From: Clostridiales bacterium
Lineage (GTDB): Bacteria; Bacillota; Clostridia; Christensenellales; Aristaeellaceae
Length of the DNA stretch: 64,000 nucleotides
Direction: 5' to 3'
Assembly (NCBI GenBank): GCA_015056325.1
Contig: SVGL01000001.1
Location: 186,001 to 250,000, forward strand
The first letter of the stretch is position 1; each line of letters begins with the position of its first letter. This document shows positions 1 through 64,000 of this stretch, piece after piece. The translations under genes were made by a program, and so were the position numbers. Below the pieces are notes generated by a model. The model saw only the letters and a list, made by a program, of their open reading frames with translations, did not search any database and had not been told where the DNA came from.

Positions 1-199
1 CTGCGTCTGCGCCGGCGGACAAGGCCATTCTTGCCCGGTCGGCAGGGGAGAGGATGGCTGCATCGCCCCGTTGGGTGAAAACAGTGGACATCACCACGAC
101 AACGGCATCGGCGTTGGCCAGGCGGCGAGCCTCCGCCAGGTGATGGGCGTGACCCAGGTGGAAGGGGTTGTACTCAGCAATGACGCCCACAAAGCGCAT
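1..199 (-). CDS. tmcAL: tRNA(Met) cytidine acetate ligase / nucleotidyltransferase family, N-terminal part (truncated by window edge)
   Basis: Minus-strand translation begins [38 protein letters not shown], typical of the YlbM/TmcAL family; runs off the window start. Confidence 0.8.
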
Positions 200-224
200 G
201 GCGGCGGCCTCCTTCTTACGTTTT

Positions 225-956
225 TTAGATAGTCTCCAGCGTACCGCCTACATCGAAATGGCGCACATCCCCCTCAAAGCCGGAGAAGGAGAAACGGCTG
301 CCGTCCCTGTGGAGGACGGTGCGGACTTCCTGGCCGGGGAGAATCTCCTGGTTGTAGTTGACACAGAAGGCCTTCATGGCATGATCCCGCATAACGTCAA
401 TTCCCAGGACATTGCAGCACCAGTCCAGGTAGCGGGTGTTGTTGACGTGGCCGTTTACGTCCAGGTCGGTATATACGGGCAGACGCAGGGCTTCGATGCC
501 CTCGCCGGGGATTTCCTCCACGGTAGCGGGCATGCCCATGGGAGCGGTGAGGTCGTGGTTGTCAGGCATCATCGCGGCGATCTCGGCTGGATTGCCCATC
601 TTGCGGGTGGTAATATCAAGTACGACCCACAGGCTGCCCGCGCAGCCGATCTGATTCCCGTCAGCGTCGCGGAAGATGAAGTAGCGGGGGAAGAACACCC
701 GCCGGTTGGGCATAGGGAAGGTTTCCACGGTGATCAGCTCCCCGGAGACGGGGCAGCGCTCCAGGCGTACCTCCACACGGGTGAGTACCCAGGCAAGGTT
801 CATGGGCATGAGGCGGGTACGGCCTACCCCCAGCAGCTCGGCGTGCGCGCCGGCCATCTCCTGCATGATTTCCAGGATGGCGCTGGGCTTCATCCGGGCG
901 GTGAGGTCGGTCTGGTAGGAGGCGATGCGGAATTCTTGTGAATAGGTTTTCAGCAT
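225..956 (-). CDS. acyl-ACP thioesterase
   Basis: [45 protein letters not shown]... double hot-dog acyl-ACP thioesterase pattern; start trimmed from the longer ORF. Confidence 0.8.
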
Positions 957-1099
957 GGGATACCGTCCTTTACAGCCAGTTTCAACGCCTATTATACCGC
1001 AGCGCTGCACGGGATGCAAGGTATGTTTTTTCTTCTGAGGACATAGAAAAAAACGGACGCGAAAAAAGCGTCCGCTTGATGGAGCAGAGCAGGAATAAA

Positions 1100-1354
1100 T
1101 CAGGCCTTGTTCTCCGCCAGTTCGGCCAGGCAGGTCTTGCAGACCAGCTTGCCCTTATAAGGGGTCACGTCGCGGGCGTCGCCGCAGAAGATGCAGGCCG
1201 GGTGGTACTTCTTCAGGACGATCTTGTCATCTTCCACAAAGATCTCGACCATATCCTTGATGCCGATATCCATGGTTCTGCGCAGCTCAATGGGCACCAC
1301 GATACGGCCCAGGGTGTCAAGCTGACGAACGACGCCGGTAGATTTCATTGCCAT
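1100..1354 (-). CDS. AbrB/SpoVT-type swapped-hairpin transcriptional regulator with C-terminal CxxC...CxxC
   Basis: MKSTGVVRQLDTLGRIVVPIELRRTMDIGIKDMVEIFVEDDKIVLKKYHPACIFCG; AGGAGG upstream of the ATG. Confidence 0.9.
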   Translation of the reverse strand: MAMKSTGVVRQLDTLGRIVVPIELRRTMDIGIKDMVEIFVEDDKIVLKKYHPACIFCGDARDVTPYKGKLVCKTCLAELAENKA

Positions 1355-1553
1355 TGGTAGCCTCCTGAATAATACTGATGAAAGATTCATTGGCTTGAAA
1401 TTGGAACCATTGCTACATAATTCTACCTGATTCGGAAGGAGTTGTCAAGAAAAAGTTTATGAATTGATACAGGAAATAGAGATGAATACAGTACTCTTTC
1501 AGACAGCGCAACAGGAGTGCCCATATTGCTTTGGAAAGGGGACAAAATGATCC

Positions 1554-2123
1554 ATGGGGAAGATCTGGATGGTATTGATGCTGGCGTCCGCCGGTGTATC
1601 GCTGATATGCGGAAGGGGCGCAATGACCTCGGAAGCACTCCTGACCAGCGGCAAGCAGGCGGTGGAGCTGATGCTGACGCTGGTGGGGACGATGACGCTA
1701 TGGAGCGGCCTGATGGAAATTCTTGTGGAGAGCGGCGATGTGCAGCGGATGGGAAAGCTGTTCCGGAAGATTCTCAGACCGTTGTTCCCGGGGCTTCATG
1801 ACGACAAGGCCTGGAATGCGATTTCCATGAATCTAAGTGCGAACCTGCTGGGATTGGGAAATGCAGCAACGCCTGCAGGCATCGAGGCGGCAAAGCGTCT
1901 GTCGGGCTTGGGTACTGCCGGGATGTCGGCGCTGGCGACGCTGCTCGTGCTGGACAATACCAGTCTGCAGCTGATCCCCACCACGGTCATCACGCTGCGG
2001 CAGGCCGCTGGTGCGGCGAATCCGGGTGATGTGTGGGGGATGACGCTGGTCATCAGCGGAGCGGCCACGGTGATTGCAGTGGTACTGATACACATTGTCC
2101 GCAGCAGGAGGCAAGGAATATGA
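1554..2123 (+). CDS. spmA: spore maturation protein A (nucleoside recognition domain)
   Basis: Hydrophobic protein with NLLGLGNAATPAGIEAAKRL motif; followed by an SpmB-like ORF. Confidence 0.85.
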   Translation: MGKIWMVLMLASAGVSLICGRGAMTSEALLTSGKQAVELMLTLVGTMTLWSGLMEILVESGDVQRMGKLFRKILRPLFPGLHDDKAWNAISMNLSANLLGLGNAATPAGIEAAKRLSGLGTAGMSALATLLVLDNTSLQLIPTTVITLRQAAGAANPGDVWGMTLVISGAATVIAVVLIHIVRSRRQGI

Positions 2124-2626
2124 ACGGCATCTCAGGGATTGCTATCGTGACAGTCGTTGGGTGCATTCTGCTGCGGGGAACGATGACGGGCTGCGATGTG
2201 TACGGGGCATTCCTGCGGGGTGCAGAGAAGGGAATGCGCAGTGCGATATCCCTGCTGCCGGCCTTGTGCGGCATGCTGCTGATGCTTGCGATGGTCAATG
2301 CTTCAGGGATGGCTGAGATGCTGCAATGGGTGATCTCCCCGGTGACCGGTGTAATGCGTCTGCCTGCAGAGGTGGCCCCGATGTTGCTGCTGCGGCCGCT
2401 GACGGGCTCAGGAAGCCTGGCAGCGCTGGAGACGATCTTTGAGACCTGCGGTCCGGACAGCCGGGCGGGAAGGATTGCCTCGGTCCTCATGGGCTCCAGC
2501 GAGACGATTTTCTACACAATGACAGTGTATCTGGGGGCGGCGGGCGTTAAAAAGCTGCCCCATGTAATGGGCATATCCCTCGCTGCATACCTGCTCAGTG
2601 CAGTTCTGTGCGGGTTTCTGATGTAG
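2120..2626 (+). CDS. spmB: spore maturation protein B
   Basis: LLRPLTGSGSLAALETIFETCGPDSRAGRIASVLMGSSETIFYTMTVYLGAAGVKK; ATGA overlap with spmA. Confidence 0.88.
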   Translation: MNGISGIAIVTVVGCILLRGTMTGCDVYGAFLRGAEKGMRSAISLLPALCGMLLMLAMVNASGMAEMLQWVISPVTGVMRLPAEVAPMLLLRPLTGSGSLAALETIFETCGPDSRAGRIASVLMGSSETIFYTMTVYLGAAGVKKLPHVMGISLAAYLLSAVLCGFLM

Positions 2627-2653
2627 TTAATTGTGCATGCAGACAAAAATGCC

Positions 2654-2682
2654 TTGAAACCGGCGCGGCATTCATGTATAAT
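2654..2682 (+). promoter_or_regulatory. sigma-A-like promoter upstream of hutP
   Basis: TTGAAA-N17-TATAAT. Confidence 0.6.
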
Positions 2683-2719
2683 GATACGCAAGAATGTCCT
2701 CCGAAGGGGGAAGGAGCTT

Positions 2720-3133
2720 ATGACCATGCCTGACAGCCGCGATGTTGCCCGTGCAGCCATTACCCTGGCTATGACCGCCAGCCGTGAGGACGAAACTGCT
2801 CAGAAGCAGCGCCTCACTACGATGGAGATCAGATCCGCCGCGTCGGATTTCGGTGGAGACTTTGTGGGCTCTGTGATGAAGATTATTGAGCGAGCGGTGG
2901 TGATTGCCAAGCGCGAGGGCCTCATCGGGGAGAAGGATCATGAGGAAGGCGCTGTCGCCGGTGCCGCCCATGACGCGGTCATGCAGGTGATCGACAAAGC
3001 GATGGGTCTGAACATCGGCGGCAAGATCGGCGTTGCCCGGGCGGAGGGCCATGTGGCGGTGGCGATCTTCTTCACCGTGGGCCTTGTGCACCTCAACGAG
3101 GTGTGCGTGGGTATGGGCCATCGCGCAGTATAA
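2720..3133 (+). CDS. hutP: HutP family protein
   Basis: 138 aa; EEGAVAGAAHDAVMQVIDKAMGLNIGGKIGVARAEGHVAVAIFFTVGLVHLNEV, HutP-like. Confidence 0.8.
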   Translation: MTMPDSRDVARAAITLAMTASREDETAQKQRLTTMEIRSAASDFGGDFVGSVMKIIERAVVIAKREGLIGEKDHEEGAVAGAAHDAVMQVIDKAMGLNIGGKIGVARAEGHVAVAIFFTVGLVHLNEVCVGMGHRAV

Positions 3134-3157
3134 CAACAAGTACAAGGAGAAAAACAT

Positions 3158-3829
3158 ATGATTTTGAATATCGCCATGGATGGCCCCGTTGGCGCGGGCA
3201 AGTCCTCCATTGCCAAGGCGGTGGCTGATCGCCTGGGTATCCTCCACCTGGACACCGGCGCCATGTACCGCGCGGTGGGTCTTTCGGCCATCCGCGCAGG
3301 GGTTGATCTGCAGGATGAAAATGCAGTCACCGAGCACACGAAGAAGATCGACGTGTCCGTTGCCCACAGTGCCACGGGTCAGCGTACCATCGTGGACGGG
3401 GAGGATGTGACCGACTTTATCCGTACGCCGGAGGTCTCCATGGCGGCGTCCACCGTGGGCAAGTATCTGGGCGTCCGCCGGGAGATGGTGGCTATCCAGC
3501 AGAAGCTGGCCGCGACCACCCCCATGCTGGTGGACGGCCGGGATATCTGTGTCCGTGTGCTGCCCAATGCCCCGGTTAAGATCTTTTTGACGGCCTCTGC
3601 GGAGGAGCGTGCCCGTCGCCGCTGGCTGCAGATGGTCGAGAAGGGCGATACTACTCCCTATGAGGATGTACTGCGTGACCTGCGCGCCCGTGACGCTCAG
3701 GACATGAACCGCGAGGTTGATCCCCTGCGCCCCACTGAGGATGCGAAGATTGTGGATACCACGAACATGAACTTTGAGCAGACAGTGGAATACATCCTCA
3801 AGATTGTGGAGGAAACGATCCATGAGTGA
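3158..3829 (+). CDS. cmk: (d)CMP kinase
   Basis: IAMDGPVGAGKSSIAKAVADRLGILHLDTGAMYRAV; VDGRDI. Confidence 0.95.
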   Translation: MILNIAMDGPVGAGKSSIAKAVADRLGILHLDTGAMYRAVGLSAIRAGVDLQDENAVTEHTKKIDVSVAHSATGQRTIVDGEDVTDFIRTPEVSMAASTVGKYLGVRREMVAIQQKLAATTPMLVDGRDICVRVLPNAPVKIFLTASAEERARRRWLQMVEKGDTTPYEDVLRDLRARDAQDMNREVDPLRPTEDAKIVDTTNMNFEQTVEYILKIVEETIHE

Positions 3830-4484
3830 ACTGAAGAAACAGGACAAGACCCTGTCCAAACCTGCTGATACCAACAAGCCTTCTAAGGTCTACTCTGTGG
3901 TGCTGGCGGCGGCCCGGGTGCTGCTCAAGACCATTCTGCCGGTCAAGTACCACGGCCTGGAGCATGTCAGCGATATGAAGGCGCCCTACATTCTCATGGC
4001 GAATCACACCACCATGCTGGATCCCTTCATGATGGCGGTGGCGATCCCCCAGTACCAGATCCGCTTCATCGGCAAGAAGGAGCTGTGGAAGATCAAGCCC
4101 TTCGCCTGGTTTGCCAATCAGATCCGTGCCATTCCAGTGGACCGCCACAACACGGACATGGAAGCCATGCGCGCCTGCATGCGCGTCACCCGTGAGGGCC
4201 ACGTGCTGGGCATCTTCCCTGAGGGCACCCGTCATCATGAGGGCTTGATGACCGAGCTGGAGAGCGGCGTGGCGATGATTGCGCTGCGCTCCAAGGTGCC
4301 GCTGGTGCCGGTGTATATTGCAGGCAAGCTGGGGCTGTTCCGCACGCTGCATGTGTACGTGGGGGAGCCCATCCTGATGGACGACCTGCGGGCTGAGGGA
4401 ATCAACACCCAGACCTGCCAGGCGCTGCTGGGCCGCATCACCGAGACCTACGCTGCCCTGGATGCGGCACGCCCGGAAGCGTGA
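3822..4484 (+). CDS. plsC: 1-acyl-sn-glycerol-3-phosphate acyltransferase
   Basis: NHTTMLDPF and FPEGTR acyltransferase motifs; overlaps the cmk stop. Confidence 0.9.
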   Translation: MSELKKQDKTLSKPADTNKPSKVYSVVLAAARVLLKTILPVKYHGLEHVSDMKAPYILMANHTTMLDPFMMAVAIPQYQIRFIGKKELWKIKPFAWFANQIRAIPVDRHNTDMEAMRACMRVTREGHVLGIFPEGTRHHEGLMTELESGVAMIALRSKVPLVPVYIAGKLGLFRTLHVYVGEPILMDDLRAEGINTQTCQALLGRITETYAALDAARPEA

Positions 4485-4632
4485 TAACAAAAACAGGCCG
4501 CCGAGCAGTAAGCACCGGAGGTCTGTTTCTGTTTGTAGAAAAAATTTTTGAAAAAATTGCGTGAAGAAGAAGGAATTCCGCAATTTGCAGCGAATATGAG
4601 TCTAACAGCAAGTTTGCGAAAGGAAGCTGTTC

Positions 4633-6582
4633 ATGCCACTTGAGGTCGCTCAACACGCCGGATTCTGCATGGGTGTACGCCGTGCGGTCGAAGCAGCCAT
4701 GAAGGTTGCCGCCACGGATGTACCCTCCTGTACCCTCGGCGCGCTGATTCATAACCCCACGGTGGTGGACATGCTTCGTGAACATGGCGTTCCAGCGATT
4801 TCCAGCCCTGAAGAGGCCGACGGCCGCCAGGTGCTGATCCGTAGCCACGGCGTCTCGCCGGATGTGCTCTGTGATCTTGAGGCGCGGGGATGCATGGTGC
4901 TTGACCTGACCTGCCCCTTTGTGGACAGGCTCCACCGCATCGTTGCCGAGGGCACGGCGGACGGTACACCCGTCATTATGGTGGGCGAAAGAGAGCACCC
5001 CGAGGTGAAGGGTACCTGCGGCTGGGCGAAGGGCGACATCTATGTTGTTGCCACGCCTGAGGAGGCTGCTGAGCTTCCCGAGTTGCCCAAGGCGGTTGCA
5101 GCTGCCCAGACAACTTTTCCGCCGGACCGGTGGGAAGCAATCGTTGAGGTGCTGCGGATGCGGGTAGGGGAGCTGCAGGAGCACAATACCATCTGCAATG
5201 CCACGGCGACCCGTCAACGGGAGGCCCGTGAGCTGGCTGCCCGCGCTGACGCGATGATCGTTGTCGGCGGTCGAGAGAGTGCAAACACGCAAAAGCTGTA
5301 CGCGGCCTGCAAGGCGCTGTGTCCGCGGACCATTCTGGTAGAGCGCGCGGCGGAGATTCCGCCTGCCTTTGCAAATATTAATTCCGAATTCATTGGAATT
5401 ACCGCCGGGGCCTCAACCCCCGACGGTTCACTTAAGGAGGTTGTAACCCAAATGACCGACATGCAGAACACCGAGTTTACCATGGATGCCGTCGTGGCGA
5501 GCCTGACCCGCATCCGCGCCGGCCAGACCGTCACCGGTAAGGTTGTGCAGATCACCGAGGACGAAGTCTGCGTCAACATCGGCTACAAGGCCGACGGCAT
5601 CATCAAGCGCGCCGACCTGACCCAGGAAGACGTCAACCTGGACGACGAGATCGAAGCCGAGATCGTCAAGGTCAACGACGGCGAGGGCAACGTGGTTCTG
5701 TCCCAGCGCAACATCGTTAACCGCAAGGCCTGGGAGGCCCTGCTGGCCAAGCACGAGAACGGCGAGTACGTTGTCGGCACAGGCAAGGAGGCCGTCAAGG
5801 GCGGCCTGATCTGCGACGTGGAGGGCGTTCGTGCCTTCGTGCCTGCTTCCCAGCTGGCTCAGCACTACGTCGAGAAGATCGCTGACTTCGTTGGCAAGGA
5901 AATGAAGCTGAAGATCATCGAGGTCGACAAGCAGAAGAAGCGCATCGTCGCTTCCCGCAAGCAGGTCATCGCTGAGGAGACCGCCGCTCGCGAAGAAGAA
6001 GCTTGGGGCCGTCTGGAAGAGGGCATCATCATCCACGGTATCGTCCGTCGTCTGTCCGCCTTTGGCGCGTTCGTCGACGTGGGCGGCGTGGACGGCCTGA
6101 TCCATATCACCGACCTGTCCTGGGGCCGCATCTCTCATCCCAATGAGGTAGTCAAGCCCAACCAGGAAGTGGACGTCAAGATCCTGTCCCTGGATCGCGA
6201 GCGCAAGCGCATCCAGCTGGGCTACAAGCAGCTGATGCCCCGTCCCTGGGACAATGCCGCTGAGATGTATCCCGAAGGCGCCATCGTTGAGGGCAAGGTT
6301 GTCCGCATCACCGACTTCGGTGCTTTCGTGGAGCTGCAGCCTGGCTTGGACGGCCTGGTGCACATCTCCCAGTGCGCTCCCACCCGCGTGAACAAGGTCG
6401 AGGACGCTGTCCAGGTCGGCCAGGTTGTCCGCGTGAAGGTTCTGTCCGTTGACACCGAGAAGAAGCGTATTTCCCTGTCCATCCGTCAGGCTGTGGAAGA
6501 GGAGTTCGCCTTCGAAGAGGTCGAGGAGCTGGAGCCCGTGGCTGTCGATGTCGAGGCTGTTGCCGAGGAGATCGCTGAGTAA
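4633..6582 (+). CDS. ispH: 4-hydroxy-3-methylbut-2-enyl diphosphate reductase / S1 RNA-binding (ribosomal protein S1) fusion
   Basis: N-terminal LytB/IspH ([16 protein letters not shown]... SHGV ... [10 protein letters not shown]) in one frame with multiple S1 domains ([28 protein letters not shown]...). Confidence 0.93.
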
Positions 6583-6605
6583 TCACATGTTCAACTGAAC
6601 ACATT

Positions 6606-6640
6606 GCAGGAGACAGGGTTGACCTGCCTCCTGTTTTTTG
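6606..6640 (+). terminator. intrinsic terminator after ispH-S1
   Basis: GGAGACAGG...CCTGCCTCC hairpin followed by TGTTTTTTG. Confidence 0.65.
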
Positions 6641-6781
6641 CGCCGAATTAAAGAAGTGATATCTGAGCAAAATGTACAAAAGCAAATATTTCTGAAACCA
6701 TCTTTATCCTGCTTGGAAGAGAGGGATATAAAACGTTTTCGTGGAGAATCAACAAAAACACGAAAAACGCACGATAGCCCC

Positions 6782-6810
6782 TTGCGACTGTGTGAAAAAG
6801 ATGGTAGAAT
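6782..6810 (+). promoter_or_regulatory. sigma-A-like promoter upstream of purC
   Basis: TTGCGA-N17-TAGAAT. Confidence 0.5.
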
Positions 6811-6883
6811 AGCATATTATCCGGCGAAGTGGACGCATTGTTCGTCTTTTCGGCCTTCAATCATGAGCAGGGAGCGTGCCGCA

Positions 6884-7594
6884 ATGGTGGAGATTGGCAA
6901 GCTGATTTCGGAAGGTAAGGGCAAGCGAGTCTACGAAACGAACGACCCCAAGACTGCGGTTGTCTATTTCAAGGACGAGGCGCTGGCTTATCACGGCCTC
7001 AAGCGCGGCCGCATCCTGGGTAAGGGTGAGGTCAACAATACCGTGTGTGCCCACCTGTATCGGATGCTGGCGGAGAAGGGGATCGAGAATCACTTCATTG
7101 AGAAGCTGGACGCGCGGCAGTCCTTGGTGAAGCGGGCGGAGATCATTCCCATTACCATCAAGGTACGCAATCGCGTGGCGGGCTCCCTTGGCGCGCGAAT
7201 CGGCATGGAAACCGGCGCAAAGCTGGACTCAACGATTGTCGAGATCGTACTGCGCGACGAATATCTGGAAAATCCTGTTATCAATAAGACGCACATCCTG
7301 GCCATGCATCTGGCAACCGGTGATGAAGTCGACTTTATGGTGGAGACTTCCCTGAAGATCAACGAAATCCTGACCGAGTACATGGCGGATATAGGTGTTG
7401 AGCTGGTGGACTTCAAGCTGGAGTACGGCCGCTATGAGGGCCGCGTTCTGCTGGTGGATGAGATCGACGCGGATACCTCCCGCTTCTGGGACGCCCGCAC
7501 CCATGAGCCCATGGACATCGACCGTTTCCGCCGTGATCTGGGCAATGTGGAGCAGGCTTATCAGGATCTGCTTCAGCGCATGATGGGAGACTGA
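6884..7594 (+). CDS. purC: phosphoribosylaminoimidazolesuccinocarboxamide synthase
   Basis: ISEGKGKRVYETNDPKTAVVYFKDEALAYHGLKRG; SAICAR synthetase motifs; start trimmed. Confidence 0.93.
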   Translation: MVEIGKLISEGKGKRVYETNDPKTAVVYFKDEALAYHGLKRGRILGKGEVNNTVCAHLYRMLAEKGIENHFIEKLDARQSLVKRAEIIPITIKVRNRVAGSLGARIGMETGAKLDSTIVEIVLRDEYLENPVINKTHILAMHLATGDEVDFMVETSLKINEILTEYMADIGVELVDFKLEYGRYEGRVLLVDEIDADTSRFWDARTHEPMDIDRFRRDLGNVEQAYQDLLQRMMGD

Positions 7595-7607
7595 GAATCG
7601 CATATAT

Positions 7608-7636
7608 ACGCCGCAGACTGCTTTCTGCGGCGTTTT
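7608..7636 (+). terminator. intrinsic terminator after purC
   Basis: CGCCGCAGA-ctgctt-TCTGCGGCG followed by TTTTCC. Confidence 0.65.
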
Positions 7637-7740
7637 CCTTATATTTGAGGATTTGCCGGAAAGCAAATCTTGCATTTTTCCTTCATCTGATGTATACTGT
7701 ATCAGTAAAATTATGCTCCAAATCAAGGAGGTTCATGATA

Positions 7741-8075
7741 TGAAGCTGATTATCGCCATCGTTCAGGACGAAGACAGCTCCCGCCTGGTCAACCAACTGA
7801 TGAAGAACGGCTATGGTGTGACCAAGCTGGCCACAACCGGCGGTTTCCTGCGTGCCGGCAATACTACGCTTCTCATTGGTGTGGACGATGAGAAGATGTC
7901 CGCGGTGATGAAGATCATCGAGGATGTGTGCAAATCCCGCAAGCAGATGACTGCTGCTCCGTCTACCATGGGCAGCATGGGCGGTATGCCCGGCGCTGCG
8001 TCCTACCCGGTGGAAGTAACTGTCGGCGGTGCGACGGTGTTCGTGCTGACGGTGGATCAGTTTATCAAGCTGTAA
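7741..8075 (+). CDS. PII-like cyclic-di-AMP receptor (DarA/PstA)
   Basis: MKLIIAIVQDEDSSRLVNQLMKNGYGVTKLATTGGFLRAGNTTLLIGVDDEK. Confidence 0.9.
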
Positions 8076-8085
8076 GGGGTCATCA

Positions 8086-9132
8086 ATGCCTTCTGCAGAA
8101 GCAAACACGGCCATTAAGCCCGTCCTGTCCGACTTCAAGGGGCAGGGCGCGCTTTACGATGGTCTGATCCGGACGCTGGATGACGGCACCTTTGTGCATG
8201 CATATCTCATCAGCGGCGCCTCCGGCATGGGAAAACGTACCCTGGCGCGGCTGATGGCTCAGCACCTCCTCTGTATGGGCGGGAAGAAGCCCTGCGGCGC
8301 ATGTCCAAGCTGTATTCAGGTGCGGGAGAGCAATCATCCGGACGTGATTACCGTCACGCCTGGCAAACCTCTTTCGCCGGAGGTCAAAGCCGGTATGGCT
8401 GGTATCCCGGTGGATGAAATCCGCTATGTGAACAGCCTGGTCGGCCAGCATACCTTTGTGGGCGGACGGCGCGTGGTGATCATTGAGCGGGCGGAGAAGA
8501 TGAATGCTCCTGCCCAAAACGCGCTGCTCAAGACCTTGGAAGAACCCCTGGCTGGCACGGTCTTCCTGCTGCTGACGGAATCCCCGGAGCTGCTGCTGCC
8601 CACCATCGTCAGCCGGTGTCGGGCGCTCAAGCTTCACCCCTGGCCGGACGAGGTCATCCTCAATGCCCTGCGTATGCACAGTGTTGAGGATGCAATGGCG
8701 AAGAAGGCGCTTTCCGTCTGCGGCGGCAGCATCGGACAGGCCATCGCCGTTGCTGCGGACGAGAGCTACTGGCAGCGCCGTCGGGACGTGATGCAGGATT
8801 TCTTCGGCATCAGCGCCCGTGTGGATATTTTGAAGATCTCCAGTGCCTGGAAGGATCGCAAGGATGAGTCCGATGCGCTCCTGAATGATGTGGAGGACAT
8901 GCTGCGCACGCTGATGCTGGTGCGCTTCAAAAAGCAGGATGAGAGCCTGCTGGCCGATTATCCCGACGCATGGCAGCGTCTGGCCCGGGAAGGGGAGCTG
9001 CCGTCGTTTATGAAGCTCATGGATGCGGTGACGCAGGCGCGCCGCATGCGAGCAAATCAAGTGACCTGGCAGGCGGTGGTGGAACAGCTGCTGCTGAGCC
9101 TGATGGAGGAAAAAAGCAAATGGTCAATGTGA
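8086..9132 (+). CDS. holB: DNA polymerase III delta prime subunit
   Basis: AYLISGASGMGKRTLARLMAQHLLC, CGACPSC zinc motif, APAQNALLKTLEEP. Confidence 0.9.
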   Translation: MPSAEANTAIKPVLSDFKGQGALYDGLIRTLDDGTFVHAYLISGASGMGKRTLARLMAQHLLCMGGKKPCGACPSCIQVRESNHPDVITVTPGKPLSPEVKAGMAGIPVDEIRYVNSLVGQHTFVGGRRVVIIERAEKMNAPAQNALLKTLEEPLAGTVFLLLTESPELLLPTIVSRCRALKLHPWPDEVILNALRMHSVEDAMAKKALSVCGGSIGQAIAVAADESYWQRRRDVMQDFFGISARVDILKISSAWKDRKDESDALLNDVEDMLRTLMLVRFKKQDESLLADYPDAWQRLAREGELPSFMKLMDAVTQARRMRANQVTWQAVVEQLLLSLMEEKSKWSM

Positions 9133-10289
9133 TTGGCGTTCGTTTTGAGAACGCCGGCAAGCTGTATTTTTTTGATCCCGGTGAGCTCTGGCCCACTCCT
9201 GGGGATTATGTGCTGGTGGAGACCTCCCGCGGCGTGGAGTTCGGCGAGGTGGTGACAGGCATCAAGGAGATTGACGATTCCACCCTGCAGAGCCCCCTCA
9301 AGCCCGTGGTGCGCATCGCCAGTGCGGAGGACATCCAGCACAACAAGGACAACAAAGCGGCTCAGCGCGAGGCCTACGAGGTCTGCCAGAAGAAGATCGC
9401 TGAGCACAAGCTGGACATGAAGCTGGTGAGCGTGGAGTACACCTTCGACAATTCGAAGATCCTTTTCTACTTCACCGCCAACGGCCGCGTGGACTTCCGC
9501 AGCCTGGTCAAGGATTTGGCCGGCGTGTTCAAGACCCGCATTGAGCTGCGTCAGATCGGCGTGCGCGATGAGGCGAAGATGCTGGGCGGTCTGGGCGTCT
9601 GCGGCCGCCCCATCTGCTGCGGTACCTTCCTGGGGGACTTCCAGCCCGTGTCCATCAAGATGGCCAAGGAGCAGAACCTCTCCCTCAACCCTACCAAGAT
9701 TTCCGGCGTGTGCGGCCGATTGATGTGCTGTCTGAAGTACGAGCAGGATCAGTACGAGGCCACCCGCAAGAAGATGCCCAAGGTCGGCAAGGAGGTTATC
9801 ACTCCCGACGGTCCCGGTGTGGTGTGGGACCTGAACATCATCAAGGAAACCGTCAAGGTGCGCATCCAGAAGGGTGACTCCAGCGAGCTGAAGGATTTCC
9901 CCATGGAAGAAGTGCAGCGCCCCGGTGCGGCCAGTCCCCGCCGCGAAGAGACTGCTGCTCCTGTTGAGACCGCCGAAGCGCCCGCTGCTGATGTGCAGGA
10001 AGAAGCGGTTGAATCCCAACAGCCCCGCCCCCGCAAAGAGCGTCCTGCCCGTGAGGAGCGCAAGCCCCGCCGCGAGGAAGGGGAGAAGCAGGAGCAGCCT
10101 GAGCGCCGCGAAAAGCGCCGTCCCCAGCAGGAGAAGGCTGTGGCCAAGGTTGAGGAGAAGGTTGCCGAAAATTCCAATGAGCCTGTGAAGGCCGAGCCTG
10201 CTGCGCAAGAAAGCAAGCCCGCTGTCAGTCCTTGGAAAGCTGCGCTGGAAAAGGCCATGAAGGAAGCCGGAAACAATGGAAATACCTAA
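9120..10289 (+). CDS. ricT: PSP1/RicT (YaaT) domain protein with long charged C-terminal tail
   Basis: MVNVIGVRFENAGKLYFFDPGELWPTPGDYVLVETSRGVEFGEVV; CGRPICCGTFL; CGRLMCCLKYE; low-complexity Glu/Arg/Pro-rich tail. Confidence 0.88.
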   Translation: MVNVIGVRFENAGKLYFFDPGELWPTPGDYVLVETSRGVEFGEVVTGIKEIDDSTLQSPLKPVVRIASAEDIQHNKDNKAAQREAYEVCQKKIAEHKLDMKLVSVEYTFDNSKILFYFTANGRVDFRSLVKDLAGVFKTRIELRQIGVRDEAKMLGGLGVCGRPICCGTFLGDFQPVSIKMAKEQNLSLNPTKISGVCGRLMCCLKYEQDQYEATRKKMPKVGKEVITPDGPGVVWDLNIIKETVKVRIQKGDSSELKDFPMEEVQRPGAASPRREETAAPVETAEAPAADVQEEAVESQQPRPRKERPAREERKPRREEGEKQEQPERREKRRPQQEKAVAKVEEKVAENSNEPVKAEPAAQESKPAVSPWKAALEKAMKEAGNNGNT

Positions 10290-10383
10290 TTTTCATTTAA
10301 GTAAGTGTTGACTAACCAAAGGTAACAGGTGTATCATAACATTAGCCTCGACATATGTCGAAATATATAGGAGGTAACGAATT

Positions 10384-10551
10384 ATGGCTTACAAGATTAC
10401 TGATGCTTGCATCTCCTGCGGCGCTTGCGCTGAGGGCTGCCCCGTGAACGCTATCACCGAGGGTGACGGCAAGTACGAGATCAACGCTGATCTGTGCATC
10501 GACTGCGGCGCTTGCGCTGACGTCTGCCCCGTTTCCGCTCCCGAGGCCTAA
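10384..10551 (+). CDS. 2[4Fe-4S] ferredoxin
   Basis: MAYKITDACISCGACAEGCPVNAITEGDGKYEINADLCIDCGACADVCPVSAPEA; two CxxCxxCxxxCP motifs; shorter than the ORF track cutoff. Confidence 0.96.
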   Translation: MAYKITDACISCGACAEGCPVNAITEGDGKYEINADLCIDCGACADVCPVSAPEA

Positions 10552-10563
10552 TCGCGAGCAATC

Positions 10564-10593
10564 AAAAAAGTGGCGAAAGCCACTTTTTTGATT
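10564..10593 (+). terminator. intrinsic terminator after ferredoxin
   Basis: AAAAAAGTGGC-gaaa-GCCACTTTTTT. Confidence 0.85.
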
Positions 10594-10648
10594 TTCGGGG
10601 AAGGGACGGACGCGTGTGAAAAAATTTCAGAAAATTTCAAAAATCCTA

Positions 10649-10676
10649 TTGACTTTTTTGCAAAACGCGGTATAAT
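10649..10676 (+). promoter_or_regulatory. tRNA operon promoter
   Basis: TTGACT-N16-TATAAT with A/T-tract upstream. Confidence 0.65.
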
Positions 10677-10712
10677 ATCATCCGTTGACCGCGTGTTGCG
10701 GGAAACCGATGT

Positions 10713-10785
10713 GCACCTTTAGCTCAGTTGGTAGAGCACCTGACTCTTAATCAGGGTGTCCAGGGTTCGAGTCCCTGAAGGTGTA
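10713..10785 (+). tRNA. tRNA-Lys(CUU)
   Basis: Cloverleaf fits: GCACCTT/AAGGTGT acceptor, CCTGA-CTCTTAA-TCAGG anticodon arm, CAGGG-TTCGAGT-CCCTG T arm; CCA not encoded. Confidence 0.93.
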
Positions 10786-10805
10786 CTTGATCCGGATCTT
10801 CATAT

Positions 10806-10878
10806 GCACCTTTAGCTCAGTTGGTAGAGCACCTGACTCTTAATCAGGGTGTCCAGGGTTCGAGTCCCTGAAGGTGTA
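10806..10878 (+). tRNA. tRNA-Lys(CUU), second copy
   Basis: Identical 73-nt sequence to the copy at 10713. Confidence 0.93.
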
Positions 10879-10897
10879 CTTGATCCGGATCCCATAT

Positions 10898-10970
10898 GCA
10901 CCTTTAGCTCAGTTGGTAGAGCACCTGACTCTTAATCAGGGTGTCCAGGGTTCGAGTCCCTGAAGGTGTA
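10898..10970 (+). tRNA. tRNA-Lys(CUU), third copy
   Basis: Identical 73-nt sequence to the copy at 10713. Confidence 0.93.
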
Positions 10971-10973
10971 CGA

Positions 10974-11001
10974 AGCCTCGCAGAAATGCGAGGTTTTTTT
11001 G
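10974..11001 (+). terminator. terminator of tRNA operon
   Basis: GCCTCGCA-gaaa-TGCGAGG followed by TTTTTTT. Confidence 0.8.
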
Positions 11002-11117
11002 TGCTGCAAAGGGAAAAGGTGTTGCCTCTTCGGGCGGGATTGTGGTATAATTCATTCTGTATGCATATGCACTCGGGAAGGAGCGGTTCACGCATTCCCG
11101 CAAGGAGGCGAAATCGC

Positions 11118-11537
11118 TTGACCCTTCGTGAGTCAGCGCCGATGGAGGATTCCCGCGCACGGATGCTCAACCCGCTTCAGCTTGCCTATATTGGCGACGG
11201 GGTGTGGGAGCTGCTCGTCCGCAGCCGCTTGATCTACATGGGTCGCGGCGCCCGCCATGTCCACAAGGATGCGGTCGCCCGCGTCAACGCCCACGCACAG
11301 TCCGAGGCATTCCGCCGCATTGAAGCGATTCTGACGGAGGAAGAGGCGGACGTTGCCCGCCGGGGACGCAACGCCCACGCGCATCACGCCGCCCCTAAGA
11401 ATCAGGATGCAGCGGATTACCGTGCTGCGACGGCGCTGGAGGCCCTCATTGGCTATCTATACCTCACCGGACAGGAGGAGCGGCTGCTCACCCTATTCAA
11501 GTGCAGTCAGGAGGTCGAAAACCATGCCCAGGAGTGA
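11118..11537 (+). CDS. mrnC: Mini-ribonuclease III
   Basis: LNPLQLAYIGDGVWELLVR ... EADVARRGRNAHAHHAAPKNQDAADYRAATALEALIGYLYLTGQ; TTG start preceded by GGAGG. Confidence 0.9.
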   Translation: MTLRESAPMEDSRARMLNPLQLAYIGDGVWELLVRSRLIYMGRGARHVHKDAVARVNAHAQSEAFRRIEAILTEEEADVARRGRNAHAHHAAPKNQDAADYRAATALEALIGYLYLTGQEERLLTLFKCSQEVENHAQE

Positions 11538-12270
11538 AATGAAGGTGGCGCTGGTTCGCCATACGCTGAATCCGGAGGAGCTAGTTGCGCTCGGCGCGCG
11601 TCTGTGCTACTCCAAGGCCAGGGTGGATGACCTGCTGGAGCGCGTTTCCGCCAAGGATCAGACGGATTTCGTGCACAAGATCATGGGTATGGGGCATGAC
11701 TCCGTGCTGGAACATGCGTCTTTTACCTTCGGCATCGAGGGCGTGAGCCGCACGCTGCTGGCGCAGATCACCCGCCACCGCCTGGCGAGCTTTTCTGTGC
11801 AGAGCCAGCGCTATGTGAGCTACGAAAAGGGCTTTGGATATATTGTTCCCCCGAAGATCGAGGCGCTGGGTGAAGAGGCCGTCCGCGAGTTCGAGCTGCA
11901 GATGGATACGTTGCACCAGTGGTACACTGAATGGCAGCGGAAGCTCGGCACCGGCGAGGGCGGCAACGAGGATGCGCGCTTCGTGCTTCCCGGCGCATGC
12001 GAGACACGTATGATGGTCACCATGAATGTGCGTGAGCTGCGGCATTTCTTCAGCCTGCGTATGTGCTCCCGCGCGCAGTGGGAGATTCGTGCCCTGGCGA
12101 CGGAGATGCATCGCCTGTGCATGGAGGTTGCTCCTGCGCTCTTTGAGAACGCTGGCCCCGGGTGTCTGCGCGGCGCATGCCCGGAAGAGGAGAAGACCTG
12201 CGGCAAGATGCAGCAAATCCGCCAGGAACGCAAGGCCTGGCTGGAAACTTTGGCAAACAACAACGACTGA
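11524..12270 (+). CDS. thyX: FAD-dependent thymidylate synthase
   Basis: TRHRLASFSVQSQRYV (RHRxxSxxxxSxR signature); HDSVLEHASFTF. Confidence 0.95.
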   Translation: MPRSEMKVALVRHTLNPEELVALGARLCYSKARVDDLLERVSAKDQTDFVHKIMGMGHDSVLEHASFTFGIEGVSRTLLAQITRHRLASFSVQSQRYVSYEKGFGYIVPPKIEALGEEAVREFELQMDTLHQWYTEWQRKLGTGEGGNEDARFVLPGACETRMMVTMNVRELRHFFSLRMCSRAQWEIRALATEMHRLCMEVAPALFENAGPGCLRGACPEEEKTCGKMQQIRQERKAWLETLANNND

Positions 12271-12291
12271 TACAGTTAGGAGATAAAGAAC

Positions 12292-13419
12292 ATGGCTTTC
12301 TACAATGATGCTCCGGGCCGCAAGCCCCAGAAGAAGAATCACTCCGCCGGCTCTTGGGCTGACGAGGGCAGCAACTACAATGGCGCCCGCCGCTTTGGCC
12401 CCAAGCGCGAGGATGATCGTCCTGCTTACGGCAAACGTGAGGATCGCCCCTACGGCGAGCGCAAGGCCTACGGCCGTGACGAACGCCGTCCGCTGCGCAA
12501 CGACAACCGTGACCGCGACAACAACCGCTTTGAAAAGCGCGATTTCCGCCGTGACGACCGCAAGGACTTCCGCCGTGATGACCGCCGCGACGTGAGGCCT
12601 GCCGAGCCCAAGCCCGTGCCCAGCTACCGTGACGCCGAGTACCGTCCCGCTTCTCCCGCGCCCACTGCGCTGGAGGTGATGGAGACCATGCAGCAGGAGA
12701 ACCTGCTGGCTGGCCGCAACCCCATCCGCGAGGCCCTGAAGGCCGGCCGCGATATCGAGAAGCTGCTGGTGCTCAAGGGTGAGCTGTCCGGCTCTGCCCG
12801 TGAGATCGTGCAGCTGGCCCGCGAAAACCACATCGTGGTGCAGGAAGTGGAGAAGGTTCGCCTGGACGAGCTGGCCCACAACCATCAGGGCCTGGTGGCC
12901 TTCGCCTCTGCCTATCAGTACTCCACCCTGGAGGCCATGCTGGAGGAGGCTGCCCAGAAGAATGAGGATCCCTTCCTGATTCTGCTGGACGGCGTGACCG
13001 ATCCCCACAACCTGGGCGCGATCATCCGCTCCGCCGAGTGCGTGGGCGCCCATGGCGTCATTGTACCCGAGCGCCGCAGCGTGGGTCTGACCCCGGCCGC
13101 CGTGAAGGCCTCTGCCGGTGCGGTGGAGCACATGAAGGTTGCCCGTGTGGTCAACCTCAGCCGCACCATTGAGGAGCTGAAGGAGCGCAACATCTGGACC
13201 TACGCCCTGGATATGGACGGCGTGGACTACGAGAAGGTCAACTTCAAGGGCGGCGTGGCCCTGGTGGTTGGCTCCGAGGGCGAGGGCGTGTCCCGCCTGG
13301 TGGTGGAGCACTGTGATCAGAAGGTCTCCCTGCCCATGGCCGGCCACATCGACAGCCTGAACGCCTCCGTGGCCGCGGGCGTCATGATGTACCGCGTGCT
13401 GTCCTCCCGCAAGGCATGA
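12292..13419 (+). CDS. rlmB: 23S rRNA (guanosine-2'-O-)-methyltransferase, TrmH/SpoU family, with N-terminal R/D-rich extension
   Basis: LDGVTDPHNLGAIIRSAECVGAHGVIVPERRS, LVVGSEGEGVSRLV, LPMAGHIDSLNASVAAGVMMY; about 110-aa low-complexity N-terminus. Confidence 0.93.
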   Translation: MAFYNDAPGRKPQKKNHSAGSWADEGSNYNGARRFGPKREDDRPAYGKREDRPYGERKAYGRDERRPLRNDNRDRDNNRFEKRDFRRDDRKDFRRDDRRDVRPAEPKPVPSYRDAEYRPASPAPTALEVMETMQQENLLAGRNPIREALKAGRDIEKLLVLKGELSGSAREIVQLARENHIVVQEVEKVRLDELAHNHQGLVAFASAYQYSTLEAMLEEAAQKNEDPFLILLDGVTDPHNLGAIIRSAECVGAHGVIVPERRSVGLTPAAVKASAGAVEHMKVARVVNLSRTIEELKERNIWTYALDMDGVDYEKVNFKGGVALVVGSEGEGVSRLVVEHCDQKVSLPMAGHIDSLNASVAAGVMMYRVLSSRKA

Positions 13420-13925
13420 AAGCGCTCTTGATTGTCGATGGCTACAACGTCATCGGCGCGTGGAAGGATGCGGAGAAGCACGGCTGGACAATGGATGAAG
13501 CACGTGACCGATTGCAGCATCTGCTGATGGACTACAGCGGATACTCAGGGGAGGAGATCGTGCTGGTGTTCGACGGATACCAGTCGGATAAGCGTCTCAC
13601 CACCGAGGAGAAGCACGGCGACCTCACGTTGGTCTTTACCAAGCACGGCGAGACGGCGGACGCCTACATCGAGCGCATGGTAGCCCAGAAGCCCAAATAC
13701 CGCCAGGCCCGCGTCGCCACCAACGACGGCGCAGAGCAGGCCATGGTGCTGGGCTCCGGGGCGACCCGCATGACGGCCCGAGAGCTGCTTCGGGAGCTCA
13801 AGCAGATGCGTAAAGCCTCATTTGACGAACATGCCAGCCCACGTATCATGAATCGTTCCTCCCTTGCATCGCGTCTGCCCAAGGACGTGCAGGAAGCCCT
13901 GGAAAGGCTCCGCAGGGGACAATAA
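13416..13925 (+). CDS. NYN domain (YacP/Rae1-like) ribonuclease
   Basis: LLIVDGYNVIGAWKDAEKHG ... VVFDGYQSDKR; position after rlmB and before sigH. Confidence 0.88.
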   Translation: MKALLIVDGYNVIGAWKDAEKHGWTMDEARDRLQHLLMDYSGYSGEEIVLVFDGYQSDKRLTTEEKHGDLTLVFTKHGETADAYIERMVAQKPKYRQARVATNDGAEQAMVLGSGATRMTARELLRELKQMRKASFDEHASPRIMNRSSLASRLPKDVQEALERLRRGQ

Positions 13926-13945
13926 ACGTAAAGCAGGTGAACTGC

Positions 13946-14650
13946 ATGGACGAGCGTATGGAGAACCTTGGCCTCACCCCGGAAGCTGCAGATGAAATCG
14001 CTGCGGCTTCTGTTCCGGTGCCTGAAACGCCCGCCGACTATCTGGAAATGACCGATGAGGACATCGTGGCTCTTTGCCGCACAGGCGATTCGGTTGCGGT
14101 GGAATTTCTGCTGAACAAGTATAAGAATTTCGTGCGCTCCAAGGCCCGCAGCTACTTCCTCATCGGCGCCGACCATGAGGACATCGTACAGGAGGGCATG
14201 ATCGGCCTGTACAAGGCCATCCGCGACTTCCGCCCGGAGAAGCTGTCCTCCTTCCGCGCCTTTGCGGAACTGTGCATCACGAGACAGATCATCACCGCCA
14301 TCAAGACGGCCACCCGCCAGAAGCACATTCCTCTCAACAGCTATGTATCCCTGAACAAGCCCCTTTACGACGAGGAGAGCGATCGTACGCTGCTTGACGT
14401 GTGTGCCGAGGGCCACAGCGCAAACCCGGAGGAGCTGCTCATTTCCCAGGAGGACTTGAAGGGCATCCATCAGAAGATTGATGAGGTGCTCTCCAGCCTC
14501 GAGCAGGAGGTGCTGGCTGCCTATCTGGACGGCAAGAGCTATCAGGAGATCGCCGATATGCTGGGCCGGCATGTCAAGTCCATCGACAATGCCCTCCAGC
14601 GCGTCAAGCGCAAGCTGGAGAAGTATCTGGAAGACACTGAACGTGAATGA
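13946..14650 (+). CDS. sigH: RNA polymerase sigma-H factor
   Basis: YKNFVRSKARSYFLIGADHEDIVQEGMIGLYKAIRDFRPEK; conserved cluster position. Confidence 0.9.
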   Translation: MDERMENLGLTPEAADEIAAASVPVPETPADYLEMTDEDIVALCRTGDSVAVEFLLNKYKNFVRSKARSYFLIGADHEDIVQEGMIGLYKAIRDFRPEKLSSFRAFAELCITRQIITAIKTATRQKHIPLNSYVSLNKPLYDEESDRTLLDVCAEGHSANPEELLISQEDLKGIHQKIDEVLSSLEQEVLAAYLDGKSYQEIADMLGRHVKSIDNALQRVKRKLEKYLEDTERE

Positions 14651-14672
14651 TTCTGCGGAGGAGGTGCAGACC

Positions 14673-15677
14673 GTGATTGTGATTCTCAAGCATCAGGCAA
14701 CACAGGAACAGATTGCCGACCTGAAGCAGTATTTTATGGATCAGGGGCTGCGCATGGATGAAACCCGCGGCGATCATGCCACGGTATGGTGCCTGCTGGG
14801 TGACACCTCCCGGATTGATGCGGATCTGATTGCAAATCTGGATGCGGTGGATGCTGTCCGCAGGATTCAGGAACCCTTCATGAAGGCCAGCCGGAGCTAC
14901 CACCCGGAAGATACGGTGGTGGATTGCGGCGGCGTCCAGGTGGGCGGCGGGCTGTTCCAGATGATCGCCGGCCCCTGCAGCGTGGAGACAGAGGAGCAGA
15001 TCATCACTATTGCCAAGGCTGTCAAGGCAGCGGGCGCAACGCTGCTGCGCGGCGGCGCATTCAAGCCCCGTACATCGCCCTACACCTTCCAAGGACTGCA
15101 GGCGGACGGCCTGCGTCTGCTGAAGCTGGCCAAGCGGGAAACCGGGATGCCCATTGTATCTGAGATCATGGACGCAGCCCATCTGGACCTGTTTGAAGAC
15201 GTGGACGTCATCCAGGTCGGCGCGCGCAATATGCAGAATTTCGAGCTCCTCAAGGCACTCAGCCATACAGGAAAGCCTATCCTGCTTAAGCGCGGTCTGG
15301 CCAACACGATTCAGGAATGGCTGATGTCCGCCGAGTACCTTATAGCCGGCGGCAATGATCAGGTCATTCTCTGTGAGCGGGGCATCCGCACTTTTGAGGC
15401 TGTCACCCGTAATACCCTGGATCTGACCAGCATCCCCGTGCTGAAGGAGAAGACCCATCTGCCGGTGCTGGTGGATCCCAGTCATGCTACCGGAGCAGCG
15501 CGCCTGGTGAAGCCCATGGCGATGGCTGCCACGGCCAGCGGCGCAGATGGTCTGATGATCGAGGTGCATAATGACCCCATGAATGCCCTGTGTGATGGCG
15601 CCCAGTCTGTCACGCCGGAGCAGTTTGCAGACATCGTCCGCCGGGTGAATGCGATCCGCGATGTGGTGAAGGGGTAA
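14673..15677 (+). CDS. aroF: 3-deoxy-7-phosphoheptulonate synthase (DAHP synthase, AroF type)
   Basis: [53 protein letters not shown] start with GGAGGAGG upstream. Confidence 0.93.
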
Positions 15678-15710
15678 TTTCCGCTGTTGCCTTGCAGATG
15701 CATACATTAA

Positions 15711-15743
15711 AATGCCTCCAACCATGACGGTTGGAGGCATTTT
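15711..15743. terminator. bidirectional terminator between convergent aroF and GH26 gene
   Basis: AAAATGCCTCCAACC-atgac-GGTTGGAGGCATTTT. Confidence 0.85.
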
Positions 15744-15757
15744 GTGTTGGCGAGGGT

Positions 15758-17215
15758 TCAGTAGAGGTCGGGCAGCTCATCCAGGGTGATGACATACTCG
15801 CTGTTGTAGGTCTTTTTGAGGATATCAGCCTCGGTGTAAGCCTCGGAATACTTGCCGTTTTTCTGGACAAAGTCGCCGCTCCAGGTGTTGAACCAGGCCC
15901 AGCGGGCATTGGTGGTGATCAGGTTATCGATGTCAAAGAGCACGCCGTTTTCTGTCAGAGCGATGATCTTGTTGGTGCCGGTATAGTCCAGCACGTCGAT
16001 GAACTTGGAGTTCTGCGCACCATAGGAGTGGGCGTCGGCATAGATGTCCTCGCCAATGATGTCTACGTATTCATCGCCGGGGTACCAGTCTTTCGCCTGG
16101 CCGTTCCAGACCCAGATGAGGTTATTGCAGCCGTATACGCTGGTCAGCTGATCGTAGAGGTAGATCCAAAGCTGCTTGCAGGGCTCCGCACCCTTCGCAC
16201 CCCACCAGAACCAGCCGCCGGAGGCTTCGTGCAAGGGACGCCAGAGCACGGGGACGCCTGCATCCTGAAGGCGGAGCAGCTGCTTGGCGATCTCTGCGAT
16301 ATCCTTGTCCAGAGCTTCCTTGCCGTAAGGGTCAGAGCCATTCATGACAGCCTCAATATCGAAGGTAACATTGTCGGTGTAGAACGCGCCCCACCAGCGG
16401 GGATTGCCATTGGCATCCGTGCCGTCAAGGATGTACTTTTTGTCCGCCGTCCAATGCCAGCAGAAGGCCACGATGCCGCCGGCTTCATGGAATTCAATGG
16501 CACGTTCCACGGCGGTGGGATGGGAGGCGCCCATAGCCCGTCGGGACGGGGGATAGTCCATCATGTCCAGGCCGAGGATCGCCGGGTATCTGCCGGTGAC
16601 GGCATGGATGGCAGTGATTTCCGTGCCCTTCAGACCGCCGTCGCAGACCTGGCCTGAGAGGGTTGCCTTGCCATAATTATCGCAGAGGTAGGCATAGAGT
16701 TTTTTGGCGTTCTCTGTGGCATTGGGATTGATCAGAGCGGAGGAGACATTGTACACATCTTCGGAAATCGCCTGAGCCGGGGTGATGGTCAGTTTATCCA
16801 CATACATCCAGCCCCAGGAAGGCGTGATGGACAACTCATGCTGACCCGCCGTGAGCAGCACGCCCTTTACAGGTGCGTCGGTATACATGACAGCGCCGCA
16901 TTCGAAGGTGCCCTGGTGCTGGCCGTCCACCAACAGATTGTTGATTTTGCTGCCGCCGATGCCGATACAAGTCACGGTAATGTCGTAAACGCCATCAGAA
17001 GGCACATCAACGGTGAAGGACAGGCTGTCATCAGCTTTTTCGAAGGTGCCAACGGATTTCCAGCCGGAGGCTTTCACATCAGTTTTGAGGGTAAGGGAAC
17101 CGGTGCGCTGGGCTGTCTCGGCCTCATAGACAAGTGCGCCGGATTCAGCGGATGCGCTCCCCAATGTGAAGAGTGCCGTACTGACAAGCAATAGAGACAA
17201 TGCTGTTTTGAACAA
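15758..17215 (-). CDS. secreted glycoside hydrolase family 26 (mannanase-like) with N-terminal CBM35-like module
   Basis: GH26 motifs (ILGLDMMDYPPSRR, WHWTADKK, VLWRPLHEASGGWFWWG, NLIWVWNGQ); signal peptide FKTALSLLLVSTALFTLGSASA; TTG start with GGGAGG. Confidence 0.88.
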   Translation of the reverse strand: MFKTALSLLLVSTALFTLGSASAESGALVYEAETAQRTGSLTLKTDVKASGWKSVGTFEKADDSLSFTVDVPSDGVYDITVTCIGIGGSKINNLLVDGQHQGTFECGAVMYTDAPVKGVLLTAGQHELSITPSWGWMYVDKLTITPAQAISEDVYNVSSALINPNATENAKKLYAYLCDNYGKATLSGQVCDGGLKGTEITAIHAVTGRYPAILGLDMMDYPPSRRAMGASHPTAVERAIEFHEAGGIVAFCWHWTADKKYILDGTDANGNPRWWGAFYTDNVTFDIEAVMNGSDPYGKEALDKDIAEIAKQLLRLQDAGVPVLWRPLHEASGGWFWWGAKGAEPCKQLWIYLYDQLTSVYGCNNLIWVWNGQAKDWYPGDEYVDIIGEDIYADAHSYGAQNSKFIDVLDYTGTNKIIALTENGVLFDIDNLITTNARWAWFNTWSGDFVQKNGKYSEAYTEADILKKTYNSEYVITLDELPDLY

Positions 17216-17475
17216 TTTTGAATAACCTCCCAAGATTAAATTTGTGTGACAAAACAAGACAAAAGTGCACAAATGACGAAAACGATGTAGTGAAACGACG
17301 GGCTTCAATGACATTTTATCACACCATAACTGGGATTTCAAGCAAGAAATAAGGATTAGACGAGGAGGAGGGCAAACAATGAGTGCTTACAATTTGTGAA
17401 GAAAGAATATCAAAGTATAATGCTGAGGGAAGAAATATACCTTTGTTTAATGCGCATAAAGAACAGGGTGAGTCC

Positions 17476-17504
17476 TTGACAAAATTGTCGGTAAACTCTA
17501 TAAT
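17476..17504 (+). promoter_or_regulatory. strong sigma-A promoter for the polysaccharide-uptake operon
   Basis: TTGACA-N17-TATAAT, consensus match, about 125 bp upstream of the ATG. Confidence 0.8.
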
Positions 17505-17628
17505 TGTAACACACAGTAACCATGCTTTGGCATGACCTGTCCGCTTTGGTATGGGCAGGTCATGTTGAGGTTGGATTGATGTAGGGTATCAATAGGTAGT
17601 ATATCAATGCAACAGGAGTGGTAAGTTT

Positions 17629-20544
17629 ATGCGAAAAAAGTGGCGTATTCTTGTCGGTATTCTGGTTGTGGTGATTCTGGTGGCGGCCATTGTCCTGCTC
17701 AATGGCGACCCTCAGAACTACCATGACAAGTACGATGGCAAGGACCTGAGTACCGATATCTCCGGCATCGGCCGAGACGATACCTATGACGTCTATCTCC
17801 GGACGCATCAGGACGTTGCAGCTGGCACGGAGACCATTGTTGTGGACGTTGCCGCCTTTGAAGGCGACGGCGTGCTGCAGCAGGATGAAAACGGCAATCC
17901 TCAGGTCTATACGGCAGACGGTGAGTATACCAGCTGGATGGTGGATGTGCCGGTGGAAGGCATGTACGCTGTTCAGGTGGAATACCTGACGGTGGAATCC
18001 CGCGGCGTTGATGTGGAGCGTGAGCTGTACATCAATGATGTGCTGCCCTTTGCCGGTGCTGATACGCTGCGTTTCTCCCGCTTGTGGGTGGATGGCGGCG
18101 AAGTCCGCAAGGACAACCAGGGCAACGAAATCCGCCCCTCCCAGACGGAGAAGTATGAGTACCAGGTGGCTTTCTGCAAGGACGACATGGGCTATGAAAC
18201 CGAGCCTTATCAGTTCTACTTTGCTCAGGGCCAGAACAAGCTGAGCTTCAAGGGCGCCAATGAGCCGATGATCATCCGCTCCATCAAGCTTATGCCTGTA
18301 ACTCAGCGTGCTTCCTATGAAGCGTATCTGGCAGCTCAGCCCCAGGTGCAGATGTCTGCGGAGGGCAAAACCTACCAGACCACCATCCAGGGCGAGAAGG
18401 CTGTTACCCGCTCCTCTCCCTCCTTGTATGCCCGATATGACCATGCCTCTCCTTCTACCGAGCCCTACGATGTATATCACACCATTCTGAACTACATCGG
18501 CGGCGACCCGTGGAATACCGCCGGTCAGTGGATCGAGTGGAGCTTTGAGGTGCCTGAAGACGGCTTCTACAACATCTCCATCAAGGCACGCCAGACCTAC
18601 CAGCGCGGCGGTCTGTCCTGCCGTACGGTGTATATCGATGGGGAAGTGCCCTTTGACGAGATGTCTTCTGTGGCCTTTGCCTATGATACCAACTGGAACA
18701 TGCGCACCCTGGCGGATGAAGACGGCAATGCCTACCGCTTCTACCTGACCAAGGGCGAGCACACCATCCGCCTGGAGGTTACCCTGGGCGATATGGGCGC
18801 CATCCTCAAGGAGATGGAGGCCAGTATCTACCGCCTGAACCAGATCTACCGCAAGGTGCTGGTGCTCACTGGCGTCAGCCCCGACCGCTTCCGCGATTAT
18901 CACCTGGATAAGGTTTATCCCGAAGTGATGGAAGCCATGGAGCTGGAAAGCCTGCGCCTGTACAAGCTGGTGGACGACACTGTTGCCAGAACCGGTCAGA
19001 AGAATGACCGTGTGGCTGTTGCCCAGACCCTGGCTGTGCAGCTGGAGCAGTTCGTGGAGCGCCATGAGCGCATCACCCAGTCCTTCTCCAACTTCAAAGA
19101 TAACATCACCTCTCTGGGTACTGCGATGCAGTCCATGGCTGAATCCAAGCTGGATATCGACGCGATTGTCATCTCCGGCGAGAACGCCAAGCCCAAGAAG
19201 GTTTCCGACAACATTTTCACCAAGCTGGCCCATGAGGTCAAGGCTTGTGTTGCTTCCTACTTTGTGGATTACAACTCCCTGGGCGACGTTTACGACGAAA
19301 ATGCTGAGGACGTGATCGAAGTCTGGCTGGTGACTGGCCGCGACCAGTCCACCGTGCTGAAGACCATGATCGACGAAGCTTTCACCCCCAACTATGGCGT
19401 GAAGGTCAACGTGCAGCTGGTCGGTGCGGATGCTATCCTGAGCGCTGTTATGGCAGGCATTGGCCCCGATGTGGTGCTGAGCGTGGACGGCTGGTACGCT
19501 GTCAACTACGCCATGCGTAACGCGGTGGAGGATCTGACCCAGTTTGCTGATTACGAAGAGGTCGTCAAGCCTTTCTATCAGAGTGCACTGGAACCTCTGA
19601 CCTATGATGACGGCGAGCATAAGGGCGTCTACGGTCTGCCCGAGACTCAGCTGTTCTCCGTGCTGTTCTACCGCAAGGACATCATGGAGGATCTGGAGCT
19701 GGAAATTCCCCAGACCTGGGATGATATCATTGCCATCCTGCCTACCATTCAGGGCAACAACATGTCCGTGGGCATTCCTTTCCCGGATATCTCCAACGTT
19801 GATATGTCCGGCTTCAATGCTCTGATCTATCAGAACGGCGGCGCCATCTATAATGATAAAAAGACCCGCACCTTGATCGATTCTGAGGAAGCGGTGAAGG
19901 CCTTCGAGCTGTACACCAGCCTGTACAATGACTACGGCCTGCCCACCGTGTTTGACTTCGTCAGCCGCTTCCGTTCCGGCGAGATGCCCGTGGGTGTAGG
20001 TCAGTACAGCCTGTACAACACCCTGGCCGTTTCCGCACCTGAGATCCGCGGCCTGTGGGACTTCACCCTCTATCCCGGCACGGTGCAGGAGGATGGCAGC
20101 ATCGACCGCAGCGTCCACGCCAACGGCCTGTGCTGCATGATGATCGCCACCGATGACGAAACCATCAAGCAGAACGCTTGGACCTTCATGAAGTGGTGGG
20201 TGTCCGCAGACGCTCAGGCCCGCTTCGGCCGCGAGATGGAATCCGTGCTGGGTTCCTCCGCCCGCTATGCCACCGCCAACACGGAGGCGCTTGAAATGCT
20301 GGCCTGGTCCGGCGATGAGCTGGATGTCCTTCAGGCCCAGCAGGCCTGGGGACGTGGTTTCCCGGAGATCGCCGGCGGTTATTCCACCACCCGTCACATG
20401 ACCAACGCCATCCGCAAGGTTATCAACGACAAGGATGATCCCCGCGAGACTCTGCTGACCTATGTGCATACCATTAATGAAGAAATTGAGATCAAGCGCA
20501 AGGAGTTCGGCCTGCCGCTTTACGGAGAGGAGGAAACGAAATGA
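17629..20544 (+). CDS. membrane-tethered extracellular solute-binding protein with N-terminal CBM-like beta-sandwich modules (971 aa)
   Basis: N-terminal TM (WRILVGILVVVILVAAIVLLNG); two modules with TSWMVDVPVEGMYAVQVEY / IEWSFEVPEDGFYNISIKA; C-terminal SBP fold (GVYGLPETQLFSVLFYRKDIMEDLELEIPQTWDDIIAIL). Confidence 0.88.
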   Translation: MRKKWRILVGILVVVILVAAIVLLNGDPQNYHDKYDGKDLSTDISGIGRDDTYDVYLRTHQDVAAGTETIVVDVAAFEGDGVLQQDENGNPQVYTADGEYTSWMVDVPVEGMYAVQVEYLTVESRGVDVERELYINDVLPFAGADTLRFSRLWVDGGEVRKDNQGNEIRPSQTEKYEYQVAFCKDDMGYETEPYQFYFAQGQNKLSFKGANEPMIIRSIKLMPVTQRASYEAYLAAQPQVQMSAEGKTYQTTIQGEKAVTRSSPSLYARYDHASPSTEPYDVYHTILNYIGGDPWNTAGQWIEWSFEVPEDGFYNISIKARQTYQRGGLSCRTVYIDGEVPFDEMSSVAFAYDTNWNMRTLADEDGNAYRFYLTKGEHTIRLEVTLGDMGAILKEMEASIYRLNQIYRKVLVLTGVSPDRFRDYHLDKVYPEVMEAMELESLRLYKLVDDTVARTGQKNDRVAVAQTLAVQLEQFVERHERITQSFSNFKDNITSLGTAMQSMAESKLDIDAIVISGENAKPKKVSDNIFTKLAHEVKACVASYFVDYNSLGDVYDENAEDVIEVWLVTGRDQSTVLKTMIDEAFTPNYGVKVNVQLVGADAILSAVMAGIGPDVVLSVDGWYAVNYAMRNAVEDLTQFADYEEVVKPFYQSALEPLTYDDGEHKGVYGLPETQLFSVLFYRKDIMEDLELEIPQTWDDIIAILPTIQGNNMSVGIPFPDISNVDMSGFNALIYQNGGAIYNDKKTRTLIDSEEAVKAFELYTSLYNDYGLPTVFDFVSRFRSGEMPVGVGQYSLYNTLAVSAPEIRGLWDFTLYPGTVQEDGSIDRSVHANGLCCMMIATDDETIKQNAWTFMKWWVSADAQARFGREMESVLGSSARYATANTEALEMLAWSGDELDVLQAQQAWGRGFPEIAGGYSTTRHMTNAIRKVINDKDDPRETLLTYVHTINEEIEIKRKEFGLPLYGEEETK

Positions 20545-21491
20545 GCACCAACCAGACTGGATTTGCCGGCCGCTATTTCAAAATGAAAGCGGACCAGATC
20601 AGCTACGGCTGGCAGAAGGCAAAGAACAATAAGGTTTGCTATCTCTTCCTGGCACCCTATGCCATCCTGTTCTTCACGTTCTTCATCCTTCCCATCGGCA
20701 CCTCCATCTTCTACGGCTTTACCTACTACAACATTCTGGAGCCTGCCCGTTTCGTCGGCGTTCAGAACTATGTCAATCTGATCCTGCAGGATGAGGTCTT
20801 CCTGACCTCGGTGAAGAACACCTTCGTCATTGCCGTGGTTACTGGCCCTGTGGGCTACATCCTCTCGTTCATGTTCGCCTGGTTCATCAACGAGCTGCCC
20901 AAGTGGATGCGTGCCATTGCAGTCGTGATCTTCTACGCGCCCTCCATCGCAGGCAATGCCTACAGCATTTTCTCCATCATCTTCCGCGGCGACGCCTACG
21001 GTTACCTGAACTCCATGCTGCTGAACATGGGCATCATCGACGCTCCTATGCTGTGGCTGACCAATCCCCAGTACATCATGCCCGTTCTGATCTTCGTCAT
21101 CCTGTGGATGAGCATGGGCACCGGCTTCCTGTCCTTCGTCGCTGGCTTCCAGGGCATTGACAAGAGCATGTACGAGGCCGGCTATGTGGACGGCGTGCGC
21201 AACCGCTGGCAGGAGCTGTACCACATCACCCTGCCCAGCATGAAGCCCATGCTGCTCTTCGGCGCGGTTATGTCCATCACCTCTGCCTTCAACGTTTGTG
21301 ACGTGCCCCGTGCCCTGGCTGGCTACCCCTCCACGGACTACGCCGCCCGCACCGTCGTCACGCATCTGTTCGACTACGGCTTCAGCCGCTTTGAGATGGG
21401 CTACGCTTCCGCCATCGCGACGCTGCTGTTCCTGGTCATGATTCTGTGTAAGAAGTTCATCTCTGCAGCACTTGAAAAGGTGGGTACCTGA
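20541..21491 (+). CDS. sugar ABC transporter permease (UgpA/LplB type)
   Basis: Multi-TM; EAGYVDGVRNRWQELYHITLPSMKPM (EAA loop). Confidence 0.92.
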   Translation: MSTNQTGFAGRYFKMKADQISYGWQKAKNNKVCYLFLAPYAILFFTFFILPIGTSIFYGFTYYNILEPARFVGVQNYVNLILQDEVFLTSVKNTFVIAVVTGPVGYILSFMFAWFINELPKWMRAIAVVIFYAPSIAGNAYSIFSIIFRGDAYGYLNSMLLNMGIIDAPMLWLTNPQYIMPVLIFVILWMSMGTGFLSFVAGFQGIDKSMYEAGYVDGVRNRWQELYHITLPSMKPMLLFGAVMSITSAFNVCDVPRALAGYPSTDYAARTVVTHLFDYGFSRFEMGYASAIATLLFLVMILCKKFISAALEKVGT

Positions 21492-21492
21492 T

Positions 21493-22704
21493 ATGAGTAA
21501 TAAGAATAATTACAAATCCAGCGGTACCCTGACGCTGAACGGCAAGAAGCTCCGCGGTGAACTGATTGCGGAGGAGCGCCTGGCCCGCTTTGTGACCAAG
21601 AAGCAGACAATCGAGTTGCCCTATCCCGAAATTGCGGTGCTTAAGAATGTCCGCAACGGCGGCATGGCCAGCACCATCACCATCAAGATGCAGGATGACA
21701 CGGAGTACGTATTCTACCTGCCCTCCGGTCTGAAGGTTTACCACTACATGGATCAGCAGTGGGACAACCGTCCCCGCTCCATGAGCCGTGCGGATGAGCT
21801 CCACCGCCTGGCGGAGCTGCGCGGCGAGCGGATTCAGAAGCCCCGCAAGCATCTGTTCAAGCGCCGTCATCCCAACCGCTCCCTGGGCGGCGATATCGGC
21901 ATCTACGTCATGCTGGCACTGGTGGCCTGCCTGATGGCCTTCCCGCTGGTGTTCGCGGTCAGCTCCGCCCTGAAGCCCCTGGACGAACTGTTCCGCTTCC
22001 CGCCGACCATCTTCCCCCAGCATCCCACCATTGATAACTTCTCTGACCTGATTGTTACCATGGGTCAGAGCTGGGTGCCCTTCAGCCGTTACATCCTCAA
22101 CACTGTGTTCATCACGGCTGTGGGTACCTTCGGCCACCTGGTGATTGCTTCCATGGCGGCCTTTGTGCTGGCGAAGTACGATTTCCCCGGCGGACGTTTC
22201 TTCTTCGCCGTCGTTACCACGGCCCTGATGTTCTCCGGCTACGTCACCGGCATCCCGAACTACGTCATCATGTCCAAGCTGAACATGATCGACACCTACT
22301 GGGCGCTGCTGCTGCCCGCATTTGCGGCACCCATCGGCCTGTTCATGATGAAGCAGTTCATGGAAGGCCTGCCCACTGCGCTGATTGAGGCCGCCAAGAT
22401 CGACGGCGCCAAGGAATTCCGCATCTTCTGGAGCATCGTGATGCCTAACGTCAAGCCTGCCTGGCTGACCGTCATCATCTTCAGCGTGCAGAGCCTGTGG
22501 AACACCAGCGCCTCCACGGTTATCTACTCCGAAGCCAAGAAGACCCTCGTGTTCGCCCTGCAGCAGATCCAGGCCGGCGGTATCGCCCGTACCGGTCAGG
22601 CCGCAGCGGTTACCGTCGTGGTCATGGCTGTCCCGATTTTCATCTTTGTTCTGAGCCAGAGCCAAATCCTGGAAACCATGGCCAGCTCCGGTATCAAGGA
22701 CTAA
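21493..22704 (+). CDS. carbohydrate ABC transporter permease with about 120-aa N-terminal cytoplasmic extension
   Basis: EAAKIDGAKEFRIFWSIVMPNVKPA EAA loop; N-terminal soluble segment precedes the first TM. Confidence 0.9.
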   Translation: MSNKNNYKSSGTLTLNGKKLRGELIAEERLARFVTKKQTIELPYPEIAVLKNVRNGGMASTITIKMQDDTEYVFYLPSGLKVYHYMDQQWDNRPRSMSRADELHRLAELRGERIQKPRKHLFKRRHPNRSLGGDIGIYVMLALVACLMAFPLVFAVSSALKPLDELFRFPPTIFPQHPTIDNFSDLIVTMGQSWVPFSRYILNTVFITAVGTFGHLVIASMAAFVLAKYDFPGGRFFFAVVTTALMFSGYVTGIPNYVIMSKLNMIDTYWALLLPAFAAPIGLFMMKQFMEGLPTALIEAAKIDGAKEFRIFWSIVMPNVKPAWLTVIIFSVQSLWNTSASTVIYSEAKKTLVFALQQIQAGGIARTGQAAAVTVVVMAVPIFIFVLSQSQILETMASSGIKD

Positions 22705-22756
22705 ACTGCTGGGTAACCAAGATTGGCTGATACAAATCATTCAGAACAGGAGGGGA

Positions 22757-25078
22757 ATGACCATGAAGGTGATGCACAGGCTTATAGCGCTGATCATGAC
22801 CGTTTTCATGCTTGCTTCAATGAATACCGCCCTGGCCGTCGATGACGCATACCCCAGTACTTATACATACAACTATGACTACTGGAGCGACATCCGTGAA
22901 TCGCCTGACGCATATCGCGTGGCAGATATGATCTTTGCCGGCGAACTCGGCCTGAGTGCCCTGAAGAAGCCCCAGAGCCTCTTCGTAAAGGGCAATGACC
23001 TCTACGTTGTCGATTCCGGCAACAACCGCATCCTGCAGATCCGCAGGGAAGGGGATGACTTCAAACTGCACCGTGTGATCGATAAGATCCAGGGCTGTGA
23101 AGTGACGACCTTCAACAATCCCAATGACGTCTTCGTGGACGCCGACGAAAACCTCTACATTGCCGACACCAACAACGGCCGTGTCGTGATGGTGGATAAG
23201 GACCTGAACTTCATAAAGGAGTTCGTAAAGCCTTCCAATGCTGTATTTGCTGCCACACAGAAGAAGGTAGATGCACAGACTGCTTCCGAGGCTGAAGATG
23301 GTGTGGCGTTCATCGTGCTTCCCATCGGTCTTTATACCGTGAAGGAAAAGGAAGGCAGCGCTGCTGTTGAGGGTTACAAGCTGACCCTGGCAGGCAACAA
23401 TGTGATGGCTTGTGTTCGCGAGTATCAGGCGACTGTGGTTCAGGTGGTCAATGTGTACAACGTCGATGATCCCCTGGCCAAGGACAAGATCAATGCTGAA
23501 AAGGTTGATGTTGCAGAGTTGACCTATGCGGACCTGACAGAGGAAGAGCTGGCGTTGGTGGCTGCTGCGGAGGCTCAAACCGGTGAGCCCCATGGCGTGC
23601 TGCGTGTGTCTGCTTTGTCAATGGGCGCGGAGAAGCCTGCTGGCATTGGATACGATATTACTGAAACGCAGCTGAATACCCCGTCGAATTACTACTCTGA
23701 TTTCCGCAATGGCGTCATGTCCGTGATTGCGCCTATTGGCGATTACACGGTGACGCAGGATGCAGCCACGGCTAAGGTTCCCAATTTCGAAACTACCGTC
23801 ATCGGCGGTGTGTACGACGTTTGGGTAAAGGAAGACTGTGCTGTTACGGCAAATTACATCAATCTGTATACCAATAGCAAGAACCCGCTGAATGCTGCGG
23901 ACTATTCCGTGCCGGAATCCACCTATGTGGAGTTGACCGAGCTGGAAAAGACCCTCATTGAGGAAATAGAGAAGGAACATCCCGGCACGGAATACGGCGC
24001 GATCCGCATTTCTGCATCCTCTGTCAATGCCGAGATTCCTTCCAATACTGTCTTTGATCAGAACCTGAGCTTCCTGCCCAACAAGCTGGTGGTTGACGTC
24101 TCTGGCCGCGTGTTCCTGCTGGCCACGAACGTCAACAAGGGCTTGATCAAGTTTGAGAACGACATGACCTTTACCGGTTTTGTCGGCGCGAACAAGGTCA
24201 GCTACAACTTCGCGGAGTACATCTGGAAGACCTACTTCATGACCAAGGAACAGCGTGAACAGCAGGCTTCCTTTGTTCCTACCGAGTACCATAACCTTTA
24301 CATTGATCCGGAAGCCTTCATTTACGCCACCAACACCATTTTCAGCGAGTATGATCTGCTGTGGGACGTTGCGCAGCCGATCCGCCGCCTCAATGGCATT
24401 GGCAATGATATCCTGATCAAGAATGACCGTTATCCCCCTATTGGCGATATCTACTGGGTGGAAGGCTCTGTGACCCTGGGCCCCTCCAAGCTGCACGATA
24501 TCACGGTTCTGGAGAATGACATCTACATTGCGCTGGACCATACCCGTGGCCGCATCTTCGGCTATGACAGCCAGGGCGTGATGCTGTGGGCCTTCGGCAC
24601 CACCGGCAGCAGCGAAGGTGCGTTCAACTCCGCCGTGTCCATTGAGCACATGGGCCGTGACCTGTTTGTGCTGGATGAGCTGTCCGGCGCCATCACGGTC
24701 TTCACCCCCACCGAGTACGGCAACCTGATCTATGATGCGATCGATGCCTATCTCAAGGGTGAATACGATGCCTCTGCCGAGCTGTGGGATGAGGTGCTCA
24801 AGCTCAACGCCAACTACAACCTGGCCTTCATCGGCATCGGTCGCTCTCTGATGCGTCAGGAGAACTACGAAGAGGCCATGGACTACTTCAAGATGGCAAA
24901 GGACCGCGATAATTACGGCCGCGCCTTCCGCTTCTTCCGCAAGGATTGGGTGGAAGAGAATATCTGGTGGATGATCATCGCCATTGCCGCGGTGCTGATT
25001 GTTCCGCTGGTACTGCGCGCAGGCAAGAAGATGAGAATGGAGGTGGAAATGCATGAGCGCAATCAAGTTCAGAAGTAA
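22757..25078 (+). CDS. secreted/membrane NHL-repeat plus TPR protein with internal duplicated insert
   Basis: Signal peptide; NHL-like blades (PQSLFVKGNDLYVVDSGNNRILQI, PNDVFVDADENLYIADTNNGRVVMVDKD); C-terminal TPR (YNLAFIGIGRSLMRQENYEEAMDYFKMAKD) and TM. Confidence 0.82.
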   Translation: MTMKVMHRLIALIMTVFMLASMNTALAVDDAYPSTYTYNYDYWSDIRESPDAYRVADMIFAGELGLSALKKPQSLFVKGNDLYVVDSGNNRILQIRREGDDFKLHRVIDKIQGCEVTTFNNPNDVFVDADENLYIADTNNGRVVMVDKDLNFIKEFVKPSNAVFAATQKKVDAQTASEAEDGVAFIVLPIGLYTVKEKEGSAAVEGYKLTLAGNNVMACVREYQATVVQVVNVYNVDDPLAKDKINAEKVDVAELTYADLTEEELALVAAAEAQTGEPHGVLRVSALSMGAEKPAGIGYDITETQLNTPSNYYSDFRNGVMSVIAPIGDYTVTQDAATAKVPNFETTVIGGVYDVWVKEDCAVTANYINLYTNSKNPLNAADYSVPESTYVELTELEKTLIEEIEKEHPGTEYGAIRISASSVNAEIPSNTVFDQNLSFLPNKLVVDVSGRVFLLATNVNKGLIKFENDMTFTGFVGANKVSYNFAEYIWKTYFMTKEQREQQASFVPTEYHNLYIDPEAFIYATNTIFSEYDLLWDVAQPIRRLNGIGNDILIKNDRYPPIGDIYWVEGSVTLGPSKLHDITVLENDIYIALDHTRGRIFGYDSQGVMLWAFGTTGSSEGAFNSAVSIEHMGRDLFVLDELSGAITVFTPTEYGNLIYDAIDAYLKGEYDASAELWDEVLKLNANYNLAFIGIGRSLMRQENYEEAMDYFKMAKDRDNYGRAFRFFRKDWVEENIWWMIIAIAAVLIVPLVLRAGKKMRMEVEMHERNQVQK
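23231..24056 (+). repeat. in-frame tandem duplicated insert (2 x about 134 aa) flanked by 19-nt near-identical direct repeats
   Basis: CCTTCCAATGCTGTATTTG (23231-23249) vs CCTTCCAATACTGTCTTTG (24038-24056), 17/19; offset 807 bp = 269 codons; protein units share PIGxYTV, VNxY, LTxxE and G(V/A)(L/I)R(V/I)SAxS. Confidence 0.75.
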
Positions 25079-25724
25079 GAAAGCCCACCCCAAGTGGGAT
25101 AAGTACGTCGCGTCCATGAAGTACGCCAAGTACGTGCTGTTCCATCCCTTTGACGGCTTCTGGGATCTGACCCACGAGAAGCGGGGTTCTGTCGCAGCTG
25201 CAAGCACTTACCTGTTCTTGTTCCTGTTTACCCGCATCATGCAGCTGATGTTTACGAACTTCCAGTTCATCAATGCGCCGCTGCAGTACATCAACATTTT
25301 TGAGCAGGCTGCGTCGCTGCTGCTGCCCTTCCTGATCCTCTGTCTGGCCAACTGGTCCATGACCACGCTGTTCGACGGCAAGGGCCGCTTCGTCGACATT
25401 TACATTGCCATGTGCTATGCGCTGGTGCCTTTCACGCTCATCCAGCTGCCCCTGGTGTTTGTCAGCAACATGATCGCGTTTGATGAAGCTGCTTTCTACA
25501 CTGTGCTGATGAGCTTCTCCAATGCCTGGTGCGTCATGCTGGTCTTTGTCGGTCTGATGCAGGTGCATGATTACAGCCCCAGCAAGACGCTGATCTTCAT
25601 CATCGTCACCATCGTGGGCGCGCTGATCATCATCTTCCTGCTGCTTGTGTTCTTCAGTCTTCTGGGCGATGCGGCGAGCTACTTCATCTCGCTGTATCGT
25701 GAGATCGCGTTCCGACTGTATTAA
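25053..25724 (+). CDS. Yip1 domain family membrane protein
   Basis: About 220 aa multi-TM; ANWSMTTLFDGKGRFVDIYIAMCYALVPF. Confidence 0.78.
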   Translation: MSAIKFRSKKAHPKWDKYVASMKYAKYVLFHPFDGFWDLTHEKRGSVAAASTYLFLFLFTRIMQLMFTNFQFINAPLQYINIFEQAASLLLPFLILCLANWSMTTLFDGKGRFVDIYIAMCYALVPFTLIQLPLVFVSNMIAFDEAAFYTVLMSFSNAWCVMLVFVGLMQVHDYSPSKTLIFIIVTIVGALIIIFLLLVFFSLLGDAASYFISLYREIAFRLY

Positions 25725-25739
25725 AGAGGAGGTAAGACA

Positions 25740-28307
25740 ATGAATAAACTCATTCGGCGCTTGCTTTCCTGTGCGATCGTGCTGGCCCTGGTGGCAGTGT
25801 TTGTGGTGTTTGTGGGTATCCCGCTTTTCTCCGAGGATAAAAACGTCCATGAGAGCAACCCCAACATCATGTACTATGAGGGGGATACGAAGAAGCCTCT
25901 GAAGATGGAAAATGACAAGCTCGTTTTCGAGCTTGATCCTGCCACGACCCACTTCAAGGTGACCGAGAAGGAGACCGGCCGCGAGTGGCTGTCCAATCCT
26001 GCCGATGCGGACAAGGACAAGATCGCCGTTTCCGCCAACAAGGAGACCCTGCAGGCCACGGCCATCGTGACCTACTCGACCTCCTCCGGTACGGTGGATC
26101 TGAACAACTACAAGTACTCCATTGAGAATGGCAACTATGCCCTCAGCCAGCAGGAGGACGGCTCCATTCGTGTGGATTATGCCATTGGCAAGATCGAAAA
26201 GATCTACATGATCCCCACGGCAATCACCAAGGAGCGCTATGATGCCTTTGTGGCTGAGATGAAGAGCGCCACCAAGAAGAAGCTCTCCTCCAACTACACC
26301 CTGTACAAGCCCGAGGATCTGGACAGCAAGAAGAACAAGGATGAGATCATCGCTTTGTATCCCTCCGTGACGGAGCAGGCGCTGTACATCCTCAAGTCCG
26401 GCACCTCTGCCAACAACAAGGCCAAGATCGAAGGTTACTGGGCTGAGGTCGGCTATAGTCAGGAAGACTACGAGATCGATCAGCAGCTGGTGGCCGGCGC
26501 GAAGGATAACTCCGGCGCTGTCTACAACGTAACGTTCATCTACCGTCTGGAGGATGGCGATCTGGTGCTGGAAGTACCCTACAGCGAGATTCGCTACAAG
26601 GCTGATTACCCCATCACCTACGTCACGCCTCTGCCCATGTTCGGTGCGGCCGGCGTTGAGGATGAAGGCTTCATGTTCATCCCCGAAGGCGGCGGCGCGA
26701 TCATCAACTTCAACAACGGCAAGACGCAGCAGAACAGCTACTACGCCAATATGTACGGCTGGGACTACGCTGTGCGCCGTAAGGAACTGGTCAACGAGAC
26801 CCGCAACAGCTTCCCCGTGTTCGGCATGGCCAAGAACGGCGGTTCCTTCCTGTGCATGATGGAGGGCGCTACCGCGTACGGCGGCGTGCAGGCTGATGTG
26901 AGCATGCGCTACAACAGCTACAACTGGATGGCGGCCAAGTACAACGTGATCCACGCGGATCAGTACAACGTTTCTGCCAAGACCGCTCAGCTGGTGTACA
27001 TGTTTGAAAGTGCTGTGCCCCAGGATACCGTCATTCATCGCTATCGCTTCCTGAATACGGATAACTACGTGGATATGGCCAATGCCTATGGCGACTATCT
27101 GCGCGAGGCCTATCCGGAAATGGCCGCTGCTGCGGCTTCCGAGATCAGCCCCGTGTCTGTGGAGCTGGTTGGTGCGATTGACAAGACCGTTGTCAAGTTC
27201 GGCCTGCCCATCGACTCCGTCGTGGCAACCACGACTTTCGCTCAGGCTGAGAAAATCATCGAAGAGCTGTGCGGTAAAGGCGTGCAGAATCTGAATGTGC
27301 GCTATGCGGGCTGGGCAAACGGCGGCATCACCCAGCAGGTGATGACGGATGTGGACATCCTCAGTGAGCTGGGCGGCAAGAAGGGGATGACCCAGCTGAT
27401 CGCCAAGGCCAAGACGCTGAACGTGCCCGTCTACTTTGACGGCGTCAACTGCTTCGCCTACGATAGCGGCATTCTGGAGGGTTTCGTTCCCTTCACCAAT
27501 GCGGCTCGATACACCACCCGCGAGCAGGTGCTTTTGCAGCCCTTTGACGTTGTTCATTACCAGAAGGCGGACTGGATGGACACCTACTATCTGGTGCGTC
27601 CCGACTTCGCCCAGAAGAATGCCGCCAATCTCCTTGACACCCTGGAAGAGATGGACGCTGTGGGCGTGTCCTTCCGCGATATTGGCTACCTGCTGAGTGC
27701 GGACTACAACCCCAAGTCCACCACCACCCGTGAAGAAGTCAAGGCCATGAATATCCAGACCATGAAGGATGCCCAGGCCAAGGGCCAGAACGTGATGATC
27801 CGCATGGGCAACGATTATGCCGTGCCCTATGCTTCCATCATCACCGATATGGACTTGGCTGGCAACAAGTACACCATCATTGACGAGATGGTGCCCTTCT
27901 ACCAGATTGCCCTGCACGGCATGAAGGACTACACCGGCGAGCCCATCAACCTGGCCGGCGACTATCTGCAGGAGTTCCTGCGCTGCGTGGAATACGGCGC
28001 TGGCCTCAATTTCACCTTCATGGCGGAGGATACCTGGGTCCTGCAGGATACCTATCACTCCAACTTCTTCGGCGCCGGTTATGATTACTGGGCTGAGGAT
28101 GCGGTAGAAATGATTGCCCGTTATCAGAAGGACATGGCTGGCCTCAATCAGCAGCGCATCGTTTCTCATAACTGGGCGAGCGACCATGTGGCGGTGACCG
28201 GTTACGCGGACGGCACCAAGGTCTACGTCAACTACGGTATGGAAGACTACGACGCCGACGGCGTACATGTGCCTTCCCGCAATTACACTGTGGAAAGGGG
28301 GGAGTAA
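25740..28307 (+). CDS. DUF5696-like secreted/anchored protein (putative carbohydrate-active)
   Basis: N-terminal TM; 855 aa; position and sequence resemble DUF5696 proteins adjacent to sugar ABC permeases; family call from recall only. Confidence 0.65.
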   Translation: MNKLIRRLLSCAIVLALVAVFVVFVGIPLFSEDKNVHESNPNIMYYEGDTKKPLKMENDKLVFELDPATTHFKVTEKETGREWLSNPADADKDKIAVSANKETLQATAIVTYSTSSGTVDLNNYKYSIENGNYALSQQEDGSIRVDYAIGKIEKIYMIPTAITKERYDAFVAEMKSATKKKLSSNYTLYKPEDLDSKKNKDEIIALYPSVTEQALYILKSGTSANNKAKIEGYWAEVGYSQEDYEIDQQLVAGAKDNSGAVYNVTFIYRLEDGDLVLEVPYSEIRYKADYPITYVTPLPMFGAAGVEDEGFMFIPEGGGAIINFNNGKTQQNSYYANMYGWDYAVRRKELVNETRNSFPVFGMAKNGGSFLCMMEGATAYGGVQADVSMRYNSYNWMAAKYNVIHADQYNVSAKTAQLVYMFESAVPQDTVIHRYRFLNTDNYVDMANAYGDYLREAYPEMAAAAASEISPVSVELVGAIDKTVVKFGLPIDSVVATTTFAQAEKIIEELCGKGVQNLNVRYAGWANGGITQQVMTDVDILSELGGKKGMTQLIAKAKTLNVPVYFDGVNCFAYDSGILEGFVPFTNAARYTTREQVLLQPFDVVHYQKADWMDTYYLVRPDFAQKNAANLLDTLEEMDAVGVSFRDIGYLLSADYNPKSTTTREEVKAMNIQTMKDAQAKGQNVMIRMGNDYAVPYASIITDMDLAGNKYTIIDEMVPFYQIALHGMKDYTGEPINLAGDYLQEFLRCVEYGAGLNFTFMAEDTWVLQDTYHSNFFGAGYDYWAEDAVEMIARYQKDMAGLNQQRIVSHNWASDHVAVTGYADGTKVYVNYGMEDYDADGVHVPSRNYTVERGE

Positions 28308-28310
28308 TCG

Positions 28311-29291
28311 ATGGCGAATATGAATGCACCCCGTGAACATTGGTACGATGGCATCGTTGAAGCCGTGCAGACTTACATCCCCGGCAATGCGACCTATCGA
28401 ACCATGCGCGCCCGCAATGCGCGTATCGGCACCTGGTTCATCCTGCCCTTCATCATCGGCTTCCTGGTTTTCATGTGCAGGCCTCTGGTGGAGTCCTTCA
28501 TCTTCTCCTTCAATGATGTGCAGCTGATTCCTGGTCAGGGCTATGCCAAGACCTTCGTTGGCATCAGCAACTACAAGCATGCCTTCCTGAGCGACCCTGA
28601 GTTCAATACCTTGCTGGTGGAAGAGATTGGTCAGATGGTCATCAACACCATCGCTACGCTGGTCATGTCCTTCGTGGTGGCGGTCATCCTGAACCAGGAA
28701 TTCAAGGGCCGCGTGCTGTGCCGCGCTATCTTCTTCCTGCCCGTCATCCTGTCCTCCGGCGTTCTGCCCGGCATCGAGCATCAGAACGAGTTCTACGATA
28801 TGATGGCCGGCATGGCGGAGGCGGTGGAGGGTTCCTCCGGCGTCAACATCTCCCAGACCCTGCAGGATCTGCTGTCGGTGTCCGGCGTGGGCAGCCAGTT
28901 CTTCGAAGTTGTCTTCACCATGATCGATTCCATCTACGATATCGTCATGGCCTCCGGTATTCAGATCATCGTGTTCCTGTCCGGCCTGCAGTCCATTTCT
29001 CCCTCTCTGTATGAGGCGGCGGACGTGGAAGGATGCTCTGCCTGGGAATCCTTCTGGAAGATCACCTTCCCCATGGTCAGCCCCCTGCTGCTGGTCAACT
29101 GCATCTACACGATTATCGACTTCTTCATGAAGAACGACAACAAGGTGATGGAGCTGATCTACCAGGTGACCTATCAGGACTTCAAGTTCGGCATCTCTGC
29201 CGCAATGAGCTGGACTTACTTCGCGATTGCCCTTGCTTTCATCGGCATCAGCTCGTTCATCATCTCCAAGGCGGTGAAGTCTTATGAGTAA
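28311..29291 (+). CDS. sugar ABC transporter permease
   Basis: EAADVEGCSAWESFWKITFPMVSPLLLV EAA loop; multi-TM. Confidence 0.9.
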   Translation: MANMNAPREHWYDGIVEAVQTYIPGNATYRTMRARNARIGTWFILPFIIGFLVFMCRPLVESFIFSFNDVQLIPGQGYAKTFVGISNYKHAFLSDPEFNTLLVEEIGQMVINTIATLVMSFVVAVILNQEFKGRVLCRAIFFLPVILSSGVLPGIEHQNEFYDMMAGMAEAVEGSSGVNISQTLQDLLSVSGVGSQFFEVVFTMIDSIYDIVMASGIQIIVFLSGLQSISPSLYEAADVEGCSAWESFWKITFPMVSPLLLVNCIYTIIDFFMKNDNKVMELIYQVTYQDFKFGISAAMSWTYFAIALAFIGISSFIISKAVKSYE

Positions 29292-30294
29292 AAACAATAC
29301 GGTCTTCATTGGCAAGAATAAGAACTTCTGGGACCGCAACCGCCGCAGCGATGGCTACCTGCTTAAGCGTGAGCTGAAGCGCAGGTTCGTTTCCATCGCC
29401 CGTGCACTGCTGCTGTTCGGCCTGTGCTTCATGATCATCCAGCCCATCCTGATCCGTTTCTCCACCGGCTTCATGACGGAGCCGGACCTGTACGATTCCA
29501 CCATCGTGCTGGTACCCCGCCACCTGACGCTGGAGAACTATCAGCATGTCTTTAATCTGACCAATTTCCCTGGCTCCATGCTTAACACCCTGTGGATTTC
29601 CCTGCTGGTGTCGGTGCTGCAGGTTGTTTCGTGTACGCTGGTGGCCTACGGCTTTGCCCGCTATCAGTTCCCGCTGAAGAAGTTCTGGTTTGCCTGCGTG
29701 GTGCTGCTGATCATCGTGCCGCCCACTACCATCCAGACTTCGCTGTACATGTACTTCGCCAACTTCGACATCCTGGGCATTTTCAAGGCCATCAATGGCA
29801 AGCCCATCAACCTGCGTACGTCCATCATTCCTTACGCGATGATGAGCCTGACCTGCATGGGCCTGAAAAACGGCTTGTATATCTACATGCTGCGCCAGTA
29901 CTTCAAGAACGTCCCCGACAGCCTGGAAGAGGCTGCCTTCGTGGATGGCTGCAGCACCATGCGTACCTTCACGCAGATCATGCTGCCCGACGCCATGCCC
30001 ACGATTGCCAGCTGCTTCCTGTTCTCCTTCGTCTGGCAGTGGACGGACCTGTTCTACTCCCGTAACTTCCTCAGCTCCTACAAGGTTTACGCTGTGGAAC
30101 TGTCCTCCATCGTGTCCCGTATGGCGCGTTACTTCTCTGCGGATGCTTCCAAGACGGTCGTTATTCCCAATGGCCGTCAGCAGCAGCTGATTGCCATCGG
30201 CGTGCTGATCTGCTGCATCCCGCTGATCATCCTGTACTGCTTCACCCAGAAGACCTTCGTGCAGTCTCTGGCCATGACCGGCAGCAAGGAGTAA
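29284..30294 (+). CDS. carbohydrate ABC transporter permease
   Basis: EEAAFVDGCSTMRTFTQIMLPDAMPT EAA loop; multi-TM. Confidence 0.9.
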   Translation: MSKNNTVFIGKNKNFWDRNRRSDGYLLKRELKRRFVSIARALLLFGLCFMIIQPILIRFSTGFMTEPDLYDSTIVLVPRHLTLENYQHVFNLTNFPGSMLNTLWISLLVSVLQVVSCTLVAYGFARYQFPLKKFWFACVVLLIIVPPTTIQTSLYMYFANFDILGIFKAINGKPINLRTSIIPYAMMSLTCMGLKNGLYIYMLRQYFKNVPDSLEEAAFVDGCSTMRTFTQIMLPDAMPTIASCFLFSFVWQWTDLFYSRNFLSSYKVYAVELSSIVSRMARYFSADASKTVVIPNGRQQQLIAIGVLICCIPLIILYCFTQKTFVQSLAMTGSKE

Positions 30295-30310
30295 CCCTAC
30301 ACACAATCCC

Positions 30311-30340
30311 TGGCCGCTGCAAACCTGCAGCGGCCTTCTT
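30311..30340 (+). terminator. hairpin after the permease genes
   Basis: GGCCGCTGC-aaacct-GCAGCGGCC followed by TTCTT. Confidence 0.55.
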
Positions 30341-30438
30341 ATGTAATTCAACAATTGATGAGCGGGGAAGGAGCAAAGCACGAAGCGGGCTGCGACAAAA
30401 TCTAAGGAAAAAAGGTCAAGAAATGAATGATAAACATC

Positions 30439-30467
30439 TTGCCATTTGTTCAATGTTCTGGTATAAT
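30439..30467 (+). promoter_or_regulatory. sigma-A-like promoter upstream of the second solute-binding protein
   Basis: TTGCCA-N17-TATAAT. Confidence 0.6.
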
Positions 30468-30569
30468 AAATCCATACTTGTGGCAAGAGCCACATATAAT
30501 ATCGTTACTGTATAAGCGGGCCGCGTTTTACGGGACGCTTATATAGAAATAAAAAAGGAGGAACCCCTT

Positions 30570-31907
30570 ATGAAGAAACTGGTTGCTCTGCTTCTGGCTG
30601 TCATGATGCTGTCCGCCATGGCTCTGGCCGAAGCGCCCGAAGGCTACCCCGAAGTCGTGCCCGGCATCGACTTTGGCGGCGCTACTGTTACCATCTATGA
30701 CTACTGGTCTGGCGACGGCGCCCGCGCTGCCGAGCCCACCGAAGAGCAGCAGGCTCAGTACGACTACCGCGACTGGCTGATGGAGACCTACAATGTCGTC
30801 ATCGAGCAGAAGCAGGGCGGCGACTGGAACACCTGTGCGGAAGAAATGATTAACTTCGTTTCTGCTCCCGACGGCTCCTACCGCGCTTACATCATCGAGC
30901 CCGGCAAGGTCGGCTCCCTGGTTGCCAATGGCGTGGCTGCTCCCGTGAAGTATGACTTCTCCGCTGAGAAGTGGAACACTGCTACCCTGAATGCTTGGGC
31001 TATCGCCGGCAACTACTACGGCATGTCCACTGGCTTCAATGAGCCCCGCGGCTGCGTGTACTTCAACAAGCGCCTGATGGAAGAAGCCGGCATCGACTGG
31101 AACACCATTTACGACATGCAGGCTGAAGGCACCTGGACTTGGAAGGCTTTCGAAGAGCTGTGCGCCAAGGCTACCCGTGACATCGACAACGACGGCGTCA
31201 TCGACGTTTGGGGCGTTTCTGGCTCTGGCGACGACATGTACGTGCTGGCCACCTTCGGCAATGGCGGCTCCTTCTTCGACTTCGACGCCGATGGCAAGCT
31301 GCAGCCCACCATGGGCAGCCAGGCGACCGTGGACGCGCTGAACTGGGGCAAGACCATCCAGGCTAACTACTGGATGCACACTCCCGAAGGCGCTAACTGG
31401 GACTGGTACAAGGAGGCCTGGAAGGCCGGTTCCTTCGCGTTCTACATCTACCAGACCTACGGCGGCTTCAACGACAACTCTGAAATGGCTGACATGGAAG
31501 ACGAGTGGGGCTGCGTGGCCTTCCCCGTGCCCAACGAGGGCGACACCTACGTCCATGTTGCTTCCGAGAACACCACTCTGATCCCCAATGTCTACACTGA
31601 GGAAGAGGTCTCCAAGATCGCCTTCATCATCGACATGTGGACCAATGCTACCCCCGGCTACGACGACGAGTTCGGCTGGATCGGCAACAAGTACAACTAC
31701 ACCGACGATCGCGCTGTTGACGAGACCTATGCTATGCTGCGCCTGCCCGAGCACGGCCGCGACAACAAGGTTGTGTACCTGGGCACTCAGAACGACGTGC
31801 TGGGCGCCTCCCTGCTGTGGGGCCTGGCCGGCGGCGACGTGGCTTCTCTGATCGAAGCTGGCATGCCCGCTTGGCAGGCTCTGTGCGACGCCTTCAACGC
31901 GAAGTAA
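30570..31907 (+). CDS. extracellular solute-binding protein (carbohydrate ABC type), no lipobox
   Basis: Signal peptide MKKLVALLLAVMMLSAMALAEA; GCVYFNKRLMEEAGIDWNTIYDMQAEGTWTWKAFEELCAKATRD. Confidence 0.85.
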   Translation: MKKLVALLLAVMMLSAMALAEAPEGYPEVVPGIDFGGATVTIYDYWSGDGARAAEPTEEQQAQYDYRDWLMETYNVVIEQKQGGDWNTCAEEMINFVSAPDGSYRAYIIEPGKVGSLVANGVAAPVKYDFSAEKWNTATLNAWAIAGNYYGMSTGFNEPRGCVYFNKRLMEEAGIDWNTIYDMQAEGTWTWKAFEELCAKATRDIDNDGVIDVWGVSGSGDDMYVLATFGNGGSFFDFDADGKLQPTMGSQATVDALNWGKTIQANYWMHTPEGANWDWYKEAWKAGSFAFYIYQTYGGFNDNSEMADMEDEWGCVAFPVPNEGDTYVHVASENTTLIPNVYTEEEVSKIAFIIDMWTNATPGYDDEFGWIGNKYNYTDDRAVDETYAMLRLPEHGRDNKVVYLGTQNDVLGASLLWGLAGGDVASLIEAGMPAWQALCDAFNAK

Positions 31908-31941
31908 TCGCACCTGCAAAGCAGATTGTCTGAACAGATAA

Positions 31942-31976
31942 TCAAGGCCGCTGTGGAAACACAGCGGCCTCTTTTT
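31942..31976 (+). terminator. intrinsic terminator after solute-binding protein
   Basis: GGCCGCTGTGgaaaCACAGCGGCC followed by TCTTTTTA. Confidence 0.8.
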
Positions 31977-31985
31977 ACATATTAA

Positions 31986-32022
31986 AAACAGACCGGAAGT
32001 CGGTTGTTGCTTCCGGTCTGTT
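31986..32022 (-). terminator. terminator of SH3-domain gene
   Basis: AACAGACCGGAAG...CTTCCGGTCTGTT inverted repeat flanked by T-tract on minus strand. Confidence 0.65.
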
Positions 32023-32028
32023 GCGCTG

Positions 32029-33276
32029 TTATCGGATGGGTTCCAGGCCATTGTCCAGCATATAGCCTATCAGGTTTTCGTAGGAGACATAGCACCAGCC
32101 ATCGCTGAGCTCGCCCAGGACGATCACCTGGCTGTTGTTTGGAACGAAGGTGAGGAGTTCGCCGCCGGTGGAAGGTTCACCGCGAAGGTTGAGGCCGTTA
32201 GCTCGCTTGTTCCGGATGATGCGTTTGTCGCCGAACTGCGTGGGCTGTGTTGGGGTGAGGTAATCGGCGTCCATATAGCCTTCGGTCTGGCCGATGCGCA
32301 CATAAGCCCAGCCGGTGCGGGTGTAGCTGAGTATGGTGAGCGGCGTTCCGGTGTAGAATTTGCCCAGCGACTTAGCGGTGGAGCTGGCGGACTTGCGCAG
32401 GTTCAGTACACCGCCGCTTGTGCGTGTGTTGATGTAGAAGCTATTCTCTGTGTTGGCGTGATGGCTGTCAGAGGCGGGATTGTCGCTATCCATACCATAG
32501 CCGTAGGGAAGGCTGCCGGATAGGACGGTCTCGGCCATGTACCCCACCTGATCATCCACCTGCACATGATACCAGCCATCTGACCGGACGCCCAGCACGG
32601 TTACCGGCGTTCCATACCCGATACGGGCGAGACGCTCAAAATTCGTACCGGGGCCGCCGCGGAGGATGGTTCCGGTGCTGCTGCGGACGGTCACCAGCGG
32701 CATTTCCGGAACAAAGGCGAGGGAATCGACGGAGATGTAACGTTCATCGACCCATCCGGTCAGGGTTCCGGCGACAAGCGCCTGCAGAAAGCCGTTTTCA
32801 GATAGACCGGTAAGAATCATGGGTGCGCCGGTGTAATACTTGCCCAGGGAGCGAGCGGTGTAGGAGGGCTCCTCGCGCAGGTTCAGACGGTAGCCTTCGC
32901 GGCTGTTGACGACCCATGCGGGCGTACCGGCGGCGTAAGTGATCGTCGGTGCAGGCGTAGGCGTTGCAGGAGGCGCAACATCAAAGCAGTTAAGCGGCAC
33001 ATAACCAAAGGATATCCCCGTAACGCTGCTGAAGGACACAAAGCACCAATCACCGCTGACCTCCAGCACATGAACTTCCTGTGTGTCGCCGGGAATGATA
33101 TACCCCACAAGATTCGCCTTCATATTGGGGGTTGCAAACACGCGGATCTCCTCTGGTGCTGCGCGCAGGGTATAGCCTGCAATTGGGGTGGCGGTCGGAT
33201 ATGCATCTGCTCTGGCTGCAGGGCTGCATAGCAGTGTAAGGGATAATAGGAAGGTAATCGGTCGACGCAAACTCAT
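32029..33276 (-). CDS. secreted protein with multiple bacterial SH3 (SH3b) domains
   Basis: Repeated LNLREEPSYTARSLGKYYTG / LNLRKSASSTAKSLGKFYTG / LNLRGEPSTGGELLTFVPN units; signal peptide. Confidence 0.85.
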   Translation of the reverse strand: MSLRRPITFLLSLTLLCSPAARADAYPTATPIAGYTLRAAPEEIRVFATPNMKANLVGYIIPGDTQEVHVLEVSGDWCFVSFSSVTGISFGYVPLNCFDVAPPATPTPAPTITYAAGTPAWVVNSREGYRLNLREEPSYTARSLGKYYTGAPMILTGLSENGFLQALVAGTLTGWVDERYISVDSLAFVPEMPLVTVRSSTGTILRGGPGTNFERLARIGYGTPVTVLGVRSDGWYHVQVDDQVGYMAETVLSGSLPYGYGMDSDNPASDSHHANTENSFYINTRTSGGVLNLRKSASSTAKSLGKFYTGTPLTILSYTRTGWAYVRIGQTEGYMDADYLTPTQPTQFGDKRIIRNKRANGLNLRGEPSTGGELLTFVPNNSQVIVLGELSDGWCYVSYENLIGYMLDNGLEPIR

Positions 33277-33352
33277 CACATCCTTGGTTCCTTTACAGAT
33301 ATAACGGATCAACTGGTAACATTCTTGCACAGTGTCTCCGATTTGTCAAGCA

Positions 33353-34639
33353 TCAGAGGATGTAGCTGGTGATGCAGTCGTACCAATGGACGTATGTTTT
33401 CCCGTTGATGACGAGGGTCTCGGAATCGGGCAGCATGTCGGTCCAGGTTCGGCCATAATGGTCAAGCTTCCAGTCATCGGCATTGAAGCGACGCCAGAGA
33501 ACCGTACGCCCCGTTGCATCGATGAACTGCTCCGACGCCATGCCGCCCATGTAGGCCTCGTGCATCTCGACGCAGACGGTATCAAAGGGTTTGCCGCCGA
33601 TGGTGACAGTGTAACGGCCGACGACGTCCATCAGCTCCTTCTGGCCGTCGCGAGTGGTGAGCACGTTACCTTCACGGGTGATGAGCCCCTTTGGCGTCAG
33701 GTTGGTCTCGTTGCCGCAGTTCTCTTCACCGAAACCCCAGTTTTGCAGGAAGGCGTCACCATCCAGGAAGGTGTACATCTGCTTGAGGCCGCCCTGGCTA
33801 TGCGTTTCAGCGAGAATGCGGCAGTGCGTGTCAGTCAGCTGGGCAACGAAAGAGCGTTGAACATAGGCGTCATCATCGCCTGTCTGGTTATTGGACATGG
33901 GGTCGAGGGTTTCCACCTCGATCTCCACGCCTTCAATCCCGTGGACGAGGGCACGGCCAACGACCTGCAGATGATCCTCCTCGGTGCGGAGTCGCTCGGG
34001 GAAATCATACATGGCCCAGGAGAGTTTTTCACCAAGACGCGGCACGATGAACCAGCCCATCAGCTCCTCCCATTTGCAGGGGAAGGGGGGAAGCGGACTG
34101 GCGGTGATGGTGTAGTCGGGCAGCAGTTTGGGCATAACTGATTTCATGGGGATCGCTCCTCTCTGTTTGATCGGATAGGCGGTACGAAAGCGCTCGCGGG
34201 CGTGATGCAGGCGGCTCTTAACGGTGCCCAGGGGGAGGCACAGCCGTCGGGCGATTTCCTTTTGAGGCAGTTCCTGCCAGTAGAACATGTGAAGAATCTG
34301 CCGATCCGGGGCGCTGAGTTTTTCGAGGGTATCCAGCACCAGGCTGTCCCGGGCAGCTGCGAATCGGCAGGGGAGAACAGCAATGCGCTCCGCATCTTTC
34401 AAGGGAATCTCATTATGCCGGTACGTGCGGCGAAAATAATCTGCGCATTTGTTGCGGGCAATTCCTACAAGCCAGGCTTTGATGCTGGCATGATCCCGCA
34501 GGGAGGAAAAACCCTGGGCAGCGGCCGAATAGACCTCTTGCAGCACATCCTCAGCGTCAGTCGAGTTGCTGATGCGGAAGCGGACATAGCGCTGGAGGGC
34601 ACGATGGTGCTCTGCGAGTGCTTGCTCAAGGGTTGCCAT
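33353..34639 (-). CDS. ECF-type sigma-70 factor with about 265-aa C-terminal extension of unknown function
   Basis: Sigma2 (DAEDVLQEVYSAAAQGF) and sigma4 (LPQKEIARRLCLPLGTVKSRLHHARERF) followed by a non-sigma domain. Confidence 0.82.
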   Translation of the reverse strand: MATLEQALAEHHRALQRYVRFRISNSTDAEDVLQEVYSAAAQGFSSLRDHASIKAWLVGIARNKCADYFRRTYRHNEIPLKDAERIAVLPCRFAAARDSLVLDTLEKLSAPDRQILHMFYWQELPQKEIARRLCLPLGTVKSRLHHARERFRTAYPIKQRGAIPMKSVMPKLLPDYTITASPLPPFPCKWEELMGWFIVPRLGEKLSWAMYDFPERLRTEEDHLQVVGRALVHGIEGVEIEVETLDPMSNNQTGDDDAYVQRSFVAQLTDTHCRILAETHSQGGLKQMYTFLDGDAFLQNWGFGEENCGNETNLTPKGLITREGNVLTTRDGQKELMDVVGRYTVTIGGKPFDTVCVEMHEAYMGGMASEQFIDATGRTVLWRRFNADDWKLDHYGRTWTDMLPDSETLVINGKTYVHWYDCITSYIL

Positions 34640-34736
34640 AGGACGCCTCCTTTCATTGGAATATGAAATGCATTTCGCTCATATAGTCGTTAAATGAGTC
34701 TAAAAGGTTCATCTGATATCAGGATAACGCAAAAAA

Positions 34737-34760
34737 GCCGCCCATGCAAGCGCATAGGCG
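34737..34760 (-). terminator. terminator of sigma/anti-sigma operon
   Basis: CCGCCCATGC-aagc-GCATAGGCGG with T-run (AAAAAA on plus). Confidence 0.65.
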
Positions 34761-34773
34761 GATATCGGATACA

Positions 34774-35736
34774 TCATTCACAGTAATCCTGGAAGGCTTC
34801 GATGAATTCCGGGCAGCTCCACACACCGCAACCGGCGAGGTTATCGCCCTTCACGGTGAGCTGAAGCACCAGACCGTTGCTAAGTTCGATCAGCAGCGCC
34901 TGCTTGGAGGAGATGCTGCCGCTGGATTCATAGCTTGCGCAGCCCAGCAGCGTGGCCAGCAGGGATTCACAGGCTGAGGGATCGGTCACCGTACCCACCC
35001 CGGAGAGCTCCATGCCGATCACCTGACCGGTAATGGCGAGGGTACTGGAGAGAGTTTCCTTGCCGCGCAGGGCATTGCCATTGAAGCTGACGCGCTGGAA
35101 CAGACGGAGGCGGCCGTTCACCTGAGCGGCCAGCAGCGTATCGCTGGAGACGCCCTGGATGGCGTAGACCTTTGTGCCGGAGGCGGCTGCGTTGGAGAGC
35201 ACAGCGTCCGTGCCGGACAGGGAAGGCTCGGTGGTGTACTCGGAAATGGTGGCAACCTGCTGGCCCAGGAGCGCGTCATCCAGCACTGCAGGGTTGGTCA
35301 GCATACGGTAGTACTTGCCGTTCACGCCGATCAGGGGGAAGGAACCGTTCTGCACATCCGACCAGATGTTGCGGTAGCCGGGTTTGGAGGAGCTGTTGCT
35401 GATGAAAACGTCGCCCCGGTTAAGATCTGCGGTCATGATGCTGGCAGGAGCTTCGGTGGGATTGCCCATGGTGTTGGAACTGATGAGCGGCCCCGGTTGT
35501 TCGGTCCCCAGGGGGATGAAGTACATTGCCAAAACCAGAACGATGGCGGCGCAGCATATGGCCGGCGCCCACTTGGGCAGGGTGAAGGGAACCTTGCCCT
35601 GTTTCTTCTTTTGTACGGCGCGGTTGATGCGCGCTTTGAGGAACGGCGTGGCTTCCAGGCCGGACATGGCAGTGTCAGCGGTTTGGGGGAGCTCGCGCAG
35701 CATGGCGTCGACATCAATGTGTTTTTCCAGCTTCAC
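34774..35736 (-). CDS. single-pass membrane protein, probable anti-sigma factor
   Basis: Overlaps upstream ECF sigma stop; single TM WAPAICCAAIVLVLAMYFIPL; soluble N-terminus. Confidence 0.6.
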   Translation of the reverse strand: MKLEKHIDVDAMLRELPQTADTAMSGLEATPFLKARINRAVQKKKQGKVPFTLPKWAPAICCAAIVLVLAMYFIPLGTEQPGPLISSNTMGNPTEAPASIMTADLNRGDVFISNSSSKPGYRNIWSDVQNGSFPLIGVNGKYYRMLTNPAVLDDALLGQQVATISEYTTEPSLSGTDAVLSNAAASGTKVYAIQGVSSDTLLAAQVNGRLRLFQRVSFNGNALRGKETLSSTLAITGQVIGMELSGVGTVTDPSACESLLATLLGCASYESSGSISSKQALLIELSNGLVLQLTVKGDNLAGCGVWSCPEFIEAFQDYCE

Positions 35737-36275
35737 TGTTCCTCGCCTCCTTTCAGGATGACTTCTTCAAGCTTTTTGCGGGCGCGGGAGAGGCGGGAGG
35801 AGATTGTCCCCTCAGGCAGCTCCATCATTTCCGCAATGTCTGTAATGCTGTAGCCCTGATAATAATGCAGCAGGATGACTTCCTTAAACATGGCGGGCAG
35901 CTTGTTGATGGCGTTCATCATCTCCTGCCTGTCGCCAATCTGGCTGAATTCATCCGGCGCGGGGATCAGCTCGAAGGTAGGGCTGCCCAGTACCACACGC
36001 TTTAGCCAGGCGCCGCGCCACAGATCACGGCAGCGGTTCATGGCCACTTTCAGAAGCCAGGCCTTTTCCTTACCGGGGATCAGGTTCGGATTGGTGGTCA
36101 TTAAACGGACGAAGACGTCCTGGACCACATCCTCGGCTTTGCCGCGGTCAGCCAGGTAGAAGTAGCACATCCTGAGCACATCCGTCGCGTAAAGCTCATA
36201 CAGCTCGCCGTAATAGGCGGATAAGTCCTGTACGTCTGCGGTACGGGCATCCTGATAGTACAGCGCCTGCTCCAT
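35733..36275 (-). CDS. ECF RNA polymerase sigma factor
   Basis: KAEDVVQDVFVRLMTTNPN, YYQGYSITDIAEMMELPEGTISSRLSRARKKLEE; internal start with GGAGG. Confidence 0.88.
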   Translation of the reverse strand: MEQALYYQDARTADVQDLSAYYGELYELYATDVLRMCYFYLADRGKAEDVVQDVFVRLMTTNPNLIPGKEKAWLLKVAMNRCRDLWRGAWLKRVVLGSPTFELIPAPDEFSQIGDRQEMMNAINKLPAMFKEVILLHYYQGYSITDIAEMMELPEGTISSRLSRARKKLEEVILKGGEEQ

Positions 36276-36533
36276 AGGGCCGGCCTCCTTTCGTGTTAGA
36301 TTCCGTTCATCCATATAACGATCCTTCCTTCCGTTTTCTTCCCGGAAATATGTAAAGTTTATCTGAAATGATTGTAACAAATGCATGACATCGTGGGACG
36401 AATGTGATGTTCAGCTCAACACTATTATCTCCGAAGAGGGGGATTTCGTCAAGAGATGCAGCCATTCTTCCCCTTGACTAAATCTGGGGTTCTGGCCTAT
36501 ACTATACAAGGATGAAAAACAAGGAGTGAAACC

Positions 36534-37208
36534 ATGCGCAAGGGAGAGGAAAAACGGCAGGAGCTGCTGAATGCAGCGGAGAAGCTATTCTGCCAGCAGG
36601 GCTATGAAAAAACCAGCGTGCAGGACATTCTCGGCGTAACCGGATTGTCCAAGGGCGGCTTTTATCATCATTTTTCCGGCAAGGATGAGGTGCTGGCAGC
36701 TTTGTGCAGCCGCCATGCAGAGCGTGCTGCCGCATATACCACCGAGGCACTGAACCAGGCAGGGAGTCCTATGGGGCGTATCAATGCTGTGCTGCGGGGC
36801 TTTATGCCTCTGCGCCGGGAGGAAGCGGATTTCATTGCGCTGCTGCTGCCGGTGATTTGTAAGCCTGAAGGCCGGGGCGTTTCCATGATCTACCAGGATG
36901 CGCTGGAAAATGATTTCTTGCCTCTGCTGAGGGCAGAGATTGCCGCAGCTGCAGCAGTGCAAGTGGTGTTCCCGCAGGTGAAGGACATGGAGCGAGTCAT
37001 CCTCAATACCGTCAATCATGCTTGGATGACCGTTGCGGCAGCAATGGTTACTGCCAGGGAGAAGGGCCAGCGCTTGGAGTCAGCAGCGTGCCTGACGCTG
37101 CTGGAGAAGTATCGGCGCACCATTGAGCTGCTGTTGGACGCGCCATATGGTTCCATTGAGATCCTCCGGGTGGAGGAAGTTGAGGAAATCAACCGTTTGA
37201 TCAGCTGA
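36534..37208 (+). CDS. TetR/AcrR family transcriptional regulator
   Basis: RQELLNAAEKLFCQQGYEKTSVQDILGVTGLSKGGFYHHFSGKDEVLAAL. Confidence 0.92.
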   Translation: MRKGEEKRQELLNAAEKLFCQQGYEKTSVQDILGVTGLSKGGFYHHFSGKDEVLAALCSRHAERAAAYTTEALNQAGSPMGRINAVLRGFMPLRREEADFIALLLPVICKPEGRGVSMIYQDALENDFLPLLRAEIAAAAAVQVVFPQVKDMERVILNTVNHAWMTVAAAMVTAREKGQRLESAACLTLLEKYRRTIELLLDAPYGSIEILRVEEVEEINRLIS

Positions 37209-37214
37209 TACGAA

Positions 37215-37246
37215 AACGCAGACCCGATGATAGGCCTGCGTTTTTT
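37215..37246. terminator. terminator between convergent TetR and YgiQ genes
   Basis: AACGCAG...CTGCGTTTTTT. Confidence 0.6.
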
Positions 37247-37247
37247 G

Positions 37248-39203
37248 TTATCGCTTGTTGCGGAGCTTGCCGGTGTGGCCCTGCGGCCCATCATCCCGGC
37301 CATGGCGGCGAGGCTTCTGCGGCTGCTTGTCCGCGTGGCGGATAGCTTTGCGCTCGTGGGCAGGATTGTCCCGCTTGGCTGCGGTGCGGCGGGCGTCCCG
37401 GACAGGGTCTCGCTCCGGGGGCACGAGGCTCTCGTGGTCGCGGCCGATCAAGTCTTCCCGGCCTGCCAGGCGCAGCGCCTTACGCACCAGGTCGTGGTTG
37501 CGGGGATTGCCGAACTGCATCAGCGCGCGCTGCATGGCCTTGTCCTCGGGGCTGCGGGCGACGAAGACTGGCTTCATCGTATGGGGATCAAGCCCGGTGT
37601 AGAACATGCAGGTACTCAGCGTGCCCGGGGTTGGGTAGAAGTCCTGCACCTGATCAGGCTGGAAGCCGATGTCCCGCAGGTAGCAGGCCAGCTCTACTGC
37701 GGCGGTCAAATCGCTGCCGGGGTGGCTGGACATCAGGTAGGGAATCAGGTACTGCTTCTTGCCCAGACGCTCGTTGACGCGCCCATACAGGTCACAGAAG
37801 GAATCGTAAAGCTGGCGGCGGGGCTTGCCCATCTTGTCCAGCACCTGGGGGCTGACGTGTTCCGGAGCCACCTTCAGCTGGCCGGAAACATGGTGCTCGC
37901 AGAACTCCTTGAGGAAGGATGCGGCGTGGGGGTCTGCCATGATGTAGTCATACCGCAGGCCGGAGCGCACGAAGACCTTCTTCACTTTCGGGATCTCCCG
38001 TAGCTGGCGCAGCAGGCTCATGAACTCCGTGTGGTCGACCTGCAGGTTCTTGCAAGGCTTGGGAAAGAGGCACTGCCGCTGCTTGCAGGCGCCGACTTTG
38101 CCTTGGTGCTCGCAGGCGGGCATACGGAAGTTGGCGGTGGGGCCGCCTACGTCGTGGATGTAGCCCTTGAAGTTGGGTAGCGTGGTCAGCAGGCGGGCTT
38201 CCTTCACGATGGACTCCTGGCTGCGGCTCTGGATGATACGGCCCTGGTGGAAGGTGATGGCGCAGAAGTTACAGGAACCGAAGCAGCCGCGGGTAGAGGC
38301 CAGGGAGAATTCCACCTCCTGCAGTGCAGGGACGCCGCCGTCTTTCGCGTACATGGGATGCCAGGTGCGGGTGAAGGGGAGTTCATAGATGGCGTCGTGC
38401 TCCTCGCGGGTAAGGGGCAGGCTGGGCTGGTTCTGGATGAGGTAGCGATCCTTGTCCTGCTGCTGGCACATGCGCTTGCCGCGGATGGGATCCTGCTCGT
38501 CATACTGCAGGGTGAAGGCTTCGCAGTACTTCTTCCTGTCTGCGATGACCTCCTGGTGGGAGGGCAGCTGCAAACAGGTCGGATCTGCCGTCTTGGACAT
38601 GTAGCACACGCCCCGGAGCTTGGGCAGCTCGGCAGGATTCATGCCGTCGGCCACCCAGTTGGCGCATTCGACGATGCTCTTTTCGCCCATGCCGTACATC
38701 AGCAGCGTCGCGCCGGAGTCCACCAGCACGCTGTGGCGCACCTTGTCGTCCCAGTAGTCATAATGGCTGAAACGGCGCAAGCTGGCCTCCACGCCGCCGA
38801 TGAGAATCGGCACATCGCGGTATGCCTGGCGGATGCGGTTGCAGTACACCACTACCGCGCGGTCAGGGCGCATGCCGGCCTTGCCGCCGGGGGCATAGGC
38901 GTCGTCATGGCGACGCTTCTTGGCTACGGTGTAATGGTTGACCATGCTGTCGATCACGCCGGATGACACCAGAAAGCCCAGTCTCGGCTTGCCAAAACGC
39001 TTGAAAGCGCTCTCGTCTTTCCAGTCTGGCAGGCAAAGCATCGCCACACGGTAGCCTGCCTTTTCCAGCGTGCGGCTGATGATTGCGTGGCCAAAGGACG
39101 GATGATCCACATAGGCCTCGCCGCATACATACACAAAATCCGGTTGATCCCAGCCGCGCTGGCGGCATTCGTCCATCGTCACCGGGAGAAACTGCTTGTT
39201 CAT
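37248..39203 (-). CDS. YgiQ family radical SAM protein
   Basis: STRGCFGSCNFCAITFHQGR (CxxxCxxC); YLIPYLMSSHPGSDLTAAVELA. Confidence 0.93.
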   Translation of the reverse strand: MNKQFLPVTMDECRQRGWDQPDFVYVCGEAYVDHPSFGHAIISRTLEKAGYRVAMLCLPDWKDESAFKRFGKPRLGFLVSSGVIDSMVNHYTVAKKRRHDDAYAPGGKAGMRPDRAVVVYCNRIRQAYRDVPILIGGVEASLRRFSHYDYWDDKVRHSVLVDSGATLLMYGMGEKSIVECANWVADGMNPAELPKLRGVCYMSKTADPTCLQLPSHQEVIADRKKYCEAFTLQYDEQDPIRGKRMCQQQDKDRYLIQNQPSLPLTREEHDAIYELPFTRTWHPMYAKDGGVPALQEVEFSLASTRGCFGSCNFCAITFHQGRIIQSRSQESIVKEARLLTTLPNFKGYIHDVGGPTANFRMPACEHQGKVGACKQRQCLFPKPCKNLQVDHTEFMSLLRQLREIPKVKKVFVRSGLRYDYIMADPHAASFLKEFCEHHVSGQLKVAPEHVSPQVLDKMGKPRRQLYDSFCDLYGRVNERLGKKQYLIPYLMSSHPGSDLTAAVELACYLRDIGFQPDQVQDFYPTPGTLSTCMFYTGLDPHTMKPVFVARSPEDKAMQRALMQFGNPRNHDLVRKALRLAGREDLIGRDHESLVPPERDPVRDARRTAAKRDNPAHERKAIRHADKQPQKPRRHGRDDGPQGHTGKLRNKR

Positions 39204-39357
39204 TGGGAACCTTCTTTCACGGGAAATACAAATCCATTGTAGAGGATGAGACGGGGAAAGTCAAGGAGGAATCCCCGTGCAAAATACCTCTGTACAAATC
39301 AGCAGGATTCATGATACAATACCAGTATAGAGATTTCGCGCGAAAGGAGCGTTCTAT

Positions 39358-40059
39358 ATGATTCCTACCCCCCACATCACTGCCAAAGAGGGCGAATTCG
39401 CCCGTACTGTCCTCATGCCTGGCGATCCGCTGCGTGCCAAGTACATCGCGGAAAATTATCTGACCGATGCTGTGTTGGTCAACAACACCCGCGGTGTACA
39501 GGGCTATACCGGCTACTACAAGGGTAAGCGGGTGTCCGTGATGGCGAGCGGCATGGGCATTCCGTCCATTGGGATCTACTCCTATGAGCTGTTCAACTTC
39601 TATGGTGTGGAGAACATTATCCGCGTGGGCAGCGCCGGCATGCTCAGCGACAAGCTGCAGGTGCGGGATATTGTAGTGGGTATGAGCGCCTATACCAACT
39701 CTTCCTACGGGGATCAGTTTGGCTTCAAGGGCCATGTGGCGCCCAGCTGCTCCTGGGAGCTGCTCAAGGCTGCTGTGGAGACCGGCGAACGACTGGGTGT
39801 CCATGTGGTACCTGGTGCGCTGTACTCTACCGATACCTTCTATGACGCCCATCCCAATTGCAAGATTCTGCAGGGCCTGGGCGTGCTGGCAGTGGAAATG
39901 GAGGCAGCCGCCCTCTACCTGAACGCGGCCAAGGCAGGCAAGAATGCGCTGTCCATCTGCACCATCTCCGACAACCCCTTCACCGGCGAAGGACTGAGCG
40001 CGGAGGAGCGTCAGAATACCTTCACCAAGATGATGGAGATTGCATTGGAAATCGCCTGA
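39358..40059 (+). CDS. deoD: purine-nucleoside phosphorylase (DeoD type)
   Basis: TPHITAKEGEFARTVLMPGDPLRAKYIAENYL; VEMEAAALY; SDNPFTGE. Confidence 0.95.
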   Translation: MIPTPHITAKEGEFARTVLMPGDPLRAKYIAENYLTDAVLVNNTRGVQGYTGYYKGKRVSVMASGMGIPSIGIYSYELFNFYGVENIIRVGSAGMLSDKLQVRDIVVGMSAYTNSSYGDQFGFKGHVAPSCSWELLKAAVETGERLGVHVVPGALYSTDTFYDAHPNCKILQGLGVLAVEMEAAALYLNAAKAGKNALSICTISDNPFTGEGLSAEERQNTFTKMMEIALEIA

Positions 40060-40107
40060 CCAGGGTTTCTGCCCCTGGACCCTGCTTAAGGGACTTAGCC
40101 CCTTAAG
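40060..40107. repeat. paired palindromes, possible REP-like intergenic element
   Basis: CCAGGGtttctgCCCCTGG and CTTAAGGGactTAGCCCCTTAAG. Confidence 0.4.
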
Positions 40108-40214
40108 AATCCAATTTCGCATTTGAGTTGTACTCTTTTGCATAGTTGTGCGCGCGAGGCGCTATACAAGAAGCGTTATTCTGATCAATAGTAAACTTGA
40201 AATAGTGAGGTAAC

Positions 40215-40493
40215 ATGACTCAGCTCTTTTATGACAGCGACAAGCTGCGCATCCGCGTATGCGGGGGTATGAACTGCTCTGCCAATGGCGGAGGCCGTCC
40301 GCTGGAGGACGCCCTTCAGCATGCGCTGGAGGCTATCGGTGTGGCGGATGCAGTGGAAATCTACCGGGCGCATTGCTTGGGAGAGTGCCAGAATGGCCCC
40401 TGTGTGCGCATCGCCGGGGAGAGGTTCTATCATGTGCAGCCGGCGGATGCTAACGATCTGGTGCGGGAGGAAGTCCTGCCTCGAATCAAATAA
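40215..40493 (+). CDS. (2Fe-2S) thioredoxin-like ferredoxin domain protein (NuoE-like)
   Basis: RVCGGMNCSANGGG ... RAHCLGECQNGPCVRIAGERFYHVQPADANDLV. Confidence 0.8.
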   Translation: MTQLFYDSDKLRIRVCGGMNCSANGGGRPLEDALQHALEAIGVADAVEIYRAHCLGECQNGPCVRIAGERFYHVQPADANDLVREEVLPRIK

Positions 40494-40497
40494 ATAT

Positions 40498-40532
40498 AGG
40501 CAGACGGTGAAGCGCCGCCTGCCTTTTTTCTA
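40498..40532. terminator. terminator between the ferredoxin-like gene and spoIIAB
   Basis: AGGCAG...CTGCCTTTTTTC. Confidence 0.55.
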
Positions 40533-40539
40533 TGTCGTG

Positions 40540-40977
40540 TCAATGCGTGTCTGCCAAGCTGATCCGTTTGCGCATTTGTACACAGGTGCCAATACCTGGC
40601 GTTGAACGGACATCCACCTCATCCATAAAGGTCTGCATGACGGCAAAGCCCATGCCGCTGCGTTCCTGTTCCGGATGTGTGGTGTAGAAGGGTTCCATGG
40701 CTTGCTGCACGTTGCGAATGCCTTTGCCGCGGTCGCTGATCTCAATGGCAATGGTGGGTCCGTCGATGCGGGCACGCATGGTGACCATTCCGCGGGTACC
40801 CTCATAGCCGTGTACGATGGCATTGGTGACAGCCTCCGATACGGAAGTTTTGATATCGGCGATTTCGGACATGGTAGGGGAAAGCTGTACGGCAAAGGCG
40901 GCGATCACCAGGCGGGCGAAGGCCTCATTTTCCGGGACGCTGAGGAAGTGTACTTCCATTTCGTTGTGTCTGTTCAT
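40540..40977 (-). CDS. spoIIAB: anti-sigma F factor
   Basis: SPTMSEIADIKTSVSEAVTNAIVHGY; EISDRGKGI; RSGMGFAVMQTFMDEV. Confidence 0.92.
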   Translation of the reverse strand: MNRHNEMEVHFLSVPENEAFARLVIAAFAVQLSPTMSEIADIKTSVSEAVTNAIVHGYEGTRGMVTMRARIDGPTIAIEISDRGKGIRNVQQAMEPFYTTHPEQERSGMGFAVMQTFMDEVDVRSTPGIGTCVQMRKRISLADTH

Positions 40978-41297
40978 TGAGCGGCCTCCCTCCGGTCAAG
41001 ATTTCGGATCACCCTGTCCATGCCGGACATGTGGAAAATGCGGGAGATGTGGCTGTTCATGTTCGTGACGCCCACCTGCCCGCCCCGGTCCCGCATTTGA
41101 CGGTAGCGACCCAGGATCACCCCGATGCCTGAAGAATCCATGAACTGCAGGCGGGAAAAGTCCAGTACCAGCCAGCGGACACTGCGGTCAGCAATCAGCC
41201 CGTCCAACTCCCGGCGGACGCTTTGGGCGCAGTAGTGATCCAGCTCGCCCGCCAATCGGACGATCACGCTGTCTCCGTCGCGGATGGATTGTAGCAT
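40974..41297 (-). CDS. spoIIAA: anti-sigma F factor antagonist
   Basis: LVLDFSRLQFMDSSGIGVILGRYR (STAS phosphoserine motif); ATGA overlap with spoIIAB. Confidence 0.92.
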   Translation of the reverse strand: MLQSIRDGDSVIVRLAGELDHYCAQSVRRELDGLIADRSVRWLVLDFSRLQFMDSSGIGVILGRYRQMRDRGGQVGVTNMNSHISRIFHMSGMDRVIRNLDRREAAQ

Positions 41298-41304
41298 ATA
41301 AAAA

Positions 41305-41408
41305 ACCTCCTGTGACGATATTCACGGGAGGTAGTATTCATGTTCAGGTGTCAGAATCCCTGCGGTGAAAAACCGCGACCTTTGCCGTATGGACGGAAGT
41401 GTTCGACA
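41305..41408 (-). promoter_or_regulatory. putative spoIIA control region: Spo0A box, SigH-like promoter, SD-sequestering hairpin
   Basis: Minus strand: TGTCGAA (41402-41408), GCAGGGATT-N12-CATGAATAC (41334-41363), ACCTCCCGTGA-atatcg-TCACAGGAGGT-TTTTTT (about 41300-41332). Confidence 0.5.
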
Positions 41409-41420
41409 GGCATGTGCGGT

Positions 41421-41855
41421 TTATGCCGATTTCCACTTCATCAGCAGCACACCCGCTGCCATCAGACCCACGCCGACATATTTCTGCCAGGTGAAGGGCA
41501 TCTTCTCCGCGCCCAGCCATCCGAAGGCGTCGATCAGTGCAGCCACCGTCAGCTGCGCCAGCAGGATGGTCGAAATTGCCACAGTGGGGGAGAGCCCTTT
41601 GATGGAAAGCATGACCGTCACCGTGATGACTGGTGCGATGACGCCGCCCAGCCAGGAATACCAGGGCGCCTGACCGATCAGCCGGATGTTGCCCTTGCCG
41701 AAGAAAAAAACGATTGCCATGGCCAGCAGAAAACCCACACCCTGCACCAGTGCATTGGTCTCCAGCACACCCACCTTGTCGCCCAGGCGGGTATTCATCA
41801 CACCGTGAATGCTCATCGCTGCGCCGGCTACCAGCGCACAAAGAAAGCCCAGCAT
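41421..41855 (-). CDS. DMT family transporter (DUF606/YdcZ type)
   Basis: MLGFLCALVAGAAMSIHGVMNTRLGDKVG; about 145 aa, multi-TM. Confidence 0.85.
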   Translation of the reverse strand: MLGFLCALVAGAAMSIHGVMNTRLGDKVGVLETNALVQGVGFLLAMAIVFFFGKGNIRLIGQAPWYSWLGGVIAPVITVTVMLSIKGLSPTVAISTILLAQLTVAALIDAFGWLGAEKMPFTWQKYVGVGLMAAGVLLMKWKSA

Positions 41856-41903
41856 CGCGTCACACTCCTTTGCGGATAGTATGGCGGGATGTCGGGCATT
41901 TAT

Positions 41904-42578
41904 TCATCTGGTGGATTCGGTTTCTGTGGCGACGATGCTGTCAATTCTGTCATGGATGGACTGCATTTTTTCATCCAGTGCGGCGATGTCGCGACCAACC
42001 TCCTGCAGTTCCTGGCAGATATTCTCCGGCACTTGCCCCGCGGCCTTGTAGCGCAGATCATGTTCCAGCGACGCCCAGAAGTCCATGGCGATGGTGCGAA
42101 TTTGCACTTCCACAGGGATCAACATCCGACCGTCACGCAGGAAAATGGGTATTTCAATGATCAGGTGGAGGCTGCGGTAGCCGTTTGCCTTGGGGTTGCG
42201 GATATAGTCCCGCATCTCCAGCAGGGTGACGTCATCCTGGCTGGTCAGCAGCTGTGCCACGGTGTACACGTCCTGCACGTAGGAGCAGATGACACGGATG
42301 CCGGCGATGTCCTTCAGATTCTCTGTGGCGCTTTGCATGGTGACGGAGAAGTGCTTTCGGTTGAGTTTCTCCATGATGCTGTGGATGGATTTCAGCCGGC
42401 TTTCGATGTGATGGATTGGGTTTCGGCGGTGCCTGAGCTGGAACTCATCGTCCAGGATCTCCAGCTTGGTCTGCACTTCCTTCATGGCAGCGGAATAGCG
42501 GTACTGAATGGAGAAAAACTCATCCATCATTCGCTGAAGGACCGCGCCCATTTCCTGCATTCGATTTTCGTCAGACAT
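41904..42578 (-). CDS. small alarmone synthetase / GTP pyrophosphokinase (RelP/YjbM type)
   Basis: ESRLKSIHSIMEKLNRK, DIAGIRVICSYVQDVY, NPKANGYRSLHLIIEIP, VEVQIRTIAMDFWASLEHDLRYK. Confidence 0.92.
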   Translation of the reverse strand: MSDENRMQEMGAVLQRMMDEFFSIQYRYSAAMKEVQTKLEILDDEFQLRHRRNPIHHIESRLKSIHSIMEKLNRKHFSVTMQSATENLKDIAGIRVICSYVQDVYTVAQLLTSQDDVTLLEMRDYIRNPKANGYRSLHLIIEIPIFLRDGRMLIPVEVQIRTIAMDFWASLEHDLRYKAAGQVPENICQELQEVGRDIAALDEKMQSIHDRIDSIVATETESTR

Positions 42579-43947
42579 GGTCTGCCTCCTGTTCGCTGTG
42601 GGCCGGAAGGGAATCATGACGATGGTGACGCGGCGGGCTCACGGGCAGTTCGACGCGGAAGGTGGCACCCTGGTTGGGTGCGCTCGTTACGGTGATGGTG
42701 CCGCCCATCATGTCTACGATGCGCTTCACCAGACTCAGTCCCAGGCCGACGCCCTCCTGCGTGCGGCTCTTGTCTGCCTGATAGAACTTGTCGAAAATGC
42801 GCTTTTGTGCGTCCTCGGTCATACCGCAGCCATGGTCCTGTATCTCCACAATGGCATTGCCCTCGCGGAAGACGCGAACTTCAATTTCACTCTCCGCCGG
42901 GGAGAACTTGATGGCATTCTGGATGATATTCACCCACACCTGGTTGAGCAGCTCCTGATCAGAGGTGACAGACACTTCACTCAGATCAATCTGCCAGCCT
43001 ATATCCTTCTGGCTCCATGCGGGCTCCAGGCGCAGGATGACCTGACGCAGCTGCTCATCAAGCGAGAAGGTGGTGAGAGAGGCCAGGGTTGTCTGCTGTT
43101 CCAGGGCGGAAAGGCGCAGGAGCGTCTCAGACAAACGGGAGAGGCGGTCGCTTTCCTGGGCGATCATGCTGATGTATTCAGCCTTCTGATCCTCGGTGAG
43201 GCTGGGCATCTGCAAAAGCTTGGCAAAGCCGCGGATGGAGGCGATGGGCGTCTTGAACTCGTGGGAAATGCTGCTGATGAAGTCCTTCTGCAAATAGGCA
43301 GTGGAGCCCAGGGCTTCCGTCATGTCGTTGAAGGAACGCATCAGTTCACCCATTTCGCCGGGGTGATCGTCAGGCAGCCGGACGGTGAAGTCACCCTCCT
43401 GTACGCGTTCATGGGCGCGGGTAAGGGTTTGCACGGGTTTGGACAGCCGGAAGGAAGCGAAGGTCGTCATCAGCACGAAGACCGCCAGGAAGCTCAGGGA
43501 GGTGGATATGATGCGGAAGAAAGCCACCACAAACAGTGAGCGACCGTACAGTGAGGAGATGCGCACCACGCCATCCGATAGCTGGACGTAGGTCACGGGG
43601 GATTTGGTCATGTCGTCCAGCACGGTCACCACCTGGCGCATGGACAGCGTGACAGCCAGATCTTCAGGCAGATCGGGGTCGGTGAGATCTACCTGCTCAA
43701 CATGGGTGTCCTCCACATCATCCACCATGCCCAACATCGTGGCCATGGAGAGGTCGGTACGGCTGTCCATCTCCAGCAGGTACACGCCCAGAGCCTGCTG
43801 CTGCAGCTGGAGCTCGCTCTGCACATTCACATGGGCGATGACGTAGGCAAAAAGCAGTGACACCACCGCAGAGAATGCAGCGCTGATGTAAAGTGCGATC
43901 ATCATCCTGCCGCGGAAGGTATAGGGCTGAAAGTAGCGCTTAAGCAT
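42571..43947 (-). CDS. HAMP-domain sensor histidine kinase
   Basis: Two TMs, HAMP, SSISHEFKTPIASIRGF H-box, NIIQNAIKFSP N-box, GVGLGLSLVKRI G-box. Confidence 0.94.
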   Translation of the reverse strand: MLKRYFQPYTFRGRMMIALYISAAFSAVVSLLFAYVIAHVNVQSELQLQQQALGVYLLEMDSRTDLSMATMLGMVDDVEDTHVEQVDLTDPDLPEDLAVTLSMRQVVTVLDDMTKSPVTYVQLSDGVVRISSLYGRSLFVVAFFRIISTSLSFLAVFVLMTTFASFRLSKPVQTLTRAHERVQEGDFTVRLPDDHPGEMGELMRSFNDMTEALGSTAYLQKDFISSISHEFKTPIASIRGFAKLLQMPSLTEDQKAEYISMIAQESDRLSRLSETLLRLSALEQQTTLASLTTFSLDEQLRQVILRLEPAWSQKDIGWQIDLSEVSVTSDQELLNQVWVNIIQNAIKFSPAESEIEVRVFREGNAIVEIQDHGCGMTEDAQKRIFDKFYQADKSRTQEGVGLGLSLVKRIVDMMGGTITVTSAPNQGATFRVELPVSPPRHHRHDSLPAHSEQEADHV

Positions 43948-44617
43948 CGTTTCTGACCGCCTTGTAGCCCAGGCCGCGCACCGTCACGAGGGAGAAATCC
44001 GGGAACACCTCGCACTTTTCGCGCAGCCGCTTGATATGCACGTCCACCGTGCGTTCGTCACTGTCGGAGTCCATGCCCCAGATCTCATCCATCAGTTGTC
44101 GGCGGGTGAAAATCTGCATGGGACTGGAGCAGAGCTTGAACAGGAGGAAGAATTCCTTCTTGGGCAGCGTCAGCAGGGTATCGCCCCGGCGGACGGTCAG
44201 GCTGTCGTAGTCCAGTACGGTCTCGCCAAGGGTGAGGCGGTGACTGGTCATGGCCCGGCTGCGGCGCAGCAATGCCTGTACATGCAGGAGCAGCTCGTCC
44301 AGGTCAACGGGCTTGGTGAGGTAATCATCCGCGCCTGCGGTAAAACCGGTGCGCTTGTCCTGGATGGAATCCCGGGCGGTTACCAGCATGATGGGCAGCA
44401 GGGGATAAGCGCTGCGCAGCTCTGCGGTCAGCTCCCAGCCGTCCATGACGGGCATCATCACGTCTGCGATGACCAGGTCGGGCATCACCCGCTCAATGGC
44501 GTCAAGGGCTTCCTCGCCGTTGGCGGCGGGGATCGTCTGATAGCCGTTCAGCCCCAAAAAGGCACACATCATCCGCTGCAACGCCAGATCATCCTCCACG
44601 ACCATAATTGTAAACAT
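43940..44617 (-). CDS. OmpR-family response regulator
   Basis: IADVMMPVMDGWEL receiver; winged helix VDVHIKRLREKCEVFPDFSLVTVRGLGYKAV. Confidence 0.94.
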   Translation of the reverse strand: MFTIMVVEDDLALQRMMCAFLGLNGYQTIPAANGEEALDAIERVMPDLVIADVMMPVMDGWELTAELRSAYPLLPIMLVTARDSIQDKRTGFTAGADDYLTKPVDLDELLLHVQALLRRSRAMTSHRLTLGETVLDYDSLTVRRGDTLLTLPKKEFFLLFKLCSSPMQIFTRRQLMDEIWGMDSDSDERTVDVHIKRLREKCEVFPDFSLVTVRGLGYKAVRNDA

Positions 44618-44710
44618 CTATACCAGCTCCTTTGTGATTCCATTATAGCACAGCTTTATGTATCCTACAAGACAAGTATAGACGGAGGCTGTGAACTGGA
44701 AATGAAGAGC

Positions 44711-45175
44711 TCATTTTGCGTAGAATACCAGCGTCATGCGGTCATTGATGACCTTGCTCTCGCCGGTTTGGCGGTACCCCATTTTCTCATACAGGTGGCA
44801 GTTGCCCTTCTCCTGCAGGATTGTACCGAGCGACCAGTTGCTGCTCCCGTGGATGCGCTCCGCCTCGCGGATGGCCGCCTGTGCTACGCCTCTTCCGCGA
44901 AAATCAGGCAGCACGAATAGGGGCGAAATGCGCTTGGGGGATTCATCGTGGTGATCAATGATACGGATGGCGCCGGCATTCATGCCATCCACCTGGATAA
45001 AGTAGAAGTACGTCGCAGGAAAGGAAAAACGCCACTGTACCTTTTCCAGCTGCTCGTTCCCGGGATTGGTGTCCAAGTCCTGATATCTGTCGAGCAGCTC
45101 CTGAAAGGCAACAAGCTGCATTTTCCATATGGTTTCCGCGTCGTCTACAGATGCGCGGACAAGGGTGACTTCCAT
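44711..45175 (-). CDS. GNAT family N-acetyltransferase
   Basis: LFVLPDFRGRGVAQAAIREAERIHG ... HLYEKMGYRQTGE. Confidence 0.9.
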   Translation of the reverse strand: MEVTLVRASVDDAETIWKMQLVAFQELLDRYQDLDTNPGNEQLEKVQWRFSFPATYFYFIQVDGMNAGAIRIIDHHDESPKRISPLFVLPDFRGRGVAQAAIREAERIHGSSNWSLGTILQEKGNCHLYEKMGYRQTGESKVINDRMTLVFYAK

Positions 45176-45193
45176 GGTTGCCTCCTTAAAAGA

Positions 45194-45226
45194 AAGCCGC
45201 CGCAGAAAAAGCTCTTGCGGCGGCAA
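45194..45226 (-). terminator. terminator of the tyrS operon
   Basis: GCCGCCGCAG-aaaaagct-CTTGCGGCGGC with T-tract on minus strand. Confidence 0.7.
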
Positions 45227-45229
45227 AGG

Positions 45230-45871
45230 TTATTCCGTTGCGTTCCAAGCCTCGTAGGATTCATCCTCCAGCAGGTACTCGAACTTGGCGTCTGTCAGCC
45301 GGATGAGATCGGCGATCATGGCCTCTGCGTCCTTCTCACGCATCAGCAGGGTGAAGCCGACAGCGGTGGTGAACTCGCTGGATACCAGCTGCACCGGCAT
45401 GGTCTTCAACGCGTGGGCAACGCGATCCCAAAGTGGATAAGCCACCTCGCACAGATAGCGCTGGCTGGGCTCCATGATGACGACCTGTGCGGCCTTGAGT
45501 GCGATGACCGCACCCTGTGTATAGGCTCGTACCAGTCCGCCTGCGCCCAGCAGTACGCCGCCGAAATAGCGTGTTACCACCACGCAGCAGTTGACCACGC
45601 CCTGGGCCTTGAGCACCTCCATCATGGGGAGGCCTGCGGTACCGCCGGGTTCACCGTCGTCGGAATAGCGCATGATGCCGGCATTCCTGCCGATCACATA
45701 GGCGTAGCAGTTGTGCGTCGCGTCCTTGTGCTTGGCGCGGATCTTCTGCAGGAAGGCGAGGGCCTCTTCCTCTGTTTCGCACGGGCAGGCGTAGCCGATG
45801 AAGCGGCTCTTGTTGATGATCACTTCATCGGCTGCTTCCTGCCGCAGCGTCTTGTAGGGCGCGGTGCTCAT
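45230..45871 (-). CDS. YigZ/IMPACT family protein
   Basis: [43 protein letters not shown] ... [11 protein letters not shown]. Confidence 0.92.
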
Positions 45872-47094
45872 TTGAGGATCAGACGGCGGAAGCCCTTCTT
45901 GCCCTTCTGGAGCATCAGGCCGTCCTCGCCAAACTGCTCGGCAGACACCGTGGCGTTCATGTCGGTGACCTTCTCCTCAGCCACAGACACTGCGCCGGCC
46001 TTGATCTGGTTGCGGGCCTCGGACTGGCTCTTGCACAGGCCGGACTTCACCAGCATGGTGGTCACGCGGGCATCCTCTGCCAGCTCGGCTGCGGTCAGCT
46101 CGAAGGAGGGGACGTTGGCGCTGTTCATGCCGCCGCCGAACAGGGAAGCCGCAGCGTCCGCAGCCTTCGCGGCTTCTTCCTCGCCGTGAACCAGCTTGGT
46201 GACCTCGAAGGCGAGCACCTTCTTGGCCTCGTTGATGGCGCTGCCCTCCAGCGCGCCCAGACGACGCACCTCGTCCATAGGCAGGAAGGTCAGCAGACCC
46301 AGGCACTTCTCGACGTCTTTGTCGTCAATGTTGCGCCAGTACTGGTAGAAATCGAAGGGAGAAGTCTTGTTGGGATCGAGCCACAGCGCGCCCTTCTCGG
46401 TCTTGCCCATCTTCTTGCCGTCGTGGGTGAGCAGCAGCTGGAAGGTGCAGGCGAAGGCCTTCTCGTTGTCCTTGCGGCGGACGAGATCAGCGCCGCCCAG
46501 CATGTTGGACCACTGGTCGTTGCCGCCCATTTCCAGTCGGCAGCCGTAGCGGTGGAACAGCTCCAGAAAGTCGTAGGACTGCATGAGCATGTAAGTGAAC
46601 TCGAGGAAGGAAAGGCCATTCTCGCTCTCCATGCGGGCACGGTAGCAGTCGGCACGCAGCATGTTGTTGACGGAGAACATGGAGCCGATGTCGCGCATGA
46701 ACTCAATGAAGTTCAGGTGACGCAGCCAGTCGCCATTGTTGACGATGATGGCCTGGCCCTCGGAGAAGTCCAGGAAGCGGCTCATCTGCTTCTTGATGCA
46801 CTCGACGTTCTGGTCAATGGTCTCGACGGTCATCATCTTGCGCATGTCGGTCTTGCCGGAAGGGTCGCCGATCATCGCGGTGCCGCCGCCCATCAGGGCG
46901 ATGGGCTTGTGGCCGGCCTTCTGCATGTGAGCCATGGCCATGATCGGGATGTAGTGGCCGATGTGCAGGGAATCGGCAGTGGGATCAAAGCCCACGTAGA
47001 AGGTGGTGGGCTCTTCCAGCTGCTTGTACAGCTCGTCTTCGAAGGTGATCTGGGCGATAAAGCCGCGCTCCTTCAGGATGTCAAGAATGTGCAT
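45868..47094 (-). CDS. tyrS: tyrosine--tRNA ligase
   Basis: [45 protein letters not shown] (KMSKS-like). Confidence 0.95.
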
Positions 47095-47126
47095 GGGAAA
47101 ATCCTCCTTTATGTGTGTCGCTGTTT

Positions 47127-48311
47127 TTATTTCGACGCCTCCGCGATGACTTCGCGGATGACGGCCATTCCGCTGTGGATCTGCTCCACGGTGGAGTTGG
47201 AGAAGTTGAGGCGCAGGGTGTTGTGGTGTCCGCCCTCAGCAAAGAAGTGGGTGCCGGGGACGTAAGCCACGCCGCGGTCAACGCATTTGCTCATCAGCTC
47301 CAGGGCGTTGAGGTGCTCGGGCAGCTCCACCCAGATGAAGAGGCCGCCCTCGGGCTTGGTGTAGGTGGTGCCGGCAGGGAAGGTGCTGAGCTCCTCCATC
47401 ATGGCGTCCATCTGCTCCTTGTAGGAGGCGCAGATGCTCTTGATGTGCTCCGGCAGGAGGTTGCGGCGCAGGAACTGATCGACGATGGCCTGGGTCAGGT
47501 TTGAGGTATGAACGTCGGCGCTCTGCTTGCCCACGGTGCACTTGCGAAGGATGCGGGGATCACCCGCCATGTAGCCCACGCGCAGGCCAGGGGAGATAAT
47601 CTTGGAGAAGGAGCCCAGGAACACCACCCAGCCTTCCTTGTCGTAGGACTTGATGGAGGGCAGCGGCGTGCCGGAATACCGCAGGTCGCGGTAGGGATCG
47701 TCCTCTGCCACGACCACGCCGTACTTCGCAGCCAGCTCGGCAATGGGCCGACGGCGATCCGCCGCAAGGGTCTTGCCGGTGGGGTTCTGGAAGGTGGGGA
47801 TGGTATAGAGGATCTTCGGGTGATGCTTGATGATGGCCTCTTCCAGCTTCTCGATGATGATGCCGTCATCGTCGCTTTCCACGGGCACCAGATTGGCCTC
47901 ATACAGGCGCATGCACTGCATGTTGCCAAGGAACGTGGGGTTCTCCACCAGGATGACGTCGCCGGGGTTGATCAGCGCCTTGCACAGCAGATCCATCGCC
48001 TGGGTGGAACCGGTGGTGGGCAGGATGCCGTCCACCTTGCAGCCAAGAACTTCCTCAGCATAGGTGCGCAGGCTTTCCAGCAGGGGCGCGTAGCCCTCGG
48101 TGGCGCCATACTGGAGGATGGCCTTACCATCCTTTTGCAGCACTTCCTTTGCGATCTCGGCGCAGACGTCGTCCGGCAGGGCGGATTTGGCCGGGTTGCC
48201 GCCCGCGAAAGAGATCATGCCGGGCTTGGCGATGAGCTTGAAGATCTCGCGGATGGCGCTGCCGGACACGTTGTCAAACCGGCTGGCGTACTTCAGTTCA
48301 TCCAGTTTCAT
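47127..48311 (-). CDS. PLP-dependent class I/II aminotransferase (2-aminoadipate/aromatic aminotransferase-like)
   Basis: [62 protein letters not shown]. Confidence 0.92.
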
Positions 48312-48334
48312 CGTAAATCACTCTCCCTAAAATG

Positions 48335-48610
48335 AAAAACACCTTCTCCGGCAAAACCGGGGAAGGTGATGCATACATCACGGTACCACTTCCGTTCGGC
48401 TGGCATATGCGTCAGCCCTCAGCGAGGAACGATCATTCCTCCCGCGCTGTAACCGGCGCACCGGATGCAACCTACTGACCTCATGGCGTTCAGCACATGG
48501 CTCGGAGCTGTACTTCACCTATTCGCACGCACCGCTTCCTCACAGCGACCGGAAGCTCTCTGAAGATGCATGGCAGGCAGGCTACTCGTCTCCTCATTGC
48601 CCTGATGGAT
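48335..48610 (-). promoter_or_regulatory. T-box leader, predicted Tyr specifier (UAC), controlling aminotransferase-tyrS operon
   Basis: Minus strand: GAGTAGCC and AGAGAG Stem I motifs, GGTGAAGTACAGCTCCGAGCC specifier region (UAC at 48510-48512), T-box GAAGTGGTACCGTG (about 48380-48394), terminator CACCTTCCCCGG...CCGGAGAAGGTGTTTTT. Confidence 0.88.
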
Positions 48611-48613
48611 GGT

Positions 48614-48642
48614 ATTATATGCTCTTTTACAGCCCTTGTCAA
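48614..48642 (-). promoter_or_regulatory. promoter of T-box operon
   Basis: TTGACA-N17-TATAAT on minus strand. Confidence 0.8.
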
Positions 48643-48664
48643 GGAGGAATTTTTGTGGTATGAT
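48636..48664 (+). promoter_or_regulatory. divergent promoter of SH3-domain gene
   Basis: TTGTCA-N17-TATGAT on plus strand; -35 overlaps that of the T-box promoter. Confidence 0.7.
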
Positions 48665-48700
48665 GATGGCGTATACCTGATATTCAGGAGGATGTGTTCC

Positions 48701-49528
48701 ATGAAGAAGTGGCTGCTGATTATTTTCGCGTGTATACTGCTGATGGCCTCTGCCTTTGCGGAAGAAACGCTCCAGAATGTGGTGATCTACTTCCAGGATG
48801 GCGGTATGGCGCTGCTGCCCGCGGAGATTGGCAATGATGCTGAAGCCCTGGCTGCCTATTGTGCCCAGTACTTCCCCGGACGAATGTACACCACCGACGG
48901 GGATTCCGCCGCGCTGGACTATGACGCGACTCTCTCTGAGGAATGGACAAAGGCGCATTACGGTGAGAACAGCCGTGCGATGCTTGTGCGCCTGGTGAAG
49001 CTCGGCCTTACGCAGACCACTGTTATCACTGCGCAGGGGGATGAGGTCACTGTGCCCAGCCACTGCCTGAAATTTGCTGATGGCGTGGATGCCCAGCATC
49101 TGCTGGGGTTTGTGTATGCGCCTCGTACCGGTGAAGCGACCATCCGCGAAAAAGAAGGCGGCAGCGCCAAGGCGATCGGCAAGGGGAAGACCGGCAAGGT
49201 GGTCGCCATTCTGGAGTATGATGGCGGCAACTTCACCAAGATTCGTTACGATGATATCGAAGGCTATATCCGTACCGACTGCCTGATTTTCCATGATGGC
49301 AAGGAGGGGGCTTTGTGGACCGGTATCCTGCACATCAACGGTGTAAAGGACGGCAGCAAGACTGTTACCATCCGTGCTGACAAATCTACCAGCAAGGCAA
49401 AGGTTGCTGCGTGGGAGACCGGAACCTCTGTGATCGTCCACGCGGAAGACAAAGGCTGGTACACGGTGGAGAAGGATGGCTGGGTCGGCTATGTGCAGAG
49501 CCAGTATCTGACACTGATTCAGGATTGA
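48701..49528 (+). CDS. secreted SH3-domain protein
   Basis: MKKWLLIIFACILLMASAFA signal; two SH3b-like units; AGGAGG upstream of the internal ATG rather than the ORF-track start. Confidence 0.82.
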   Translation: MKKWLLIIFACILLMASAFAEETLQNVVIYFQDGGMALLPAEIGNDAEALAAYCAQYFPGRMYTTDGDSAALDYDATLSEEWTKAHYGENSRAMLVRLVKLGLTQTTVITAQGDEVTVPSHCLKFADGVDAQHLLGFVYAPRTGEATIREKEGGSAKAIGKGKTGKVVAILEYDGGNFTKIRYDDIEGYIRTDCLIFHDGKEGALWTGILHINGVKDGSKTVTIRADKSTSKAKVAAWETGTSVIVHAEDKGWYTVEKDGWVGYVQSQYLTLIQD

Positions 49529-49751
49529 TTATTTGGCCTTTCCCCATGGGAAGGGCTTTTTGTTACATTTGTTTGAAATACAAATGAATATCCCCCAAAG
49601 AAATGAAAAAAGTCTTGCTAAAAAGCCCAAAAAGCTGTATACTACATAATGACCCCGTCTATGGGTATCTTTGGCGTGGAATCACGCCGATTACCCAGCA
49701 GGGGACTGCCCCTGGCACAAGGAGCAAGGAGCAAGGAGGTAGACGCAACCT

Positions 49752-50102
49752 ATGGAATGTAAGATCAAAAATGACGTCGGCACGATCTTTATCACGGAGG
49801 ACGTGATGCTCAAGGTCGTGGGTTATGCGGCGCTTGAATGCTACGGCATTGTCGCGATGTCCTCCAAGCGGGCCAAGGATGGCATTGTCGAGTGGCTCGG
49901 CCGGGAGAATCTTTCCAAGGGCGTGCAGATCCGCAATGTGGGCGACATGCTGGATGTGGATCTGTTCATTGTCGTGGAATACGGCATCTCCATTGCGGAG
50001 GTGTGCAAGACCATTGTCGATCAGGTCCGCTACAAGCTGGAGAGCATGACCGGCGTGAAGGTGCGCAAGGTGAACATCTCGGTGGAAGGCATCCGCGTCT
50101 GA
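49752..50102 (+). CDS. Asp23/Gls24 family envelope stress response protein
   Basis: ITEDVMLKVVGYAALECYGIVAMSSK ... VNISVEGIRV. Confidence 0.92.
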   Translation: MECKIKNDVGTIFITEDVMLKVVGYAALECYGIVAMSSKRAKDGIVEWLGRENLSKGVQIRNVGDMLDVDLFIVVEYGISIAEVCKTIVDQVRYKLESMTGVKVRKVNISVEGIRV

Positions 50103-50166
50103 TACCACCGATTAAGCGAACCCTGTGCACGGTCAGCCGGACACAGGCCGAATGGAGGAACGACCT

Positions 50167-51834
50167 TTGATACAGCATAAAGTAATTGATGGCCTGCTGC
50201 TGCGCGATATGTTGATCGCCGGCGCGAATCTGCTGGAGCAGAACCGTGAAGCAGTAGACGCCCTGAATGTCTTCCCCGTGCCCGACGGTGATACGGGCAC
50301 CAACATGTCTCTGACCATGCAGAGCGCCGTGCGTGAAATCAACGCCAAGGAGTATCTGCGTGCCGATGAAGCCGCTGCTGCCATCTCCAAGGGCGCGCTC
50401 AAGGGCGCCCGCGGCAACTCCGGCGTTATCACCTCCCAGCTTCTGCGCGGCTTTGCCACTGCCCTGAAGGGTGTGGAGAAGATCACGCCTGTTCAGTTTG
50501 CCCAAGCCCTCAAGGCTGGTTCTGACAAGGCGTACAAGGCGGTCATGAAGCCCAAGGAGGGCACCATCCTGACCGTTGCCCGCGTGATTGCGGAGGACGC
50601 CATCAAGTTCACCGAGCAGAATCCGGATGATTACGATGGCCTGATGAACGTCATCCTCACCAGCGGTGAAGCCATTCTGCGCAAGACCCCCGAGATGCTG
50701 CCCCCTCTGAAGGCTGCAGGCGTGGTGGACTCCGGCGGACGCGGTCTCCTGCTGATCTACACCGGCTATGTGGCGGTCATGCGCGGCGAGGAGATTGCCG
50801 ATCCTGCGGCCTTGCTGGCGGGCGACTGCTCCGTCGTTGAGGAGGACATCCATGACCTCTCCGGCGAAATCAAGAACGCCTATTGTACCGAGTTCACCAT
50901 CGTGAACTTCCGCGAGGACTGCACCGAGGGCGATGTGGACTCCTTCCGCCGCCGCCTGAACCGCATTGGCGATCGTGTACAGGTCACCGGCGACATGACC
51001 GAGACGAAGGTGCATGTGCACACCAACAACCCCGGCAATGCCATCGAGTACGGCATCGAGCTGGGCGAGCTGGTGAACATCAAGATCGACAACATGCTGG
51101 ATATGAAGCGCAAGCTGGAGGGCGAGAAGGCTCCCGCGGCGATCCCTGCTGCGCCTGCTGCTCCCGCTGAACCCGAGAAGGACTTCGGCATGGTTGCCGT
51201 GTCCCTGGGTGAGGGCTTCTCCAGTATCTTCCGTGATCTGACTGTCGATCACATCGTTGAGGGCGGCCAGACCATGAATCCCTCCGTGGATGACATCCTC
51301 AGCGCGATCAACGCCGTCAACGCCAAGTGCGTTTTCGTCTTCCCGAACAACGGCAACGTGATCTTCGCCGCAAACCAGGCTGCGGAGCTGGCGGAGAAGG
51401 AAGTCCACGTCATTCCCACCAAGAACGTGGCGATGGGCATTGCTGCCGCCGTGGCTTTCCAGCCCGACGCCTCCGCCCAGGAGAATGCCGAGCGCATGGC
51501 TGAGGCTGCTGAGCACGTCAAGACCGGCACCGTCACCTATGCCGTGCGAGACAGTGAGTATAACGGCGTGCAGATCCACAAGGATGATATCATCGGTATG
51601 CACAATGGCCAGATCGCGTACTCCGGCAACTCCGTACACGATGTGGTGATGGAGATGATGACCGCTATCATCGACGACGAGGCTGAGCTGATCACTGTTT
51701 ACTACGGCAGTGACGTTACCAAGGAAGACGCGGAGGCCATCACCGCCGAGATCGCTGAACAGTATCCCGATTGCGATGTGGACTGCCTCTTTGGCGGCCA
51801 GCCGCTGTACTACTACCTGATCTCTGTGGAGTAA
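50167..51834 (+). CDS. fakA: DAK2 domain fatty acid kinase catalytic subunit-like protein
   Basis: NVFPVPDGDTGTNMSLTMQSA; ARGNSGVITSQLLRGFA; TTG start with GGAGG. Confidence 0.9.
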   Translation: MIQHKVIDGLLLRDMLIAGANLLEQNREAVDALNVFPVPDGDTGTNMSLTMQSAVREINAKEYLRADEAAAAISKGALKGARGNSGVITSQLLRGFATALKGVEKITPVQFAQALKAGSDKAYKAVMKPKEGTILTVARVIAEDAIKFTEQNPDDYDGLMNVILTSGEAILRKTPEMLPPLKAAGVVDSGGRGLLLIYTGYVAVMRGEEIADPAALLAGDCSVVEEDIHDLSGEIKNAYCTEFTIVNFREDCTEGDVDSFRRRLNRIGDRVQVTGDMTETKVHVHTNNPGNAIEYGIELGELVNIKIDNMLDMKRKLEGEKAPAAIPAAPAAPAEPEKDFGMVAVSLGEGFSSIFRDLTVDHIVEGGQTMNPSVDDILSAINAVNAKCVFVFPNNGNVIFAANQAAELAEKEVHVIPTKNVAMGIAAAVAFQPDASAQENAERMAEAAEHVKTGTVTYAVRDSEYNGVQIHKDDIIGMHNGQIAYSGNSVHDVVMEMMTAIIDDEAELITVYYGSDVTKEDAEAITAEIAEQYPDCDVDCLFGGQPLYYYLISVE

Positions 51835-51836
51835 AA

Positions 51837-53840
51837 ATGGAACTTTCTGAAATGCGGGGCGTCGGCCCTGCACGTATGGAATCTCTTCGCGCAGTGGGCA
51901 TCACCTCACTGCGCGATTTGCTTTACACCCTGCCGGTGCGCTATGAGGATCGTACCCAGATCGTGCCCTGCAAGGAGGCGCGCGGCGAGGTGCTGGTCAT
52001 GGGTGTGGTGCCGGACAGTCCCAAGTACAGCCGCTTCAACGGCCTGGTGCGGGTGACGGCATCGTTCCATGACGACACCGGTCGGCTGCCGTTAGCCTGG
52101 TACAATCAGCCGTGGATGATGCAGCAGCTGCCGGTGGGGGAGCCGATCATGCTCTTTGGCCGGGTGGCAGAGAAGAATGGCCGCCGCGTGCTGCAGAATG
52201 CGTCCATTGTGGATGAAAAATCCATTCAGCCGGTGTACCGGGCGATCAAGGGCATCCCGGCGAAGTCCTTCCGTACGATGATGGAGCAGGCGCTCTCCCA
52301 GGTGGATGATACCTGCCCGGAGACGCTGCCCAATACGTTGCGGCTGCGGCACGGTCTGTGTGAGCTGAACTTCGCGCTGCGGGAGGCTCACTTCCCGGCG
52401 AATTTCGAGAATCTGAAGATGGCTCGCCGCCGCCTGGCCTTCGAGCAGATGCTGATGTATCAGGCGGCATTGGGTCTCATGCGGCACCACAAGGAGGACG
52501 GCATGCCCATTCCGCTGAGCGATACAGCCACGGCGGACTTCTGGGCGACAATGCCCTTCCCGCCGACGGGGGCGCAAAAGCGTGTGCTGGAGGAAGTCGC
52601 TTCTGATCTGCGTAAGACCCGTGCCATGAGCCGCCTGATCCAGGGGGACGTGGGCTGCGGCAAGACAGCACTGGCCTTTGGCGCGATTGCCATGACCTGC
52701 ACGGCAGGCTTCCAGGCGGCAATGATGGCCCCGACGGAGATCCTTGCAAGGCAGCACTATGAGTCCGCAAAAGCCATGCTGGAGCCCCTGGGCCTCCGCT
52801 GCGGGCTGCTGATCGGCAGCATGAAGGCCAAGGAGAAGCGGGCTGCCCATGCCGCCTGCGTTTCAGGTGAGTGGGATGCGGTGTTCGGCACTCATGCGCT
52901 CATCAGCGAGGGGGTAAAGTATAAGAAGCTCGGCCTGGTGGTGACCGACGAGCAGCACCGTTTTGGTGTGCGTCAGCGATCGACGCTGCAGGAAAAGGGT
53001 GCGGCCAACGACAAGGCCCCCCACGTGCTGGTCATGTCCGCCACGCCCATCCCGCGCACGCTGGCGCTGATTCTCTACGGTGACCTCGATGTTTCCGTGG
53101 TGGATGAGCTGCCGCCGGGCCGTACGCCGGTGAAGACCCGAGTGGTACCGGAAAGCAAGCGCGATGCCATGTACGGCTTCCTCCGTGAGGAAGTCGCAAA
53201 GGGACGGCAGGGCTATGTGGTCTGCCCGCTGGTGGACGAAAGCGAAATGCTGGAGGACGTCCGCAGCGCAAGGGAAACCTATGATGATCTCGTACATGGC
53301 GTGCTTTATGGGCTCCGGGTGGGGCTCACCTGGGGCACCCAAAAGGCGGACGACAAAGCCGCTGTGCTGGCGGATTTTGCATCTGGTGCGCTGGATGTGC
53401 TTGTTTCCACCACGGTCATTGAGGTAGGAGTGAACGTTCCCAATGCCTCCGTCATGATCATCGAGAATGCCGAGCGCTACGGCCTGAGCCAGCTGCACCA
53501 GCTGCGTGGGCGCGTGGGACGTGGCTCAGCGGAGTCGTGGTGCTTCCTGCTGGCAGAGGAGAACGAGCGGCTGCGAATCCTGAGCCAGACCAACGACGGA
53601 TTCCTCGTGGCGCAGAAGGATCTTGAGCTGCGTGGCCCCGGCGACCTGATGGGCACCCGCCAGTCCGGCGAAATGCTGCAGGGCTTCCTGCTGGACGGCG
53701 ATGTGAAGCTGCTGGAGGAAACTGCGAACTGCATGAAGCAGCTCCGTGCGGACGCTTCCATGGCTGCAGAACGTGCCGCGGTGGAAGCTGTCGCGCTGCG
53801 CTTCTACGGCGAAAAGCTGCGTCAGGTAGCCCTCAATTGA
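51837..53840 (+). CDS. recG: ATP-dependent DNA helicase RecG
   Basis: RLIQGDVGCGKTALAFGAIAM; TDEQHRFGVRQR; MSATPIPRTLALILYGDLDVSVVDELPPGR. Confidence 0.95.
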   Translation: MELSEMRGVGPARMESLRAVGITSLRDLLYTLPVRYEDRTQIVPCKEARGEVLVMGVVPDSPKYSRFNGLVRVTASFHDDTGRLPLAWYNQPWMMQQLPVGEPIMLFGRVAEKNGRRVLQNASIVDEKSIQPVYRAIKGIPAKSFRTMMEQALSQVDDTCPETLPNTLRLRHGLCELNFALREAHFPANFENLKMARRRLAFEQMLMYQAALGLMRHHKEDGMPIPLSDTATADFWATMPFPPTGAQKRVLEEVASDLRKTRAMSRLIQGDVGCGKTALAFGAIAMTCTAGFQAAMMAPTEILARQHYESAKAMLEPLGLRCGLLIGSMKAKEKRAAHAACVSGEWDAVFGTHALISEGVKYKKLGLVVTDEQHRFGVRQRSTLQEKGAANDKAPHVLVMSATPIPRTLALILYGDLDVSVVDELPPGRTPVKTRVVPESKRDAMYGFLREEVAKGRQGYVVCPLVDESEMLEDVRSARETYDDLVHGVLYGLRVGLTWGTQKADDKAAVLADFASGALDVLVSTTVIEVGVNVPNASVMIIENAERYGLSQLHQLRGRVGRGSAESWCFLLAEENERLRILSQTNDGFLVAQKDLELRGPGDLMGTRQSGEMLQGFLLDGDVKLLEETANCMKQLRADASMAAERAAVEAVALRFYGEKLRQVALN

Positions 53841-53865
53841 TATCAACCGAAAGAAGGTTTGTGAT

Positions 53866-55929
53866 GTGAATTGCCTTGAAAACCGTGAATTGTCATGGCT
53901 CCGCTTCAACGAGCGGGTGCTGGAGGAGGCTGAGGACGAGCGCGTGCCGCTGTGCGAGCGACTGTCCTTCCTGTCCATCTTCCAGAGTAATCTGGATGAG
54001 TTCTTCATGGTGCGTATTGGCTCATTGCATGACCAGATGCTGCTGGACAAGGAGTCTCGCGAGAATAAGACTCGCATGACCCCCGGCGAGCAGATCGATG
54101 CATGCATCAGCCGTATTCGCGAAATGTGCCATCGCAGAGACCGTACCTATGCTGCGATGCTGGAAAAGCTGCACGAGCAGGGCGTCAGCATCGTCAACTT
54201 CCGCGAGATCAGCCAGGAGAGCAGCGATTACCTGAAAGCGATGTTCCGCAGGGAGTTCCTGCCGCTGTTGTCCACCTACATCGTGAGCAAGAAAATGACC
54301 TTCCCCTTCCTGAAAAATAGGGATATCTATGCTGTGGCGGTGCTGGGCGGTAAGGGCGATAAAAAAGGCGACAAGCAGAAGATCGGCATCGTACCCTGTG
54401 GCACGGGCGTGTTCCCGCGGCTGATTGCTATTCCGGAGCGGACGGGCTGCTTCATGCTGGCGGAGGAGCTGATTCTGCATTTCTTGCCGGAGCTTTTTCC
54501 GGGTTACAAGGTGGTTTCGAAGACCCTTGCGCGCATCACCCGCAGTGCGGACATTGACGCCGATGCGGTGTACGACGAGGATCTCAACTACCGCGATCAC
54601 ATGGCAGAGGTGGTCAAGCTCCGCCAGAAGCTGTGCCCGGTGCGTCTGGAGCTCTCCCGACAGATTGACGAGGGTATCATCAAACGGCTCTGTGCTGCGC
54701 TGAAGCTCAGCATGGATCGGGTATATGAGTATGACACTCCTCTTGACGTCAGCTTCCTCTTTGGCATTCAGGACAACCTGCGCAGCCATGCTGAACTGTT
54801 TTATGCGCCCCGGCATCCCCAGAAGACGCCGGATCTTGATATGAACCGGCCCATCATGGATCAGATTGCCGAGAAGGATGTGCTGCTGCACTATCCCTAC
54901 CAGTCCATCCGCCCCTTCCTGAACATGCTGACCCAGGCAGCCCACGATCCAACGGTGACCTCCATCCGCATGACGCTCTACCGCCTGGCGCGAGATTCCA
55001 AGGTGGTGGAGGCCTTGGTGGAGGCAGCTGAAAACGGTAAGCAGGTGGATGTGCTTGTGGAGCTCAAGGCCCGCTTTGACGAGGAGAACAACATCGAGTG
55101 GAGCCGTCGCCTGGAGCGGGCAGGCTGCCATGTCATTTACGGCGTGGAAAGGCTGAAGGTGCACTCCAAGCTGTGCCTGATCACCCGCGAAACGCATGCC
55201 GGCCGCCAGTACATCACCCAGATTGGCACGGGCAACTACAACGAGAAGACTGCTCGCCTGTACACCGATATCAGCTACATGACAGCCCGGGAGGAAATCG
55301 GTCTGGATGCCATGGCAGTCTTTGAGGCGCTGCTGGAGGGTGAAACCGTCGACCATACGCAGACGCTGATGGTTGCGCCCCACTGCCTGCAGAACAAGCT
55401 GATGGACTTGATTGATGGAGAGATTGCCAAGGTCAAGGCAGGCCGGAAGGGCCTCATCCGCCTGAAGATGAACAGCCTGACTGACAAGACGCTTATCGAC
55501 AAGCTGATTGAAGCGTCCCAGGCAGGCGTGCAGATCGACATGATCGTCCGCGGTATCTGCTGCCTGCGGGGCGGCGTAGTGGGGGAGACAGACAACATCC
55601 GCATTATCAGCGTGGTGGGTCGCTTCTTGGAGCATAGCCGCATCTACATTTTCGGCGTCGGCCCGGATGCGAAGGTATTCATCTCCTCTGCCGACTGGAT
55701 GACCCGCAATACCCTGCGCCGTGTTGAAATCGCGACGCCCATCCTGGATGAAGGATGCATGTTCCGGCTGGAACGCATCTTCGATGTGATGTGGCACGAC
55801 AATGTGCAAGCCCGCGAGCAGCAGCCTGACGGTAACTATCGCCGCCGTTATCCGGGTGTGAATGCGCCTGTGAGCAGTCAGAACTGGCTTTATGACGAGG
55901 CGTACCGTATGGCAGCACAAATCAAGTGA
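53866..55929 (+). CDS. ppk1: polyphosphate kinase 1
   Basis: NRELSWLRFNERVLEEA; ELKARFDEENNIEWSRRLERAGCHVIYGVERLKVHSKLCLITR; GTG start. Confidence 0.95.
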   Translation: MNCLENRELSWLRFNERVLEEAEDERVPLCERLSFLSIFQSNLDEFFMVRIGSLHDQMLLDKESRENKTRMTPGEQIDACISRIREMCHRRDRTYAAMLEKLHEQGVSIVNFREISQESSDYLKAMFRREFLPLLSTYIVSKKMTFPFLKNRDIYAVAVLGGKGDKKGDKQKIGIVPCGTGVFPRLIAIPERTGCFMLAEELILHFLPELFPGYKVVSKTLARITRSADIDADAVYDEDLNYRDHMAEVVKLRQKLCPVRLELSRQIDEGIIKRLCAALKLSMDRVYEYDTPLDVSFLFGIQDNLRSHAELFYAPRHPQKTPDLDMNRPIMDQIAEKDVLLHYPYQSIRPFLNMLTQAAHDPTVTSIRMTLYRLARDSKVVEALVEAAENGKQVDVLVELKARFDEENNIEWSRRLERAGCHVIYGVERLKVHSKLCLITRETHAGRQYITQIGTGNYNEKTARLYTDISYMTAREEIGLDAMAVFEALLEGETVDHTQTLMVAPHCLQNKLMDLIDGEIAKVKAGRKGLIRLKMNSLTDKTLIDKLIEASQAGVQIDMIVRGICCLRGGVVGETDNIRIISVVGRFLEHSRIYIFGVGPDAKVFISSADWMTRNTLRRVEIATPILDEGCMFRLERIFDVMWHDNVQAREQQPDGNYRRRYPGVNAPVSSQNWLYDEAYRMAAQIK

Positions 55930-55930
55930 C

Positions 55931-55967
55931 ACAAAAACGGACTGGCCGCCATGGTCAGTCCGTTTGC
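55931..55967. terminator. bidirectional terminator between ppk1 and hemW
   Basis: AAAAACGGACTG-gccgccatggt-CAGTCCGTTT. Confidence 0.75.
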
Positions 55968-57116
55968 TTATTCGGTTGCCTCCATGATTTCCACGAGGAT
56001 GGCGTTCTGAACATCCATGCCGCGGCGGGTGAGGGCCCAGTATCCACCCTGATGGTGGAGCAGACCCCGTTTCTCCTGCTGGCGGAAGATATCGCCGCAG
56101 TAATCATCCAGCGTGACGCCGTGCATGGCAGCGAAATCGGCCTCGGAGACACCGCGTGTCATCCGTAAGCCAAGCATCAGGGATTCAAAGCGTGCGTCTT
56201 CCGGCAGGAGGGAAACCCGCTCCCGGCGGCGCCATGCCTGCTCGGTTGCCATGGAGATATATTCGCGGATGCTGGCGGGGTTGGTCAACCTGAGCCCGCC
56301 GCTCTTCGTTTGGAGGAAGGAGGATGCTGATGCGCCGAGCCCGATGTAGGGTACTCGCGTCCAGTAACCGATATTATGCTGGCATTCCCGGCCCGGCTTA
56401 GCAAAATTGCTGATCTCATACTGCTTGTAGCCATGCCGCGCCAAGGTGTGCAGCGCGTCATCGTACATTTCGCGCTCGTCGGCTTCGTCAGGAAGAGCAA
56501 GCCGTCCTGTGTCCAGGTCACGCTTAAGGGGCGTTCCGTCCTCCGGAATGAGTCCGTAGCAGCTTATGTGCTCCACCTTCAGGGCGAGGGCAGCTTCAAG
56601 GGATTCCCGCCACATCTCCGGGGATTGTCCGGGCAGGCCGAACATCAGGTCAACGCTCAGGTTGCCGATCCCCATGCGGCGGGCAAGCTGTACCGACTCC
56701 ACCACATCGGCGTGGCCGTGGATGCGGCCAAGCGTCCGCAGCAGCTCCTGTTGCGCAGCCTGCATTCCCATGGAAAGGCGGTTCACACCGCCGGAATTGG
56801 CGGTTTCCAGCCATTCAGCTGTCAGGGTACCTGGGTTGGCCTCGGAAGTGAATTCGATGCCTGCAGGGATGTTAAACCGCTCGTGCAGACCGGTCAGCAG
56901 CTTGCACAGCAGCTCAGCAGGCAGGGTGGAGGGGGTTCCGCCGCCGATAAACACAGTTTGGAGTGGCTCGTCCTTGGCATAATCAGTCATGGCGTCCGCC
57001 TCTCGGAGCAGCGCGTCCACATAGGCGGCCATGGTGCCTTCCTGCCCGGAGTAGGAGGCAAAATCGCAGTATCGGCACTTCTGTCGGCAGTAGGGGATGT
57101 GGATGTAGAGTTCCAT
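55968..57116 (-). CDS. hemW: HemW-like radical SAM (coproporphyrinogen III oxidase family)
   Basis: LYIHIPYCRQKCRYCDFAS; FIGGGTPSTLPAELL; RLSMGMQAAQQELLRTLGRIH. Confidence 0.92.
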   Translation of the reverse strand: MELYIHIPYCRQKCRYCDFASYSGQEGTMAAYVDALLREADAMTDYAKDEPLQTVFIGGGTPSTLPAELLCKLLTGLHERFNIPAGIEFTSEANPGTLTAEWLETANSGGVNRLSMGMQAAQQELLRTLGRIHGHADVVESVQLARRMGIGNLSVDLMFGLPGQSPEMWRESLEAALALKVEHISCYGLIPEDGTPLKRDLDTGRLALPDEADEREMYDDALHTLARHGYKQYEISNFAKPGRECQHNIGYWTRVPYIGLGASASSFLQTKSGGLRLTNPASIREYISMATEQAWRRRERVSLLPEDARFESLMLGLRMTRGVSEADFAAMHGVTLDDYCGDIFRQQEKRGLLHHQGGYWALTRRGMDVQNAILVEIMEATE

Positions 57117-57189
57117 AGCTCACCTTAACAAAATTACACTTGGCAAAACTCGATTCATAGGGTATAATGGCTAAAAGGAGGTTGTACAA

Positions 57190-57549
57190 ATGGAGGCAAT
57201 TGTTCATTTTCTTGAGGATGTAGTGCATTTTGCAGCACAGATTGGCATCACGCTTACGGAGATGGCGGGTATCGCTATCCTGCTGATCACGGTGGCCAAG
57301 GCAATCGTAGGGTACTTCCGCAAGAGCGAGCATCTGCGTCTGGATCTGGCGGAGGGCATCGCCCTGGCGCTGGAATTCAAGCTGGGCGGCGAGGTGCTGC
57401 GTACCGTTATCGTCCGCGAATGGACGGAGCTGCTGATCCTGGGCGCGATCATCGCGCTGCGCGGTGCTCTGACGCTGCTGATTCACTGGGAAATCAGCGT
57501 GGAAGAGAAGCGCGAAAAGGCCATGCTGGAGGAGCATCAAAAGGACTGA
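57190..57549 (+). CDS. DUF1622 family membrane protein
   Basis: LRLDLAEGIALALEFKLGGEVLRTVIVREWTELLILGAIIALRGALTLLIHWEI. Confidence 0.85.
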   Translation: MEAIVHFLEDVVHFAAQIGITLTEMAGIAILLITVAKAIVGYFRKSEHLRLDLAEGIALALEFKLGGEVLRTVIVREWTELLILGAIIALRGALTLLIHWEISVEEKREKAMLEEHQKD

Positions 57550-58178
57550 CGGTATTCCTCCACCACACCGGGAACCGCCAGATTAATGACCGGCACATCC
57601 TGGGAGATGGCGTAGCGCACGGTGGATAGGGTTCCGCCATGCAGTCGCGACATATAGGCCACGCACAGATAGCTGCGATCCACCATATAGGCGTTGCGGG
57701 CCTGCATGCACCCATCGTAATAGCGGGGGGAGAGCACACGGGTCTCATCGCTGGCATAAAGCAGACGCTCGTAATGCGAGCAGTCTGCTTTTTTCCATTT
57801 GGAACTCTGGTCAGCGCAGGGCAGGCAGAAGATCAACCGCACATCCGGATGCATCCGGCGCAGCTCAACTACCCGTTCTGCTGCGTAAAGATCAAAGCCC
57901 AGCGCACCGCCGCAGAGAAAATCACGATATCCCTGGGTATAGAGGAGCTCCAGCAGCTCAGTCAGCTGCGAAAGGGCAGGATCGTCTGTCTTTCCCAGAA
58001 CCCGGTGACCGGTGAAGCAGACGGTGTGCTCGCGATTCGTGCGGGTGCGCAGCTCGTAGGGATCAACCTCACCGTCTGCTGCATTGAAAGAAGGCGGCTG
58101 ACGAAGTACGTCAGCCGCGTTTGCTTGTTCAGGATGATTGCGCGGCCCTTGCCATGGGAAACGCCTGAAGGTCGGCAT
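57537..58178 (-). CDS. SLOG family protein (DUF1273-like)
   Basis: VCFTGHRVLGKTDD ... YRDFLCGGALGFDLYAAERVVELRRMHPDVRLIFCLP. Confidence 0.82.
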   Translation of the reverse strand: MPTFRRFPWQGPRNHPEQANAADVLRQPPSFNAADGEVDPYELRTRTNREHTVCFTGHRVLGKTDDPALSQLTELLELLYTQGYRDFLCGGALGFDLYAAERVVELRRMHPDVRLIFCLPCADQSSKWKKADCSHYERLLYASDETRVLSPRYYDGCMQARNAYMVDRSYLCVAYMSRLHGGTLSTVRYAISQDVPVINLAVPGVVEEYRQSF

Positions 58179-58204
58179 GGTTGACCTCCTTTGGTTGGTG
58201 TGGA

Positions 58205-60010
58205 TCAGTCTGCATCCATCTTAAGCACGGCAAGGAAGGCCTCGGAGGGTACCTGCACGGTACCGAACTGGCGCATGCGCTTCTTGCCTTCCTTTTGCTT
58301 CTCCAGCAGCTTCTTCTTACGGGTGATGTCACCGCCGTAGCACTTGGCGAGCACATCCTTGCGCATGGCCTTGACGGTCTCGCGGGCGATGACCTTGCCG
58401 CCGATGGCAGCCTGGATCGGAATCTCGAACATCTGGCGCGGGATGACGTCCTTGAGCTTCTCGGCGATGTTGCGGCCGCGGCCATAGGCCTTGTCGCGGT
58501 GGCAGATGATGGAGAACGCGTCGCACAGGTCGCCGTTGAGCAGGATATCAAGCTTCACCAGATCGCTCTCCCGGTAGTCCTTGAGCTCATAGTCGAAGGA
58601 CGCATAGCCGCGGCTGCGGGATTTGATCTGATCGAAGAACTCGAAGATGATCTCGTTCAGCGGCAGCTCGTAGTGGAGACGGATGCGGCTGCCCTCGTAC
58701 TGCATGTCCAGGAAGATGCCGCGCTTGTCCTGGCACAGATCCATGATCGCGCCGACAGAGTCCTGAGGGGTGTAGATCGTCGCGCTGACGAAGGGCTCCT
58801 CCATCATGCTGATCTCGCCTATCGGCGGCAGGTTGGAGGGGTTGTCGATGTTGACGACCGTGCCGTCAGTCTTGGTGACGCGGTAGATAACGCTGGGGGC
58901 GGTGGTGACCAGGTTCAGGTCCCACTCGCGCTCCAGGCGGGTGGTGATGATGTCCATGTGGAGCAGGCCCAGGAAGCCGCAGCGGAAGCCGTAGCCCAGT
59001 GCCACGGAGGTCTCCGGCTCAAAGGACAGGGAAGCGTCGTTCATGCGCAGCTTCTCCAGGGCATCCTTGAGGGCAGGGTAGTCCGCGCCGTCAGCGGGGT
59101 ATACGCCGCAGTACACCATAGGGGTCACCTGACGGTAGCCGGGCAGGGGGTCCGCTGCCGGACTGGCGGCATTGGTGATCGTATCACCGACGCGGGTCTC
59201 GCGCACGTCCTTGATGGAGGCAGCCACATAGCCGACGTCGCCGGGCTTGAGCTCAGCGCAGGCCTGATAACCGGGATTGAAGGTACCCACCTCGACGATG
59301 TCGAACTCGCCGCCGGTGGCCATCAGGCGCATGCGCATACCGGCCTTGAGGGTGCCTTCCTTCACGCGGACAAAGCAGATCGCGCCGCGGTAGTTATCAT
59401 AGAACGCATCGAAGATCAGTGCCTGCAGGGGAGCGTTCTCATCGCCTGAGGGGGCGGGGACGTACTCCACCACAGCTTCCAACACATCCTGAATGTTCAG
59501 ACCGGTCTTGGCGCTGACACAGGGCGCATAGGAGGCGTCCAGGCCGATGACGTCTTCGATCTCCGCCTTGACCTCCTCTGGCTGAGCGCTGGGCAGGTCG
59601 ATCTTGTTGATCACGGGGATGATTTCCAGGTCGGCGTCCAGGGCCATGTACACATTGGCCAGGGTCTGAGCCTCGATGCCCTGGGTGGCGTCCACCACCA
59701 GCAGCGCGCCTTCACAGGCGGCCAGGGCACGGCTGACCTCATAGGTGAAGTCCACATGGCCGGGGGTGTCGATCAGGTTCAGGGTGTAGGTTTCGCCGTC
59801 CTTGGCTGTGTACTGCATGTTGACGGCCTTGGATTTGATGGTGATGCCGCGCTCCCGCTCCAGCTCCATGGAGTCCAGGATCTGCTCGGTCATTTCACGC
59901 TTCTCGAAAACGCCGGTCATCTCCAGGATGCGGTCCGCCAGGGTGGACTTGCCGTGGTCGATGTGGGCGATGATGCAGAAGTTGCGAATCTTTGAAAGTC
60001 TGTCGGACAA
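58205..60010 (-). CDS. lepA: elongation factor 4
   Basis: [72 protein letters not shown]. Confidence 0.97.
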
Positions 60011-60175
60011 AGTCGTAGCCTCCGTTCAAATGGGCATATCAATACAGTATATATTCTAACGTATTTTACGGCGGAATGCAAGGCGTTCCTTCATAATTTC
60101 TTTCGCTGCAGGAATGGGGACGGAAATCGGGTGTGGATTCTGTGAAATAATTCTCAAAATTGTTTTTTTTATGTA

Positions 60176-60204
60176 TTCACAAATGGAAGAAAATCTGCTA
60201 TAAT
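60176..60204 (+). promoter_or_regulatory. sigma-A-like promoter of flavoprotein gene
   Basis: TTCACA-N17-TATAAT. Confidence 0.55.
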
Positions 60205-60260
60205 ATTTCCTGGTGCGAGGAAATACTTCGCAACATAAAACGAAAGGGGATACACTCCAA

Positions 60261-62162
60261 ATGAAGCGTATCATTGCGACCCTGCTTTCTCTGGCGCTGG
60301 TGCTGACCACCCTGGTCGTGCCCGCCATGGCTGAGACTGCTGATGCCGACATCATCGTTGTCGGTGCTGGCGGCGCTGGCCTCTCCGCCGCTCTGGCTGC
60401 TGCCGAAGCTGGCGCTGAGAAGGTCATCGTTCTGGAGATGACCGCCAAGACCGGCGGCGCTCTGAACTTCACCTCCGGCTCCATGTCCGCTGCCGGTACC
60501 ATCATCCAGAAGGAAGAGGGTATCGAGGACACCGTCGAGTCCTACATTGCTGACATCATCAACAATGGCGACGACTTCGGCGGCAAGCCCAACAAGGAAC
60601 TGATCGAGGTCTATGCCAACAACGCCACTGAGGTGTTTGACTGGCTGTACGAGAATGGCGTCAAGGATATGTTCCGCCCCGGCGCTGCCCGCGCTGTGTT
60701 TGCTCCCGAGCATGCTCTGTACTCCGTGCCCCGTACCTACAAGCCTTCTGCACCCGAGGGATACAAGTCTGCGTCCCATGCCGTTCTGGACAAGCTGGTC
60801 AATGCTGACGGCCGCATCGAGGTCATCACCCTGACCACCGCCAAGGAACTGATCGCCAACGAGAAGGGCCAGATCATCGGCGTGAAGGCTGTGGGCCCCA
60901 ACGGCGAGGTCGAATACACCTCCAAGAAGGGCGTCATCGTCTGCACCGGCGGCTACTCCTCCAACAGCAAGCTGATGGGGCAGTACGCTCCCGAGGGCGA
61001 GTACTACCTGGCTGGCGGCGCTCCCGGCGCTGACGGCTACGGCATCTACATGATGCAGAAGGTTGGCGCTGGCGTGACCGGCATGGATTGCATCCCCACC
61101 TTCCCCATGGGCATGATCTCCCGTACCGATCCCACCAAGGGCCAGATCGCTTCCACCTACACCTGGAAGGCTGGCGCCATCACCGTTAACAAGAATGGCG
61201 AGCGCTTCTGCAACGAGACCGAGGATGTCGTTTCCATCCGTGAGGTCGCTCTGGAGAAGCAGCCCGAGGCTGTTCTGTACGACATCTACACCGATAAGAT
61301 CCTGGCTGATCTGAACGCTGCCGGCGGCGCGGTGTTCATGAACTTCTACTTCTACGAGGGCGGCGCTGGCGATCACGTGATGTACAAGGCCGACACCATC
61401 GAGGGTCTGGCTGCCGAGATCGGCGTGCCTGCTGAGAACCTGGTCAAGACCGTTGCTGACTACAACGCTGCTGTTGACGCTGGCGTTGACACTGCTTTCG
61501 GCCGTAAGCTGGATGGCACCGACGGCAACTACAACCTGGCCATCAACAAGATCGAGGGCGAGAAGTTCTACGCCATCCGTCTGCACGCTCTGTGTGTCAT
61601 GACCCTGGGCGGCGTGACTGCCAATGCGAACATGCAGGTTCTGGACGAGACCAACAATGTCATCCCCGGCCTGTATGCGGCTGGCGAGTGCGTCGGCGGC
61701 ATCTGGGGCAAGTTCGTCTCCGGCGGCACCGGCGTTATGGGCCCCATCGTCTTCGGCCGCATCGCTGCTCAGCACGCCATGGCCAACGAGATGGGCGAGG
61801 GCTACCGCGTCCACGAGGCTCTGGACATTCTGGATGCCTCCCTGTTCGAGAAGGAGACCTCTTCCGAGGCTAAGTTCGACATGACCAAGGCTCTGAAGGA
61901 CGGCGAGTACACCGGTGCTGTGATCGGCCACAACGGCGGCGACCTGACTGTGAAGGTTGTCATCGCTGGCGGCAAGATCGCCTCTGTTGAGGTCGTCTCC
62001 CACACCGAGACCCCCGGCATCTCCGATGCTCCCATCGCCTCCGTGCCCGCTGCCATCGTCGCCGGCAACACCGTTGACGTTGACACCGTGGCTGGCGCGA
62101 CTGTCACCTCCAACGCCATCATCGATGCCGTTGTGAAGTGCCTGGAGCAGGCTGCCAACTAA
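60261..62162 (+). CDS. exported FAD-dependent reductase (flavocytochrome c / fumarate-urocanate reductase family) with C-terminal FMN-binding domain
   Basis: Sec signal MKRIIATLLSLALVLTTLVVPAMA; DIIVVGAGGAGLSAALAAAEAG; C-terminal DTVAGATVTSNAIIDAV FMN-bd motif. Confidence 0.88.
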   Translation: MKRIIATLLSLALVLTTLVVPAMAETADADIIVVGAGGAGLSAALAAAEAGAEKVIVLEMTAKTGGALNFTSGSMSAAGTIIQKEEGIEDTVESYIADIINNGDDFGGKPNKELIEVYANNATEVFDWLYENGVKDMFRPGAARAVFAPEHALYSVPRTYKPSAPEGYKSASHAVLDKLVNADGRIEVITLTTAKELIANEKGQIIGVKAVGPNGEVEYTSKKGVIVCTGGYSSNSKLMGQYAPEGEYYLAGGAPGADGYGIYMMQKVGAGVTGMDCIPTFPMGMISRTDPTKGQIASTYTWKAGAITVNKNGERFCNETEDVVSIREVALEKQPEAVLYDIYTDKILADLNAAGGAVFMNFYFYEGGAGDHVMYKADTIEGLAAEIGVPAENLVKTVADYNAAVDAGVDTAFGRKLDGTDGNYNLAINKIEGEKFYAIRLHALCVMTLGGVTANANMQVLDETNNVIPGLYAAGECVGGIWGKFVSGGTGVMGPIVFGRIAAQHAMANEMGEGYRVHEALDILDASLFEKETSSEAKFDMTKALKDGEYTGAVIGHNGGDLTVKVVIAGGKIASVEVVSHTETPGISDAPIASVPAAIVAGNTVDVDTVAGATVTSNAIIDAVVKCLEQAAN

Positions 62163-62288
62163 TTCACAACTGAATTAGCCTTTCTGGACTCCTCTGTGGA
62201 AGCAGGGGAGTCCATTTATGTTGAATTGTAAAATGTGCTGTGGATGATTGACGCAGGGGCATGTCTGTGATATTCTGCCAACAAAGGA

Positions 62289-62795
62289 GTGATCGCGATG
62301 AAACGACGCATGACAGCTTTGGCTGTTTTGATGATCTGTTTGCTGCCCATAACAGCTTCGGCGAATTCTTCCTGGCGGTGGCTGAGTGAAACCCGGCCTT
62401 ACGATGTGCTGCCCTTTGTGGCAGTCATTACGATTGCCATTGAAACGGCGGCGATGTGGTATGTGCTGGGGAAGCAGCATCTGGTGAGAATCGCTGTCGC
62501 TGTGGTGATTGCGAATTTGCTGTCTTTTGCGGCGCCGTATCTGTGGATGAATTTTGAAATGCATGTCGAGGCGCTGAAGTCCTTCTCCTGGTTGATGGAG
62601 AACGGGCATTATTATACGGTCGGTTGTGTATATTTGTGCATGACGCTGATGATTGAAGTGCCAGTGGTATTTCTTACGCTGCGAAAACATACGGGTAACA
62701 AGTGGCGGTTTCTGCTGACCGTTGTTGGCTCAAACGCATTGACCACCCTGATCACCGCAGCCGCGGAACGCATTTTCTGCTACGGACATGGATAA
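62289..62795 (+). CDS. small multi-TM membrane protein, unknown function
   Basis: Signal/TM-rich ORF with AAAGGAGTGATCGCGATG start context. Confidence 0.6.
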   Translation: MIAMKRRMTALAVLMICLLPITASANSSWRWLSETRPYDVLPFVAVITIAIETAAMWYVLGKQHLVRIAVAVVIANLLSFAAPYLWMNFEMHVEALKSFSWLMENGHYYTVGCVYLCMTLMIEVPVVFLTLRKHTGNKWRFLLTVVGSNALTTLITAAAERIFCYGHG

Positions 62796-62805
62796 AACAG
62801 CATAC

Positions 62806-62838
62806 CAAAAGGCTCCTCCTTGTGGAGGAGCCTTCTTG
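62806..62838. terminator. bidirectional terminator
   Basis: AAAAGGCTCCTCC-ttgt-GGAGGAGCCTTCTT. Confidence 0.75.
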
Positions 62839-62840
62839 CA

Positions 62841-63386
62841 TCACCGTTCACTTTTCAGCAGCGCATACCAGCAGGCGTCGCACACGCCCTGATTGTTCCA
62901 GTCGGACTGTCGCAGCGTGCCCTCGTACTTCATGCCGCACTTTTTCATCACGTCGCCGGAATGCGGATTGCGGGGGTCGTGGCGGGCCTCGATGCGGTCA
63001 TAGCCGACCTCATCAAAGAGGCAGTCCATCACGGCCTTGAGGGCCTCGCTGACAATGCCCATGTGCCACCAGTTCCGTCCGATGCAGTAGCCAATGTGTG
63101 CCTTGCCAACCCGGTCATCATGCTCCACCACGGCCATGCTGCCGATGGGCTGGCCGTCATACACGATGGCCCACTGGTAATAGTCAGGCGCCGCATAGTG
63201 GCTGATCCAGTCGTTACACACCCATTGGCTCACCTCGACGCTCCTGTGCGTCGGCCACGTGAGGAACTTCGTCACCTCCGGGTCGCTGGCCCAGTTGGCG
63301 AACATGGCTGGCGCGTCGTCCACGGTAAAGGGACGCAGGGTCAGCCGCGGCGTTGTGAGGATATGTGTGCCTTTGTGATTCACCAT
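62841..63386 (-). CDS. GNAT family N-acetyltransferase (RimJ/RimL type)
   Basis: LTTPRLTLRPFTVDDAPAMFANWASDPEVTKFLTW ... IEARHDPRNPHSGDVMKKCGMKYEG. Confidence 0.92.
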   Translation of the reverse strand: MVNHKGTHILTTPRLTLRPFTVDDAPAMFANWASDPEVTKFLTWPTHRSVEVSQWVCNDWISHYAAPDYYQWAIVYDGQPIGSMAVVEHDDRVGKAHIGYCIGRNWWHMGIVSEALKAVMDCLFDEVGYDRIEARHDPRNPHSGDVMKKCGMKYEGTLRQSDWNNQGVCDACWYALLKSER

Positions 63387-63440
63387 GGAAATCCCTCCTT
63401 GTACAGAAAAGCGCACAGGTTTCCCCGTGCGCTGTATGCA

Positions 63441-64000
63441 TTATTTCTTCTTGCTGCCGAGCTTGTTCTCGGTGCCCTTCAGCAGACGGCCGATGTTGGC
63501 ATGATGACGCCAGATCAGCAGCCCGGAGATAGCAATCACCCATACGATGACCAGCCAGTTTGCCCAGTTGGTGGCAATGACCATCACTGCGAACAGCGCC
63601 GCCAGAGTGATGGAACCCAAGGACACATACTTGGTGGTTGCGATTAGCGCGATGGCAACAACGTAACAGATGATCGCGGGGATGGGGAAGGTCATCAGCA
63701 TGACCGCCAGGGTAGAGGCTACGCCCTTGCCGCCCTTGAACTGGAAGAAGCAGGGCCAGTTGTGGCCGATGACGACCGCCAGACCAGCAACCATGGCGCC
63801 GTTGAGGTCCATCCAGACCCGGCCGATGATGCAGGCGATCAGTGCCTTCAGGATGTCCAGCACAAAGACGATCAGGCCGGTCTTCACGCCCATGACGCGC
63901 AGCACATTGGTAGCGCCGGTGTTCTTGCTGCCGACCTCGCGCAGATTCGGGCCGCCCTTGAGCTTGGCCACGATCATGCCGAAGGAGATGCTGCCCAGCA
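63441..64000 (-). CDS. plsY: glycerol-3-phosphate acyltransferase PlsY (5' end beyond window)
   Basis: LREVGSKNTGATNVLRVMG; VIGHNWPCFFQFKGGKGVASTLAV; reading frame stays open to the window edge. Confidence 0.93.
   Translation of the reverse strand, partial: LGSISFGMIVAKLKGGPNLREVGSKNTGATNVLRVMGVKTGLIVFVLDILKALIACIIGRVWMDLNGAMVAGLAVVIGHNWPCFFQFKGGKGVASTLAVMLMTFPIPAIICYVVAIALIATTKYVSLGSITLAALFAVMVIATNWANWLVIVWVIAISGLLIWRHHANIGRLLKGTENKLGSKKK

Follow-up and report, generated by a model that had tools for sequence, protein, structure and literature searches.

Results

The window, i.e. the whole stretch of 64,000 nucleotides analysed here, comes from a gut bacterium and contains an operon in which the gene for an NHL/TPR protein is accompanied by those for a solute-binding protein, two permeases, a Yip1 protein, a DUF5696 protein and a further permease. 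The NHL/TPR protein is laid out as an N-terminal hydrophobic signal-type segment, an NHL propeller (38.7 bits by Pfam, cut-off 20), a TPR region with weak Pfam matches and a C-terminal membrane helix, and is an extracytoplasmic, membrane-anchored member of a sugar-ABC-transporter operon. Along this region, the nearest relative, locus L033, is 91-93% identical in DNA upstream; identity drops to 72-79% where the NHL gene begins and remains near 80% further downstream, a pattern that suggests a recombination breakpoint at ~22790. The DUF5696 protein of the operon is encoded at 25740-28307, and a literature search on its family found no paper mentioning DUF5696. A 1454-aa open frame that runs antisense to the operon genes (24975-29339, minus strand) is probably a by-product of high GC3.

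The propeller is interrupted by an insert of ~265 extra in-frame residues, composed of two alignable units (Table 1). A sequence-only reading of this DNA had pointed to two direct repeats, CCTTCCAATGCTGTATTTG and CCTTCCAATACTGTCTTTG, which are present exactly as described, identical at 17/19 positions and 807 bp apart in an ORF that is open throughout; no other pair among the 2.5 million 19-mer pairs in the gene reaches at least 17/19. The same reading called the insert tandem-duplicated. The two units, of ~134 aa each, are indeed kin, but old: they share 32% amino acid identity, so that the term holds for their kinship and not for a recent event. Likewise, the two units are real but the borders given to them lie one strand off from the domain: in an alignment with the 97-aa array repeats described below, the conserved domain opens with the strand formerly put at each unit's end (GVLRVSALSMGAE, GAIRISASSVNAE). 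The codon-usage comparison proposed at that time does set the insert apart, with a GC3 of 0.60 against 0.755 in the flanks (Fisher p = 1e-5); neighbouring genes range from 0.69 to 0.86 in 263-codon windows. Linker 2 also contains a 16-nt inverted repeat (23903-23918 and 23979-23994, 94% complementary, 60 nt apart).

Table 1. Coordinates in the window of the NHL/TPR gene and of the parts of its insert.
Feature	Coordinates	Strand	Basis
NHL/TPR protein, 773 aa	22757..25078	+	ORF open throughout; Pfam; DSSP of AlphaFold2 model
N-terminal propeller blades ahead of insertion	22904..23227	+	pLDDT 88-97 at residues 51-160; Pfam NHL match at residues 119-144
CnaB-like domain 1, strands B to G	23228..23467	+	array-repeat alignment; HMM match 37.7 bits; model strands
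Left 19-nt direct repeat copy (PSNAVF), start of strand B, domain 1	23231..23249	+	
Linker 1 with predicted helix (LTEEELALVAAAEAQTGEPH)	23468..23593	+	
CnaB-like domain 2, strands A to G	23594..23881	+	HMM match; array-repeat alignment
Linker 2 with predicted helix, homologous to linker 1	23882..23995	+	
Second strand A copy (GAIRISASSVNAE), C-terminal end of insert, may complete domain 1	23996..24034	+	alignment; predicted strand
Right 19-nt direct repeat copy (PSNTVF), runs into native DQNLSFLP	24038..24056	+	
Remainder of propeller, native sequence resumed	24057..24712	+	empty alleles; solved NHL propellers align

The segment consists of foreign-looking domains inserted in frame in the propeller, and its empty site can be seen in relatives. 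We compared 80 homologous loci from GTDB genomes by pairwise alignment across the site, and 79 of them carry an empty allele, L032 being the sole exception; the uninterrupted form at the site is KPTDATFDQSLSFLP (KPTDATFDQ-type). All other homologues examined thus have the uninterrupted allele that the sequence-only reading had suggested looking for, the closest relatives (L033, L034 and L036, ~80% identical) among them, and the segment is no ancestral domain carried by all close homologues. Among 308 genomes of the family, two carry the insert, namely the window's own genome and G307, which belongs to another genus and is the same organism as L032 as judged by DNA match. The L032/G307 insert occupies the same codon as that of the window and its units are orthologous one to one to those of the window; the inserts are 49% identical whereas the flanks are 73-74% identical.

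The insertion site lies in an inter-blade loop, where the blade whose final strand is NFIKEF leads over to the first strand of its neighbour. Against the full-length model, solved NHL propellers (275-292 residues) align over 582-602 columns, spanning the insert, and the NHL structures of TRIM71, Thin and TRIM2 reach TM-scores by target of 0.73-0.77. Array fragments that MAFFT misplaced in the full-length alignment were left out of this structure prediction. As modelled, the predicted propeller closes without the insert, which is not part of it. The preceding inter-blade loop (around residues 93-117 in the numbering of the uninterrupted protein) holds other, lineage-specific and unrelated insertions, 45-117 aa long, in L048, L053, L065, L067, L068, L080, L082 and L091, some of them low-complexity or coiled-coil like, which argues that inter-blade loops tolerate additions. 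We considered whether these insertions (in L048, L080, L091 and others) were the same domain as the one described here and rejected this, given that they sit in the preceding loop and are unlike the CnaB-like units. Four paralogous NHL/TPR proteins from members of the genus (L147, L148, L149 and L150) reach 916-982 aa, with ~390-420 residues added behind the blade that precedes the site; these large inserts were also rejected as copies of the domain and resemble additional propeller blades instead.

As judged by sequence profiles, both units are CnaB-like adhesin-type domains (SpaA/DUF5979, 'prealbumin-like', transthyretin clan). Pfam SpaA scores 13.3 bits on the window's insert, under its cut-off of 23.1, and a Pfam scan of the L032 insert gave no match. 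The units are closest to a tandem array of 97-aa repeats in a giant surface protein of the same bacterial family (genome G214, locus L156), with a phmmer E-value of 4e-33 against the G214 array repeats, per-domain HMM values down to 1e-17 and an hhalign probability of 98.5 (E 3.7e-15); HMM searches also match them to single units in L157, L159 and L160. The array repeats are themselves SpaA/DUF5979 by Pfam and match the CnaB region of the solved structure 6FWV, so that the 'prealbumin-like' type first proposed for the units is upheld by the hhalign and HMM matches. An AlphaFold2 model of the insert (pLDDT 79.6) has the strand order expected for CnaB; a Foldseek search with this model against PDB and BFVD returned no match under E 0.001, and CnaB membership therefore rests on the sequence profiles. 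In CnaB domains an isopeptide bond links a first-strand Lys to a last-strand Asn or Asp with the assistance of a Glu (PMC12617251). The Lys is replaced in all four insert units while the Asn is kept, and the Glu of the triad is kept in domain 1 only, with Gln in its place in domain 2. No isopeptide bond is thus expected, and on these residues the units are classed as CnaB-like by kinship and not as isopeptide domains.

Discussion

We propose, with a probability of roughly six in ten, that a pair of CnaB-like domains with helical linkers, derived from a tandem array, entered the inter-blade loop in register at a place that resembles the start of strand B, and that the pair may now serve as a stalk or contact module. 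The phase of the insert is the starting point of this proposal: it starts at strand B (KPSNAVF; VPEGATF in the array) and ends with an extra strand A followed by the start of another strand B (IPSNTVF), so that, in the array's own register, its length is exactly two periods, with the direct repeats as the boundary between one period and the next. When the VPEGATF motif, which represents a donor relative rather than the donor itself, is compared with the empty host proteins, its best match is the insertion site in 6/6 of them (rank 1 of ~498 positions); since the six proteins are related, this amounts to roughly one observation at ~1 in 500. At the DNA level, the rank of the site is 1st, 3rd and 2nd of 1494 or 1491 positions for the three nearest relatives and only from 2 to 23 for the other three empty hosts. 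The match at the protein level favours in-register recombination with a repeat array, and from their motifs we favour reading the direct repeats as a unit start (VPEGATF) rather than as a transposon scar.

A possible course of events may be suggested. The source would be a tandem array of CnaB-like domains, two whole periods of which would enter where the native loop (KPxDATF) resembles the strand-B start VPEGATF. Short-homology recombination would bring them in, for example via a circle excised from the array. Entry in register would leave the same strand-B start at either end, hence the direct repeats, and would also account for the opening on strand B and the spare terminal strand A. The spare strand could close domain 1, in which case the insert would enter and leave the propeller at neighbouring points. 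Several results stand against the proposal: a pairing of strand A with domain 1 is not readable in the model, the insert model has no Foldseek match and the SpaA score is under its cut-off, as given above, and searches of genomes of the family, the order and the class, together with a motif scan, found no donor array whose units are joined by such 37-aa helical linkers. As for its role, the pair may project from one face of the propeller as a stalk or contact module, modifying the contacts of the propeller with no covalent cross-link.

The direct repeats at both ends could also be the target-site duplication of a transposon-like or intein-like element, and the sequence-only reading had indeed spoken of a mobile domain. 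As far as a transposable element is meant, this did not hold: the insert codes only for the two domains and contains no recombinase or splicing family, no other copy exists in its own genome, searches of phages, plasmids and viral contigs gave no match, and the repeat falls on a domain phase boundary. We thus consider such an element very improbable. A chimera of assembly or binning is more improbable still: the genome is a draft (84.9% complete, 5.25% contamination), but the reading frame is intact over both joins and a second, separately assembled genome carries an orthologue of the insert, placed at the same codon.

How often the insertion occurred is a more balanced matter. It may have occurred once, in a common ancestor, the old insert being later replaced by empty alleles (or having moved once, long ago, between genera) while the domains evolved fast. 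The dimers are orthologous unit by unit and share common end motifs, as a single event would have it, and the operon bears signs of recombination, namely the fall in identity to L033 at ~22790 described above. On the operon tree, however, the insert would have to be lost or replaced on several separate occasions under vertical descent, and no empty allele retains a PSN/V scar, all of them keeping the KPxDxTFDQ form. With these points on both sides, we put a single old insertion at even odds. The other reading, that related but already diverged pairs were inserted independently at the same codon, the loop being a recurrent landing site by its resemblance to the repeat, draws on the phylogeny: the tree of four neighbouring genes puts the window sister to the empty L033 and L032 sister to the empty L040, and a clade of carriers is strongly rejected on it (lnL -313, p-AU 1e-101); the host gene tree also separates the two carriers. 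The inserts are also more diverged than the flanks and random at fourfold sites, the GC3 of the window insert deviates while that of the L032 insert does not, and the similarity of the carrier flanks shows no local rise, L032 ranking 75th over the residues just right of the site. A recent exchange between the carriers finds no sign either, with no raised flank similarity and no shared tract. Fourfold sites are near random in the flanks too, so that the ages are indistinguishable and dating from these sites, being near saturation, is uninformative; both carriers share unit order, linkers and end motifs (KPSNA.F, IPSNTVFDQ). We hold two independent insertions only tentatively, as the less probable course. 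The duplication of the units is older than the divergence of the window and L032 inserts, as their one-to-one orthology indicates.

Returning to entry in register from an array, it is tempting to speculate that tandem adhesin arrays are a source of cassettes more generally, their whole periods recombining in register into unrelated proteins wherever these resemble the repeat start by chance, to give in-frame inserts with adjacent ends, with the same loop hit independently in two genera; this broader idea we consider unlikely. Domain insertions are mostly observed long after the event; in the present case one can see the empty site together with the likely donor domain family and with joins that keep the phase of the repeat. 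The locus thereby offers a concrete, testable route by which a repeat array may plant a foldable domain pair in an unrelated protein, and it places an adhesin-type domain lacking its covalent bond in a transporter-associated protein.

The NHL propellers of TRIM71, Thin and TRIM2 have the same fold as the host part but are eukaryotic, whereas the host described here is a bacterial TPR fusion, anchored in the membrane and encoded in a transporter operon. Propeller sialidases, e.g. that of Clostridium perfringens, contain insert domains, and they are likewise bacterial propellers with an inserted beta domain; they are carbohydrate-active enzymes, however, while the present host is no enzyme and its insert is sporadic. 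Domain insertion into propellers is already known from the integrin alpha-I domain, and the present case is an unusual variant of it with an unusual domain combination. The integrin alpha propeller carries the inserted alpha-I domain in some lineages only (PMC10659397); the likeness lies in a lineage-dependent extra domain in a propeller, empty relatives and an intact propeller around the insert being seen here too, and the difference in that the alpha-I domain is another, eukaryotic domain with demonstrated ligand binding and no kinship to the CnaB-like pair. The insert units themselves compare best with the CnaB-like domains of giant adhesins and pilins (Pfam SpaA PF17802, DUF5979 PF19407 and Cna_B PF05738), which they match by whole-domain profile, with the LP-G-Y-V-E core and the final Asn-x-Tyr, and which form long tandem arrays in the same bacterial family. 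Unlike the CnaB domains of arrays, they have no isopeptide Lys, have lost the Glu in domain 2, are joined by ~37-aa helical linkers and sit inside a propeller instead of a stalk array. CnaB domains can also be interrupted by other domains, as in SpaA 2XID (PMC12617251), and this tolerance of loop insertions makes a discontinuous domain 1 plausible; in SpaA the CnaB domain is the host of an insertion within a pilin, whereas here the CnaB-like pair is itself the inserted part.
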